From Candidatus Azobacteroides pseudotrichonymphae (GTDB lineage Bacteria > Bacteroidota > Bacteroidia > Bacteroidales > Azobacteroidaceae): 64,000 bases of DNA. A program made the translations under genes and the position numbers. Under the pieces are notes generated by a model. That model was not told the origin of the DNA. It did not search any database and saw only the letters and a program-made list of their open reading frames with translations. Where the stretch lies: assembly GCA_002091395.1 (NCBI GenBank), contig AP017913.1:1-64000 (forward strand). Reading direction: 5' to 3'. Shown here piece after piece: positions 1 through 64,000 of the stretch; position 1 is the stretch's first letter, and every line of letters begins with the position of its first letter.

Positions 1-1374
1 ATGGAAATGCATGTACAAATATGGAATCAATGTTTGAATATTATCAAAGACAATGTTACAGAAAATAGTTTTCACACTTGGTTTTTGCCTATCATACCAC
101 TAAAGTATGAGAAAAATAATTTTACAATTCAAACACCAAGTAAATTTTTTTATGAATATTTAGAAGAAAAATACGCTAAACTTATCATTAAAGCACTCTT
201 AAAAACAATAGGCAAACAGACAATTTTAAATTATAAAGTTTTTGCTGTGAATCTTTGCAGTCAAAACAAAGTGGAAAGTATTTCACTCAAAAATAATTGT
301 TTTAAATCTTTTAATAAAGATCAGCAAATAAAAATAATTGAAAATAAAAATTGGAATTCAAATTTAAATTTTGAACAAACATTTCAAAATTTCTTTGAGA
401 GTAGTAGTAATAAAATAGCTTGCTCTATTGCACAAAAAATTTCTCAAGAAGTTGGTAAAAATTTCAATCCTTACTTTATTTACGGAAAATCAGGGGTTGG
501 AAAGACACATCTATGTAATGCAATAGGGAATAAAATTGTAGAATTACATTCTCAAAAGCGAATTTTATATATCCCAGCTCATTTATTTCAAATTCAATTT
601 ACAGACGCTGTACGAAAACATGAATCCAATGAATTCATCCATTTTTATCAAAGTATAGATACTTTAATATTGGACGATATTCATGAATTATCAGGAAAAG
701 AAAAAACTTTGCAAGCTTATTTTCATATTTTTAATCATCTTCGCCAATTAGGCAAGCAACTTGTTTTAACAGCAGATAAAATTCCTTCAGAAATAATAGG
801 ATTGGAAGAACGTATAATTAGTCGTCTTAAATGGGGACTAACTTTGGAATTAAAAACTCCAGATTTGGAATTAAGGAAAAAAATTCTCAAGTATAAAATA
901 AAACAGGGAGGATTAAATATTTCAGAAGAACTTATAAATTATATAGCTGAAAATATTTATGAAAATGCAAGAGATTTGGAAGGTATTGTTAATTCTCTTA
1001 TAGCGTATGTAAAAGTGAATGATTACGAAGTGAGTTTGACTTTGGTTCAAAAAATTATAAATAAAATTTTTTATAAAAAGAAAAAACAAATTACGTTAGA
1101 AAAAATTCAAAATATAGTAAGCTCTTATTTAAGAGTTAATTTAACTCAAATTTGTTCTAAATCCAGAAAGAAAGAAATTGTTCAAGCTCGTCAAATAACT
1201 ATGTTTCTATCAAAAAAGTATACAAATTATTCTTATTCATTTATTGGAGAAAATATTGGTAAACGCGATCATACTACTGTACTACATGCCTGTAACATTG
1301 TTCAGCACAATTTAGCTAATGATAAAAGATTCCTTTTAACAATGAAGGATATTGAAACTTTACTAGTAACATAA
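1..1374 (+). CDS. dnaA: Chromosomal replication initiator DnaA
   Basis: DnaA is the AAA+ ATPase that binds DnaA boxes, melts the replication origin and loads the helicase. The 457-residue length is normal. The N-terminal interaction domain is followed by a Walker A motif GKSGVGKT near residue 162, a Walker B motif with the pair DD near residues 225-226, and a C-terminal DNA-binding domain with the DnaA signature KRDHTTVLHA near residue 421. The start at base 1 gives a natural N terminus (MEMHVQIW). The sequence appears to be numbered from this gene. Downstream lies an 870-base gene-free stretch with a perfect hairpin. The family call is certain from motifs. Confidence 0.97.
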   Translation: MEMHVQIWNQCLNIIKDNVTENSFHTWFLPIIPLKYEKNNFTIQTPSKFFYEYLEEKYAKLIIKALLKTIGKQTILNYKVFAVNLCSQNKVESISLKNNCFKSFNKDQQIKIIENKNWNSNLNFEQTFQNFFESSSNKIACSIAQKISQEVGKNFNPYFIYGKSGVGKTHLCNAIGNKIVELHSQKRILYIPAHLFQIQFTDAVRKHESNEFIHFYQSIDTLILDDIHELSGKEKTLQAYFHIFNHLRQLGKQLVLTADKIPSEIIGLEERIISRLKWGLTLELKTPDLELRKKILKYKIKQGGLNISEELINYIAENIYENARDLEGIVNSLIAYVKVNDYEVSLTLVQKIINKIFYKKKKQITLEKIQNIVSSYLRVNLTQICSKSRKKEIVQARQITMFLSKKYTNYSYSFIGENIGKRDHTTVLHACNIVQHNLANDKRFLLTMKDIETLLVT

Positions 1375-2247
1375 ATACAGATATAATATCATTTATCCAT
1401 TCAATTTTAAATGATTTTCAATTTCGCCACACACATTACATGGTAAATTTTCAAAAAATATCAAACAATTATTTTTATTTTTTTTTAATTTGCATCACAT
1501 AAATTTCATTATGTAGATTTGAAAAATCTACATAATGATGTATGTAAGAGAATTTGTTTCGTTTTTATAATGTTTACTAATCCGTACAATTAAAAACAAA
1601 TTTAAAATTAGTTTAGTTAAACTGAACACTTCAAATATTTATAATTTTTTGTTTATTTATCAGTTTACTTGAAACAAGTAAAACTAAATTTTAATATTTA
1701 ATAACAATTTAATTTATCTCTAATTTATTTTATTCATACAAATAAATAACTCAACATTGTTAAAGATCTACTAAACTTATTTGTATTGATTGAAAGAAAT
1801 ACTAAATACTACAACCAAAGTTCATATAATCTTATTATATACATAAAAACAATTAGATATTCATAATTGATTAATTTATCAATAAATCTATTTCTTTAGT
1901 TTTAAGTTTTTTAGTACTTTATCCTTACATTAATATACATTTTCATAAAATATCTTGATACTGATTTCTTAAATAAATTATTTATAATCATAACTATGAT
2001 ATTACGTAAATAATTAAACAGTTTATATGATGTTACTTAAACATTTAAATTATTAGACATACCATAACAACATCGGTAATATCTTAAATTTACTACAGCA
2101 TTTTTTCTATTAAAATAATTTTTATTCTTTTACTATCAATTTTTGTATACAACAAACTAAAAACTCATAACTTTATCACTTTTAAGCAGTTTTAATTATC
2201 TTTAGGCGATGATTTAACAAACAAAATAAAAATTAAAACGTTATTTT
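1375..2247. other. Gene-free AT-rich spacer after dnaA
   Basis: No reading frame of convincing composition is present on either strand. The only strong structure is the perfect hairpin at 1507-1537. A few loose matches to a DnaA box (for example TTATCCATT near 1391) are too weak to call an origin. The length is far above what an operon boundary needs, so the stretch is either decayed gene remains or holds the origin; the sequence alone does not decide. Confidence 0.5.
1507..1537. repeat. Perfect 14-bp hairpin downstream of dnaA
   Basis: Arms CATTATGTAGATTT and AAATCTACATAATG pair without mismatch around a 3-base loop (GAA). It lies 133 bases after the dnaA stop and is not followed by a T run, so it is a poor intrinsic terminator on the plus strand. 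It could be a decayed bidirectional terminator or an origin-associated palindrome. Confidence 0.6.
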
Positions 2248-4389
2248 ATGATTCGTAATATTGTAAAAACAATAAATTTAGATGATGGAAGAATAATTAA
2301 TATAGAAACCGGAAAACTTGCTAAACAAGCTGACGGATCTGTTATTTTACGGATGAATAATACCATGATATTAGCTACCGTTTGTGCTGCTAAAGAAGCA
2401 AATCATGGACTAGATTTTATGCCTTTACATGTGGAATACAAAGAAAAATTTTCTGCATTTGGGCGCTTCCCTAGTGGTTTTACAAAAAGAGAAGGACGTG
2501 CTTCAGATCATGAAATTTTAACATGCAGATTGATTGATAGAACACTACGCCCTTTGTTCCCAAGTGATTATCATACTGAAGTTTTCATAAATATTATCCT
2601 TTTTTCTTCAGATGGGAAAGATATCCCTGATGCTTTAGCTGGATTAGCCGCCTCTGCTGCATTATCAGTTTCTACAATTCCTTTCAACGGTCCAGTTTCG
2701 GAAGTTCGTGTAATAAGAACAACAGACGGCAAATTTAAAATAAATCCTACTTTTAGAGAATTAGAAAAGTCTGACATGGACATTATGGTTGGTGCTACAA
2801 AAGATAGTATAATAATGGTGGAAGGAGAAATGGCTGAAATTTCTGAAAAAGAAGTACTAGAAGCAATTAAATTTGCACATAAATCTATTCAAATACAATG
2901 TAATGCTCAAATTGAATTAGCTAAGATTATAGGAGAAAGTATAACAAATCGTACATACTGTCACGAAACAAATGAAGAAGAGCTAAGAATTGATATGAAT
3001 AAAAAATTACACGAAAAAGTATACACAGTTGTTAAATCTGTTCAAGATAAAAATGAGCGTGCTGAATCATTTCGGGATATTATAGAAGAATATAAAAATT
3101 TCTATGACAAAGAAGAATTAAGTGAAGAAAAAAATAATCTAATAGAATATTACTATAATACTATTAAGAAAGAAATAATAAGACAATATATTTTAGATGA
3201 AGGAATCCGTTTGGACGGGCGTAAAATTACAGAAATTCGACCTATTTGGTCAGAAGTGAGTCCAATACCTGGACCGCATGGATCAGCTATTTTCAGCCGT
3301 GGTGAAACACAAGCTTTAGCAACTGTTACATTAGGAACAAAATTCAACGAAAAAATCATTGATGATGCATTAATAAATGATAAAGAACGGTTTTTATTGC
3401 ATTACAATTTTCCTCCTTTTGCAACAGGTGAAGCACGGCCTCAAAAAGGAGTGGGTCGTCGTGAAATTGGCCATGGAAATTTGGCTCATAGAGCTTTAAA
3501 AGCTGTAATCCCTTCTGATTATCCATATGTTATTAGAATTGTATCAGATATTCTAGAGTCTAACGGATCATCGTCTATGGCAACAGTTTGTGCTGGAACA
3601 CTTTCACTAATGGACGCAGGAGTAAAAATTAAAAGTCCAGTTTCAGGTATAGCAATGGGACTTATCTCCAGTAGTGACAGATCTAGATATGCTATATTAT
3701 CTGATATTTTGGGAGATGAAGACCATTTAGGAGATATGGATTTTAAAATAGCAGGAACAAAAAAAGGAATTACAGCTATTCAAATGGACATCAAGGTTAA
3801 TTGGCTTTCATATGAAATTTTCGAAAAAGCTTTAATTCAAGCGAAAGAAGGTAGAAAATATATTTTAGATGAAATGTTAAAAACGATTGCTATTCCTCGC
3901 ACAGAATTGAAGCAACATACACCAAGAATTGAAGTAATGATTATTCCTAAGGAGTTTATTGGCGCTATAATTGGCCCAGGAGGAAAGATTATACAAAAAT
4001 TACAAGAAGATACTGAAACTACAATAAGTATCGAAGAAATTGGGAAAAATGGACATATAGAAATTTTTGGCAATAATAAAAATGCTATAGATGCTGCTGT
4101 AATTCGAATTAAAAAAATTATTGCTATTCCTAAAACAGGAGAAATTTATAAAGGAGAAATTCGTTCTATTATGCCATATGGAGCTTTTATTGAATTTCTT
4201 CCAGGTAAAGAAGGGTTGTTACATATTTCTGATATTAGTTGGAAACGACTAGAATCTATGAAAGAATCCGGATTCAATGAAGGTGATACTATTGAAGTAA
4301 AATTAGTAAGTATAGATTCAAAATCTGGCAAATTTAAACTTTCACGTAAGATACTATTGCCTTTTTCTGAAAAAAATACTGCAAACTAA
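2248..4389 (+). CDS. pnp: Polyribonucleotide nucleotidyltransferase (PNPase)
   Basis: PNPase degrades RNA 3' to 5' with phosphate, releasing nucleoside diphosphates, as a trimer and often within a degradosome. At 713 residues it has full family length: a first RNase PH domain, an all-helical linker, and a second catalytic RNase PH domain with the acidic active-site segment [19 protein letters not shown] near residues 486-504. A KH domain follows, with the loop IIGPGGK near 574-580. The C-terminal S1 domain starts at about residue 630 ([15 protein letters not shown]). There is no Shine-Dalgarno before the ATG. The gene stands alone after the dnaA spacer. Confidence 0.97.
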
Positions 4390-4551
4390 GAATATTTATA
4401 AAATTCAAGATTTTAATATTAAACAATATTAATTTTCTAAAGAATTTAAATTTACTAAACATAATGGCTATTATAGTAGTAATGATTTTACATGAGTTAA
4501 TTTTACAAAAACTTAATACTTAAAAGTATTTTTTACTAAAAAATTAATTAT

Positions 4552-6177
4552 ATGATAAATACTTCGATTTTTAATTTTAATTACCAAAATATTTTTCCTT
4601 CAAATGAAGATAAAACTGTATACTATTTACTAACTAAAGATGGAATCTCTGTTTCTTCTTTTGAAGGGAAAAATATTCTAAAAATATCTAAAAAAACATT
4701 AACATTGCTAGCACATAAATGTTTTTATGATTGTGCATTTTTTTTACGTTCTTCACATCAGAAACAAGTAGCAGATATTTTAAAAGATCCAAAAGCAAGT
4801 AAAAATGATAAATACGTAGCATTAACTATGCTACGAAATTCTGAAATTTCTTCTAAATGTGTTCTCCCTTTTTGCCAAGATACAGGGACTGCAACAATTT
4901 TTGCTAAAAAAGGACAACAAGTATGGACTGATGGTGTAGATGAAGAAGCTCTATCCAAAGGTGTATACAAAACTTATACAGAAGAAAATTTTCGATACTC
5001 TCAAAATATGCCATTAGACATGTATACAGAAGAAAATAATGGATGTAATCTCCCTGCTCAAATAGAAATACAAGCAGTTGATGGTGCAGAATATGAATTT
5101 TTATTTATTGCTAAAGGAGGTGGATCGTCTAACAAAACTGCGCTATACCAAGAAACTAAGGCACTTCTGAATCCTAATGTTTTAGAAAACTTTTTAATAG
5201 ATAAAATTAAATCATTAGGGACATCTGCTTGCCCTCCTTACCATGTCGCATTCGTAATTGGAGGAATGTCCGCAGATTTTTGTTTAAAAACTGCCAAGTT
5301 AGCATCTGCTAAATACTACGATACAATCCAAACCGAAGGTAATAAATACGGACAGGCATTTCGTGATATCAATTTAGAATCTATAATATTAAAAGCAGCT
5401 AGAGAAAGTGGTATAGGAGCTCAATTTGGTGGGAAACATTTTGCTCATGATATAAGAATTATTCGATTGCCAAGACACGGAGCCTCTTGCCCCGTAGGAA
5501 TAGCTGTTTCTTGTTCAGCAGATCGAAACATAAAAGCTAAAATAAATAAAAACGGAGTTTGGATTGAAAAATTGGAAAAAAATCCTGCTAAATATATTAC
5601 TGAAAAGGATCGTAAATTATATGAAAAAAATACAATAAAAATAAACCTTAATCGCCCTATAAAGGAAATTTTAGCAGATCTAACTAAATATCCTATAGCA
5701 ACGCAGCTATCTTTAAGTGGAACAATCATTGTAGGAAGAGATATCGCTCATGCTAAACTAAAAGAATTATTAGACAAAGGTGAAAATCTTCCTCAATACA
5801 TTAAAGATCATCCAATTTACTATGCAGGGCCGGCAAAAACGCCAAAAGGCATGATATGTGGGTCTATTGGACCGACAACAGCAGGACGAATGGACATGTA
5901 TGTTGATTTATTTCAATCACACAATTACAGCATGATAATGATAGCAAAAGGAAATCGTAGTCAAACAGTAATTGATTCTTGCAAAAAATATGGAGGATTC
6001 TACCTAGGAGCAATTGGAGGCCCAGCAGCAATCCTATCTCAAAGTATCAAAAACATTAAATGCTTAGCATATCCAGAACTTGGGATGGAAGCTATTTGGG
6101 AAATAGAAGTAAAAGACTTCCCAACATTTATATTAATCGACGATAAAGGAAATGATTTTTTTAAAAAATTAAAATAA
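4552..6177 (+). CDS. fum: Class I fumarate hydratase (4Fe-4S)
   Basis: The enzyme interconverts fumarate and malate using an oxygen-sensitive [4Fe-4S] cluster. At 541 residues the protein matches the two-part class I family. Seen: the conserved segment [17 protein letters not shown] near residue 105, carrying a cluster Cys; AKGGGSSNK near 187; [10 protein letters not shown] near 310; and the beta-part segment [20 protein letters not shown] near 424 followed by GRMDMYVD. Such enzymes are usual in anaerobes, where they feed a reductive branch to succinate. It lies alone between pnp and hpt. I cannot separate fumA from fumB by sequence. Confidence 0.93.
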
Positions 6178-6239
6178 ACATATTTAATTTTTTAGAATTA
6201 ACAAAAATTAAATAGCTTTGTGTACTGTTTGAGAATTAT

Positions 6240-6779
6240 ATGAAACGTATTTTAATAAAAGATAAATGGTTTGAACTGTTAATTAACGAAAACGATCTTA
6301 TCGAGAAAATAAATGAAGTGGCAAAACAAGTCAACAAAGATTTAAAAAATAAAACACCTTTATTTATTTGTGTTTTGAAAGGTGCGTTTATGTTTGCCTC
6401 AGAATTAATAGGAAGGTTTGATCATCAATGTGAAATTGATTTTATTAATATAAAATCATATGAAGGAATGAATCGTATGAACGTGATTAACAAAACACAA
6501 AACTTAACTACTAAAAGTATAGAAAATCGTCACATTGTAATTATTGAAGATGTTATTGACACAGGTCATACAATAAATTACATTATTAATATTTTAAAAA
6601 AAATGAACCCGGCATCAATAAAAATAGCCACTTTGTTATTCAAACCTTGTTCCGTTCAATTTAATATAGGTTCGATTTATATCATAAAGGAAATATCTAA
6701 CAATTTTGTTGTCGGATTTGGTTCAGATTATAATGGATACGGAAGAAATTATAGAAATATATACCAAATTAAAATATAG
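6240..6779 (+). CDS. hpt: Hypoxanthine phosphoribosyltransferase
   Basis: This purine salvage enzyme turns hypoxanthine or guanine plus PRPP into IMP or GMP. The 179-residue protein shows the PRPP-binding motif VIIEDVIDTGHT near residues 100-111 and the upstream segment FICVLKGAFMFASELI typical of the family. It is followed 10 bases later by adk and then obg, so the three probably share a transcript; an hpt-adk-obg order is familiar in Bacteroidetes. No ribosome binding site is visible. The C terminus (GYGRNYRNI) agrees with a complete protein. Confidence 0.95.
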   Translation: MKRILIKDKWFELLINENDLIEKINEVAKQVNKDLKNKTPLFICVLKGAFMFASELIGRFDHQCEIDFINIKSYEGMNRMNVINKTQNLTTKSIENRHIVIIEDVIDTGHTINYIINILKKMNPASIKIATLLFKPCSVQFNIGSIYIIKEISNNFVVGFGSDYNGYGRNYRNIYQIKI

Positions 6780-6789
6780 TAATTAAAAA

Positions 6790-7374
6790 ATGCTAAATAT
6801 AGTCCTTTTAGGTCCTCCAGGGTCAGGGAAAGGAACGCAAGGAGAGTTAATTGGTAAAAAATACGGACTATATTCAATCTCTATAGGTGATGTCTTACGT
6901 AAAGAAATAAAGAATAAGACTAACATAGGAGAAAGAATAAAAGGTTTTATTAACCAAGGAGAGTTAATCCCTGATTCTTTAATTGTTAAAATTTTTACTA
7001 ATTCTCTTGAGAAAATAAATAACAATCAAGGGTATATCTTTGATGGATTTCCAAGAACTATCTTTCAAGCTAAAATACTAGATAATATATTAAAGAAAAA
7101 AAATACTGATATTACTGCTGTTTTTAGCTTTTGTATAAAAAAAGAAGAATTGATTAATCGTTTATTAAAAAGAGGTAATATTCTTAATAGAGGAGATGAT
7201 AATTTGAAAACGATACAAAATCGTTTGATTGTTTATAAAAAACAAACTGAACCATTACAAGAATTTTATAAAAAAAAAGAAAAACTTATTAAAATTTTAG
7301 GAAGTGGTTCTATAGAAAGTATATTTAATTGCATAACAGTGCAAATCACTAATATTATCAGTTCAATGCAATAA
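6790..7374 (+). CDS. adk: Adenylate kinase (short form)
   Basis: Adenylate kinase equilibrates ATP + AMP with 2 ADP. The P-loop GPPGSGKGTQ is at residues 8-17, the AMP-binding segment FDGFPRTIFQA near residues 80-90, and the catalytic arginine segment RGDDNLKTIQNRL near 135. The 194-residue length matches the short form without a zinc-binding LID insert. It sits inside the hpt-adk-obg run and ends 8 bases before obg. Confidence 0.96.
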   Translation: MLNIVLLGPPGSGKGTQGELIGKKYGLYSISIGDVLRKEIKNKTNIGERIKGFINQGELIPDSLIVKIFTNSLEKINNNQGYIFDGFPRTIFQAKILDNILKKKNTDITAVFSFCIKKEELINRLLKRGNILNRGDDNLKTIQNRLIVYKKQTEPLQEFYKKKEKLIKILGSGSIESIFNCITVQITNIISSMQ

Positions 7375-7382
7375 TAAACATA

Positions 7383-8402
7383 ATGATAGAATCAAACTTT
7401 GTAGATTATGTGAAAATTTATGTGCGTTCAGGGAAAGGAGGCAGAGGAGTTACACATTTTAGACATGAAAAATATATCCCATTTGGAGGTCCTGATGGTG
7501 GAAATGGAGGAAGTGGAGGTGACATAATTCTTCAAGGTAATAAAAATTATTGGACTTTATTTCATTTGAAATATGAACGGCACCTCTTCGCAGAAAGTGG
7601 AAAATCAGGTGAAGGAAGACAGAAAAATGGTAAAAATGGTAAAAATAAAATTATAGAGGTCCCAATTGGGACCTCTGTTTTCGATGCTAAAACAGAAAAA
7701 TTCATTACTGATATCAAATATGACAAACAAAAAATTGTTCTGTTAAAAGGTGGAAAAGGTGGAAAAGGAAATAACTATTTTAAATCCGCGACAAATCGAA
7801 CTCCAAGACACTCTCAATTAGGGGAATCTTATAAAGAAAAAGAAATTATCATTCAGTTGAATCTATTAGCTGATGTTGGACTAGTTGGCTTACCTAATGT
7901 TGGGAAATCAACATTATTGTCAGTCATTTCTTCAGCTAAACCTAAAATTGCTAATTATGCTTTTACTACATTATCCCCAAATTTAGGCATTGTAAATATA
8001 CACGATTCATGCACATTTACAATGGCAGATATTCCTGGCATTATAAAAGGTGCAAGTGAAGGGAAAGGACTTGGCCTGCGTTTTTTGCGTCACATAGAGA
8101 GGAATTCTCTACTAATGTTTTTGATTGCTTCTGATACAAATGACATTATAGGAGAATACAAAATTCTCCTAAATGAACTTAGGCACTATAATCCAAAACT
8201 ATTATATAAACAACGTATATTGGCAATATCTAAATCGGATATGTTAAATGAAAAATTAAAAATTAATATTAAACAAAAATTGCCAACAGATATTCAACAT
8301 ATTTTTATATCTTCTTTTGTCCCAAACAGTATCATTGCACTAAAGTATCTACTTTGGGGGAAATTAAATAAAATTTTACAGAAACATACACAAGTGTTAT
8401 AA
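7383..8402 (+). CDS. obg: GTPase Obg/CgtA, ribosome assembly
   Basis: Obg is an essential GTPase acting in 50S assembly and stress control. The 339-residue protein has the glycine-rich N-terminal Obg fold (GKGGRGVTHFRHEKY near residue 20, then the GGPDGGNGGSGGD stretch). The G domain begins near residue 160 with the P loop GLPNVGKSTL, then switch elements FTTLSP and DIPGIIKGASEGKGLG, and a late NKSD-equivalent read here as SKSDML near 278. The C-terminal extension is short, as in Bacteroidetes. The coding sequence contains a 22-base perfect palindrome at 7655-7676. Confidence 0.96.
   Translation: MIESNFVDYVKIYVRSGKGGRGVTHFRHEKYIPFGGPDGGNGGSGGDIILQGNKNYWTLFHLKYERHLFAESGKSGEGRQKNGKNGKNKIIEVPIGTSVFDAKTEKFITDIKYDKQKIVLLKGGKGGKGNNYFKSATNRTPRHSQLGESYKEKEIIIQLNLLADVGLVGLPNVGKSTLLSVISSAKPKIANYAFTTLSPNLGIVNIHDSCTFTMADIPGIIKGASEGKGLGLRFLRHIERNSLLMFLIASDTNDIIGEYKILLNELRHYNPKLLYKQRILAISKSDMLNEKLKINIKQKLPTDIQHIFISSFVPNSIIALKYLLWGKLNKILQKHTQVL
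7655..7676. repeat. 22-bp perfect palindrome inside obg
   Basis: The string AGAGGTCCCAATTGGGACCT followed by CT is its own reverse complement and has a GC content far above its surroundings. It encodes the conserved Obg segment EVPIGTSV, so protein constraint explains part of it but not the full symmetry in codon choice. In RNA it would form an 8-9 bp stem followed by GTTTTC. Confidence 0.55.
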
Positions 8403-9061
8403 AGTGAGTGCACATATCAATTGACATCACGTAATCAATATAATAATTTTTGTGATATTTTTAGATATAAAAAGATTTTATTATCATCTCACAGAGATGT
8501 ATATTATTATTTGTTTTTTACTATAATTTTAAATGAAATTATAATTTTAATAATTTATATGCTTTAACATTAAAAAAACACACGCGTTAATGCATCGATT
8601 TGTTACTAACTAGCTTAATATGATTGTGTATAACATGTGCCATTTGAATTTTAAACAAAAATTTTTTCTGTATAAAGTTAGTCCAGAATCATTTTGACTA
8701 ACTATTTTGAAACGACATGCTATAAAATTGGTAAATTTTACCATCAATAAAAATTAAAATATGAATCAATATGAAAAGAGAAAATCAATTGATATTAACA
8801 TTATACTTGCTAACAAAAATGTCTCTAATGAGCACAAATTTATGTTTGCTACTATTCACAAATATAGAATCTATGTACTTAACAACAGTGAGCTAACTGC
8901 CTAAGCATAAAATAATGTACACAATTTGCTTATAAAATAAATTATTCACATATTTGGAACTGGTTCTTTAATTAAAAAACAAGATCAAATTAGAAGTAGT
9001 TAAAAATTAAATTAGTACACTACAAAGTTTTTAAAATGTCAAATGTATATTGTTTTTATAT
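8403..9061. other. Spacer between obg and murA
   Basis: No recognisable gene. A 47-codon open frame at 8761-8904 has ordinary composition but no family signature, start signal or conserved context that I recognise. An 8-bp inverted repeat (AGTTAGTC 8676-8683, GACTAACT 8696-8703) is followed by ATTTTG and could be a weak terminator, 270 bases after obg. Confidence 0.4.
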
Positions 9062-10369
9062 ATGTCATCATTTATCATAGAAGGAGGGCATAAGTTGTCA
9101 GGAGAAATATTTCCACAAGGCTCAAAAAATGAAGCATTACAAGTTATTTGTGCTGTTTTATTAACTTCTGAAAAAGTTACTATTAACAATGTGCCAAATA
9201 TTCTAGATATTAACAATTTGATTGAATTATTAAAAAATATTGGAGTAAACGTAGAAAATCCATCTCCTAAAACTTATGTTTTTCAATCTGACAATATTGA
9301 CTTAAATTATTTGAAAACAAATGATTTTTTAAAAAAAAGTACATTTTTACGAGGTTCAATAATGCTAATAGGGCCTTTAGTTTCCAGATTTGGCTATGCA
9401 ATTGTTCCAAAACCAGGAGGAGATAAAATAGGACGTCGTAGATTAGATGTGCACTTCAAAAGCATGCAAAAATTAGGAGCAACATTTACGTATGACATAA
9501 AACGGCATACATATAAGATAAAATCTAAAAGTAAATTACATGGCACATACATTTTACTAGAAGAAGCATCCGTAACTGGAACAGCAAATGTTTTAATGTC
9601 ATCTGTATTGGCAAAAGGTAAAACAACAATTTATAACGCTGCCTGTGAACCATACATACAGCAATTAACAAAAATGCTTATAGCAATGGGAGCAAAAATC
9701 AATGGATTGGCATCAAATCTACTTACTATAAATGGAATTGAGCAATTACATGGATGTGAACATACAATATTACCTGATATGATTGAAGTAGGTAGTTTTA
9801 TTGGAATGGCTGCAATGGTAGCATCAAAATTACGTATTAAAAATGTTTCCTATAAAAATTTAGGCATCATTCCAAAAATTTTTCAAAGATTAGGTATTAT
9901 TATTAATCATGAAGCAGATGATATAATAATACAAGAGCAGGAATCATATACAATAGATACATTTATTGATGGGTCTATTTTGACTATTTCTGACGCTCCT
10001 TGGCCTGGATTAACTCCAGATTTGATAAGTGTTCTATTAGTTGTTGCTACACAAGCAAATGGTAGTGTTTTAATTCATCAAAAAATGTTTGAAAGTCGTT
10101 TATTTTTTGTTGATAAATTAATAGATATGGGAGCACAAATCATTCTATGCGATCCACACAGAGCAACCGTTATTGGATCAGGTAGAAAATATAATTTACG
10201 AGCTACAACAATGATTTCTTCAGATATTCGTTCAGGGATAGCTATGTTAATTGCAGCAATGAACGCATCAGGAATTAGTGAAATTCATGATATAAATCAA
10301 ATTGACCGTGGATACCAAGAAATTGACAAACGGCTAAATAAACTTGGAGCAAAAATTAAAAGAACGTGA
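9062..10369 (+). CDS. murA: UDP-GlcNAc enolpyruvyltransferase MurA, Asp type
   Basis: MurA transfers enolpyruvate from PEP to UDP-GlcNAc, the first committed step of peptidoglycan synthesis. The start at ATG 9062 (MSSFIIEGG) is preferred over a TTG four codons upstream. Seen: the substrate segment GSKNEALQV near residue 20, LRGSIMLIGPLVSRFG near 98, and the active-site loop KPGGDKIGRRRLDVH, where the usual catalytic Cys (GGCTIG in E. coli) is Asp. Known enzymes with Asp here are fosfomycin-insensitive, which is expected for this enzyme. The late segment WPGLTPD is also conserved. The stop overlaps the start of rimM (GTGA). Confidence 0.96.
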   Translation: MSSFIIEGGHKLSGEIFPQGSKNEALQVICAVLLTSEKVTINNVPNILDINNLIELLKNIGVNVENPSPKTYVFQSDNIDLNYLKTNDFLKKSTFLRGSIMLIGPLVSRFGYAIVPKPGGDKIGRRRLDVHFKSMQKLGATFTYDIKRHTYKIKSKSKLHGTYILLEEASVTGTANVLMSSVLAKGKTTIYNAACEPYIQQLTKMLIAMGAKINGLASNLLTINGIEQLHGCEHTILPDMIEVGSFIGMAAMVASKLRIKNVSYKNLGIIPKIFQRLGIIINHEADDIIIQEQESYTIDTFIDGSILTISDAPWPGLTPDLISVLLVVATQANGSVLIHQKMFESRLFFVDKLIDMGAQIILCDPHRATVIGSGRKYNLRATTMISSDIRSGIAMLIAAMNASGISEIHDINQIDRGYQEIDKRLNKLGAKIKRT

Positions 10370-10878
10370 TCAATCGCAGTGAACTAGTAAAAATAGGTAA
10401 TTCAATTAAACCACATGGAATCAACGGTGATATTTCTTTTTGTTTTACGAACGATTTTTGTTATAAAACTGGAACCTTTTTTATCTTTGAATTAGATTGT
10501 ATTTTTGTCCCGTTTAAAGTAGAAAGATACCATTTTATTTCTGATTCCATTGCGTTTGCAAAGTTAAAAAATATAAACACAATAAATCAAGCTAAATTAC
10601 TCTCTAATAAAGAAATTTTTCTCCATAACAAATTACTAATAAAAAAATTAGAGAAAATTTCTATTCAATGGGAACTCCTTATAGGCTTCAAAATAATTGA
10701 TGAGAAAATAGGTGAAATAGGTTCTATTTCTAACATAGACAAATCAACTATTAATACTTTATTTATTATAAAGAAAAAAACAAAAGAAATTCTTATACCA
10801 GCTACAATCAAAATGATTAATACTATAAATTATAAACAAAAAATAATTTATATGAAGATCCCGCATGGGATGCTATAA
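10366..10878 (+). CDS. rimM: 16S rRNA processing protein RimM
   Basis: RimM binds ribosomal protein S19 and helps mature the 30S head. The protein has 170 residues, the normal length. The N-terminal domain carries VKIGNSIKPHGINGDISF near residues 8-25, a divergent form of the family signature G...G.HG..G. The PRC-barrel-like C-terminal part has LLIGFKIIDEKIGEIGSISNI near 104. The start is GTG, overlapping the TGA of murA, so the two are translationally coupled. A terminator follows about 70 bases later. murA-rimM linkage is common in Bacteroidetes. Confidence 0.88.
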   Translation: MINRSELVKIGNSIKPHGINGDISFCFTNDFCYKTGTFFIFELDCIFVPFKVERYHFISDSIAFAKLKNINTINQAKLLSNKEIFLHNKLLIKKLEKISIQWELLIGFKIIDEKIGEIGSISNIDKSTINTLFIIKKKTKEILIPATIKMINTINYKQKIIYMKIPHGML

Positions 10879-10944
10879 CAGGCTATTTATACTTTGATAT
10901 GCATAATAATTTTTAACAAAAAATTGCAGAATACATTAAAAAAT

Positions 10945-10970
10945 GCTAAAATATTAATTTTAGCGTTTTT
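10945..10970 (+). terminator. Intrinsic terminator of murA-rimM
   Basis: Stem GCTAAAAT / ATTTTAGC with a 4-base loop (ATTA), extendable by a G-U pair, followed by GTTTTTAT. It is 67 bases past the rimM stop, in the right direction. Confidence 0.65.
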
Positions 10971-11024
10971 ATATTCTTCCAAAGAACAACTATGTTGCTC
11001 AATTACTATCAATATTTGTTAAAA

Positions 11025-11052
11025 ATTAGTTTTACTGTACAGTAAAACTAAT
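11025..11052. repeat. 28-bp perfect palindrome upstream of glnB
   Basis: ATTAGTTTTACTGT joined directly to its reverse complement ACAGTAAAACTAAT, without a loop. It lies in the 630-base spacer between rimM and glnB, beyond the rimM terminator and about 400 bases before the glnB promoter. Loopless symmetry suits a dimeric protein's binding site better than a terminator, but no regulator is known to me for it. Confidence 0.55.
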
Positions 11053-11359
11053 GATATAGATTTGAGTATCATTTCTTATATATTTTTAATATACAAAAAT
11101 AAGTATTTCGATGTAATTAATAAGTATTATATAAAAATATTTCATACTATGAAAGTATTAACTTTGGTCATTTTTTAAAAAATCAGATCTAAAACATTTA
11201 AAATATTTTAAGTTTAAACAATGTTTTTATCAAAAAAACTAGAATAACTTACTTGAACATCAATTTTGTTTAAATATTAGTTTTTAATTTATTTCCATAT
11301 ATACAAATAATTCAATTAATCAATAAAATAATTGTATCCACAATTGCCTTTATTTATGA

Positions 11360-11397
11360 CATACGAAAATTTGTTTGTAATTTTCGTATGTTTTTTA
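11360..11397 (+). terminator. Strong intrinsic terminator before glnB
   Basis: Perfect 12-bp stem CATACGAAAATT / AATTTTCGTATG, loop TGTTTGT, followed by TTTTTTATTT. It is nearly 500 bases after rimM, whose own terminator is at 10945, so it must end some other transcript starting in the spacer, or is left over from a lost gene. It also insulates glnB-amtB. Confidence 0.75.
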
Positions 11398-11433
11398 TTT
11401 TTTTACAAAAAAACTATGTAGTTACTAACTTTA

Positions 11434-11466
11434 TTTGATATATCTACTTGTTAAACAATATTTTTG
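11434..11466 (+). promoter_or_regulatory. Bacteroidetes-type promoter of glnB-amtB
   Basis: TTTG at 11434-11437 and TATTTTTG at 11459-11466, separated by 21 bases. This fits exactly the known Bacteroidetes primary sigma consensus TTTG-N19-21-TAnnTTTG. Transcription would begin near 11473, about 40 bases before the glnB ATG. Confidence 0.75.
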
Positions 11467-11512
11467 TACAAATTTTTTATTTAATTCAAAAAAAATCTGA
11501 ATAGTGTAAAGT

Positions 11513-11857
11513 ATGAAAAAAATTGAAGCAATCATTCGTAAAACGAGATTTGATGCTGTAAAAGAAGCGCTTCTAAAATCCGACATAGAATGGTTTTCAT
11601 ATTCTGATGTAAGAGGAATTGGGAAAGCACGTCAAGAAAGAATATACAGAGGGGTTGTTTACGATACAAGTTCGATAGAACGAATTCAAATCAACATTGT
11701 TATTCGTGATATAAATGTATGGAAAGCAGTAAAAGCAATTGAAAAATCTGCTTATACAGGAGAAGTAGGAGATGGACGAATTTTTATTTTTACAATAGAC
11801 GACGCTTACAGTATTCGTACTGGTGAACATGGAGACAAAACTTTATATACTAAATGA
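11513..11857 (+). CDS. glnB: Nitrogen regulatory protein PII
   Basis: PII senses 2-oxoglutarate and ATP/ADP and gates ammonium uptake by binding AmtB. The 114-residue protein shows the PII core: KKIEAIIRKTRFDAVKEAL at the N terminus, a T-loop with RYRGxxY-like IYRGVVY near residues 44-50 (the Tyr corresponds to the usual modification site, although the next residues DTSS differ from the enterobacterial loop), then the signature TGEVGDGRIFIF near 82-93 and IRTGEHGDKTL near the end. The stop overlaps the amtB start by ATGA, so the pair is coupled. It has its own promoter and an upstream terminator. Confidence 0.96.
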   Translation: MKKIEAIIRKTRFDAVKEALLKSDIEWFSYSDVRGIGKARQERIYRGVVYDTSSIERIQINIVIRDINVWKAVKAIEKSAYTGEVGDGRIFIFTIDDAYSIRTGEHGDKTLYTK

Positions 11858-13140
11858 CTAAAATAATGAAAGAATATTATTTAAATTCTAGATTAGATAC
11901 TGGAAACACTGCTTGGATGCTAGTAGCAACTCTTTTAGTAATGTTAATGACTATCCCAGGATTAGCTTTATTTTATGGAGGATTAGTTCGTCAAAAGAAT
12001 GTATTGAGCGTTATTATTCAATGTTTTATACTAACATCCGTTATAAGTATCCTATGGATTTCATTCGGGTATAGCTGGGTATTTGGAACTGCATTTGCAA
12101 AACAGAATAATCCATTGGCTTTAATTATAGGAGGATTTGAAAAAGTTTTTTTGAAAAATGTTAAACTTAACACTTTAACAGATACAAATATTCCTGAAAC
12201 TGTTTTTTCATTGTTTCAATGTATGTTTGCTGTTATTACACCATCTTTAATTATTGGTGCATTTGCAGAACGAATAAAATTTTCCGGATTTTTAGTATTT
12301 ACAATTATTTGGTCAATTTTCGTTTACAATCCAATGGCTCATTGGGTATGGGGTGGCGGTTGGATAGGAGAAAAAGGAATTGGAGCTATTGATTTTGCAG
12401 GAGGAACAGTTGTGCACATTAATGCAGGTATTACAGCATTAATTATGGCAATTATGATAGGTAAAAGAAAAAATTATACACACGGAACTACTACTCCTCC
12501 GCATAACGTTCCGTTTGTATTCTTAGGCACTGCCCTTTTATGGATAGGTTGGATTGGATTTAATGCTGGCAGCAGTTTAGCAGCCAATGGAATAGCTGCT
12601 AATGCTTTCCTTACAACTCATTTTGCTGCTTCTGTTGCTGTAGTAACGTGGATAACAATAGATTGGATACGCGAAAAAAAACCGACTATTATTGGAGCAT
12701 GTACAGGAGCAATTGCAGGATTAGTAGCTATTACACCAGCAGCAGGAAGCGTAGATATATTAGGCTCTTTTTTTATTGGAATAATTTCTTCATTTGTATG
12801 TTTTTTTATGGTTGCTTTTGTCAAATCCAAACTAAAATATGATGATACTTTAGATGCTTTTGGAGTACATGGTGTTGGAGGTATAATTGGTTCTATTCTT
12901 ACTGGAGTATTTGCAACAAAAATGGCAAGTAATTCTAATGGTGTAGAAGGTGCTTTGTATGGAAATTGGCACCAATTGTTTGTCCAGATTGTTGCAACTT
13001 TATTTTCAATTTTATATAGCGCTATCATGACAATTATCATATTTCGCATAGTAGATAAAATTATAGGGATAAGAGTATCACTTCGTATAGAAGAAGAAGG
13101 ATTAGACATTTATGAACACGGAGAAACTGCATATAATTAA
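11854..13140 (+). CDS. amtB: Ammonium transporter
   Basis: AmtB forms a trimeric ammonium channel in the inner membrane. The 428-residue protein has about eleven hydrophobic segments, the N-terminal signature MTIPGLALFYGGLVR near residues 29-43, the pore histidine in GGTVVHINAG near 187, and the second pore histidine in AFGVHGVGGIIGS near 335. It follows and overlaps glnB, the classical GlnK-AmtB arrangement in which PII blocks the channel when nitrogen is plentiful. There is no strong terminator after it. In a symbiont such a pair could serve uptake of host ammonium or tie in with nitrogen fixation; nif genes are not in this window. Confidence 0.97.
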   Translation: MTKIMKEYYLNSRLDTGNTAWMLVATLLVMLMTIPGLALFYGGLVRQKNVLSVIIQCFILTSVISILWISFGYSWVFGTAFAKQNNPLALIIGGFEKVFLKNVKLNTLTDTNIPETVFSLFQCMFAVITPSLIIGAFAERIKFSGFLVFTIIWSIFVYNPMAHWVWGGGWIGEKGIGAIDFAGGTVVHINAGITALIMAIMIGKRKNYTHGTTTPPHNVPFVFLGTALLWIGWIGFNAGSSLAANGIAANAFLTTHFAASVAVVTWITIDWIREKKPTIIGACTGAIAGLVAITPAAGSVDILGSFFIGIISSFVCFFMVAFVKSKLKYDDTLDAFGVHGVGGIIGSILTGVFATKMASNSNGVEGALYGNWHQLFVQIVATLFSILYSAIMTIIIFRIVDKIIGIRVSLRIEEEGLDIYEHGETAYN

Positions 13141-13248
13141 CATTATTCGATAATTATTACATAACTGCTTTTTCTGTGTTATTCAACATACTATATTTTT
13201 TAAAATTTCATCAATATGATATACTTAAAAATCACTGATTATTTCAAT

Positions 13249-13404
13249 TCATGAAAATTTCAATAAAATAAGTTTATTCCCAATATTCTCAAATTTGATA
13301 GTTGCTTTAGCATCATCATTTTCACCTATAATAGAAACAACTTTTCCATTTCCAAAACGTTCATGCTTAACAACACTACCAACTCTCAAATTTTCAATAT
13401 TTCA
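13249..13404 (-). pseudogene. Detached C-terminal domain of UvrD/PcrA after an in-frame TGA
   Basis: Reading on in the same frame past the TGA at 13402-13404 gives 51 more codons ending at a second TGA (13249-13251). They encode NLRVGSVVKHERFGNGKVVS and DDAKATIKFENIG, ending in LLKFS, which is clearly the Tudor-like C-terminal domain of UvrD/PcrA helicases (family pattern VG..V.H..FG.G.V). That domain binds RNA polymerase in known members. Its preserved sequence shows the nonsense mutation is young, or that readthrough occurs. Confidence 0.8.
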
Positions 13405-15429
13405 ATAAATAGTATATTTTTTATTTTTAAATATCTTAAATCTACTATTACAACTAAAATTTAACGGTGATGATAAATATTGTTCATCTATATCTTTTAT
13501 AAATCGACTTGGAGACATACAATGGAATTGTCCGTTTTGAAAACGAGTTTTGACATAAGTTAAGATGACATTTTCTCTTGCACGAGTTATTGCCACATAT
13601 AATAAACGACGTTCCTCTTCTATTTCTTGTGGAGTTTTTTTGCTAAGTTCAGAAGGAAATAAATTTTCTTCCAACCCTACAACAAAAACATTTTTAAACT
13701 CTAACCCCTTAGACGCATGAATAGTCATTATTTTTATAAAATTATCATTTTCTTTTTCATCTATATCTTGATCTGTAAGTAAAGATATTTCTGCAAGAAA
13801 ATCACTTATTTTGACACCTGAAATCATTTTATTTTCACTCTTTATTTGAGAAAATGTGTGTAAACTATTGATTAGTTCTTTTATATTCTGAATACGACTT
13901 ACATTTTCTGGAGTTTTATCTTTATCGAATTCATTAATTAACCCGGTTTCTTCAATAACCATCTTTCCAACGTCATATGCACTTTGAACAGAAGCTTTTT
14001 CTATAAAACGTTTGATGAGTAAGCAAAATTTTTTCAATTTAAAAGCAGTTGTAGAATTAATTTTTAAATTAAAAAAGAATGGATTAGAAATAATTTCCCA
14101 CAAATTTGTATTGTGAGAATTAGCTGCTGTAATAATTTTATTCACAGTAATATTACCAATTCTTCGATTTGGGCAATTGATCACTCGTTTAATTGCCTCT
14201 TCGTCTGTAGGATTGGAAATTAACCGCATATAAGCAATTATATCTTTAATTTCTTTTCTTTGATAGAAAGATATGCTACCATATATTCTATATGGTATAT
14301 TTACTTTACGTAAAGCTTCTTCAAAGATTCGACTCTGTGCATTAGTACGATATAAAATAGCGAAATCTCTGTATTCATACTTTCCAAACAAACACATTTC
14401 TACAATACGATTTGTTACTATATTACCCTCTTCGTAATCAAAATAAGCACTAAATAATTTTATTTTTTCACCTATTATTTTTTTTGAAAAAACAACTTTC
14501 GGTATTTGTTCCTTATTTTTACTAATCAGCGAATTTGCTGCATTGACTATAATTTGTGTAGAACGATAGTTTTGTTCCAATTTAAATAATTTACTATCTG
14601 GATATACTTCTCTAAAGTTTAATATATTACTAAGATTTGCTCCACGAAAAGAATATATACTTTGTGCATCATCTCCAACTACGCATATACGTCTATATTT
14701 TTCTGCTAATTTTTTAATAATCTCATGTTGAGCATAATTTATATCTTGATATTCATCTATTAAAATAAATTGAAATTGATCCCAATATTTTTGAACAACT
14801 CCGTTTTTTTTACTAAAAAGTAAATAAGTATAAAGTAATAAATCATCGAAATCCATTGCATTTGATATTTTACAACGATTACTATATGTTAAATAAATAT
14901 CGCTTATATAAATGTCTTTCATTTGAGCTACTCTTTCTTGTAGAAATATATTATTTAAATATTTTTTAGATGTAATCAAATTATTTTTTGCTTTAGAAAT
15001 AATACTTTGAACGAATGAAGGTTTATATAAATTATTATCTAATATTTTATCCTTTATAATAGTCTTGATAAGATTTTTAGAATCCTGTGCATCATAGATC
15101 ACAAAATCAGAACAAAATCCTATTTTTTCTGCTTCTTTTCGAAGTATTTTTGAAAAAATAGAATGAAAAGTACCAATCCATAAGTTCTGAGTAATATCTT
15201 CTCCTACAATTTCAGCAATACGAACTTTCATTTCTCGTGCTGCCTTATTAGTAAAAGTTAATGCCAATATATTAGAAGGAGAAACACCATTCTTTAATAA
15301 GAAAGCCACTTTGAAAGTAATCACCTTCGTTTTCCCTGAACCAGCACCAGCAATAACCAAACTAGGCCCTTCATTATATAAAACTGCCTTTCGTTGCTTT
15401 TCATTTAATTGTTGAATAAAATCTGTCAT
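13402..15429 (-). CDS. uvrD: UvrD/PcrA-type DNA helicase, C-terminally truncated
   Basis: This superfamily 1A 3'-5' helicase serves nucleotide excision and mismatch repair and clears stalled forks. The start is placed at ATG 15429 (MTDFIQQLNEKQRKAV), giving 675 residues; the open frame upstream of it does not resemble the family. Walker A is AGAGSGKT near residue 27; motif II is LIDEYQDIN; motif III VVGDDAQSIYSFRGA; motif IV LEQNYRST; motif V TIHASKGLEFKNVFV; motif VI RRLLYVAITRA. The helicase core is complete. A TGA then cuts off the 51-residue C-terminal domain, which is still intact in the same frame. Known UvrD lacking this tail keeps helicase activity but loses the RNA polymerase contact. 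Confidence 0.93.
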   Translation of the reverse strand: MTDFIQQLNEKQRKAVLYNEGPSLVIAGAGSGKTKVITFKVAFLLKNGVSPSNILALTFTNKAAREMKVRIAEIVGEDITQNLWIGTFHSIFSKILRKEAEKIGFCSDFVIYDAQDSKNLIKTIIKDKILDNNLYKPSFVQSIISKAKNNLITSKKYLNNIFLQERVAQMKDIYISDIYLTYSNRCKISNAMDFDDLLLYTYLLFSKKNGVVQKYWDQFQFILIDEYQDINYAQHEIIKKLAEKYRRICVVGDDAQSIYSFRGANLSNILNFREVYPDSKLFKLEQNYRSTQIIVNAANSLISKNKEQIPKVVFSKKIIGEKIKLFSAYFDYEEGNIVTNRIVEMCLFGKYEYRDFAILYRTNAQSRIFEEALRKVNIPYRIYGSISFYQRKEIKDIIAYMRLISNPTDEEAIKRVINCPNRRIGNITVNKIITAANSHNTNLWEIISNPFFFNLKINSTTAFKLKKFCLLIKRFIEKASVQSAYDVGKMVIEETGLINEFDKDKTPENVSRIQNIKELINSLHTFSQIKSENKMISGVKISDFLAEISLLTDQDIDEKENDNFIKIMTIHASKGLEFKNVFVVGLEENLFPSELSKKTPQEIEEERRLLYVAITRARENVILTYVKTRFQNGQFHCMSPSRFIKDIDEQYLSSPLNFSCNSRFKIFKNKKYTIY

Positions 15430-15893
15430 ATTATAATATATTTTACACATACACCACAAAACAGGAAAGTACATGTGCAATTGTTTATATTTTAACCAAA
15501 GCATTTCTTGCAAAGATTCTACTGCAACAACCAATCACACCGTAGCAAGAATACACAAAACATTGATGAATACAAAATCATTAACTATTGAACATAACGT
15601 ATCATACAAAAAATAATCATTTCGATAACATTTTTTATGTTAAATCAATCACATTTAACACATTGTAGATAAATTTTGAAAATCTGATTAGTTTGTGTCA
15701 ACACATTAAAATTTGATAGAAATTCCATTATTTACAATTAATCACGATAATCAAAAAAACTAAAATTTTTATAATTATCAGTAAATACTGACACTTAGTG
15801 CAAACAGAACGTTTGAACTCTGATTATATTAACATAATAAATGTAAAATAAAAAGTGCTAACTTGCCAATCAATCTTATAAAATTTGTTTTTT
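15430..15893. other. Divergent spacer uvrD / coaBC
   Basis: It separates two genes transcribed away from each other, so it must hold both promoters. I see no exact TTTG-N19-21-TAnnTTTG match on either strand, no RNA gene and no repeat. The open frame running 35 codons upstream of the uvrD start is probably chance. Confidence 0.4.
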
Positions 15894-16445
15894 ATGTTAA
15901 ACAAAAAAATTATACTTGGAATAACTGGAAGTATAGCAGCTTATAAAGCTGCTATACTTGTTCGTATTTTAATAAAAAAGGGAGCTGAAGTACAGATTTT
16001 AATGACTAAATCAGGGAAAAAATTTATCACACCTGTTACATTATCAACATTAACAAATAAACCAGTAGTAAGTGAATTTTTCACTTCAAACAATGGCAAA
16101 TGGAATAGTCATGTTGATTTAGGATTATGGGCGGATATAATGTTGGTGGCTCCAGCAACAGCTTCTACTATTGGCAAGATGGCAAATGGAATAGCTGATA
16201 ATATACTGATAACAACTTATTTATCTATGAGATCCTCTGTATTTATAGCACCAGCCATGGATTTAAATATGTTTAAGCATCCAACAACACAAAGTAATCT
16301 TGATAAATTAAAATCATATGGCAATCATATAATTACACCTACAATTGGTTATTTAGCTAGTTCATTAGAAGGTAAAGGAAGAATGGAAGAACCAGATGTA
16401 ATTGTAAAAATTCTAGAAGATTTTTTAAAAAAAAAACACAATTAA
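15894..16445 (+). CDS. coaBC: CoaBC, CoaC half (phosphopantothenoylcysteine decarboxylase)
   Basis: CoaC is the flavin decarboxylase of coenzyme A synthesis. The start is ATG 15894 (MLNKKIILGITGSIAAYKA), not the TTG three codons earlier. Seen: SIAAYKA near residue 12, the catalytic histidine segment SHVDLGLWADIMLVAPAT near 65, PAMDLNMFKHP near 115, and the flap GKGRMEEP. The flap Cys of E. coli (LACGxxGxGRM) reads LASSLEGKGRM here, so the usual Cys is absent. The frame stops right after a T6A10 tract. With one extra A it runs on into the CoaB half; the joined gene, 15894-17098, encodes 401 residues, the standard CoaBC length. Confidence 0.9.
   Translation: MLNKKIILGITGSIAAYKAAILVRILIKKGAEVQILMTKSGKKFITPVTLSTLTNKPVVSEFFTSNNGKWNSHVDLGLWADIMLVAPATASTIGKMANGIADNILITTYLSMRSSVFIAPAMDLNMFKHPTTQSNLDKLKSYGNHIITPTIGYLASSLEGKGRMEEPDVIVKILEDFLKKKHN
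15929..15959. repeat. Perfect 14-bp hairpin at the start of coaBC
   Basis: AAGTATAGCAGCTT, loop ATA, AAGCTGCTATACTT, with no mismatches. It lies 36 bases into the coding sequence and encodes the conserved SIAAYKAAILV segment. It has the same arm length and loop length as the hairpin at 1507-1537. In the mRNA it could slow early ribosomes. Confidence 0.55.
16427..16436 (+). promoter_or_regulatory. A10 slippage tract joining CoaC and CoaB
   Basis: TTTTTTAAAAAAAAAACAC. With ten A the frame reads KKKHN and stops; with eleven A, or after a -1 ribosomal shift, it reads KKKTQLIGKRVLITAGPTYE, which is the conserved CoaB beginning. The function as a slippage site is inferred. Confidence 0.55.
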
Positions 16446-17098
16446 TAGGGAAAAGAGTACTAATAACTGCCGGACCTACTTACGAAAAAATAGACCCTGT
16501 ACGCTATATAAGCAATTATTCTTCAGGGAAAATGGGTTTTGCCTTGGCAGATGAATATGCTAGCAGAGGAGCAAAAGTTACACTTATAAGTGGCCCAGTG
16601 CAATTAAAAACAACTTACTCGAGTATATCTAGAATTGATGTTGAATCAGCAAAAGAAATGTATAATATTGTACTAAATAAATTTTCAAAAGTAGATATAG
16701 GGATACTCTGTGCTGCAGTCTCAGATTATAGACCTTTAAATTATTCTGAAAATAAAATTAAATATAAAATAAATAAACCTTTTTCATTAATGTTAAAGCT
16801 TAATTCAGACATTGCTTTCAATTTAGGCAAATTGAAAAATCATAAACAAATTTTAGTTGGGTTTGCTTTAGAAACTAATGATGAATTATCTAATGCAATA
16901 AAAAAATTACAGCAAAAAAAAATGGATTTTATTATTTTAAATTCATTGAATGAAAAAGGAGCTGGATTTCAAACAAATACTAACAAAATAACAATTATCG
17001 ATAAATATGGCAATCAGAGAAAATTTCCATTAAAACCCAAAAAAGAAATAGCAATAGACATTGTTAACTATATTTTCAATAAAACATGTAATTACTGA
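16437..17098 (+). CDS. coaBC: CoaBC, CoaB half (phosphopantothenate-cysteine ligase)
   Basis: CoaB joins phosphopantothenate to cysteine using CTP. The frame is open from the A10 tract to 17098. The essential nucleotide-binding start GKRVLITAGPTYEKIDPVRY and the segment ISNYSSGKMGFALADE are encoded before or around the first ATG at 16532, so starting there would remove the ITAGPT motif. Downstream are DIGILCAAVSDYRPL and KIKYKINKP. A working CoaB therefore needs fusion to CoaC across the A10 tract by slippage or frameshift, unless translation starts at a non-ATG codon near 16440. Coenzyme A synthesis is essential in most bacteria, which argues against simple loss. Confidence 0.85.
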
Positions 17099-17368
17099 AA
17101 ATTTATAAATATTTTAATCAAATATCTATTGATTTTTACAAATCAATCTAATTGATGCACAATTTAATCTGACAGTCTTACAATTATTGTTATTTAATAT
17201 TATTTAATGGTATAAATTTTAATTTAATTGCATACTCAAAATATAAAACACATGTAAACAATACATTTAAATACAAAAAAAATAAAATGATTAAACTCAA
17301 TCAGAATTGAATTAATTTTTAATTATCCAATCACAACGTAAGCAGAGTAAATAAAAATTATTGAATAA

Positions 17369-18118
17369 ATGAAAAAATGTGAAATGATTTTTGGAATACG
17401 TGCAACTTTAGAAACTATACAAACAGACAAAGAAATAAATAAAATTTTGATACGTCAAAGTTTTAATAATAAATTGTTACGTAAATTGTTTTTTATTACA
17501 AAAAATAAAAATATCCCTGTTCATAGAGTTCCTCACAAAAAACTAAATCAACTGACTAGTAAAAATCACCAAGGAGTAATCACATTTATTTCAGCTATTA
17601 CTTATCAAAAATTAGAAAACATTGTTCCATTTTTGTATGAAGAAGGGAAAGTCCCGCTTATATTACTTTTGGATAAAGTAACTGATGTACGAAATTTTGG
17701 AGCTATTGCTCGTAGTTGTGTATGTACTGGGGTAAATGCAATTGTAATTCCGATTGATAATAATGTCTCTGTTAATACTGATGCTATAAAAACATCTGCA
17801 GGAGCATTAATATCTCTACCAGTTTGTAGAGAATCAAGTATTATTAACGCTATTGAATTTTTAAAAATGTGTGGATGCAAAATCTATGCATCAACTGAAA
17901 AAGCTATAATTCCATATACAAAAATTGACTATACTCACCCAACAGCTATTGTAGTTGGAAACGAAAACAATGGCATTTCACAAAATATTTTACACATATG
18001 TGATCAATCTGTAAAAATTCCTATGTTAGGACACATAAGCTCATTAAACGTATCAGTAGCTACAGCAGTACTTTTATACGAAGTGGTGAGACAAAGAAAT
18101 CAAAAACAATTACTATAA
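17369..18118 (+). CDS. rlmB: TrmH-family 23S rRNA (guanosine-2'-O)-methyltransferase
   Basis: This SPOUT methyltransferase modifies the 2'-O of a guanosine in 23S rRNA domain V. The 249 residues comprise an N-terminal substrate-binding domain (MIFGIRATLETIQ, KNHQGVI near 67) and the knotted SAM-binding domain with the three TrmH motifs: LLLDKVTDVRNFGAIARSC near 103, AIVVGNENNGIS near 190, and PMLGHISSLNVSVATAVLL near 215. Among TrmH proteins the length and N domain fit RlmB best; close relatives acting on tRNA cannot be fully excluded. It converges with uvrC, with only 61 bases between the ends. Confidence 0.88.
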   Translation: MKKCEMIFGIRATLETIQTDKEINKILIRQSFNNKLLRKLFFITKNKNIPVHRVPHKKLNQLTSKNHQGVITFISAITYQKLENIVPFLYEEGKVPLILLLDKVTDVRNFGAIARSCVCTGVNAIVIPIDNNVSVNTDAIKTSAGALISLPVCRESSIINAIEFLKMCGCKIYASTEKAIIPYTKIDYTHPTAIVVGNENNGISQNILHICDQSVKIPMLGHISSLNVSVATAVLLYEVVRQRNQKQLL

Positions 18119-18179
18119 AATTTAACAAAAACTATATTTGCATGATCTTGTAGTAATACCATATACACCTATTTTGTTA

Positions 18180-19979
18180 TCAAAGCAAATAACTTAGTAA
18201 TTTTTTTGTTTTCACCTCTCCTATTAAAGAAATTATTTCTTCTTTTGGAACATTTTTAATTTGCTCTATATTTTTGTATTTACACAATAATCGTTTTTTT
18301 AGTAAAGCACCTATTCCATCTATATTATCTAATACAGAAATCAATTGATTACGACTTCTTTGTTTTCTATGAAAATTTATTCCAAACCTATGAGCTTCAT
18401 CCCTCAATTTCTGAATTAATTTCAATTCTTCAGAATTCCTATCCAAATAAATAGGGTAAGGATTATTTGGATAATAAATTGCTTCTAACCTCTTTGCAAC
18501 ACCAATAATTGAAATTTGCATATAAATACCTAATTTTTTTAATGCCACTATTGCTGCGTTTAATTGCCCTTTCCCTCCGTCAACAATAATTAAATCTGGT
18601 AAAGATTTACACTCTTCGACTAATCTACTATAACGACGTAAAACAACTTCATACATAGAACGAAAATCATTTATTCCATTTACAGTTCTTATATTAAAAA
18701 CTCTGTAATCTTTTTTAGAGGGTACTGCTTTTTTAAAAACAACACAAGAAGAAACAGAATAATATCCATGTATATTAGAATTATCAAAGCACTCTATATA
18801 CAGTGGTATTTTTTTTAAGTGTAATTTGCTTTGAAGAGTTTTAAGTGTAAACATTGAATGTTCAATGCCTAATTTTTCAATTTTATTAAGTTGATTAATT
18901 TTATATTGACGAACATTTTTTTCTGACAAACACAAAATTTTCTTCTTTTCTCCGCGCTGTGGCACTGTAAAAATCAAATTATTCATTTTTATATCAGGAT
19001 AAAATGGGACAATAATTTCTTTTACATTACTTTTAAATCGTAATCTCAATTCTATAATTCCCATTGCTAGAATGGTTTCTTTGGACTCATTTAATTGTTT
19101 TTTATATTCTATTGTACACCCATTAATTATTGCTCCTTCAATAATATGTAACCAATTGATATATGCTGATTCTTTATTTTCATCATAAGAAAAAACATCT
19201 ATATCATTCTTATAACAACTTGAAAAAACAATAGACTTTGAAGAATGATTTTTCAAAAGTGTATATTGTTTTTTTACAATTTCTGCTTCTTCAAATCGCA
19301 TTTCACTAGCCAAATCTAGCATTTCCTTATATAATAACTGACTTATTTTTTTGCATTTTCCTCTCAATATTTCTTCTGAAGAAAAAATATTTTTATTATA
19401 CTCATCTTCTGACTGAAGTCCAATGCAAGGAGCCAAACATTTTTTTATATGATATTGTAAGCAAGGACGAAATTTCTTTTGTTTTATATTTTTTTGAGAC
19501 AAAACATATTTACATGTACGTATTGGATAAATAGAACAAATAAAGCGTAATAAACGCCTTACATTTTCTGCAGAAGTATACGGGCCATAATAGTGAGAAT
19601 TATCATTATCTTTTTTTCGAGTAAATTGAATACGCGGGAAATGTTCGTTTTTTACTACAATCCAAGGATAAGTTTTATCATCTTTGAGTAAAATGTTATA
19701 CTGTGGTTGGTGTTTTTTTATTAGACTATTCTCTAACAAAAGTGCATCTTCCTCTGATTCTGTTAGTAAATATTCAATATTTCTAATTTTATTTACTAAC
19801 ACATTAGTCTTAAGATCTACATGTTTTTTATTAAAATAAGAAGATACTCGTTTTTTTATGTTTTTAGCTTTCCCAATGTATATAACTATACCATTTCTGT
19901 CCGAATACAGATACACTCCAGTAGACTCAGGTAAAACTGAAATAATAAAAGGCAAATTATCTTTATTTATTTTCTCCAA
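18180..19979 (-). CDS. uvrC: Excinuclease ABC subunit C
   Basis: UvrC makes both incisions around UvrB-bound DNA damage. The 599-residue protein shows the N-terminal GIY-YIG nuclease (GVYLYSDRNGIVIYIGKAKN from residue 16), the UvrB-binding helix pair near residue 205 (LASEMRFEEAEIVKKQYTLL), the C-terminal RNase H-like nuclease beginning with CFDNSNIHG near 391 and including IIVDGGKGQL near 457, and a terminal helix-hairpin-helix region (LDNIDGIGALLKKRLL). All catalytic parts are present. Its upstream spacer to leuS is divergent and holds the promoters of both. Confidence 0.96.
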   Translation of the reverse strand: MEKINKDNLPFIISVLPESTGVYLYSDRNGIVIYIGKAKNIKKRVSSYFNKKHVDLKTNVLVNKIRNIEYLLTESEEDALLLENSLIKKHQPQYNILLKDDKTYPWIVVKNEHFPRIQFTRKKDNDNSHYYGPYTSAENVRRLLRFICSIYPIRTCKYVLSQKNIKQKKFRPCLQYHIKKCLAPCIGLQSEDEYNKNIFSSEEILRGKCKKISQLLYKEMLDLASEMRFEEAEIVKKQYTLLKNHSSKSIVFSSCYKNDIDVFSYDENKESAYINWLHIIEGAIINGCTIEYKKQLNESKETILAMGIIELRLRFKSNVKEIIVPFYPDIKMNNLIFTVPQRGEKKKILCLSEKNVRQYKINQLNKIEKLGIEHSMFTLKTLQSKLHLKKIPLYIECFDNSNIHGYYSVSSCVVFKKAVPSKKDYRVFNIRTVNGINDFRSMYEVVLRRYSRLVEECKSLPDLIIVDGGKGQLNAAIVALKKLGIYMQISIIGVAKRLEAIYYPNNPYPIYLDRNSEELKLIQKLRDEAHRFGINFHRKQRSRNQLISVLDNIDGIGALLKKRLLCKYKNIEQIKNVPKEEIISLIGEVKTKKLLSYLL

Positions 19980-20415
19980 AATATATTATAATTCTCTGTA
20001 AAAAAATTTATTATTTAAATATAACTATCATTTCTTACAAAAGAATTTTATTAAAAAAAATAAATAAAAGATAACAGCTACTAATTATCAAATATTTTTA
20101 AATTTAGTCAACAACTTTACAACATCAATTAAATCAAAAAGATTAATTTTCAACAATACTAATAAATGTATATTTTCAATGATACAAACTAGAATAGCAG
20201 CAAAAATCATAAAATACTACTATACTGTATTATTAAAAATTTTCTGTAGTATTATTTAATTATTTTAAAAATTTTTTAATTTTATATATAGACATAAAAA
20301 TATATGCCTTTAGTTGATCGATTTTCATCGCTTTAAGGTTCAGAAAATTATTAAAAATACCACTATAATTGTACTTGCATTTTTTAAAAAGTCACAATGA
20401 TTTAGATGTGTATGT
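19980..20415. other. Divergent spacer uvrC / leuS
   Basis: It lies between two genes transcribed away from each other. No RNA gene, no repeat and no exact Bacteroidetes promoter match were found. The composition is very AT-rich. Confidence 0.4.
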
Positions 20416-23169
20416 ATGGAATACAATTTCAACGTTATAGAAAAAAAATGGCAAAAATATTGGAAAAGGGAAAATACCTACAAAATTGTAGTAAATAAAA
20501 ATAAATCAAAATATTATGTATTAGATATGTTCCCTTATCCATCAGGCTCAGGATTACATGTTGGACATCCGCTTGGGTATATTGCTTCCGACATATATGC
20601 AAGGTACAAGAGATTAAAAGGATTCAATGTACTACATCCAATGGGTTACGATGCTTACGGACTTCCATCAGAACAGTACGCTATTCAAACAGGGCAACAT
20701 CCATATATGACTACTAAAAAAAATATTAATCGTTATAGAGAACAATTAGATAAATTGGGTTTTTGTTTCGACTGGGATAGAGAAATTCGTACGTGTGATC
20801 CTAAATATTATAAATGGACACAGTGGGTGTTTATTCAGATGTTTAACTCGTATTATTGCAATGAATCAAAACAAGCACAACCAATTAATAGATTAATAAA
20901 AATTTTAGAGAAAAATGGAACAAAAAAATTACATGCTGCTTGTACTAAGGAAATTTGTTTAACAGCAACCAAATGGAGAATAAAAAGTGAAAAAGAAAAA
21001 CAAGAAATATTAATGAATTATCGTATTGCTTATTTATCTGATACTATAGTAAATTGGTGCCCAATTTTAAAAACTGTTTTAGCAAATGATGAAATCAATG
21101 ATGGAATTTCTATACGTGGAGGGTATCCAATAGAACGACGTAAAATGCGCCAATGGTGTTTACGAATTTCAGCGTACGCTAATCGCTTACTAAAAGGACT
21201 TGATAAATTAGAATGGCCAGATTCATTAAAAGAAATACAACGTAACTGGATAGGTTATTCTGAAGGTGTAGAATTGAGATTTAAGGTTCAAAATTCAAAT
21301 GCTGAGCTCATAATTTTTACAACTCGTCCTGATACTATTTTTGGAGTTACATTTATAGTAATTGCCCCTGAAAACGAATTAGTGCCACTAATAATAGCAA
21401 ATAAAAAGCAAAATTCTGTTAATTTCTATTTGAATTTAGTAAAGAATCAAACTGAAATGGACCGTATTGCTAATAAGAAAATAACAGGAGTGTTTACAGG
21501 CACTTATTGTATAAATCCAGTAAATAGAGAACCGATTCCAATTTGGATTTCTGATTACGTATTAGCAGAATATGGGACAGGAGCTATTATGGCAGTTCCA
21601 GCGCATGATCGTCGCGACTATGCGTTTGCAAAACATTTTAATTTGCCAATAATTCCTATACTTAAAGGCATTGATATATCTCAAAAAAGTTTTGATAGCA
21701 GAATTGGAATTTTAATAAATTCTGATTTTTTAAATGGATTAACAGTAAAAGAAGCTATTCAAAAGTCAAAAGAATACATTGAAAATAAAAAAATTGGAAA
21801 CTCCAAAACTAATTATCGGTTAAGAGATGCTATTTTTAGTAGACAACGTTATTGGGGAGAACCACTACCAATCTACTATAAAAATGGAATCCCTTTTTCA
21901 GTAGATGAAAAAGATCTTCCCATTAAACTTCCAAAAATTGACAAATTTCTTCCGACTGAAGCAGGAGCCCCACCGTTAAAACGAGCCAAAAATTGGACAT
22001 ACAAAGGATATCCATTAGAATTAACTACTATGCCTGGTTTTGCTGGTTCTTCAGCTTATTATCTACGATATGAAGATCCAAATAATAAAAAGCATTTAGT
22101 TTCCTCCAAAGCTAATAAATATTGGAAAAATGTAGACTTGTACATTGGTGGCATAGAACACGCAACAGGTCATTTAATTTACAGTCGTTTTTGGAATAAA
22201 TTTTTGTTTGATCTAAATATCATTATTGAAGATGAACCTTTCAAAAAAGTAATAAATCAAGGTATGATTCAAGGAAGATCTAATTTTGTCTATAGGATAA
22301 AAAATACAAATACATTTGTATCATATGGATTAAAAAATCAATACGATGTTATACCTATTCATGTAGATGTTAATAAAGTTTCTAATGATATTTTAGATAT
22401 TGAATCGTTTAAAAAATGGAATCCTGAATATTTAAATGCTGAATTTATTTTGGAAAATGGCAAATATATTTGCGGATGGACAACAGAAAAAATGTCTAAG
22501 TCAATGTTTAACGTAATTAATCCTGATGATATTGTAACTAGATTCGGAGCAGATGTGTTTCGTTTATATGAAATGTTTTTAGGTCCATTTGAACAATCTA
22601 AACCATGGAATACAAAAGGTATAAATGGAATTGTTCGTTTTATACGAAATTTTTGGAATTTATTTTTTAAAAAAGACAAGTTTAGTATATCAAATGAACA
22701 ACCAACAAATGAAGAATTTAAAATACTTCACAAAGCATTAAAAAAAATAAGTTCAGATATTGAAAACTTTTCTTTTAACACTTCTATATCAGCTTTTATG
22801 ATTTGTACAAATGAACTAAAAACATTAAAATGTAACAAATATTCTATACTAAATGAGCTAGTTATTGCACTTGCTCCATTCGCCCCACATATTTCCGAAG
22901 AATTATGGCATCTTTTTGGAAATAAAACATCAATTTTTGATACAAAATTCCCCGAATATAACGAAATATATTTAAAAGAAGACACTAAAAAATACATGAT
23001 TTCATTCAATGGAAAAACACGTTTTTCCCTAAATTTTCCATTAAATACATCAGAAGATGATATCAAAAATGCAGTATTAACACACATTGATTCAAAAAAA
23101 TGGTTAAAAAATAAAATACCAAAAAAAATAATTATTATACCTAATAAAATCATCAATATTGTGTTTTAA
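20416..23169 (+). CDS. leuS: Leucyl-tRNA synthetase
   Basis: LeuRS charges tRNA-Leu. The 917-residue protein has the HIGH-type motif [16 protein letters not shown] near residue 46, the CP1 editing domain with [13 protein letters not shown] near 298 and [18 protein letters not shown] near 392, the class I motif KMSKS near 693 ([17 protein letters not shown]), and a C-terminal anticodon-binding helical region ([18 protein letters not shown]). A roughly 70-residue insert before the KMSKS loop ([17 protein letters not shown] onwards) is familiar from Bacteroidetes LeuRS. Length and motifs are complete. It is monocistronic. Confidence 0.97.
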
Positions 23170-26013
<2,844 letters not shown>

Positions 26014-26224
26014 TACCGAGTTATAAACATGTACAAGAAAAGTACAAAATTAATGCTGTGGCAGTACTTTAGTGATTAATTTTTATCAAATAAACCCTAA
26101 CAACACACTTTATACTATACTCTATCATTTATATGAGAAATATTAAAATTTTCTTGTTAATTGAATCATAAATATGATATAATAATTCAAAACAAGATTA
26201 CTTCAATTATTCTTCATTATAATA

Positions 26225-29092
26225 TTATCTCGCAAAGTTCTTTATACAATCAATTAATTTTTTGTAGATAAAATTTTTAATTAATAAAGATTCATTTCCT
26301 ATAATATAAAGTTGTTTTCTTGCTCTTGTGAGAACAACGTTTAATTTTTTATCTATTAATTTGCCATTTTCCTCAATGCAACAATTAGACAAACTCTCCA
26401 ATTGTTCTTCAGTCTTAATACAAAAAGAATAAATAATAATATCTCTTTGGCTCCCCTGAAATCGTTCAACAGTTTCAACAAGTATATCAGAGAAAAAACG
26501 AATATTCGTTTTTTCTAATTGTTGTCGTATAATAGCAATTTGATTTCGAAAAGGAGTTATTATTCCAATAACTTGAGAATCAAAAAACTCATTTCTAATT
26601 GAATATTCTAGATAAATATTTTTGCAAATATTTACAGCCTGCATCGCTTCATTAATGTTTATTTTAATTGCTTTTTCATTTTTAGAAGGAATAATATCGT
26701 AAAAATGTAATCGGCGATTATTTATTTGTAATTCTCTTTGATGAGGCAGTTCAGCAGATATTAATTGGCTTTCATAAAAATAATGAGAAGGAAAATATGC
26801 AATATCTGGATGCATACGTCCTTGTTTAAAAAGAATGGAATAATGAGAAGTTAAATTCAACTTATTATACTTTCTATAAAACCGTTCAAATAGCGAATCT
26901 CTCAAATTAACCATCCCTATTGTATTTAATACTATTTCTTTTACTTCACTTTCTTTTTTAGTTTGCAAAACTACTGCAGGTAATTGTTTATAATCACCAA
27001 TTAAAATAAATCGACGAATAGCATTCTCTCCATTACAATTTTTAGAACAAAAAATACCTAATAAATGTGGTTCCAATAATTGTGCAGCTTCATCAATAAT
27101 TGCTAAATCAAACTGCTTAGTATAAAATAATTCAGACTTATTCCATACAGAAGTTACTGTACCTACATAAATTCGACAACTATTAATCAATTCAGCAACT
27201 TCACTCCTTTTTTTACAACCACTTAAGTGTCTTTCTAATAAATATGAATGAAAAGATTTATCACAAGTTAATTCGCTACCAACTCGAATAAATTGTAGAA
27301 ATGGACTGATACTTAATAAGGTTCTACATATTTCATCTACAGCTCTATTAGTATAAGAAAGTAACAAAACACTTGAATGACTATTATTTTTGATTTCATT
27401 TTCTACTATTTGCTTTAATGCGATAGAAGTTTTACCAGTTCCAGGAGGTCCAATTAAAAGAAAAATTTCTTTTTTATTTTTTAAACAACTATGTTTTGCA
27501 ATCAATAAATCTCTACGATCTTGATTAGCATATATAAAACTTGTTAACCCCCTAAACATACTAATGTACGTAGAGTCCATATAATCGTGTTCAATAGCGT
27601 AAAAAGATTCAATATCCCATATACTTGAATCTTTTTGTTTATTACGAAGTCTTATTTTCAGTCTAAATTCCTCTAAATCCTCTATAATTCCTTTAAAAAT
27701 TTGCCGATTATTCACAGTATCAACTTCTGAACAACGTTTGTATAAAATAATTACATCACCTGAACGAAAATTAGGTAAATATAAATCTTTATATTTAGGT
27801 ATTTCAAATACAATTGTATACGATTCAATTGTTGATTGTATATCTATGATTTTTAAATCATACAATAATCCACCAGCCAATAATTTTTCTTTAAACGAAA
27901 CGTTCCACAATACAGAAGGTGTTTTTTTGCCTTCATAATCACATTTTCCAGCTTTAGAAATCCATAATTCTTTTGTTAAGAAAACATAAAGTCGCAAAAA
28001 ATAAATTTTTTCGTATTTTTTTAATTGAAAAAAATTATAATGGAATCTATCTATTTCTGGAGCTAAATAACTAGTAAAAAATTTTGTAGAAGTATGTCGA
28101 ATATTTAAAGTTCGAGATGTTATTTTACTTAAAATTTCAAAACAAGTATTTACATCATTATTTTTTTGCAAATTATACTCACAAGAAACTATTTGATTGC
28201 GAATAGATAAAACCGTTTGAAGATTGTGTCTATAGTAATGTTCTTTACTCAAAATAGGATATAAAGAATATAAAAGGTAAAAATCTATTTTATCAGCAGG
28301 TATATCCACATTAAACTCAAGCATTGCTAAATACAATATCAACTGAATATAATGACATTGTACAGAATTTAAAAATTGACCTGTAGAAAAATTTTCTACA
28401 GCTTTACCAGATTTCAATTCTATGAGCTTAGAATAGTCCTGCAACAGAATGTCCAAACGACCTTGCAATCCTAAACATTGACATACAAAAGATGGTTCCA
28501 GTATGATTTTTTTTTTATTTATTCCTATTTTAGGAAATGAATTCTTTATAATTTTTTGAATATGCTCAAAATGTTTTTTTAATTTTGTAAAAAAAATAGT
28601 TGCTATTTTTGAATCATTCAAATTTTCACAGACTGTAAATTCAAAAGAGTAAAGCTTAAAAGCTTTACGTAAAACAGAAATATAATTTACTTGTTGATTT
28701 TTATTTTCATTAAGTAGTTCATCCATAAAAAAATTAGTTACATTTCCTAATAACATAGGGATTGTTATTTTTCGTTGGCGCAATCGAGATAATAGATAAT
28801 TTAAAAAATGATGACCATATGGTTTAAAACACTCAGCAAGTGAGCTAATATCCATCAAATAATCTGGTTCAAAAATGATGAATTCCGATTCAAAAATGGT
28901 CTCCGTTTTCTCTTTTACATTTACCAAATTAAATACATTCCCTTTTTGAATGAAAGGAGTCAAGCCTATTAATTCTTTTATTTGCTTATTACTACAGTAT
29001 AAAACAATTACTTTCTTGTCAGAATTAGTCGCAATAAATTTATCTCCTTCTATTTTATGGAAAAAAACTCGTAATGTTTTCAAATTATTCAT
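26225..29092 (-). CDS. Dna2-like protein: PD-(D/E)XK nuclease fused to superfamily 1 helicase
   Basis: The 955-residue protein joins two modules. Near residue 210 is a RecB/Cas4-type nuclease core, GRLDILLQD followed by LIELKSGK, giving the D and ExK metal and catalytic residues, with the QCHYIQLILYLAML helix that completes the fold. From about residue 545 comes an SF1B helicase: Walker A LLIGPPGTGKTS, motif Ia LLSYTNRAVDEI, Walker B AIIDEAAQLLEP, motif III LIGDYKQLPAVV, motif V VETVERFQGSQRDIII, motif VI NVVLTRARKQLYII. This is the architecture of eukaryotic Dna2 and of Bacteroidetes proteins annotated as Dna2-like, which act in end resection or flap removal. I cannot assign the cluster cysteines of Dna2 with confidence. 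It stands alone, divergent from dnaX. Confidence 0.85.
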   Translation of the reverse strand: MNNLKTLRVFFHKIEGDKFIATNSDKKVIVLYCSNKQIKELIGLTPFIQKGNVFNLVNVKEKTETIFESEFIIFEPDYLMDISSLAECFKPYGHHFLNYLLSRLRQRKITIPMLLGNVTNFFMDELLNENKNQQVNYISVLRKAFKLYSFEFTVCENLNDSKIATIFFTKLKKHFEHIQKIIKNSFPKIGINKKKIILEPSFVCQCLGLQGRLDILLQDYSKLIELKSGKAVENFSTGQFLNSVQCHYIQLILYLAMLEFNVDIPADKIDFYLLYSLYPILSKEHYYRHNLQTVLSIRNQIVSCEYNLQKNNDVNTCFEILSKITSRTLNIRHTSTKFFTSYLAPEIDRFHYNFFQLKKYEKIYFLRLYVFLTKELWISKAGKCDYEGKKTPSVLWNVSFKEKLLAGGLLYDLKIIDIQSTIESYTIVFEIPKYKDLYLPNFRSGDVIILYKRCSEVDTVNNRQIFKGIIEDLEEFRLKIRLRNKQKDSSIWDIESFYAIEHDYMDSTYISMFRGLTSFIYANQDRRDLLIAKHSCLKNKKEIFLLIGPPGTGKTSIALKQIVENEIKNNSHSSVLLLSYTNRAVDEICRTLLSISPFLQFIRVGSELTCDKSFHSYLLERHLSGCKKRSEVAELINSCRIYVGTVTSVWNKSELFYTKQFDLAIIDEAAQLLEPHLLGIFCSKNCNGENAIRRFILIGDYKQLPAVVLQTKKESEVKEIVLNTIGMVNLRDSLFERFYRKYNKLNLTSHYSILFKQGRMHPDIAYFPSHYFYESQLISAELPHQRELQINNRRLHFYDIIPSKNEKAIKININEAMQAVNICKNIYLEYSIRNEFFDSQVIGIITPFRNQIAIIRQQLEKTNIRFFSDILVETVERFQGSQRDIIIYSFCIKTEEQLESLSNCCIEENGKLIDKKLNVVLTRARKQLYIIGNESLLIKNFIYKKLIDCIKNFAR

Positions 29093-29311
29093 ATAAATTT
29101 ATTTATATAATTTTTACAAAATTCCACAAACTCACAATAATAATAATATACACGTATATATTAATTATTATTGATTATTATAATAGTATGTTTTAATACA
29201 ATTTATTTAGAAAATGTCAGTACTTTGCTAAGTAAAGTTTAATTAGAATGAATTTTTATTTTTATTAAGCTTAGTTAAAAATAATTCGAATTTTATTTTG
29301 AATAAAAATTT

Positions 29312-30916
29312 ATGGAAAATTATATAGTATCATCAAGAAAATACCGTCCTATTACATTTAAATCAGTAATAGGACAAAAATCACTAGTTACTACACTGAA
29401 AAATGCTATTAAAAAAAAAAAAATCGCACATGCATATCTTTTTTGTGGGCCACGAGGAGTAGGAAAAACAACATGTGCACGTATTTTTGCCAAAACCATC
29501 AATTGCACTTGCCTTAAAATAGATGGAGAAGCATGTAATGAATGTGAATCATGCAAATCATTTAAAGAAAATCGTTCTTACAATATTTATGAATTAGATG
29601 CAGCCTCCAATAATTCAGTAGATAATATTCGATATCTAACAGATCAGGTACGAATACCTCCTCAAATAGGAATTTATAAAGTATACATCATAGATGAAGT
29701 ACATATGTTGTCTACGTCTGCATTTAATGCATTTTTAAAAACATTGGAAGAACCACCTGAACACGTAGTATTTATACTTGCTACTACTGAAAAATATAAG
29801 ATTATTCCAACTATTTTATCACGATGTCAAATTTACAATTTTAACAGAATTACCGTTAATGACATAATTAATAATTTGGAATATATAGCTAAAAAAGAAA
29901 ACATCTATACGGAAAAAGAAGCTTTAAATATTATTGCTCAAAAAGCAGAAGGAGGTATGCGAGACGCACTAACAATTTTTGATCAAATGATCAATTTTTC
30001 TTCTAGTAAGATCACTTACAAATCAATCGTTGAAAATCTAAATATACTAGACTATAAATATTACTTTCAATTAAGTAAATCTATTCTTACTGGAAATATA
30101 AGCTATGGGTTACTTATTCTCGATGAGATTATAAAAAATGGATTTGATGTACAACAAATTATTGTAGGATTAGCTGATTTTTTTCGCGATGTAATGATTT
30201 GTAAAGATCCACAAACTATTACTTTGTTTGAAACAAGTGCCACTATAAAAACACAATACTTAAATCTATCTAAACAATTTCAAAATATTTTTTTGTATAA
30301 AGCTATTGAACTCAGTAATGAATATGAGTTAAATTATCGGCATAGTATAAATAAGAGACTGCTTATAGAACTGCTACTTATTCGTTTATGTCAATTATAT
30401 TCACAATATCCTATAGAAAAAAACAAAGAGGAAATAATAAAAGAACAAAAACATGAAAATTTTTTAAAAAAAAAACAAGTCACTATTAATGGAAATAACT
30501 CTATTCTAAAATTAGAAAACTCTAATTCATCAAAAATAAATATTCTACAACAACAAGTTTTATGTGAAAACCAGCAAAATGATTTAGAAAAAGAATTGAA
30601 ACAATATATTTATGAAGAATGTGGACTCTCTGTAAAACAGAGTCAAGAAATCACAGTAAAGTTTTTGAAACACAACCATGTTCAAATTATAGTTTTTAAT
30701 TCTGAACAATTAGACGAATTGAATTTAAAAAAAAATGTAATAAAAGATTTTTTATACAAAAAATTACAAAGCAACAAAATAGAATTAGATATACTAATTA
30801 TAGAAGCTAAACAAATTTACGATTCCATCAATACAAATATGGATAAATTTGAATTTTTAACAAAAAAAAACCCATCATTAATAACATTTGTAAAAACGTT
30901 TAATTTAAAATATTAA
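29312..30916 (+). CDS. dnaX: DNA polymerase III subunit gamma/tau
   Basis: DnaX is the clamp-loader motor. The 534-residue protein starts MENYIVSSRKYRP and shows Walker A GPRGVGKTTCARIFAKT near residue 47, a four-Cys zinc site (C64, then CNECESC near 73-79), Walker B with the SRC-like end (IIDEVHMLSTSAFNAFLKTL near 124, and LSRCQIY), and a tau-type tail rich in Lys, Gln and Asn from about 375. The clamp-loader collar domain ends just before an A10 tract at codons 385-388. A -1 shift there ends the protein at 392 residues (KKKTSHY then stop), comparable to E. coli gamma. An in-frame A13 tract lies near codon 37. Confidence 0.96.
   Translation: MENYIVSSRKYRPITFKSVIGQKSLVTTLKNAIKKKKIAHAYLFCGPRGVGKTTCARIFAKTINCTCLKIDGEACNECESCKSFKENRSYNIYELDAASNNSVDNIRYLTDQVRIPPQIGIYKVYIIDEVHMLSTSAFNAFLKTLEEPPEHVVFILATTEKYKIIPTILSRCQIYNFNRITVNDIINNLEYIAKKENIYTEKEALNIIAQKAEGGMRDALTIFDQMINFSSSKITYKSIVENLNILDYKYYFQLSKSILTGNISYGLLILDEIIKNGFDVQQIIVGLADFFRDVMICKDPQTITLFETSATIKTQYLNLSKQFQNIFLYKAIELSNEYELNYRHSINKRLLIELLLIRLCQLYSQYPIEKNKEEIIKEQKHENFLKKKQVTINGNNSILKLENSNSSKINILQQQVLCENQQNDLEKELKQYIYEECGLSVKQSQEITVKFLKHNHVQIIVFNSEQLDELNLKKNVIKDFLYKKLQSNKIELDILIIEAKQIYDSINTNMDKFEFLTKKNPSLITFVKTFNLKY
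30466..30475 (+). promoter_or_regulatory. A10 tract in dnaX, candidate gamma/tau slippage site
   Basis: TTTTTTAAAAAAAAAACA is shared base for base with the coaBC tract. A -1 shift or one added A gives stop after four codons (TSHY); one A fewer gives stop after about 13 codons. Either yields a product of roughly 390-400 residues lacking the tau tail. E. coli makes gamma by -1 shifting on A-AAA-AAG and Thermus by slippage on A9; use here is inferred. Confidence 0.5.
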
Positions 30917-30950
30917 GATTAAGCTACTATTCCACATCCAAATTTTTATA

Positions 30951-32966
30951 CTAAAATAAAGTATTTAACATGTTTTGCTGTTTTATCATTACAAGAAATT
31001 CATTTTCAGAAATAATCTTTGTACCAAATCGCCTGGCTTTTTCTAATTTGATTTGACTCATATTATCACCAGCAAGAATAAAATCAGTTTTTGATGAAAT
31101 AGAAAATACATTCTTGCCTCCATTAGTTTCTATTAATGATTTATATTCGTCACGAGAATAATTACGAAACAACCCACTTAAAACAAATATTTTTCCTTTC
31201 AATTTATTACCAATAACTGATTTACAATCATGAGACATTTGTAATTTGTGAAATTTTAGACGTCTAATCAATTGAAGATTGTTTTTATTATTAAAATATT
31301 GAATAACACTTTGTGCTATTCGTTCTCCAATATCATTTATTGCTATAAGTTGCTCTTTTTTTGCCATTGATAATTGTTCTATTGTTGGAAATACTTTTAC
31401 TAATTTTTTTGATGCAGTTTCACCAACAAATCTAATTCCTAATCCATATAAAACACGTTCGTATGGTTTTTTTTTAGATTGCTGTACACTCTTTATGAAA
31501 TTTACTGCGCTCCTCTCTCCCCAGCGCTTTAGTTCAAGAATATTATCCAATTTTATCTCGTACAAATCAGCAACATTATGAACTAATCCAGCTTTGTAAA
31601 AAGTTTCTATAGCTTCTTCACCTATGTTTATATTCATAGCCTTTCTGCTTACAAAATGGATTATCATCCCTTTTATTTGTGATTCACATTTAGTATTATT
31701 TGGACAATAGTACGCTGTTCCATCTAAAAAACGTATTAATGGAGCTCCACAACTTGGACATTTTTTAGGGAAAGACACTTTATTATTTTTATTATAACGT
31801 ATTTTTTTGTTAACCCCAATAATTTTTGGAATGATTTCTCCACTTTTTTCTACATAACATTGATCTCCAATATGTAAATCAAAGGAATTAATAATATCTT
31901 CATTATATAAAGAAGCTCGTTTAATTACTGTTCCAGACAATAATACTGGATTTAAGTTTGCAACTGGAGTAACAATTCCAGTTTTCCCAATTTGAAAATC
32001 TACAGAATGCAAAACTGTTTTAACAGCTTTAGTTTGAAATTTATAAGCAATAGCCCAACGAGGAGATCTAGCCCTTTCTCCTAACAGTGATTGCTGACGA
32101 ATAGAATCTACCTTCAGCACAATACCATCTATTGAAAAAGAAAGATTTTTTCTCTCTTTATCCCAGTAATCAATAAAATCAAAAATATCATTTATTGTTT
32201 TACAACATTTCATATCATTTGAAATTTTGAATCCCCAATCTTTAGAAAATTGTAAATTTTCATAATGACTATCACTAGGCAAATTTTCACACAAAAGATT
32301 ATATAAATAAGCATCTAAATTTCGTCTGAAAACAGCATTTGGATCCAATGTTTTTAATGTTCCAGCAGCAGCATTCCGTGGATTAGAAAATGGATTTTTA
32401 TCATTTTTAATTCTATCGCTATTTATTTTATTAAAAGTCATCCACGGCAAAATTATTTCTCCCCTTATTTCAAAAATATTAGGAAACCCAGTATCTCTCA
32501 ATTTTAATGGAATACTTTTTACAGTACGGATATTTACTGTAACATCATCCCCAATAGTTCCATCACCTCTTGTAACAGCACGCCACAGTAATCCGTTTTT
32601 ATATAATAAAGAAATAGAGACCCCATCATATTTTAACTCACAAACAATTACAAAATTTTCACAAAGTATTTTTTTTATTTTTTTGCAAAAATCATTTATT
32701 CCGTCTTTTGAATAAGTATTTGAAATTGAAAGCATTGGATAAGTATGTGTTACTTGCACAAAAGCATTATTAATATCACTTCCTATCCTCTGTGTTGGAG
32801 AATAATAATCATAATATTCTGGATATTGAGATTCTAATTTTTCCAATTCTTTTAATTTTTGATCAAATTCAAAATCACTAACAATTGGCTGTGTAAGTAC
32901 ATAGTACTGATAATTCCAATTATTAATATCTTGTCTCAATGTGTTTATTTTTTGCTTTATATCCAT
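30951..32966 (-). CDS. ligA: NAD-dependent DNA ligase
   Basis: LigA seals nicks using NAD+. The 671-residue protein has the N-terminal Ia domain (YYVLTQPIVSDFEFDQKLKEL), the adenylated lysine in CELKYDGVSISLLY near 116, SIDGIVLKVD near 283, the OB fold, a Cys4 zinc finger (CPSC then CPNNTKC near 400-420), helix-hairpin-helix repeats (YGLGIRFVGETASKKL) and a C-terminal BRCT domain (KLKGKIFVLSGLFRNYSRDE). It converges with dnaX over 34 bases, with no hairpin between them. Confidence 0.97.
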   Translation of the reverse strand: MDIKQKINTLRQDINNWNYQYYVLTQPIVSDFEFDQKLKELEKLESQYPEYYDYYSPTQRIGSDINNAFVQVTHTYPMLSISNTYSKDGINDFCKKIKKILCENFVIVCELKYDGVSISLLYKNGLLWRAVTRGDGTIGDDVTVNIRTVKSIPLKLRDTGFPNIFEIRGEIILPWMTFNKINSDRIKNDKNPFSNPRNAAAGTLKTLDPNAVFRRNLDAYLYNLLCENLPSDSHYENLQFSKDWGFKISNDMKCCKTINDIFDFIDYWDKERKNLSFSIDGIVLKVDSIRQQSLLGERARSPRWAIAYKFQTKAVKTVLHSVDFQIGKTGIVTPVANLNPVLLSGTVIKRASLYNEDIINSFDLHIGDQCYVEKSGEIIPKIIGVNKKIRYNKNNKVSFPKKCPSCGAPLIRFLDGTAYYCPNNTKCESQIKGMIIHFVSRKAMNINIGEEAIETFYKAGLVHNVADLYEIKLDNILELKRWGERSAVNFIKSVQQSKKKPYERVLYGLGIRFVGETASKKLVKVFPTIEQLSMAKKEQLIAINDIGERIAQSVIQYFNNKNNLQLIRRLKFHKLQMSHDCKSVIGNKLKGKIFVLSGLFRNYSRDEYKSLIETNGGKNVFSISSKTDFILAGDNMSQIKLEKARRFGTKIISENEFLVMIKQQNMLNTLF

Positions 32967-33123
32967 AGAAATAAAAATTTTGTTTTTTATGTTAATTTTT
33001 TTTGAAAAATTTTCAAAAATCTACAACACACGACTGCAAAGTAACTTTAATATTTTATAATATTTTAATTAAAAATTATGCAACTTTGATAATTGTACAT
33101 GTATATCTTTTAACATATAAATA

Positions 33124-36100
33124 ATGACACACTTTGTTCATCTACATGTCCATTCTTATTATTCTCAATTAGATGGCATGTCTCCTACTACAAACTTAAT
33201 AGAAAAAGCTTGTAATTGCGGGATGAAAGCTATTGCCCTCACAGATCACGGGAATATGTTCGGGATTAAAGAATTTTATGATCACATAGAAAATAAAAAT
33301 AAAAATTTACTTGAACACTCTAAAATTAAACCTATTCTTGGAGTAGAAGTTTATGTTGCTAACAGAACACGATTTAACAAATCAAAAAAAACAGATTTAG
33401 GAGGTTGGCATTTAATATTACTTGCAAAAAATAAACATGGTTATAAAAATCTTTGCAAGTTAGTTTCTATTTCATGGATAGAAGGATTTTATAATCGCCC
33501 GCGCATTGACAAAAAATGTTTAGAACAGTACAGCGATGGATTAATTGTAACTTCAGCTTGTCTTGGTGGAGAAATTCCTCAAAAAATATTAAATGGAGAT
33601 GAACAAGGAGCTGAAAAAGCTATTCTTTGGTTTAAAAAAATTTTTAATGATGATTTTTATCTTGAAATACAAAGACATCATACAACTAAAAAAAACAGTG
33701 ATCAAAGCGTTTACCCGAAACAAATAGCCGTTAATCAGATTTTATTAAAATTGGCAAAAAAAACTGATACTAAAATTATCTGTACTAATGATGTGCATTT
33801 CGTAGAAGAAGACCATGCAGAAGCTCATGACCATTTAATCTGCCTTAGAACAGGGAAAAACTTAAATGATCCAAAAAGGATGTATTATACTAAACAAGAA
33901 TGGTTCAAATCAATAGAAGAAATGAATAATATTTTTTCTGATATACCTGAATCTTTAAGTAATACAATAGAATTAGCAAATAAAGTAGAATTTTATGATA
34001 TTAATTCGAAAGCTATTATGCCAACTTTTTCAATTCCTGAATCTTTTGGAACAGAAATAAACTATCGCATAAAATATCCAGAAAAAATATTAAAACAAGA
34101 ATTTAATAAAGAAAATGAACTCAGATTTGATATCCTAGGAGGATACGATAAAGTGATTCGTATTAAAATGGAAGCAGATTTTTTAAAAAAAATAACTTTA
34201 CAAAAAGCAAAAAATCGTTACTGTAACCCTATTCCAAAAAATGTTTTAACACGGTTAGAATTTGAATTAGAAACTGTGAAAATAATGGGATTCTCAGGAT
34301 ATTTTTTAATAGTCAATGATTTCATTCAAGCAGCTTGCAATATGGGTATTTTAGTAGGTCCTGGAAGAGGCTCCGTTGCAGGATCTGTAATTGCATATTG
34401 TTTAGGGATCACTAATATAGACCCTTTGAAATATGATTTGCTATTTGAACGGTTTTTAAATATCGATCGTATTTCCATGCCTGATATAGATATTGATTTT
34501 GACGATGAAGGTCGCATAAATATAGTTCATTGGGTAACTGAAAAATACGGGAAAGAAAAAGTGGCACATATTGTCACCCATGGAACAATGGCAACAAAAT
34601 CTTCTATAAGAGATGTTGGAAGAGTACAGGGATTATCTATAGCTGAAACTGAAAAATTAATTAAATTGATACCAAATCGATTTCAAGAAGACAAAAAAAC
34701 TGGTGAAACCCCGGAAGTTAATATAAAAAATTGTATTAAACATATACCACAGTTGCAAAAAGCACGTTATTCAAATAATAAAAATATATCTGATACATTA
34801 AAATATGCAGAAATATTAGAAGGTACAATTCGACATACAGGAGTACATGCTTGTGGAGTTATTATCGGTTCAGATAATTTAACAAATTTTTTGCCTATTG
34901 CGACTGCAAAAGAAAAAAACACAAATGAAGATGTATTAATTACTCAGTACGAAGGTTCCGTAATTGAATCTGTTGGATTAATAAAAATGGATTTTTTAGG
35001 ATTAAAAACACTTTCTATTATCAAAGAAACTATTTCTAATATTAAAAAATCTAAAAATATAGTAATTAATATTAATTGTATTCCAAACAATGATCATCTA
35101 ACTTACGAACTATATAGTAACGGGCAAACAATAGGTGTATTTCAATTTGAATCAGCAGGAATGCAAAAATATCTGCGAGAATTAAAACCAACTCGATTTG
35201 AAGATCTAATCGCCATGAATGCACTTTATCGTCCTGGCCCAATGTCCTATATCCCTGATTTTATTGATAGAAAACATAGCAGAAAAATTATTACTTACGA
35301 CTTTCCAGAAATGGAAATACGCCTAAAAGACACATATGGGATTACAATTTATCAAGAACAAGTAATGCTTTTAAGTCGCGATTTAGCCAAATTCTCAGGT
35401 GAAGAAGCTGATGAATTGCGAATAGTTATAAGTAAAAAATTGAAAAACAAAATGGAGCAATTTTATGATAAATTTATACAAGGAGCAATAAAAAATGGGT
35501 TTGGACCAAAGCAAAAACTTGAAAAAATATGGAATGACTGGACAAAATTTGCACAGTACGCCTTTAATAAATCTCATGCCACATGTTATTCATGGATTTC
35601 TTACCAAACAGCTTATCTAAAAGCACATTATCCCGCAGAATTTTTGGCTGCAAATTTAACACAAAACCGTGATGATATCAGCAACATAACTAAATTCATA
35701 AATGAATGTTGTGCAATGGGAATTAAAATATTAGGCCCAGACATAAATAAATCAGATTTGAATTTTGTAACAAATAAAAAAACCCAAATTCGTTTTGGGT
35801 TAACCGGAATAAAAGGTATTACACAAAATACCGTTGAAAACATTGTAAATGAACGTATAAAAAATGGATTTTTTAAAAATATTTTTGATTTTGTAGAAAG
35901 GATAAATCTTAATATTTGCAGCAAGAAATCTATTGAAATACTATGCCTTTCTGGTGCATTTGATAGTTTTAAGGAAATAAAACGTGAACATTTTTTTAAA
36001 AAAAATTCAAAAGGTATTTCTTTCACAGAAGCACTTATTCATTATGGAAATAAATTTCAAATAGATAAAAATTCTACTTCATATTCTTTATTTATTAATT

Positions 36101-36819
36101 CAAACATGGCAATAGAAATTGTTAAACCAGAAATTCCATTAGCGGAAACATGGAGTAACATTGAACGATTAAGTAAAGAAAAAGAATTATTAGGAACATA
36201 TATTTCATCACATCCTTTGGATGAATATTATCTTATGTTGAAATATGTATGCACATTGAATATAAATAATTTTGAAAAAGCTAAAATAACTAACCATAAC
36301 CAAGAATTAACATTTGGAGGAATAGTAAGTAATTCTAGAAAAGGGAATACAAAATCAGGGACACCTTTTACTAGTTTTAAACTAAAAGATTTTACCGGAA
36401 ACAAAGATTTTTTTTTATTCGGTAAAGATCATACTAAATACGGTACGTATTGCTACGATAATGCATTTTTACTAATAAAAGGCAAATTTACGTCAAGTCA
36501 ATATTCATCAAAAAAAATAATTTTCAAAATTATATCTATACTATCTTTAAATGAAAAAAAACAGAATATTAAACAAAACATAATAATTTCATTACCTTTG
36601 CAACAAATAAATGAGCAAATGATAGTTTATTTCTCATCTATGATTAAAAACAAATGTGGTTGTGTTTCTTTGTGTTTTAATATAGAATACACTACTTCAA
36701 AAGAACAAACATCTTTATTATTAATCTCTAAAAATGAGAAGTATTTTATAGATAAAAAATTCATTCAATATTTAGAAAAAAATAAAATTAAATTTGAAGT
36801 TAGTTGTCAACCATGGTAG
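33124..36819 (+). CDS. dnaE: DNA polymerase III subunit alpha
   Basis: DnaE is the replicative polymerase. At 1231 residues it is full length. The N-terminal PHP domain has HLHVHSYYSQLDG and ALTDHGNMFG; the polymerase palm carries GPGRGSVAGS near 417 and the catalytic aspartates in SMPDIDIDFDDEGR near 450, and KMDFLGLKTLSI near 620 supplies the third. YRPGPM and FNKSHATCYSWISYQTAYLK follow, then the helix-hairpin-helix region and a C-terminal OB domain (LTFGGIVSNSRKGN). PHP metal residues look retained, so built-in proofreading is possible. No dnaQ is visible nearby. trxA follows 50 bases later. Confidence 0.97.
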   Translation: MTHFVHLHVHSYYSQLDGMSPTTNLIEKACNCGMKAIALTDHGNMFGIKEFYDHIENKNKNLLEHSKIKPILGVEVYVANRTRFNKSKKTDLGGWHLILLAKNKHGYKNLCKLVSISWIEGFYNRPRIDKKCLEQYSDGLIVTSACLGGEIPQKILNGDEQGAEKAILWFKKIFNDDFYLEIQRHHTTKKNSDQSVYPKQIAVNQILLKLAKKTDTKIICTNDVHFVEEDHAEAHDHLICLRTGKNLNDPKRMYYTKQEWFKSIEEMNNIFSDIPESLSNTIELANKVEFYDINSKAIMPTFSIPESFGTEINYRIKYPEKILKQEFNKENELRFDILGGYDKVIRIKMEADFLKKITLQKAKNRYCNPIPKNVLTRLEFELETVKIMGFSGYFLIVNDFIQAACNMGILVGPGRGSVAGSVIAYCLGITNIDPLKYDLLFERFLNIDRISMPDIDIDFDDEGRINIVHWVTEKYGKEKVAHIVTHGTMATKSSIRDVGRVQGLSIAETEKLIKLIPNRFQEDKKTGETPEVNIKNCIKHIPQLQKARYSNNKNISDTLKYAEILEGTIRHTGVHACGVIIGSDNLTNFLPIATAKEKNTNEDVLITQYEGSVIESVGLIKMDFLGLKTLSIIKETISNIKKSKNIVININCIPNNDHLTYELYSNGQTIGVFQFESAGMQKYLRELKPTRFEDLIAMNALYRPGPMSYIPDFIDRKHSRKIITYDFPEMEIRLKDTYGITIYQEQVMLLSRDLAKFSGEEADELRIVISKKLKNKMEQFYDKFIQGAIKNGFGPKQKLEKIWNDWTKFAQYAFNKSHATCYSWISYQTAYLKAHYPAEFLAANLTQNRDDISNITKFINECCAMGIKILGPDINKSDLNFVTNKKTQIRFGLTGIKGITQNTVENIVNERIKNGFFKNIFDFVERINLNICSKKSIEILCLSGAFDSFKEIKREHFFKKNSKGISFTEALIHYGNKFQIDKNSTSYSLFINSNMAIEIVKPEIPLAETWSNIERLSKEKELLGTYISSHPLDEYYLMLKYVCTLNINNFEKAKITNHNQELTFGGIVSNSRKGNTKSGTPFTSFKLKDFTGNKDFFLFGKDHTKYGTYCYDNAFLLIKGKFTSSQYSSKKIIFKIISILSLNEKKQNIKQNIIISLPLQQINEQMIVYFSSMIKNKCGCVSLCFNIEYTTSKEQTSLLLISKNEKYFIDKKFIQYLEKNKIKFEVSCQPW

Positions 36820-36868
36820 CATTTGTAGTGTGTATGAATTCAAAAAATATTTATATTAATTTAAAATT

Positions 36869-37189
36869 ATGTTAATACAAATTAACGACAACGATTTTCA
36901 CAATTTATTAATTTCAAACAAAATTTTAATAGTGGATTTTTGGGCAGAATGGTGTGCTCCTTGCCGAATGATTTCTCCAATTATAGAAGAACTTGCACTA
37001 AAGTATGATAAAAAAGTTGCCTTTGGTAAGGTAAATGTGGATCTAAATGAAAAGCTGTCTTCTGAGTACAATATACGAAGTATCCCTACTCTTCTTTTTT
37101 TCAAAAATGGTGGATTAATTGATAACTATATAGGAGTAACTACTAAAAATGTTATAGAAAATAAAATTGAAACTTTACTGAAAAATTGA
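36869..37189 (+). CDS. trxA: Thioredoxin
   Basis: This small dithiol reductase has 106 residues: VDFWAEWCAPCRMISPIIEELA holds the redox pair, here CAPC instead of the common CGPC, and SIPTLLFFKNG near 72 supplies the conserved cis-proline. It is a cytoplasmic form without a signal peptide. It could serve the APS reductase encoded at 58296-58994, which in known systems takes electrons from thioredoxin. A 1-kb decayed stretch follows. Confidence 0.95.
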   Translation: MLIQINDNDFHNLLISNKILIVDFWAEWCAPCRMISPIIEELALKYDKKVAFGKVNVDLNEKLSSEYNIRSIPTLLFFKNGGLIDNYIGVTTKNVIENKIETLLKN

Positions 37190-38216
37190 TGGAACGTAAT
37201 TTTTTCTTTTTAATTTTTATTTGTTGATAGACTATTGTAAAAAATATTTTTTTGAAAAATTCAAATTTATTATAAAAAATCTTACATAAAAGACACCTCC
37301 AATGTTTTATATTAAAGTAGACACATATGTATAATTAAAAATACTTACAAAACATCAAAGTCAACCATTTTTGAAAAAATAATAAAACCATTTTTAACAA
37401 AAAAATTGGAATAAAGTAAACTATTATCTAGCTCTTTACAGAGAAAAACTAATTAATTTCTTCTACACAAGACATTCAAAAATTTTAATAAAAATTTTTA
37501 GTTTTAAACTGGTTAAGTAATGACATGAAAAAGCAAATTAAAAACTGTGCGAAAATTTATTCTTGGAGCAAAAGACGAACAAAAAGTAAAATAATAAATC
37601 TTATTGTCATATTGTTTTTAAAAATTTTTTAAAAACAATATTGAATCTGGAAAGATAATTTTTTTGAAATTTATTCACATGTAATTAACAATATTATCCA
37701 ATTAAATTATTACTACAATAATGTTGCATTATAAAAATTTTTACTTTCTCATTTGTTGTGAATTAATTTCAAAAAAATTATCTTTAGTATTGGAATATGC
37801 TAGTAATGTTTGGACAAAAGGATTATCAAAAGATTTACATGTTCAAAGGTTGTTATTCAAAAATTTTATTAATTGGTAGAATATAATAAGTACTGTGCAT
37901 GGCTGAAAATGAAAGATTTAATTAGTTAAAACTGAACAATCTTTAGATTTAAATCTAACGTAAGTTTTATTTATACTAAAGTAGTGGATTTGGAATGAAA
38001 ATTTTACTACTAAAGATTGATGTGTATGTCTAACCGTGTAATAAATATTATTTTTAATTCTTCTAAATAATAATTAATCAATTTTTGATGTAATATTAAA
38101 AAACATTTGTTTAAACACGATTCGTTTTTTATCGTTTCTGTTGTATTCTAATAATAAAAAAATGTCTTTTCCATTTCATTCAAATTGAATTTTTTATATA
38201 GTATGGAAATTAATAA
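37190..38216. other. Decayed spacer with recombinase remains
   Basis: About 1 kb without an intact gene. It contains two in-order fragments resembling a serine recombinase (37525-37879), a 16-bp inverted repeat at 37609-37641 (ATATTGTTTTTAAAAA with its complement around one base), and the upstream region of pheA. Nothing else recognisable. Confidence 0.5.
37525..37879 (+). pseudogene. Remains of a Bacteroidetes-type serine site-specific recombinase
   Basis: Two fragments in the order and spacing expected of the C-terminal half. Bases 37525-37600 encode NCAKIYSWSKRRTKSK, comparable to the zinc-ribbon segment of large serine recombinases in Bacteroidetes (family wording C....TGSWSKGRxKxY). Bases 37787-37879 encode LEYASNVWTKGLSKDLHVQR then LLFKNF and a stop, comparable to the late segment (W..G....KQ.LQ.L.FPEG). 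The part between is full of stops, and no N-terminal catalytic domain is seen. The match is from memory of the family. Confidence 0.45.
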
Positions 38217-39068
38217 ATGAAAACAATTGCCATTCAAGGAATAGCGGGTGCGTATCATGAAATAGCTGCTCGCAAGTATTTTAAAGAGCAAAGAGAAGAA
38301 TCAATAGATATACTTGCTTGTACTTTGTTTGAAGATGTAATCACAGCTGTAAAAAAAAATCCGACTATAATTGGTATTATGGCTATTGAAAATACTATTG
38401 TAGGAAGTTTATTAGCAAATCATGAATTGATAAGAAAAAGTGACCTTGTAATAGTTGGTGAACAAAAGATACGTATATCACATGTTCTTGCTGCATTACA
38501 ATGTGAATCATTAGATAATATTAAAGAAATAGAATCTAATCCAATCGCTTTGATGCAGTGCATTGATTTTTTAAGAACAATTCCACAACTAAAAATAATA
38601 GAAAGTGAAGATACTGCACTGAGTGCAAAGCTAATAGCAGAAAACAAGTGGAAAAATCATGCTGCTATCTGCAGTAAATATGCAGCAGAATTATATGGGC
38701 TTAAAATACTAAAAGAAAATATAGAAACAAATAAGCGTAATTTTACACGTTTTTTACTATTAATAAATAAATTTTCTATTAAAGATTGGATAATTACAGA
38801 ATTAATTAATAAAGCTTCTATTGTTTTTACTTTACCTCATACCAAAGGTAGTTTATCAAAAATATTGGCTATTTTTTCTTTCTATGATGTGAATCTAACT
38901 AGGATACAATCGGTACCAATCATTGGAAAAGAATGGGAATATCTTTTTTACGTTGATATTATTTTCGACAATATTTTATTATATAAACAAAGCATAAATG
39001 CTGTCAAGCCTTTGGCAAACGATTTTAAAATACTAGGAGAGTATAAAGAAAATAATATGGTTGAATAA
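38217..39068 (+). CDS. pheA: Prephenate dehydratase
   Basis: The enzyme converts prephenate to phenylpyruvate for phenylalanine. The 283-residue protein is monofunctional: a catalytic domain with GIAGAYHEIAA, MAIENTIVGSLLANHELI near 63 and NFTRFLLLI near 176 (the conserved TRF), then a regulatory ACT domain (KASIVFTLPHTKGSLSKILA and NLTRIQSVP, a variant of the Phe-binding ESRP motif). It opens a tight four-gene operon. Substitutions around ESRP may change feedback inhibition by Phe; that is inference. Confidence 0.93.
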   Translation: MKTIAIQGIAGAYHEIAARKYFKEQREESIDILACTLFEDVITAVKKNPTIIGIMAIENTIVGSLLANHELIRKSDLVIVGEQKIRISHVLAALQCESLDNIKEIESNPIALMQCIDFLRTIPQLKIIESEDTALSAKLIAENKWKNHAAICSKYAAELYGLKILKENIETNKRNFTRFLLLINKFSIKDWIITELINKASIVFTLPHTKGSLSKILAIFSFYDVNLTRIQSVPIIGKEWEYLFYVDIIFDNILLYKQSINAVKPLANDFKILGEYKENNMVE

Positions 39069-39074
39069 AAAATT

Positions 39075-40241
39075 ATGGAAATAAAAAAAATAATACCTGC
39101 TCGTCGTTTAAATACTATTAGTGAATATTTTTTTTCTAAAAAACTGAATGAAATAAATAGAATGGATGCACAAGGAGCAGATGTAATTAATCTAGGAGTT
39201 GGAAATCCGGATTTGCCTCCATCAAAAACAACAATTGATATTTTATGTCACTTTGCACAACAAGCGGACGTACACGGATATCAACCATATAATGGTATAC
39301 TTGAATTACGACAAGCTTTTGCTGGTTGGTATAAACAATATTACCGCGTAAATTTAAACCCAAATGTTGAAATACAACCTTTAATTGGATCAAAAGAAGG
39401 AATTTTACACATTTCATTAGCATTTCTTAATCCTGGGGATAGTGTGCTAATACCTAACCCTGGTTATATTACTTACAGAACTGTGAGCAATTTAATAGAA
39501 GCGAAAGTAATTGATTACGATTTAGTTGAAACGAATAATTGGCACCCTGATTTTGATGAATTGGAAAAATTAGATTTATCTAAAGTAAAATTGATGTGGG
39601 TAAACTATCCTAATATGCCTACAGGCACATTAGCTACAAAACAATTATTTCAAAAATTAGTTGATTTCGGGAAAAATCATAACATTGTTATATGTAACGA
39701 TAATCCATATAGTTTCATTTTAAACGAAACTCCATTAAGTATTTTAGAAATTGAAGGTGCAAAAGATATATGTATAGAACTGAACTCTTTAAGTAAATCT
39801 CATAATATGCCAGGCTGGCGCATTGCTATGCTAGCCTCTAATAAATTATTTGTGCAATGGATCTTAAAGATAAAAAGCAATATAGATAGTGGACAATTCA
39901 AACCAATGATGCTAGCTGCTATACAATCACTTCAAGCTCCAAAAGAATGGTACACAACTATAAACAAAATATATAGACAAAGATGGAAAATTGTTAAAGA
40001 AATTATGAATACATTAAACTGCACTATAAATCCACAACAATTTGGAATGTTCATTTGGGGTAAAATTCCAAACAACTACAAAAATGGAAATGATTTATCA
40101 AATAAAATCTTACACCAAGCAAATGTATTCATAACTCCAGGATTTATTTTTGGAAGTAACGGTAATCAGTACATACGTGCATCACTTTGTTGCAAAGAGA
40201 ATAGATTAAAAGAAGCACTAAATCGAATAAAAAACATATGA
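39075..40241 (+). CDS. Class I/II aminotransferase of the aromatic operon
   Basis: This PLP enzyme of 388 residues begins 6 bases after pheA. Seen: NLGVGNPDLPPSKTTIDIL near 39, the YQPYNGILELRQAFAGWY substrate segment, NYPNMPTGTLA near 177, CNDNPYSF near 206, and the PLP lysine in LNSLSKSHNMPGWRI near 236. The position between prephenate dehydratase and DAHP synthase suggests it makes Phe and Tyr from phenylpyruvate and hydroxyphenylpyruvate. By sequence alone it falls in the broad aspartate/diaminopimelate aminotransferase group, so it could serve those substrates as well. Confidence 0.88.
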   Translation: MEIKKIIPARRLNTISEYFFSKKLNEINRMDAQGADVINLGVGNPDLPPSKTTIDILCHFAQQADVHGYQPYNGILELRQAFAGWYKQYYRVNLNPNVEIQPLIGSKEGILHISLAFLNPGDSVLIPNPGYITYRTVSNLIEAKVIDYDLVETNNWHPDFDELEKLDLSKVKLMWVNYPNMPTGTLATKQLFQKLVDFGKNHNIVICNDNPYSFILNETPLSILEIEGAKDICIELNSLSKSHNMPGWRIAMLASNKLFVQWILKIKSNIDSGQFKPMMLAAIQSLQAPKEWYTTINKIYRQRWKIVKEIMNTLNCTINPQQFGMFIWGKIPNNYKNGNDLSNKILHQANVFITPGFIFGSNGNQYIRASLCCKENRLKEALNRIKNI

Positions 40242-40258
40242 AGTAATAATAAAATTTT

Positions 40259-41347
40259 ATGAATTTACACCCGATTTTACTGCCTAAAATAGATAATAAA
40301 AGGCCACTAATTATTGCAGGACCTTGTAGTGCAGAAACAGAAAAACAGGTAATAATTACAGCTCAAAAGCTGTCAAATAAAGGGATTAAAATATTCAGAG
40401 CAGGAACTTGGAAACCACGGACTAAACCAGGTGGATTTGAAGGAATTGGCATAAATGGACTTATTTGGTTACAAAAAATTCAAAAGGAAATAGGAATGTA
40501 CGTTGCAACCGAAGTTGCTACACACACACATGTAATTGAGGCTGCAAAACATAATATGGATATTTTGTGGATTGGAGCAAGGACTACTGCAAATCCATTC
40601 GCAGTACAAGAAATTGCAAATGCTTTAAAAGTTATAAAATTTAAAGGTCCAATTTTAATAAAAAATCCAGTAAATCCAGATTTAGAATTGTGGATTGGAG
40701 CAATCGAACGCATTTACAATGCTGGAATTCGAAAAATTGGAGTCATACATAGAGGATTCAGTTCGTACGATAAGAAATTGTATAGAAATCTTCCACAATG
40801 GCATATTCCTATTGAATTGAAAAGACGTATTCCTAATCTGCCACTAATTGCAGATCCAAGTCATATAGGTGGAAAAAGAGAATTGATTGCTCCAATTTCT
40901 CAACAAGCAATGGATTTAAATTATGATGGATTAATTATAGAATCACATTATGACCCAGATAAAGCATGGAGTGATAAAGAACAGCAAATTACCCCTGATT
41001 CTTTGTCTTATATCATAAATTTATTAGTTATTAGAGATACTAAACAAACAACCGAAAGTTTAACTGAGCTTCGCCAACAAGTTGACGAAATAGATACAGA
41101 ATTGTTATCTATTTTAGCAAAACGAATGCGTATTTCTAAAGAAATAGGACAATATAAAAAAGAGCATAATATGCCAGTTTTACAAACAAATCGTTACGAC
41201 GAAATACTAGAAAAACGTAGTGAGCAAGCTAAAGAAATTGGAATAGAATTCAATTTCTTAAAAAGAATTTTTGAAGCTATTCATGAAGAATCAATTAGAC
41301 AACAAATAGAAATATTAAATAAAACTGATGACAGTTTAAAAAATTAA
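40259..41347 (+). CDS. aroF: Bifunctional DAHP synthase / chorismate mutase
   Basis: The 362-residue protein joins two enzymes. Residues 1-255 form a type I-beta DAHP synthase: IIAGPCSAETEKQV near 19, FRAGTWKPRTKPGGFEGIG near 47, IGARTTANPFAVQEIA, HRGF near 167, and PLIADPSHIGGKR near 200. Residues about 268-355 form an AroQ-type chorismate mutase (LTELRQQVDEIDTELLSILA, KRMRISKEIGQYK). So the first step of the shikimate pathway and the chorismate to prephenate step are on one chain, probably letting prephenate or chorismate feed back on DAHP synthase. This fusion at the same operon position is known in Bacteroidetes. Symbol aroF is approximate. Confidence 0.93.
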   Translation: MNLHPILLPKIDNKRPLIIAGPCSAETEKQVIITAQKLSNKGIKIFRAGTWKPRTKPGGFEGIGINGLIWLQKIQKEIGMYVATEVATHTHVIEAAKHNMDILWIGARTTANPFAVQEIANALKVIKFKGPILIKNPVNPDLELWIGAIERIYNAGIRKIGVIHRGFSSYDKKLYRNLPQWHIPIELKRRIPNLPLIADPSHIGGKRELIAPISQQAMDLNYDGLIIESHYDPDKAWSDKEQQITPDSLSYIINLLVIRDTKQTTESLTELRQQVDEIDTELLSILAKRMRISKEIGQYKKEHNMPVLQTNRYDEILEKRSEQAKEIGIEFNFLKRIFEAIHEESIRQQIEILNKTDDSLKN

Positions 41348-41348
41348 T

Positions 41349-42131
41349 ATGAAAATTCAAATTTTAGGAGCAGGTAAAATGGGCACTTTTTTTATTAAAC
41401 TACTAAGTTTTAATCATAAAGTAGCAGTTTTTGATTTGAATTCTAAACGATTGCAATTTGACATGCCTAACTGTATCTACATGAATAATTCAGAAGAAAT
41501 AGCATATTTTAAACCAGAAATTTTAATTAATACAGCAAATGTACAATGCACTATTAAAGCTTTTGAGCAAGTTTTACCTTATCTACCAACCGCTTGTATT
41601 GTTTCAGATATTGCATCTGTAAAGACAGGTCTAAAAGAGTTTTATAAAAAAATTAAGCACTCTTTTGTTTCTACTCATCCAATGTTTGGCCCTACTTTTA
41701 CTAATCTAAATAATCTTTCATACGAAAATGCTATAATTATTTCTGAATCTAATAACAAAGGGAAATTATTTTTTAGAAATTTATATAAATCTCTAAAATT
41801 GAATGTTTTTGAATATTCTTTTGAAGAACATGATAAAACAATGGCATATGCTTTATCTGTCCCATTTATTGCTACTCTCATTTTTGCTTCAATAATGAAA
41901 CATCAGGAAGCTCCAGGAACAACTTTCAAAAAACATATGAATATTACACATGGACTATTGTCAGAAGACGATTATCTATTAACAGAAATTTTATTCAATC
42001 CATATACAATTACACAACTAAAACGAATCCAAAGCAAACTCTCAACCATTTATAAAATCATTGATAAAAAAAACAATTATGCAATGAAAATATTTCTTGA
42101 AAGAATACGCAAAAAACTTAGGTTAAAGTAA
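41349..42131 (+). CDS. tyrA: Prephenate dehydrogenase
   Basis: The enzyme oxidises prephenate to 4-hydroxyphenylpyruvate for tyrosine. The 260-residue protein starts 1 base after the previous stop. It has a Rossmann start IQILGAGKMGTFF (GxGxxG), the Asp of NAD specificity in VAVFDLNSKR, the catalytic region FVSTHPMFGPTF near 107, and an all-helical C-terminal dimer domain. There is no mutase or ACT domain. It closes the operon and a 17-bp terminator follows within 25 bases. Confidence 0.92.
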   Translation: MKIQILGAGKMGTFFIKLLSFNHKVAVFDLNSKRLQFDMPNCIYMNNSEEIAYFKPEILINTANVQCTIKAFEQVLPYLPTACIVSDIASVKTGLKEFYKKIKHSFVSTHPMFGPTFTNLNNLSYENAIIISESNNKGKLFFRNLYKSLKLNVFEYSFEEHDKTMAYALSVPFIATLIFASIMKHQEAPGTTFKKHMNITHGLLSEDDYLLTEILFNPYTITQLKRIQSKLSTIYKIIDKKNNYAMKIFLERIRKKLRLK

Positions 42132-42152
42132 ATTATTCTTATGTTAATTTTG

Positions 42153-42194
42153 TTTAATACAATACTTACTATGTAAGTATTGTATTAAATTTTT
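42153..42194 (+). terminator. Terminator of the Phe/Tyr operon
   Basis: A perfect 17-bp stem TTTAATACAATACTTAC / GTAAGTATTGTATTAAA around loop TAT, followed by TTTTTC. It is 22 bases after tyrA. Confidence 0.85.
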
Positions 42195-42363
42195 CACAAA
42201 AGACTGTTAGTTAACATATAATTAAATATAGAATTCAATTGTGAACATTTGTAATTAACAGACTGACGATAGATCGAAATTAAAACAATACAACTACATA
42301 TTCACTTTCAAAAAATTTTTTTATGAAATTGTTATATTTTATTAAAATTAATAATACTAAAAA

Positions 42364-42807
42364 ATGAAACTAAAAATTGTTAATCAATCTAATTATCCAT
42401 TACCAAATTATGCTACTCCATACTCAGCAGGATTAGATATAAGAGTTGTAATCAACGACAATAATAAAGAAATACTACCAAAACAAAAATTGATCTATAA
42501 TACAAAATTATTTATTGAAATTCCAAAAAATTACTACGGAATGATAGTTTCAAGAAGTGGATTATCTTGTAAATCAGGGGTAGCGGTAATAAATTCTCCA
42601 GGTATTATTGATTCGGATTATCGAGGCGAATTATTAATTACGTTAATTAATCATGGAGATTCAATTTATTACGTAAATAATGGTGAAAGAGTCGCACAGC
42701 TTATTATTATGAAATATGAAAGAATCGAATTAACTACAACTAAAAAATATAACTTAAACAAAACAAAAAGATTAGATGGACATTACGGTTCAACAGGAAT
42801 ATTATAA
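42364..42807 (+). CDS. dut: dUTP diphosphatase
   Basis: Dut hydrolyses dUTP to dUMP, keeping uracil out of DNA and feeding dTMP synthesis. The 147-residue protein shows the trimeric dUTPase motifs: PYSAGLDIRV near 20, SRSGLSCKSGV near 63, SPGIIDSDYRGEL near 79, NGERVAQLII near 108, and the C-terminal P-loop-like arm LDGHYGSTG (usually GFGSTG). The arm's HYG in place of GFG is a mild deviation. It begins a dut - TPR - (gap) - EnvC order familiar from Bacteroides. Confidence 0.95.
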   Translation: MKLKIVNQSNYPLPNYATPYSAGLDIRVVINDNNKEILPKQKLIYNTKLFIEIPKNYYGMIVSRSGLSCKSGVAVINSPGIIDSDYRGELLITLINHGDSIYYVNNGERVAQLIIMKYERIELTTTKKYNLNKTKRLDGHYGSTGIL

Positions 42808-43366
42808 ATAATCATAATAAAATAAAAAATTAATTTAAAAATTAAAATATGCTTTTATATATCAACTCTGGTTAATAATATTAAATGATAAAATATACGT
42901 TATAAGATCCTATAATGGATGAAACAATCAAAATAATTAAGAAGTTAATATACAATTTTGTTCAAAAAAATGAACAAAGCAGGCAAATTTAAATTAATGT
43001 AATTAAAAAACAGACTATTTACTTAGTAAGTAACAGATTGGTCTATGCACAAACTGAGATGAATACTTATAAATAAAAATACATAATAAGAAACAATTTT
43101 AAAATTGTTGTATTCACATATAATAAAAATAAAAATTGAAATAAATATTTCAAGATTCTAAAACAAAATCTTTGTGTAAAAACAATTATGTTTCTATAAA
43201 TTTTTTTTATACTTTATCCACTTCATTGGAAATTTAATTTTCTTAAAAAATGCATATTTAATGATAGAAAACATAGTATGTAACGAAAAATGATGAAATA
43301 TAAAAATTTTTTTCTATACTATTGTGCATTATAAAAATTGTAAATTAACAAATGAATATGTAAAAA
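42808..43366. other. Spacer between dut and the TPR gene
   Basis: No gene. A 25-codon open frame near 42915 (MDETIKIIKK start) and an 8-bp inverted repeat TTTGTTCA / TGAACAAA near 42957 are present; neither resembles a known element. Confidence 0.4.
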
Positions 43367-43636
43367 ATGAAAAGAAAAGCATCTAATTTTATTATCTATA
43401 CACTAACATTACTAATATTTCATTGTGGTTATCTTTTTTCAGAAGAATTGTCATACGACGATAGATTCAAATCTGATTATTTTTTTTTAGAGTCAATACA
43501 CCATAAACAAAAAAACGAACACACACAATCTTTCAATGCTTTACAATATATACTGAAATTTGATTCTTTATCTTCCGCAGTTTTATATGAATTGTCGAAA
43601 TATTATATTTTTTTTAAAAAAAAAAGCTTGCATTAG
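43367..43636 (+). CDS. TPR protein, N-terminal part (split at an A10 tract)
   Basis: The 89-codon frame begins with a signal peptide (MKRKASNFIIYTLTLLIFHCG) and the first helices of a tetratricopeptide array (LESIHHKQKNEHTQSFNAL, AVLYELSKYYIF). It ends right after T8A10 with KKKSLH and a stop. With one more A it reads KKKKLALVSLQKAVSYDHKN, a typical TPR helix pair, and continues into the frame at 43702-45027. The joined protein would be 553 residues, exported to the periplasm or outer membrane. In Bacteroides a TPR protein of this kind follows dut. Confidence 0.7.
   Translation: MKRKASNFIIYTLTLLIFHCGYLFSEELSYDDRFKSDYFFLESIHHKQKNEHTQSFNALQYILKFDSLSSAVLYELSKYYIFFKKKSLH
43616..43625 (+). promoter_or_regulatory. 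A10 slippage tract in the TPR gene
   Basis: TTTTTTTTAAAAAAAAAAGC. Ten A give a stop four codons later; eleven A, or a -1 shift, join both halves. It is the same length and the same required shift as in coaBC. Confidence 0.55.
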
Positions 43637-45027
43637 TTTCTTTACAGAAGGCAGTATCCTATGATCACAAAAATTTCGACTATAGAATAGCCTTAGCTAA
43701 TTTGATCCAAAATTTTAAAAATGATAATGACAAAACTATTGATATGTATGAAAAATTACTAAAAGAAGATACACAAAATACAGAATTATATTATTATTTG
43801 AGCAAACTATATATAAAACAACAGAATATAAATAAAGCTATTGAGACATTAAATAAAATTGAGAATAACATAGGGATAAGTGAGTTTATTTCTCTACAAA
43901 AATCACAATTATATAAATCAATTGGTAAAGAAAATCAAGCATTAAATGAAATAAAACTTCTAGCAAGAAGAAATCAAACAGAATCTAAATATCAAATTTT
44001 TATTGGTGATTTTTATTTAAATAAAAATGATATAGAAAAAGCATTATTATGCTATAAAAAATCGCAAACAATTAATCATAACAATCCATATTATTATATT
44101 GCAATCTTCAATTTTTATAACAAAAAAGGCAATAATAATGCTGCTATAAAAGAAATAAAAAAGGCGTTTAATGACTTCACATTAGATGTAGAAACAAAAT
44201 TAAATATTCTTGAAATATTTATTAATAATTCATACATAAATAATAAAGACAAAAAAATAACATATTTATTATTCGAAATTTTGCTAAAACAATATCCACA
44301 AAATAAAAAATTAAATCTTTTTTATGAAAAATTTCTACTTCAACAAAGTAGTTGGAAAGAAGCTAAACTTCAACTCAAGATTGTTTCTACATATGCAAAA
44401 AAAAATCTCGAAATATGGATGCAATTACTGAACATTGCTTTAAATAAAAATAATATTGATGAGGTTATTTTTATTTGTAATAATGCTTTAAATTATTTTC
44501 CTAATATTCCTGAATTTTATTTATATGAAGGGCTAGCTCTTATGACAAAAAAATCTTATAAGAATGCTTTATGTATTTATTTGAAAGGATTAAAAATTAT
44601 TTCAACAGATAATACCCAACTTTTATCTATTTTTTGTGAACAAATAGGTAACATTTACTACAAATTCGGACATAAGATAAAATCTTTCATTTTTTATGAA
44701 AAAGCTATTCATTATAATAATAAAAATATTATAGCATTGAACAACTACGCATATTACTTATCACTAACAAAAAAAAATCTAAACAAAGCCGAAAAAATGG
44801 CAAACACTGTCATTAACACGGAATATGATAACGCCACATACATAGATACATATCTAGGTATCCTTTTTAAACAAAAAAAATACTTATTAGCAAAATTTTA
44901 CATTGAAAATGTTTTTTTTAAAAAAAACATAATGAATAAGAATATTTTAAAATACTATAGTAATATCTTTTATATTTTAGGCGAAAGAGATAAAGCTATA
45001 TACGTATTGGGGAAAAGTTTTTTTTAA
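43626..45027 (+). CDS. TPR protein, C-terminal part
   Basis: The frame is open from the A10 tract to 45027; the first ATG is at 43702. It encodes about 12 degenerate tetratricopeptide units, for example DKTIDMYEKLLKEDTQNTEL, NINKAIETLNKIE, DIEKALLCYKKSQTINHNNP, KSFIFYEKAIHYNNKNIIAL and ALNNYAYYLSLTKKNLNKAE. The last resembles the lipoprotein-associated TPR proteins of the Bacteroidetes cell envelope. Without the signal peptide of the first part it would stay in the cytoplasm, so joining probably matters. The partner is unknown; the neighbourhood with EnvC hints at envelope work. Confidence 0.75.
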
Positions 45028-45645
45028 AATATATATTTTAAAAAACCACAAATGAAGCTAATCAAAAGATAATTAAAATTACAATTTTTATCAATACATA
45101 TTCAAAAATATACTCATAACTAAATTACAAATTTGCTACCTCAACTAGTTTTTTTACAAAAAACCAACAAAGTTGTACAATCTGAAATAAAGTACAATAC
45201 ATGATTCTTTTGAGAAGAATTTTTTTATTAGATTAAATAAAATTACTACTAAATACAAAAATTAAAATCATAAATAAATAAAACAACACCACTATCTTTA
45301 CTAATTACATTTTTGGAAAGAATATTGATAAAGTGATTTTTTACTTTTAGAGTAAAAAAATTCTTATAAATTATATTTATACATAAAAATAATTTATTTT
45401 GTCAACAGTACAAATCGCATCAAAAATATTACAATAAATATAGTATACGTACTATAAATCAAATCATAGAAAAAATGACTCCACAAATGTCTATGAATTT
45501 AACATCAAATAACAATTATAAATTGTATTCACTTTTTAAATCACTTAAATCGATACGATTTTTAAACTTATCAATTGATTTTCGAAAAAATATAAGAATA
45601 TTAATTAAAACAAATTATTCAGTATCTAAATTATTAAAAATAAAT
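45028..45645. other. Gap where a DUF4292-type gene would be expected
   Basis: In free-living Bacteroides, as I recall, a DUF4292 protein lies between the TPR gene and EnvC. Here about 600 bases hold no convincing gene. The frame in line with EnvC is open from 45475, but its 57 extra residues precede a signal peptide and are not expected to be translated. Confidence 0.35.
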
Positions 45646-46920
45646 ATGAGAATTTGGAGGATTATTATTTCATTATTATTATTATTCAGTTATGCTGTCC
45701 AAGCACAAGCAGTAAACAGTATAAAAGAATTAAAAAAACAAAGTAAAATACTCGCTAACGACATAGAAAACACAAATAAACTTATAAATAAAAATTTGAA
45801 ATCAATTCACGATATGTCACAAAACTTAGATTCAATAGTTAAAGAAATAAACAAAACACAAAAATCAATAATGATTTTGAAGAAAAAAATAAATATTTCA
45901 GACAATAAAATTTGTGATAAAAAAATACAAATTGATCAATTAGAAAAAACTCTAAAACTAAAAAAAATATATTACTCAGTTTATGCTAAAAAAATATACA
46001 AAATAAAAAATAGTCAAAATCAATTATTTTTCACTTTATTAAAAAACAATAGTACTCAATTTTCAACTAAAATACTGTATTTTAAAGAGTACAGTAAATT
46101 GATTGAAATACAAATAAAAAAAATTATTGATAAACTAAATATGACAACTGCAGAAAAACAAAATTTAGGACACGATAAACAAATCATGAAAACATTAATT
46201 GATATAAAAATAAAAGAAGAAAAAGAGTTACAAATACAAAAAAAAATAAGGAACGATAACATAAAAAATTTACATAAAAACATACTAAAATTTCAAATTC
46301 AAATAAATGAGAAGAAAAAACAAACTAAAACGATAGAAGAAGATATAAAAAAAATTATCATAGAACAATCTAAAGCTAGACAACGCATAAAAAGTATAAA
46401 TAAAATAAAATCCGAATGCAAGAAAAATAAAATAAAATCCGAATGCAAGAAAAATAAAATAAAATCCGAATGCAAGAAAAATAAAGAATGGAATTTATCA
46501 CCACATAGTATCGTAAAAATCAAAGAAAAATTTTCTTTTCCAATCAGTGGTGAATATCAAATTATTAGTCATTTTGGACATCAACAATATAAAAACATGA
46601 AAAATATTCAACATGACAATAATGGAATAGATATTAAAATAGATAAAGCAACTAATGCAAAATCTATTTTTGATGGAATAATTACAAATATTTTTTCTTT
46701 TACTGAATGTCAAAACTCTATTATGGTAAGGCATGGAAGTTATATAGCTCTTTACTCATTTTTAGACCAGATTTTTGTCAAAAAAGGAGAAAGAGTAAAA
46801 ACTGGACAAAATATTGGAACAGTATATACAGATCAAAAAAAAGGTAATTTAACAATTTTGCATTTTGAACTTTGGGAAGAAAATGTAAAACTAAACCCTG
46901 AGCTATGGCTATCACTATAA
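45646..46920 (+). CDS. EnvC-like murein hydrolase activator (degenerate LytM)
   Basis: The start is placed at ATG 45646 because it begins a clean signal peptide (MRIWRIIISLLLLFSYAVQA). Next comes a long coiled coil rich in Lys, Ile and Asn (about residues 25-300), with a 9-residue triple repeat KIKSECKKN near 253-280, and then a C-terminal LytM/M23 fold (FPISGEYQIISHFGHQQ ... FDGIITNIFSF ... VRHGSYIALYSFL ... KTGQNIGTVYTDQ ... HFELWEENVKLNPELWL). The zinc motifs are broken: HxGxD reads NNGID and HxH reads HFE, so it is probably not a peptidase but an amidase activator like EnvC, acting in daughter-cell separation. Length, 424 residues. Confidence 0.88.
   Translation: MRIWRIIISLLLLFSYAVQAQAVNSIKELKKQSKILANDIENTNKLINKNLKSIHDMSQNLDSIVKEINKTQKSIMILKKKINISDNKICDKKIQIDQLEKTLKLKKIYYSVYAKKIYKIKNSQNQLFFTLLKNNSTQFSTKILYFKEYSKLIEIQIKKIIDKLNMTTAEKQNLGHDKQIMKTLIDIKIKEEKELQIQKKIRNDNIKNLHKNILKFQIQINEKKKQTKTIEEDIKKIIIEQSKARQRIKSINKIKSECKKNKIKSECKKNKIKSECKKNKEWNLSPHSIVKIKEKFSFPISGEYQIISHFGHQQYKNMKNIQHDNNGIDIKIDKATNAKSIFDGIITNIFSFTECQNSIMVRHGSYIALYSFLDQIFVKKGERVKTGQNIGTVYTDQKKGNLTILHFELWEENVKLNPELWLSL
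46402..46490. repeat. Three 27-bp tandem repeats inside the EnvC-like gene
   Basis: TCCGAATGCAAG recurs at 46411, 46438 and 46465, a period of 27 bases, and units match exactly. Each adds KIKSECKKN, including a Cys, at the end of the coiled coil. Confidence 0.9.
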
Positions 46921-48060
46921 TATTAAAATTCAAAAAGTGACAATTGGCAAAAAATCATCTTTCTCTATACAGGAAGAAAAAGATTCAACTGTATGTCTTT
47001 TTCCATTAAATAATTTTGAAGAAAATAAAATTTTATGCATTAAACTACTAACAACAAAATTCACATGAAGTAAAAACTACTAAGAAAATTGCAAAAAAAG
47101 CTAGTATTCCAACTCAAATTTCAGACGTGTCCATATTACTAATTAACTAACTAGAATTAATTAAAAAATCGTAAATATAGCAATTGACAAATTCAAATAA
47201 TTAATTTTTGCCATAATATATTTATTCACTTTGAGAAAATATTCCCACTGAATTTTACAGCAATCATTACATATTCTTTTGGTTTAAAAATATTATGATT
47301 GATATATTTCAAGTCAATTATAATTACTATCCTAACTGTATATATACTTTTATTATATCATTTAATATCACATTTAATTTATTCTGTAAATTATAAGGTC
47401 ACTATTCATACTCATTATTAATATGGTCCTCAAAAGCTATAAAATATATGAAATATAAAAAAATCAATAATATTTGAAATAATTAAGCTAAAATATTAAC
47501 ATTTCACAATGAAATTATTGATTAAAAATATAGACACACTGCTAAGCACACCAATTTAAAAATTAAAAATTACAAAAATTTATTTAAAAAAAGTATGATT
47601 AATTTTTATTAGTATCAATAAGTTTATTAATTAATCATCTTATATCTAATATTTCTCTTTTAAAAAAAATTAAATATGAATTTTCATTCAAAACAAAATT
47701 TTGTATTTAAATTATTTCCTATAACTACCACTTAATAAAAATTAGACATTTTTTTTTAAATACATTAAACTAAATTACCTGTAATTTAATCGTTTTAAGT
47801 TTTTTTTTTTTTATTAATTATGTAGAAATATTTTTATATAAAAATATTAAAAAAAAATTTTGAATTGAACGAATAGATAATTCTAACTAAACAAAGTTAA
47901 ATTTACTAAAGTAAATATATCTTTTTAAGAGAAACAACTAATTATTCAATATGTCTATTTGTCATAAAGACATTATATTTTTAAAGTGGAACAAAAATTG
48001 TACATATTGCTGGTGTGAAAAATAATGATGTTTAACTAAATAAAATTATAGGAGGAAAAA
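46921..48060. other. 1.1-kb gene-free stretch before hsp20
   Basis: No gene, RNA or conserved motif recognised. It is very AT-rich, with stops in all frames, and a 22-base AT palindrome at 47827-47848 (AATATTTTTAT with its complement) that could arise by chance at this composition. Probably decayed genes. Confidence 0.5.
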
Positions 48061-48063
48061 ATG
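48048..48063 (+). promoter_or_regulatory. Strong Shine-Dalgarno before hsp20
   Basis: TAGGAGGAAAAAATG: a perfect AGGAGG about 6 bases before ATG 48061. Other genes in the window lack such a site, as usual in Bacteroidetes. Confidence 0.75.
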
Positions 48064-48486
48064 ATGTTGCCAATTAGAAAAGCACAAGCTTGGTTACCAG
48101 AATTTCTTTTGAATGATTGGTTCAATGACGGATTGTATTCTCAAAGAATGATGTCTTCTCCAGCATTAAATATTCTGGAAAAAGAAAATGGATTTCGAGT
48201 GGAATTAGCTGCTCCAGGAGTAACAAAAGAAGATATTAAAATTGACATAAACAAAGAAAATCAATTAATCATTTCAGTAGAACAAAAAACAGAATCTGAA
48301 GAAAAAGAAGAACGCTATTTACGCAAGGAATTTGGATATTCTCAATTTGTTAAAACACTTACTTTACCTGAAGAAATAGATAAAGAATCTATTGTTGCAT
48401 CGTATGAAAATGGAATTTTATCAATTGAAATTCCTAGGAAAAATAAACAAATTCCCGGAGAAACAAAATCAATTTCAATATCTTAG
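48061..48486 (+). CDS. Small heat shock protein, Hsp20 family
   Basis: This holdase chaperone of 141 residues has the alpha-crystallin domain from about residue 35 to 130: GFRVELAAPGVTKEDIKIDI, then KEFGYSQFVKTLTLPEEIDK and the closing ASYENGILSIEIPRK with the G-x-L motif, and a C-terminal IPG tail. The N-terminal LPIRKAQAWLPEFLLNDWF resembles the Bacteroidetes Hsp20 start. It is monocistronic, with a strong Shine-Dalgarno ahead and a 22-bp terminator behind, suggesting heavy expression. Symbionts commonly overproduce chaperones; that is inference. Confidence 0.93.
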   Translation: MMLPIRKAQAWLPEFLLNDWFNDGLYSQRMMSSPALNILEKENGFRVELAAPGVTKEDIKIDINKENQLIISVEQKTESEEKEERYLRKEFGYSQFVKTLTLPEEIDKESIVASYENGILSIEIPRKNKQIPGETKSISIS

Positions 48487-48514
48487 TGAAAACTACAATT
48501 ACTTATTAGACAAA

Positions 48515-48564
48515 TTTATAGATAAAAACGCTGTAAAATTAGTTACAGCGTTTTTATCTATAAA
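48515..48564 (+). terminator. 22-bp terminator of hsp20
   Basis: TTTATAGATAAAAACGCTGT plus AA pairs perfectly with the reverse complement ending at 48564 around the loop AATTAG; the right arm holds the run TTTTT. The strongest hairpin in the window; possibly works in both directions. Confidence 0.8.
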
Positions 48565-48643
48565 AGATTAATTCTAATTAAACTTTTTTCAAATACAATT
48601 GTATTATAAACTCATAAAAAGTAACTTGTACTTAATAAATTTT

Positions 48644-48651
48644 TAGCTTTG
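48644..48651 (+). promoter_or_regulatory. Possible -7 element of topA
   Basis: TAGCTTTG fits the Bacteroidetes -7 box TAnnTTTG and lies 22 bases before the topA ATG. No TTTG is found at the right distance upstream, so the call is weak. Confidence 0.3.
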
Positions 48652-48673
48652 TTCAAAAACAAATTGATAAATC

Positions 48674-50998
48674 ATGGAAAAAAACCTCGTAATTGTAGAA
48701 TCTCCAGCAAAAGCAAAAACTATTAAAAAATTTTTAGGTAAAAACTACACAGTTTTATCAAGTTATGGACACATTCGTGATTTAAAAAAAAAAAATTTAG
48801 GGGTAGATATAAACAATAATTTTAATCCAGAATACATTACCTTACCTGATAAAATTGAAGTAATTAAACAACTAAAAAAGGCAGTGAAAAGTGCAGATAT
48901 TGTATGGTTAGCTTCAGATGAGGATAGAGAAGGAGAAGCTATAGCATGGCACCTATTTACTACATTAAAATTGAAAGAAAAAAAATCAAAACGAATAGTT
49001 TTTCATGAAATTACCAAAAATGCTATTTTAAATGCAATAAAACATCCAAGAAATATTGATTTAAATTTAGTAAATGCTCAACAAGCCAGACGTATTTTAG
49101 ATCGAATTGTAGGATTTGAATTGTCACCAATTTTATGGAAAAAAATTATGCCATCATTATCAGCTGGACGTGTTCAATCAGCTGCTGTAAGATTAATTGT
49201 TGAAAGAGAACAAGAAATTAATAACTTTGTCGAGAGATCTTTTTTCAAAATTCATGCACAATTTTATTATCCCAATAATAAAAGACTTATTCAATCAGAA
49301 TTGAATAAACAATTTGAAACAGAAAAAGAAGCAGAAATGTTTTTAAAAGCTATTGAAAATTCAATTTTTATTATTGAAAATATAAATGTTTGTTTTGTTA
49401 AAAAATCGCCACCTCCTCCATTCACCACTTCTAGTTTACAACAAGAAGCTTTTAAAAAAATAGGATATAATGTTTCACAAACAATGTCTATTGCCCAAAA
49501 ATTATATGAGTCAGGACTAATTACATACATGCGTACTGATTCAGTAAAACTTTCTAGTTCGGCATTAAATTCATCTAAAAAAGAAATAATAAACAGATTC
49601 GGAACTAAATACTTAAAGATTCGTCAATATTCTACTAAAATAAAAGGGGCACAAGAAGCGCATGAAGCTATTCATCCTACTTGCATGGATAGTCAAATAA
49701 TTAAAAATAAAACTGTACAGGAACAAAAATTATATAAATTAATTTGGGAAAGGACTATTAGTTCTCAAATGGCAGATGTTGAATTAGAAAAAACAATGCT
49801 AACTATAGGGATTAACAATGTAACTGATAAGTTTCAAGTACAGAATGAAGTTATAAAATTTGACGGATTCCTTAGAGCATACATGGAAAATAATATCGAT
49901 AAAAACATCGAAACTCTTCAATCTACTATCAAATTAAATGCAATATTAAATTTAGTTGAAGTGACAGCATCAGAACATTTTAGTCAACATCCACCACGAT
50001 ATACTGAAGCAAGTTTAGTTTGCAGACTAGAAAAATTAGGAATCGGTCGACCGTCAACTTATGCTCCGACTATTTATACAATTCAAAAACGAGGTTATGT
50101 AACAAAAGAAAATAAAAAAAAAGAAAAAAAATCGACCACGGTGCTAACACTAAAAAATGGAACCATTTCTAAGTATATAAAACAATGTAAAGTAAGTATA
50201 GATAAAAATAAACTGATTCCTACTGATAACGGAATTATAGTTAATAATTTTCTTATCGAGTATTTCCCAAATATTTTAGAATATAATTTTACAGCCAATA
50301 TAGAAAAAGAATTCGATAAAATAGCAAGTGGAAATCTAGAATGGACAAAACCGCTACATAAATTTTATAATTTATTTCATCCAATGGTAGATAAGATATC
50401 TTCTATTAAAATGAAATACAAAGTAGGTGAACGAGTACTAGGATCAGATAAAGATGGAAAACCTGTATCAGTAAAGATTGGAAGATTTGGTCCATTTATA
50501 CAAATTGGTTCAATGGAAGATGACGAAAAACCAAGATTCGCACCACTAAGTAAAGATCAATCTATAAAAAATATTACACTAAAAGATGCACTTTTGCTAT
50601 TCAATTTCCCTCGTACAATTGGACTATTTGGAGATAAACCTGTAGTAGTTGCAATTGGACGCTTTGGCCCTTACTTGAAATTTAATAATACATTTATTTC
50701 TATACCAAAAAATTACGATCCACATCACATTACTATTAAAAATGCAGAAAAATTAATTACAGAAAAAAAAGAACGAGATAAAAATAAAATAATTAAAATT
50801 TTTGCCAATGATAAAGAGTTAAAAATTATCAATGGTCATTTTGGAGCATATATTTCATACAAAAAAATTAATTACAAAATTCCACAAAAAATTGCACCAG
50901 AAACAATTTCTTACAGTGAAGCTATACAAATAATTAAAAAAAAATCTTGTAAAAAGAAATCTTTAATTGGAAACAAAAAAAAACGTATATACAATTAA
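48674..50998 (+). CDS. topA: DNA topoisomerase I (type IA)
   Basis: TopA relaxes negative supercoils. The 774-residue protein begins with the Toprim domain (LVIVESPAKAKTIKKFLG; DEDREGEAIAWHL near 77), then QQARRILDRIVGFELSPILW and SAGRVQSAAVRLIVEREQ, the catalytic tyrosine in GLITYMRTDSV near 283, and GRPSTYAPTIYTIQKRGYV near 456. Past residue 590 are repeats of the form KIGRFGPFIQIG and AIGRFGPYLKF, the cysteine-free topoisomerase C-terminal repeats, and a Lys-rich tail. An in-frame A12 tract lies near codon 40 of an apparently intact gene. Confidence 0.96.
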   Translation: MEKNLVIVESPAKAKTIKKFLGKNYTVLSSYGHIRDLKKKNLGVDINNNFNPEYITLPDKIEVIKQLKKAVKSADIVWLASDEDREGEAIAWHLFTTLKLKEKKSKRIVFHEITKNAILNAIKHPRNIDLNLVNAQQARRILDRIVGFELSPILWKKIMPSLSAGRVQSAAVRLIVEREQEINNFVERSFFKIHAQFYYPNNKRLIQSELNKQFETEKEAEMFLKAIENSIFIIENINVCFVKKSPPPPFTTSSLQQEAFKKIGYNVSQTMSIAQKLYESGLITYMRTDSVKLSSSALNSSKKEIINRFGTKYLKIRQYSTKIKGAQEAHEAIHPTCMDSQIIKNKTVQEQKLYKLIWERTISSQMADVELEKTMLTIGINNVTDKFQVQNEVIKFDGFLRAYMENNIDKNIETLQSTIKLNAILNLVEVTASEHFSQHPPRYTEASLVCRLEKLGIGRPSTYAPTIYTIQKRGYVTKENKKKEKKSTTVLTLKNGTISKYIKQCKVSIDKNKLIPTDNGIIVNNFLIEYFPNILEYNFTANIEKEFDKIASGNLEWTKPLHKFYNLFHPMVDKISSIKMKYKVGERVLGSDKDGKPVSVKIGRFGPFIQIGSMEDDEKPRFAPLSKDQSIKNITLKDALLLFNFPRTIGLFGDKPVVVAIGRFGPYLKFNNTFISIPKNYDPHHITIKNAEKLITEKKERDKNKIIKIFANDKELKIINGHFGAYISYKKINYKIPQKIAPETISYSEAIQIIKKKSCKKKSLIGNKKKRIYN

Positions 50999-51014
50999 TT
51001 TAATAGTAAATTAG

Positions 51015-51326
51015 ATGGTACAGTTACTTGTATTTCATACAAACATTAAGGGACTTAGTCTTGGATTATTCACATTTATTATTATATGGATATTCCATCC
51101 ATTAGTAATAAAAATTGAATATTATTTTAAAAATAAATCTTGGTATGTATTTTTAATAACAACTATTGTAAATGCTTTCATATCTACTAGAATACAGGAT
51201 GTTTTTATATCTTCAATGTTCGGTGTGCTAGCATTTGTATCATTCTGGAGTATTTTTGAGACATTTAAACAAACTAAACGTGTTAAAAATAGATCACTTC
51301 TACAAGAGAAGAAAAGACCACATTAA
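51015..51326 (+). CDS. DUF4491 family membrane protein
   Basis: The 103-residue protein has three predicted membrane helices: NIKGLSLGLFTFIIIWIFHP, WYVFLITTIVNAFIS, and a third around SSMFGVLAFVSFWSIFETF, followed by a basic tail. The pattern GL..GL.TF..IG.FHPLVIK.EYYF matches a Bacteroidetes family (DUF4491) of unknown function. It begins 16 bases after topA and is followed 32 bases later by a SIMPL protein, probably on one transcript. No role can be given. Confidence 0.7.
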   Translation: MVQLLVFHTNIKGLSLGLFTFIIIWIFHPLVIKIEYYFKNKSWYVFLITTIVNAFISTRIQDVFISSMFGVLAFVSFWSIFETFKQTKRVKNRSLLQEKKRPH

Positions 51327-51358
51327 TTAAACTAATTTATAATAAATCTAAATAATTG

Positions 51359-52048
51359 ATGAAATATTTGAATTTTTTAATTTTAGAATTAATATTAATT
51401 TCAAATGTTGTTTACTCGCAAAAAACACATTTTACTGATGCTCATTATGTTGAAACTTTAGTTAAAGTAGATACTTTAATTATCCCTGACAAAATTTATT
51501 TAAAAATAACGCTTGATGAAAAAGATACTAATGGTAAAATTTCAATAGAAGAATTAGAAAAAAAAATGATGAGTGAATTAGCTAAATTAAAAATAAATTT
51601 AAATAAAAATTTATACGTAACTAACATATCAAGCTTTTTTATAAAAAATTTTCTAAAACCACAAAACATTTTAAAAACAAAGTCATATATTTTATTAGTT
51701 AATAATGAAAAAACAGCTATGAATACTATTATCGCTTTAAAAAAAGAAAATATATCTAATATTTTTATAGAAAAAAGTGAGTATTCAAAAATAGAAGATA
51801 TTAAACTATTACTCAAAATAAAAGCAGTTGCTAAAGCAAAAGAAAATGCTCTTGCTTTAGTAGCCACTTTGAATCAAAAAATAGGCAATGCAATTTTTAT
51901 TTCAGATAGATCAACTTTTTTTCAACCAAAAATTTATGGGGAAATTTCAAATGAACTTAGTTCAATAAATTCTAATGAATTTATTAATATAGAATTCAAA
52001 AAAATAAAAATAGAAACAGAAGTAACTGTAAAATTTCAGCTTGAATAA
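51359..52048 (+). CDS. SIMPL/DUF541 domain secreted protein
   Basis: The start is ATG 51359, giving 229 residues with a signal peptide ending near VYSQ. The body alternates strands and a long helix (KAVAKAKENALALVATLNQK near 160, then GNAIFISD), as in the SIMPL (DUF541) fold, a periplasmic or surface domain of poorly known function. The mid segment YVETLVKVDTLIIPDKIYLK fits the family's first strand pair. A Bacteroidetes-type exported protein; no partner in the neighbourhood. Confidence 0.65.
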   Translation: MKYLNFLILELILISNVVYSQKTHFTDAHYVETLVKVDTLIIPDKIYLKITLDEKDTNGKISIEELEKKMMSELAKLKINLNKNLYVTNISSFFIKNFLKPQNILKTKSYILLVNNEKTAMNTIIALKKENISNIFIEKSEYSKIEDIKLLLKIKAVAKAKENALALVATLNQKIGNAIFISDRSTFFQPKIYGEISNELSSINSNEFINIEFKKIKIETEVTVKFQLE

Positions 52049-52435
52049 ATATTTACTAATAATAAATATTAACAATCAAGAAGTCTATTTTATACAATAA
52101 AATATCATTTAAATTTTGTTTTTTAACAATTTTTTAATACTAAAAATATTTATTTCTTGTCAATGTATATATTACAGATCGATTTTATCCTGTTGTAAAG
52201 CTATTTTTTATAAAAAATTAATATATTCTAAAACTTAGAGGTAATATAAAAATATAATCAAATGTTATATTTTATCAATTATATATTCTAAACAAATTTT
52301 CTAGTATAATCATAATAATATATATTTTATATATTATTACAGAATCCAACTCTCACTACGAGTTACATAACTAATTAAAGCATACAGTTAAATAACCGAA
52401 TTATTAATAATACAACAATAACTATTAATAAGCAA
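52049..52435. other. Spacer between convergent SIMPL gene and groEL
   Basis: Convergent gene ends. Apart from the groESL terminator at its right edge, nothing is recognisable. Confidence 0.45.
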
Positions 52436-52467
52436 AAAAGGAAACACTTAAAAAAGTGTTTCCTTTT
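52433..52467 (-). terminator. Terminator of groES-groEL
   Basis: The stem AAAAGGAAACACTT / AAGTGTTTCCTTTT (14 bp, 4-base loop) is followed on the minus strand by TTTTTTGC. It lies 28 bases after the groEL stop. Confidence 0.85.
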
Positions 52468-52494
52468 ACAAAACTCTAAACTAGAGAGGACAAC

Positions 52495-54141
<1,647 letters not shown>

Positions 54142-54175
54142 TTAAAACTAAAATCTTTAAATTAAAAGTTAAAAA

Positions 54176-54451
54176 CTAAATAATAGCTAACACATCAGAT
54201 TGACGCATAATTAAATACTGCGTTCCATCTAACTCTATCTCAGTCCCGGAATATTTACCATAAAGAACCTTATCACCAGCTTTCAAAATCATTTGTTCGT
54301 CCTTAGAACCATTACCTACTGCAACTACCTCACCTTTCAAAGGTTTTTCTTTTGCAGAATCAGGGATAATAATCCCGCCAACTGTCTTTTCTTCTGCAAC
54401 AGCAGGCTTTACTAACACCCTATCTGCTAATGGTTTAATAGTCATACTCAT
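54176..54451 (-). CDS. groS: Co-chaperonin GroES
   Basis: GroES caps GroEL. The 91-residue protein has [12 protein letters not shown], the mobile loop [16 protein letters not shown] near 23-38, and the dome region [15 protein letters not shown]. The start could be ATG 54451 or the second ATG at 54445 (MTIKPL); the first is chosen for length. No inverted repeat of the HrcA type lies upstream, so heat regulation, if any, goes through another system. Confidence 0.97.
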
Positions 54452-54563
54452 ACAATCTAAAATTTTTAAAAATTAAATACCTACATCTCTAATGAGAAAA
54501 AGAATAACAAAGATTATGCCAAAATCACAACCTGACATTTTGACAATGTACAAAAACTAAAAA

Positions 54564-55385
54564 TCATTCTACATTTAAACAAACACGCCTAAAATCAACA
54601 ACACTTAAATCTTTATTGTAATTTTTTAAAAAATCACCAACAGTAATTTTTGGATTTTTTACAAAATTTTGCAATAATAGTGTATAATCCTTGTAATATT
54701 TATTTAATGCTCCGTCTTCTATGCGATTTAAAACTAATTCTGACTTGCCTTGCTCTATTGCAATTTCACGAGCTATTTTTCTTTCTTTTTCAATAATTTT
54801 TAATGGTATTGAATTTTTATCTACACTTACAGGATTCATTGCTGCTACTTGCATCGCTATATCTTTTGCTACACGAACATCTACTTCATTCTGATTAAAC
54901 CCAACAATAGTAGCCAATTTATTTCCGGAATGAACATAAATTTCAACAGTTGGAGCAATTAAATATTCATAAAATCCCAACTCAATTTTTTCACCACTTA
55001 CACCTGAATAATCAGTTATTAATTCACATATTTTACACCCATCAATATTAAAATTATTCAATTCTTCTATATTCTTTGGCCTGATTTCCAGAGCTAAATC
55101 TAAAATCTTTTTTACCATACCAATAAATCTTTCACCTTTTGCTACAAAATCTGTTTCACATCTTACTGCGACTATCGCTGCAAAATTACTTCTACGTGCT
55201 GCAAGAACACAACCTTCAATAGCATCTCGATCTGCTCGTTTCCTAGCTATCATCTTTCCTTTTTTACGAATAATTTCTACTGCTATATCATAATCTCCAT
55301 TTGCCTCATTAAGTGCATTTTTACAATCTAAAACACCTGCACCAGTCATTTTTCTCAAATATTGAATATTTGCTATCGTAACCAT
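54564..55385 (-). CDS. tsf: Elongation factor Ts
   Basis: EF-Ts recycles GDP from EF-Tu. The start is ATG 55385 (MVTIANIQYLRKMTGAGVLDC), giving 273 residues. The N-terminal UBA-like domain contains LRKMTGAGVLDCKNAL, followed by KRADRDAIEGCV and the signature VRCETDFVAKGERF near 75, then two core subdomains and QVAAMNPVSVDK near 186. It follows rpsB, the usual order, but with the repeat-tail array in between. Confidence 0.95.
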   Translation of the reverse strand: MVTIANIQYLRKMTGAGVLDCKNALNEANGDYDIAVEIIRKKGKMIARKRADRDAIEGCVLAARRSNFAAIVAVRCETDFVAKGERFIGMVKKILDLALEIRPKNIEELNNFNIDGCKICELITDYSGVSGEKIELGFYEYLIAPTVEIYVHSGNKLATIVGFNQNEVDVRVAKDIAMQVAAMNPVSVDKNSIPLKIIEKERKIAREIAIEQGKSELVLNRIEDGALNKYYKDYTLLLQNFVKNPKITVGDFLKNYNKDLSVVDFRRVCLNVE

Positions 55386-55437
55386 CACATTTTTTCTAAA
55401 AAATCAACCATTATAAATTTATTTCAATGTATGCATA

Positions 55438-55978
55438 TCAGAACCATCTTCAAAAGATTCCACATTATCTTTAATCATGATGTTCTTGTTTTACTCCTAA
55501 CTTCATTTCACTTTTGTTTAAATCATTAGAAGAATTTTCTTTGTCTTCAGAACCATCTTCAAAAGATTCCACATTATCTTTAATCATGATGTTCTTTTTT
55601 ACTCCTAACTTCATTTCACTTTTGTTTAAATCATTAGAAGAATTTTCTTTGTCTTCAGAACCATCTTCAAAAGATTCCACATTATCTTTAATCATGATGT
55701 TCTTGTTTTACTCCTAACTTCATTTCACTTTTGTTTAAATCATTAGAAGAATTTTCTTTGTCTTCAGAACCATCTTCAAGAGATTCCACATTATCTTTAA
55801 TCATGATGTTCTTTTTTACTCCTAACTTCATTTCACTTTTGTTTAAATCATTAGAAGAATTTTCTTTGTCTTCAGAACCATCTTCAAGAGATTCCACATT
55901 ATCTTTAATCATGATGTTCTTTTTTACTCCTAACTTCATTTCACTTTTGTTTAAATCATTAGAAGAATTTTCTTTGTC
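55438..55978 (-). repeat. Five tandem 108/109-bp repeats forming and following the rpsB tail
   Basis: GAACCATCTTCAA recurs on the plus strand at 55441, 55550, 55658, 55767 and 55875: spacings 109, 108, 109, 108. In-frame units encode 36 residues (start DKENSSNDLNKSEMKLGVKK). The 109-bp units carry one inserted C in the gene sense (GTAAAACAAG against GTAAAAAAG), which shifts the frame into KQEHHD and a stop. Units group into a 217-bp pair that is itself duplicated; the three nearest tsf differ from the two nearest rpsB at one site (Phe or Leu codon). Confidence 0.93.
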
Positions 55979-56680
55979 TCTCGTATTATCGATACTTCTC
56001 TCTTTTTGACCTTCAACTATTGCAGCACAAATAGCGTTTAAAATTATATCTACAGAAGTAGGCGCATCATCATTTGCTGGGATAACAAAATCAACATCAT
56101 TAATATTAGAATTAGTATCTACTATTGCAAATACTGGAATATTCAGATTTTTAGCCTCTGCAACAGCAATATGTTCTTTTATTACATCTACAACAAACAA
56201 TGCAGAAGGTAAACGCTTCAAATCTACAATTGATCCTAAGTTCTTTTCTAGTTTTATACGTTTACGAGCAATCTGTAATTTTTCTCTTTTAGACAAGAAA
56301 TCAAAAGTTCCATCATGAGACATTCTATCAATAGTTACCATCTTTTTGATTGCTTTACGTATAGTGGGAAAATTAGTCAATGTACCACCAGCCCATCGTT
56401 CTGTAACATACGGCATTTTTACAATAGTAGCTTTATCAGTAACTATTTGCTTTATTTGTTTTTTTGTAGCAACAAACAAAATCTTACATCCTGATTTTAC
56501 AATTCGTTTAATAGCTTCAGCTGCTTCATTCAATTTTACAACTGTTTTATGCAAATCAATAATATGAATTCCATTTCGCTCCATAAATATATACGGCTGC
56601 ATCGATGGATCCCACTTCCTTTTCAAGTGACCAAAATGTGCACCTGATTCTAATAACTGTTCAAACGATACTCTTGACAT
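55688..56680 (-). CDS. rpsB: Ribosomal protein S2 with a repeat-built tail
   Basis: S2 is a 30S subunit protein. The core is normal: SRVSFEQLLESGAHFGHLKR, WDPSMQPYIFMERNGIHIID, VTERWAGGTLTNFPTIRKAI near 95, LPSALFVVDVIKEHIAVAEA and PANDDAPTSVDIILNAI, ending near residue 237 at GQKERSIDNTR. It then runs through two full and one partial copy of a 36-residue acidic-lysine repeat and ends in KQEHHD where a repeat unit carries an extra base. Total 330 residues, versus about 230-280 usual in Bacteroidetes. The tail would be disordered and solvent-exposed. Two further repeat units remain untranslated after the stop. Confidence 0.95.
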   Translation of the reverse strand: MSRVSFEQLLESGAHFGHLKRKWDPSMQPYIFMERNGIHIIDLHKTVVKLNEAAEAIKRIVKSGCKILFVATKKQIKQIVTDKATIVKMPYVTERWAGGTLTNFPTIRKAIKKMVTIDRMSHDGTFDFLSKREKLQIARKRIKLEKNLGSIVDLKRLPSALFVVDVIKEHIAVAEAKNLNIPVFAIVDTNSNINDVDFVIPANDDAPTSVDIILNAICAAIVEGQKERSIDNTRDKENSSNDLNKSEMKLGVKKNIMIKDNVESLEDGSEDKENSSNDLNKSEMKLGVKKNIMIKDNVESLEDGSEDKENSSNDLNKSEMKLGVKQEHHD

Positions 56681-56848
56681 TGCTTAGTTCTTAATTTATT
56701 TATACTCAATATTTAAGTAATTACTTAAAATCAACATTACACTAGAAATTAATATTATGCTATTTCAGAGATAATATTAATTTTAAACTGATATTACTAA
56801 CCTTAATTGAACAAAGTCAAAAAACCATAACAACAAATTCAATTATTA

Positions 56849-57235
56849 TTAACGCTTTGAAAATTGAAATTTTTTTCTAGCTTTTGGTCTGCCTGGTTTT
56901 TTTCTTTCTACTCTACGTGAATCACGCGTCATAAATCCATCACTTTTTAAAATCTGTTTACTTTCCGGATTAATCTTTACCAACGCTCTGGCAATCCCCA
57001 AACGGACAGCTTCAGACTGTCCCCTACACCCGCCTCCATGCAAATTAATGGAAATATCATAAAGTTCTATAGCATTTAATTTGTTTAACGGTTGTGTTAC
57101 AACATACTGAAGAATTGGAGAAGTAAAATAAGATTTGAAATCACGTTGATTTATTGAAATCTTACCAGATCCATCTTTAATAAAGATGCGAGCCACAGCA
57201 GTTTTTCTACGACCTAATGAATTCACTATTTCCAT
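56849..57235 (-). CDS. rpsI: Ribosomal protein S9
   Basis: The 128-residue S9 starts MEIVNSLGRRKTAVARIFIK, includes INLHGGGCRGQSEAVRLGIA near 62, and ends in the tRNA-contacting tail ARKKFQFSKR. It follows rplM by 2 bases, the universal L13-S9 pair. Confidence 0.97.
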   Translation of the reverse strand: MEIVNSLGRRKTAVARIFIKDGSGKISINQRDFKSYFTSPILQYVVTQPLNKLNAIELYDISINLHGGGCRGQSEAVRLGIARALVKINPESKQILKSDGFMTRDSRRVERKKPGRPKARKKFQFSKR

Positions 57236-57237
57236 AA

Positions 57238-57693
57238 CTATTTAAAAGAATTAATATCTATTATTTCAGGTTTTTGAGCTTCATGCTTATGCTCAGTACC
57301 ATTGTACACATACAAATTCTTAAGAATCTTTGCCCCTAAACGATTTTTTGGAAGCATACCCTTTATTACTTTTTTAAAAAAATGTTCACTACTTTTCTTT
57401 AACAAATTTAAGGTGTTTATCTGTTTTTGCCCACCTGGATAACCAGTATATGAAAGATAAATACGATCAGTCAATTTATTTCCAGTTAAAACAATTTTAC
57501 TAGCATTGATAATTATTACATTATCGCCACAATCCACATGAGGTGTAAAGTTCGGTTTATATTTACCCCTAAGAATTTTTGCAACTTTAGAAGCTAAACG
57601 ACCCAAACGATGACCATTTGCATCCACAATAACCCATTTTTTATCAACAGTTGCAGCATTTGCAGAAACAGTTCTATAGTTTAAATTATCCAC
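57238..57693 (-). CDS. rplM: Ribosomal protein L13
   Basis: L13 is an early 50S assembly protein. The 151 residues contain KWVIVDANGHRLGRLASKVA near 19, DCGDNVIIINASKIVLTGNK near 53, and the signature GMLPKNRLGAKILKNLYVY near 112. It leads rpsI. Upstream is a short spacer of about 145 bases to the siroheme synthase gene; no exact promoter consensus was seen in it. Confidence 0.97.
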   Translation of the reverse strand: MDNLNYRTVSANAATVDKKWVIVDANGHRLGRLASKVAKILRGKYKPNFTPHVDCGDNVIIINASKIVLTGNKLTDRIYLSYTGYPGGQKQINTLNLLKKSSEHFFKKVIKGMLPKNRLGAKILKNLYVYNGTEHKHEAQKPEIIDINSFK

Positions 57694-57837
57694 TTACACT
57701 AAGTATTTACTAAAACAAAAATTCAATAAATCTCTCATTTACAAAAAATATGCATAGCCATATACAACAAAAACTAACCAGTAAATGTACATTTTTCTTT
57801 AAAAAGAAAACGAAATTATTTATTCTTTAATTTTTAA

Positions 57838-58299
57838 TTATTTAATAATCAATTGATTTCTTTCTACTAATTTTTTAATTTGATTACGAATATCAATAGA
57901 TTTTTTCACATTTTGTGCATTAGAAGAAACTGCAATAGTAATATTATTGTTTTTATAAACAGCTGGAGAAATAAAATTACACGATTTCGGACTATCACAT
58001 ATATTTACCAAGATGTTACGATTATTACACTCAGTTTTTATTGTTAAATTTAACATTTTATCACATGTACATATATAAACCATAAAAACACCCTTTAAAT
58101 CATCTGAATCATACATTTTTTTTTTTAATTCAATTGTCGTCAAAAGCTTAAATTTTGGACAAAAATTAGTTGCAATAACGCTGATTCTATTAGTGAAATA
58201 ACTCAAAGTAACTGCTTTATTAAAAGCGACTGAACCACCTCCGATAATCAAAATTTGTTTATTGGTAATATTAATTGAAATAGGGAAAAATATGTTCAT
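57838..58299 (-). CDS. Precorrin-2 dehydrogenase / sirohydrochlorin ferrochelatase (siroheme synthase, CysG N-domain type)
   Basis: The 153-residue protein starts MNIFFPISINITNKQILIIG, with the NAD-binding GGGSVAFNKAVTL, then VFMVYICTCDKML near 70 and NICDSPKSCNFISPAVYKNN near 98, the pattern of the Met8/SirC family (VNV.D.P..C.F..PA). It oxidises precorrin-2 to sirohydrochlorin and in some members inserts iron. The protein is shorter than Met8 or the CysG N domain (about 200), lacking part of the C-terminal helical region, so iron insertion may need another enzyme. It overlaps cysH by ATGA, and its methyltransferase partner is inside the hemC-cobA-hemD fusion. Confidence 0.82.
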   Translation of the reverse strand: MNIFFPISINITNKQILIIGGGSVAFNKAVTLSYFTNRISVIATNFCPKFKLLTTIELKKKMYDSDDLKGVFMVYICTCDKMLNLTIKTECNNRNILVNICDSPKSCNFISPAVYKNNNITIAVSSNAQNVKKSIDIRNQIKKLVERNQLIIK

Positions 58300-58994
58300 T
58301 TATGCAATCCACACTCCTTATGATTAAAATTTTCCCACCACCAGCGACCAGATCTAATATTTCCATTCTTTGCAACAGCACGTGTACAAGGCTGACACCC
58401 AATACTCAAAAATCCTTTTTTATGAAGTACATTATACGGGACTTTATTATCTTTAATATAGTTCCATACTTCTTTTTCAGTCCAATATACTAAAGGATTA
58501 ATTTTTATTAGCTTATTAACGCTATCCCATTCAACCATTTGAACATCTCTACGTGTTATAGTTTGAATCCTACGAAGTCCACAAATCCATACAGTCAGAT
58601 TTGATAAAGCTCGCAAAAGCGGTCCAATTTTTCTAACCTTACAACATTCTTTACGTTTTTCCACACTATCATAAAATCCATTAATTCCATTTTGTTTAAT
58701 GTATGCTTCAACAGCGTTATTTTCAGGAAAAAATATACTAATATTTAAATTATACATTCTATTAGTGTTATCAATTAGAAAATATGTTTCCGGGAATAAA
58801 CGACCTGTATCAATTGAAAAAATAGCAGTATCACTATCTATTTTAACAATCATATCAGTCAATACTTGATCTTCTAATCCAAAACTAGAAGCTAAAGCTA
58901 TACGATTTTTATATTCTTTTAAAAAGAAAATTAATAATTCCTCTGGCGATTTATTTGTAAAATAACTATTCAGACTATTTATATTTTTACACAT
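58296..58994 (-). CDS. cysH: Adenylylsulfate (APS) reductase, CysH family
   Basis: CysH reduces activated sulfate to sulfite with thioredoxin. The 232-residue protein has ALASSFGLEDQVLTDMI near 33, SIDTGRLFPETY near 60, and the Cys set that marks APS reductases: ECCKVRKIGPLLRAL near 113 and GCQPCTR near 197, which hold a [4Fe-4S] cluster, plus the catalytic Cys in the tail KECGLHK. PAPS-specific enzymes lack the two pairs. With no cysC in this cluster, direct APS reduction is the coherent reading. It is 14 bases after cysN and overlaps the siroheme synthase gene. Confidence 0.92.
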   Translation of the reverse strand: MCKNINSLNSYFTNKSPEELLIFFLKEYKNRIALASSFGLEDQVLTDMIVKIDSDTAIFSIDTGRLFPETYFLIDNTNRMYNLNISIFFPENNAVEAYIKQNGINGFYDSVEKRKECCKVRKIGPLLRALSNLTVWICGLRRIQTITRRDVQMVEWDSVNKLIKINPLVYWTEKEVWNYIKDNKVPYNVLHKKGFLSIGCQPCTRAVAKNGNIRSGRWWWENFNHKECGLHK

Positions 58995-59008
58995 TTTTCA
59001 ATCAAATT

Positions 59009-60277
59009 TTACTTCATTATCATTCCAGCTCCAACAGTTTCAAATGTATTTCCATCAATAATGATCAATCCACCTGTAAGACGATTTTTAACATAAATAT
59101 CATACTTTAACGGTTTAGAAGTTTTCATGAAAACATGTGCTATATCATTCATTTTTACATGTTCATCACAAATTACATTTTCCATTGTATTAATATTAAC
59201 CTTGTAATTTACATGTGTAACTATCCCAAATACTTCATCAGTTGTGTGTCTAATAATATATTTTATGCCAATGCACAATGGCCGATGATTAAACCAACAA
59301 ACCATAAGTGAAATATTTGAATCTACTATAGGTAACTCTGTACTTTTTACAATCATATCGCCTCTACTAGCATCAACGTTATCAACTAAACGAATTGCTA
59401 CAGATTGTGGAGCTGAAGCTTCATTTAAAGATTCCATTACATTATCTATAGCTTTTATAATTGATTGAGTATAAGATGGAACAATAGTTACCGAATCACC
59501 AACATTATAAGTTCCAGAAGCAATTTGTCCAGCATATGCCCTATAATCATGAAAATTATCAGTTTGTGGCCTGATGACATATTGTATAGGGAACCTAGCC
59601 GGCAAACTGCTAATATTATTTTTTAATGGAATTGTTTCTAATATAGATAAAAGTGAAGGCCCTTTATACCAAGTCATTTTCTTAGAGAATTCCACTACAT
59701 TATCTCCATGAAATGCTGAAATAGGCAAATAGTATACATTTTTTATATTCAATTTTTGTATAAAAATTGAATATTCATCTGTTATTTTTTCGAATTTCTT
59801 TTCAGAAAAATCAACCAAATCCATTTTATTAACAGCGAAAATTACATTTGGTATTTGTAATAATGAAATTATATAAGAATGACGCTTGGTTTGTTCCATA
59901 ATTCCATTACGAGCATCAATAAGAATAATAGCAGCTTCAGCAGTAGAAGCACCTGTTACCATATTACGAGTATATTCTATATGACCTGGAGTATCAGCAA
60001 TAACAAATTTCCTCTTAGGAGTAGAGAAATAACGATAGGCCACATCGATAGTAATTCCCTGTTCTCGCTCAGAACGCAATCCATCAGTTAATAATGCGAG
60101 ATTAACTTTATGATTACCGTGACGTTCACTAATTACCTTCATAGATTCTAATTGATCTTCAAATACAGATTTACTATCATAAAGTAAACGGCCGATCAAT
60201 GTGCTTTTCCCATCGTCTACACTACCTGCAGTGATGAATCTTAACAATTCTACATTTGAATAATTGACTGTGGTCAT
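59009..60277 (-). CDS. cysN: Sulfate adenylyltransferase subunit 1 (GTPase)
   Basis: CysN is the GTPase subunit that drives APS formation. The 422 residues show G1 GSVDDGKSTLIGRLLYDSK near 17, the segment REQGITIDVAYRYFSTPKRK, G3 ADTPGHIEYTRNMVTGAS near 94, G4 NKMDLVDF near 149, and the two EF-Tu-like beta barrels (FPIQYVIRPQTDNFHDYRAY). It is not fused to an APS kinase. CysN is often about 470 residues, so this is a slightly short form. It lies between cysD and cysH. Confidence 0.95.
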   Translation of the reverse strand: MTTVNYSNVELLRFITAGSVDDGKSTLIGRLLYDSKSVFEDQLESMKVISERHGNHKVNLALLTDGLRSEREQGITIDVAYRYFSTPKRKFVIADTPGHIEYTRNMVTGASTAEAAIILIDARNGIMEQTKRHSYIISLLQIPNVIFAVNKMDLVDFSEKKFEKITDEYSIFIQKLNIKNVYYLPISAFHGDNVVEFSKKMTWYKGPSLLSILETIPLKNNISSLPARFPIQYVIRPQTDNFHDYRAYAGQIASGTYNVGDSVTIVPSYTQSIIKAIDNVMESLNEASAPQSVAIRLVDNVDASRGDMIVKSTELPIVDSNISLMVCWFNHRPLCIGIKYIIRHTTDEVFGIVTHVNYKVNINTMENVICDEHVKMNDIAHVFMKTSKPLKYDIYVKNRLTGGLIIIDGNTFETVGAGMIMK

Positions 60278-60338
60278 TAAGTTCCTATTATTAAAAAAAA
60301 TTAATACAATTAATTATTATTTTGTCACATTATGTCAT

Positions 60339-61241
60339 TTAAAAATATCCAGCTTTTTTTCTATCTTCCATTGCAGTTTCAGATCTTTTGTCGTCAAAAC
60401 GCCCACCTCTTTCAGTAATACGAGAAACAGCTATTTCAGAAATAATCTCTTCAGTAGTATGAGCTTCAGAAAGTGTAAGACCAGTACAAGTCACATCGCC
60501 AATAGTTCTGCAACGAACTCGCTTAATAACAGGTCTTTCATTAGATCTTAATTTAACAAATGGATAGTAAGCAAACCACACTCCATCTCGTTTAAATACT
60601 TCACGCTCATGTGTATAATAAAGGCTCGGTAGTTTAATATTTTCCTCTAAAATATATTGCCAAATATCCATTTCTGTCCAATTACTAAGAGGAAATACAC
60701 GAAAATGTTCACTTAATTGTTTTTTTCCATTAAAAATATTCCATAATTCAGGGCGTTGATTTTTAGGGTCCCACTGTCCAAATTCATCACGATGTGAGAA
60801 AAATCTTTCTTTAGCTCTGACTTTTTCTTCATCTCTTCTAGCTCCTCCTAAAGCAGCGTCGAATCTATTTTTTTCTATCATTGCCAACAGTACTGTTGTT
60901 TGTAATTTATTGCGACTAGCATCATATCCAGTTTCTTCTTTGAGACAACCTGAATCAATGAAGTCCTGCACAGATCCAATGCATAATTTCACATCAAATT
61001 GCGTGATTAATTTATCTCGATAAATAATTGTTTCTTCAAAATTATGTCCTGTATCTATGTGCAAAAATGGGAAAGGAATTGGCGATGGATAAAATGCTTT
61101 ATAAGACAAATAAGCCATGACAATTGAATCCTTCCCTCCAGAAAATAATAACACTGATTTTTCAAATTGTGAAGCAACCTCCCTGATAACATAAATTGAT
61201 TCAGATTCCAATTCTTTTATATGAAGTGACTTATTGCTCAT
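60339..61241 (-). CDS. cysD: Sulfate adenylyltransferase subunit 2
   Basis: CysD makes adenylylsulfate from ATP and sulfate. The start at ATG 61241 (MSNKSLHIKELESESIYVIR) is chosen because it gives the standard 300-residue protein; the longer frame runs back into hemB. The PP-loop SGGKDSIVMAYLSYKAF is near residue 34, then HIDTGHNFEETI, ALGGARRDEEKVRAKERFFS near 131, and the C-terminal GDVTCTGLTLS and ERGGRFDDKRSETAMEDRKK. It overlaps the end of hemB by 11 bases. Confidence 0.96.
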   Translation of the reverse strand: MSNKSLHIKELESESIYVIREVASQFEKSVLLFSGGKDSIVMAYLSYKAFYPSPIPFPFLHIDTGHNFEETIIYRDKLITQFDVKLCIGSVQDFIDSGCLKEETGYDASRNKLQTTVLLAMIEKNRFDAALGGARRDEEKVRAKERFFSHRDEFGQWDPKNQRPELWNIFNGKKQLSEHFRVFPLSNWTEMDIWQYILEENIKLPSLYYTHEREVFKRDGVWFAYYPFVKLRSNERPVIKRVRCRTIGDVTCTGLTLSEAHTTEEIISEIAVSRITERGGRFDDKRSETAMEDRKKAGYF

Positions 61242-62193
61242 TTGCAAACTCTTTAGCATAGTAAGATACAATATATTTCGCTCCAGCACGTTTAATTGCT
61301 ATTAAACTTTCAAAAAAAATTTGTTTACCATCAAAAAAATTAACTCTGGCGCCTTGTTTAAGCATGGCATATTCACCAGAAACTTGATAAGTAACTAATG
61401 GATAATTTGGGAAACAAACCGATGCTCTCTGCACAATATCAAGATATGGCATAGCCGGCTTAACCATAATCCAGTCAGCACCTTCTTCGATATCAGCAGC
61501 TATTTCATTTAAACCTTGATCGATAGTTCTAAAATCAATTTGATATGTTTTTCTAGTACCAAAAGAAGGAGAAGAAAAAACTGCGTCACGAAATGGAGTA
61601 TAAAAAGATGAAGCATACTTGGCAGAATAACCCAATATTTTTGTTGAAAGTTTCTCTTCTTTAAACCGCTGACGAATATATGCAACTTCACCATCCATCA
61701 TAGATGACGGTGCTACAAAATCAGCACCTGCAATAGCATGTTGATATGCCATTTCAGCTAAGAGAGGCAATGTCGTATCATTATCAACATCATGATTACG
61801 AATTAATCCACAATGTCCATGAGAAGTGTACCCACAAAGACAAATATCTGTAAAAACTATTATTTGTGGAAATTGTTTTTTTATTTCACGTACAGCCTGG
61901 CAAATAATACTGTTAGATGATATTCCTTCATATCCTTTTTCATCTTTTTCTTCATCAGAAATTACACCAAACAATAAAATCTTATTAATTCCTAAAAAAA
62001 CGATCTCCGCAATATCTTTAAGTAATTCATCTATTGAAAAGCGAAACACACCATCCATTGATATTATCGCATCCTTAACTTTCTCACCCTTTACTACAAA
62101 ATAAGGATAAATAAAATCAGAAACCGAAATTTTTACCTCTGCGTAAAAATCACGTGTTTTTTTATTTAATCTGTATTGTCTAAATCGTTTCAC
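61231..62193 (-). CDS. hemB: Delta-aminolevulinic acid dehydratase (porphobilinogen synthase)
   Basis: HemB condenses two aminolevulinates into porphobilinogen. The start is GTG 62193 (MKRFRQYRLNKKTRDFY), 320 residues. Seen: FIYPYFVVKG, the metal region DICLCGYTSHGHCGLI near 115 (three Cys, zinc type), FVAPSSMMDGEVAYIRQ near 157, the first active-site lysine in GYSAKYASSFYTPF near 190, and the Schiff-base lysine in DWIMVKPAMPYLDIV near 240. It sits between the hemC-cobA-hemD fusion and cysD, joining tetrapyrrole and sulfate genes. Confidence 0.96.
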   Translation of the reverse strand: MKRFRQYRLNKKTRDFYAEVKISVSDFIYPYFVVKGEKVKDAIISMDGVFRFSIDELLKDIAEIVFLGINKILLFGVISDEEKDEKGYEGISSNSIICQAVREIKKQFPQIIVFTDICLCGYTSHGHCGLIRNHDVDNDTTLPLLAEMAYQHAIAGADFVAPSSMMDGEVAYIRQRFKEEKLSTKILGYSAKYASSFYTPFRDAVFSSPSFGTRKTYQIDFRTIDQGLNEIAADIEEGADWIMVKPAMPYLDIVQRASVCFPNYPLVTYQVSGEYAMLKQGARVNFFDGKQIFFESLIAIKRAGAKYIVSYYAKEFANEQ

Positions 62194-62216
62194 GAATTAC
62201 AAAATTCAAAATAAAA

Positions 62217-64000
62217 CTATTTTATAATTGAATTAAATGTGGTTTTTCCGCTTGCAATCATTTGAACTCCAACAGGTAAAGTTCCATATAATTTTATAAA
62301 AGCATCTACTCCAGAAGGAGAAGAAAAAATAATTTTTTGAAAAAGAGACAAATCTACAATCTCTGCTTTATTATTTATTTCATTTTTATATACTGGAATA
62401 TCAATTACTTCATTCCCAAACTGTTCTAATGTTTTCGAAAAATGTTTTAACCCCTTATCTGAACGAGGAAGCAATATTCGTTTACCTTCTAACTGTATAG
62501 ATTTGAAATAAATAATCAATCCCTCTACCGAGCCACTTTTTGATTCTATATTAGGATAAAATCCATATTTATTCAACTCTAAAGAAGTAGTTTTACCGAC
62601 TGAAGCTATACAAATACATGACAAAACATTGATATTTAGTTTCATTTCGTTTAAAGATTCAAAAAAATAACGTACTCCATAACGACTGGTAAAAATAATC
62701 CAATCGAAAAAAATAATTTTTTTTGCAAAATTGTATAAACGTTTATTATTATTTATTTTATTTATTTTAATCAACGGTGTATGAATTACATTTACATAAT
62801 CATTACATATATTAGCAGATGTTCCAGTAAATAATATTTTCTGTTTCTTATATGCTCTCACATTATTTTCAAATAAAACTACATCGCCAATTATCAATAA
62901 AATAGGAGTAGGATATTTAACAATAGAATATTGTAATTCGTTTAATGAAGAATACCAAATTTTTTGATTAGGTAATGAAACATTGTAAATTAAAGCAGCT
63001 GGTAAATTCTTTTTTCGTCCTGCATCTATTAATTTTCTTGCAATCACAAATAAATTAGACCCACTCATATAATAAACTAAAGTATCAGAAGTAGGAATTT
63101 GTATGTTTTTTTTAGAGTGACCTGTTACAAAAGAAACTGAAGACGCCAATCCCCTGTATGTCAGTGGAATATGAGTACAAGAAGCAGCAGCAACTCCTGA
63201 TGAAATTCCAGGAATAACATCTACACTTATAAAACGACTTTGCAAAAAGTCAATTTCTTCACGTCCATGCGCAAAAATCATTGGATCACCACCTTTTAAT
63301 CTTACTACTTTATTCCCTGAAGTTACAGATTCATAAACTAAATTATTAATTTCACTCTGACAAATGTGACTTATTTCTTTCCTCTTACCAACATATATTT
63401 TTTTTGCTGAAAATTGATAAAGAAACTCATGATTTAACAAGTCATCATAGAAAATCATATCTGATGATAATAAAGCCTTATATCCTCCTATTGTTAGGAA
63501 ATCAGGATTTCCAGGACCAAATCCAACCAAAGTTACTTTCCCATATTCTTTCCTTATATCATGTGAGCAAAATAAATTTTTGACTTCATGTTTGTTTTTT
63601 ATACCAACAATAGCCAAACTCCCCTGCAAAGAATGAGTTTCAAATGGAAGAACAGAAGCTATTCGGTTATCCAACCCCAACCGCTTTAATGCACAAGTAG
63701 CAACAATTAAAGCATCAATAAACCCACTATCTACATTAGATATCCGTTCTTCAATATTTCCACGAATACTGATAATTTTCAAATCAGGGCGAATTTTTAG
63801 CAATTCAGCTTTTCTTTTTTTAGAACTAGTCCCTACCTTTGCACCTTCAGGTAGTTGATCTAATTTCAAATTATTTCTACTAACTAATGCATCAGTGCTA
63901 TCTATTGACCGAAATAAAGCAAACAATTCTAATTCATAATGTAAAGGATACGGCAAATCTTTGGCAGAATGAATTGCTATATCTGCCTCATCGCGTATCA
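62217..64000 (-). CDS. HemC-CobA-HemD fusion (partial; start beyond the window)
   Basis: One chain carries three steps from porphobilinogen to precorrin-2. The frame runs off the window's right edge: bases 63957-64000 still encode DEADIAIHSAKDL, the HemC segment before the cofactor region. Next come STDALVSRNNLKLDQLPEGA and VGTSSKKRKAELL with IISIRGNIEERI (hydroxymethylbilane synthase, C-terminal part shortened), then from TLVGFGPGNPDFLTIGGYKA a complete SAM uroporphyrinogen-III methyltransferase (VVRLKGGDPMIFAHGREEID, VIPGISSGVAAASCTHIPLT), and finally a HemD-type uroporphyrinogen-III synthase (FDWIIFTSRYGVRYFFESL ... IIFSSPSGVDAFIKLYG). The HemC cofactor-Cys domain is not evident. Product precorrin-2 goes to siroheme. 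Confidence 0.88.
   Translation of the reverse strand, partial: IRDEADIAIHSAKDLPYPLHYELELFALFRSIDSTDALVSRNNLKLDQLPEGAKVGTSSKKRKAELLKIRPDLKIISIRGNIEERISNVDSGFIDALIVATCALKRLGLDNRIASVLPFETHSLQGSLAIVGIKNKHEVKNLFCSHDIRKEYGKVTLVGFGPGNPDFLTIGGYKALLSSDMIFYDDLLNHEFLYQFSAKKIYVGKRKEISHICQSEINNLVYESVTSGNKVVRLKGGDPMIFAHGREEIDFLQSRFISVDVIPGISSGVAAASCTHIPLTYRGLASSVSFVTGHSKKNIQIPTSDTLVYYMSGSNLFVIARKLIDAGRKKNLPAALIYNVSLPNQKIWYSSLNELQYSIVKYPTPILLIIGDVVLFENNVRAYKKQKILFTGTSANICNDYVNVIHTPLIKINKINNNKRLYNFAKKIIFFDWIIFTSRYGVRYFFESLNEMKLNINVLSCICIASVGKTTSLELNKYGFYPNIESKSGSVEGLIIYFKSIQLEGKRILLPRSDKGLKHFSKTLEQFGNEVIDIPVYKNEINNKAEIVDLSLFQKIIFSSPSGVDAFIKLYGTLPVGVQMIASGKTTFNSIIK

Follow-up and report, generated by a model that had tools for sequence, protein, structure and literature searches.

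Buchnera and Blochmannia carry genes frameshifted at poly(A) tracts, reportedly the subject of Tamas et al. 2008 and Wernegreen et al. 2010. In the excerpted text of PMC5009743, 12-50% of the transcripts of genes with poly(A) frameshifts in these symbionts are corrected, and the portion of PMC3017870 drawn on here gives 8 broken genes for B. vafer, whose genome has 153 poly(A) tracts of at least 9 A within coding sequence. In Candidatus Walczuchella monophlebidarum, too, genes with homopolymer frameshifts have been marked as potentially functional (PMC3971599, in excerpt).

Here we describe a gene encoding TPR repeats that is split at an A10 tract in a 64,000-nucleotide stretch of Candidatus Azobacteroides pseudotrichonymphae (contig AP017913.1), the whole of which is referred to as the window. 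As far as the excerpted sources go, the locus resembles the Buchnera and Blochmannia cases in its AT-rich, reduced symbiont genome and in the single indel within a long A tract of a gene that is otherwise in one piece, and here too several genes, at least six besides this one, are hit, core ones among them. It differs from them in that the organism belongs to the Bacteroidota, that breaks were observed only at tracts of at least 10 A and that the TPR gene is eroded at its C-terminal end. With Walczuchella it shares, in what the excerpt covers, a Bacteroidota symbiont carrying homopolymer frameshifts, although Walczuchella is an insect flavobacterial symbiont with a genome of 0.31 Mb (PMC3971599).

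Results

The TPR gene starts with an ATG at 43367 and, about 240 bases further on, runs into T8 (43608-43615) followed by A10 (43616-43625). The initial annotation had placed the break at this T8A10 tract, with an N-terminal part that stops after it and a C-terminal part open from the tract onwards, and the sequence bears out all three points (Table 1). One extra A (or two bases fewer) fuses the halves, and translation with the added A yields the 553 residues that had been predicted for the joined protein. The N-terminal part is 53% identical to residues 8-97, and the C-terminal part 55% identical to residues 91-552, of the orthologue in the sister genome (G003), and the two match consecutive stretches of this single 587-aa protein. 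The frame changes precisely at the long A tract, with a single frame on either side, as expected of a gene rescued by slippage, while no further frame lesion was found across the joined 553 codons. The assembled sequence contains a genuine frame break. The gene product is a repeat-containing envelope protein conserved among Bacteroidales, for which PorW/SprE was considered as a possible identity.

Table 1. Coordinates of the split TPR locus and of the other genes broken at A tracts
Feature	Position	Strand	Basis and remarks
TPR gene, N-terminal part	43367..43636	+	ORF; ATG, 89 codons, signal-peptide-like start, ends SLH-stop just past the tract
T8A10 tract, site of the frame break	43608..43625	+	Sequence; homology changes frame at the tract
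TPR gene, C-terminal part	43618..45027	+	469 codons plus stop (45025-45027), other frame; translation, TPR Pfam matches
Site of lost LolB1/DUF4292 gene	45028..45630	+	Gene order in G003; no PF14125 in the window's genome (G000)
coaBC	A10, 16427-16436	+	Broken, same shift as the TPR gene; named by Pfam and NCBIfam
ispH/lytB	C1:304015		A10-A12 class; named by reading of the sequence
menA	C1:369435		A10-A12 class; named by reading of the sequence
aroC	C1:431071		A10-A12 class; named by reading of the sequence
argE-like peptidase	C1:767467		A10-A12 class; named by reading of the sequence
AEC-family transporter	C2:34873		A10-A12 class, opposite shift (one base fewer); named by reading of the sequence

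In the sister genome the genes run in the order dut, TPR, LolB/DUF4292, M23 peptidase, and the window's TPR gene, located between dut and the M23 peptidase gene, matches this placement. The window shares with the Bacteroidales dut-TPR-LolB/DUF4292-M23 cluster both the gene order and the orthologous TPR protein; it differs in lacking LolB/DUF4292 and in having a TPR gene that is divided and shorter. The relatives include termite-type Dysgonamonadaceae and Tannerellaceae MAGs and a Candidatus Azobacteroides record. Those that match over the full length, from the genus and from the order, carry the TPR gene uninterrupted in one frame, in most cases 572 to 609 codons long, and the frame break and the long tract are absent from every relative compared. 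At the equivalent stretch G003 reads FLNKEQLALNALRKA, where runs of A or T stay below 7, while FFKKK and KLALVSLQKA of the window align gap-free to the orthologues given exactly one added base; the long tract is thus derived. The relatives are intact; of the genomes compared, only this lineage has the break, and among these relatives the frameshift is not retained across species. A comparison of orthologues for tracts of 10 or 11 had been proposed in advance; it returned intact single frames, and none of the relatives has the long tract.

We surveyed homopolymer tracts (runs of at least 6 A or T, or at least 5 G or C) in 808 kb of the 1.02 Mb genome and in 1.10 Mb of G003, taken as stretches. 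A tract was scored when the translations up- and downstream of it match consecutive parts of one G003 protein, as intact if these lie in the same frame and as broken if they lie in different frames. The sample was deliberately enriched for A10 tracts, and its counts cover genes with a G003 orthologue, on the coding strand. On this basis no break was observed at A6 (1169 intact), A7 (506), A8 (319) or A9 (120), while intact and broken tracts numbered 47 and 4 at A10, 20 and 1 at A11, 4 and 2 at A12, and 4 and 0 at A13; tracts of T10 and longer were in frame throughout (11 intact, 0 broken). In conserved genes, 7/82 tracts of at least A10 are broken, or about one in twelve, when compared to 0/2114 at A6-A9, and the difference holds against A8-A9 (Fisher p = 1.9e-6). 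What is informative is the abrupt onset of breaks at ten A's. It agrees with slippage mutation at long runs and speaks against a sequence that is noisy overall, without proving rescue by itself.

Six of the seven broken tracts would be repaired by one additional base (or by the removal of two), the seventh by the removal of one (two-sided p = 0.125). It had been argued that random decay is unlikely to break two genes in the same direction at tracts of equal length. This does not hold: among long tracts A10 is the most frequent, and most breaks share that direction, so that the coincidence reflects hypermutable tracts and does not separate decay from rescue. One more base is also what undercalled homopolymers would be expected to require, and all breaks lie at the longest tracts, including those in genes expected to be essential; the chromosome might then carry A11, with the assembly undercalling the tract and the TPR gene unbroken at the site. 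We consider this unlikely, as 75 tracts of A10-A13 are in frame and none at A6-A9 is wrong, meaning that the sequence is not generally noisy, and one break goes in the opposite direction. The same six breaks are compatible with a -1 shift, and within the tract of the TPR gene there is an A AAA AAA heptamer in the correct phase, which would suit programmed -1 ribosomal frameshifting on an A-rich slippery sequence, giving two products by design. The heptamer is, however, not accompanied by a stable downstream structure (fold z = 0.26), the occurrence of tract and break in no relative speaks against a conserved recoding event, and the seventh break again has the wrong direction; programmed frameshifting is therefore highly improbable.

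Immediately 5' of the A tract, a T run of at least 6 was present at 3 of the 7 broken and 5 of the 75 intact tracts (p = 0.018, post hoc); it may be that breaks arise more readily at T-A junctions. A lower bound comes from another scan, which took in 529 orthologues and missed the TPR gene and menA through overlapping matches. Its sole further broken gene, near 479541-482015 on C1, is the orthologue of a 1120-residue G003 protein; it has several lesions, lies in several frames at low identity and is a conventional decayed pseudogene. In the sister genome, a candidate break was observed at an A9 tract (C5:811193, L113). A frame-switching coding HMM returned mostly gene overlaps, missed both known breaks and was dropped. 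The codon-model scan candidates at 655028 and 681011 are false positives caused by overlapping neighbouring genes, and upon inspection the homology-match candidates 455948/455990 and 175086/175104 were an antisense shadow and a shadow upstream of uvrA, respectively. No Rfam family was found in a search of the 64-kb window. The rpsB (S2) ORF (55688-56680, minus strand) carries in its C-terminal part near-identical repeats in tandem, each some 35 residues long (ENSSNDLNKSEMKLGVKKN...).

For the six broken genes other than TPR, the alignment with the G003 orthologue covers almost the whole length. Among them is coaBC, for which the break at A10 with the same shift had been correctly called by the initial annotation. 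Where a break falls in the synthesis of CoA, isoprenoids, chorismate or menaquinone, as in coaBC, ispH, aroC and menA, the gene is likely either rescued or undercalled at its tract in the assembly, and the same goes for the argE-like gene. Support for rescue is weaker in the TPR gene than in coaBC and the other broken genes.

The TPR gene had been taken to be otherwise clean, a description that fails at its 3' end. All aligned full-length orthologues continue with one more helix and then a conserved LKxKI tail, before which the window's C-terminal part stops. In the last TPR stretch (G003 residues 501-545), the window retains only 9/18 of the positions that do not vary among 12 relatives, while G003 retains 17/18; upstream of the last repeat the window retains 68/86 invariant positions (p = 0.017 when compared to the last repeat). 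As an example of the changes, DTYAWIFF has become DTYLGILF. The last TPR unit of the window is degenerate, and the conserved tail is lost.

The gene following TPR in G003 is LolB1 (NF053559, 84.9 bits with a cut-off of 50)/DUF4292 (PF14125), and a LolB/DUF4292 gene is found 3' of the TPR gene in the loci of 12 further relatives. A search for PF14125 detected it in 5/5 relatives searched and found none in the window's genome. Some 450 stop-rich bases separate the TPR stop from the M23 peptidase, and a weak remnant of the LolB C terminus at about 45487-45618 now shares the frame in which the M23 ORF starts (tblastn E = 4e-5, 900-base target). The first ~55 codons of this M23 peptidase ORF (45475-46920) seem to be a LolB remnant, and the ORF contains three copies of a KIKSECKKN-like repeat.

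Rescue by slippage should leave the rest of the gene undamaged, whereas here the tail is missing and the last repeat degenerate; with the loss of LolB, these are the added disabling changes and the partner loss expected under decay. More inactivating change downstream had been named beforehand as what would refute a maintained gene, and it was found in part (tail, last repeat, partner gene), the reading frame being otherwise open over 469 codons. The maintained slippage implied by the initial annotation is borne out in part: seven genes, several of them in indispensable pathways, show tract-specific breakage, and the TPR gene itself is eroded.

As a whole, the C-terminal part is not accelerated relative to the genome, as it would be in unconstrained decay. 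Unique changes on this branch and on that of G003 amounted to 58:37, 79:33 and 95:35 with G018, G020 and G015 as outgroups, respectively, and to 2422:1247 in total for all genes compared, while the excess loss of invariant residues is confined to the last repeat. About 1 in 15 random substitutions in this part would create a stop, yet 469 codons are open; together with the ordinary branch ratio, this means that the break is recent, or that the product is still partly made, or both. The break is probably recent or leaky. The highest branch ratio of all genes compared was that of dut (42364-42807), with 44:6, 47:6 and 39:3 versus G003 for the three outgroups.

An ordinary relative rate, and no other frame lesion in 553 codons, would equally be expected if the TPR gene were fully functional, with slippage giving enough in-frame mRNA, selection keeping both halves and the shorter C terminus being a harmless change of the lineage. 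In agreement with this, six other genes, several of indispensable pathways, are broken alike and aligned nearly end to end, and the ancient Blochmannia frameshifts provide a precedent in the excerpted parts of PMC3017870 and PMC5009743. Full function is nevertheless improbable, given the lost tail, the degenerate last repeat, the deleted LolB neighbour and a break that is conserved in none of the relatives compared.

Discussion

On balance we lean towards a contracted poly(A) tract in a TPR gene that is losing constraint, leaky via RNA polymerase slippage and pseudogene-bound, as opposed to a programmed recoding site. Tracts of at least 10 A are indel hot spots throughout this reduced, AT-rich symbiont genome, and an ancestral in-frame tract (A11 fits the orthologues gap-free) would have contracted by one base, breaking the TPR frame. 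By analogy with Buchnera and Blochmannia, slippage of RNA polymerase on the A run probably puts a minority of TPR transcripts back in frame. Constraint on the gene would be declining, with the C-terminal tail, the last repeat and the LolB neighbour eroded or gone, and the TPR gene would be a leaky gene heading towards a pseudogene. Against this explanation, the ordinary rate of the C-terminal part could equally mean continued function; besides, TPR tails can vary and the shortened protein may still work.

It is a bolder and more doubtful proposal, which we put forward tentatively, that this Bacteroidota gut symbiont runs CoA, isoprenoid, chorismate, menaquinone and arginine synthesis via poly(A)-broken genes that are read only through transcriptional slippage, nearly all breaks being repaired by one inserted base.

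Altogether, these data extend a phenomenon of insect symbionts to an Azobacteroides-like Bacteroidales lineage, in which a known class of defect can be given numbers (0/2114 versus 7/82). The ispH, aroC and coaBC genes form a clean test set for slippage, while in the TPR gene a broken tract coincides with the loss of a neighbouring gene. For annotators, an intact-or-dead verdict on such genes is unsafe if sequence is its sole basis.
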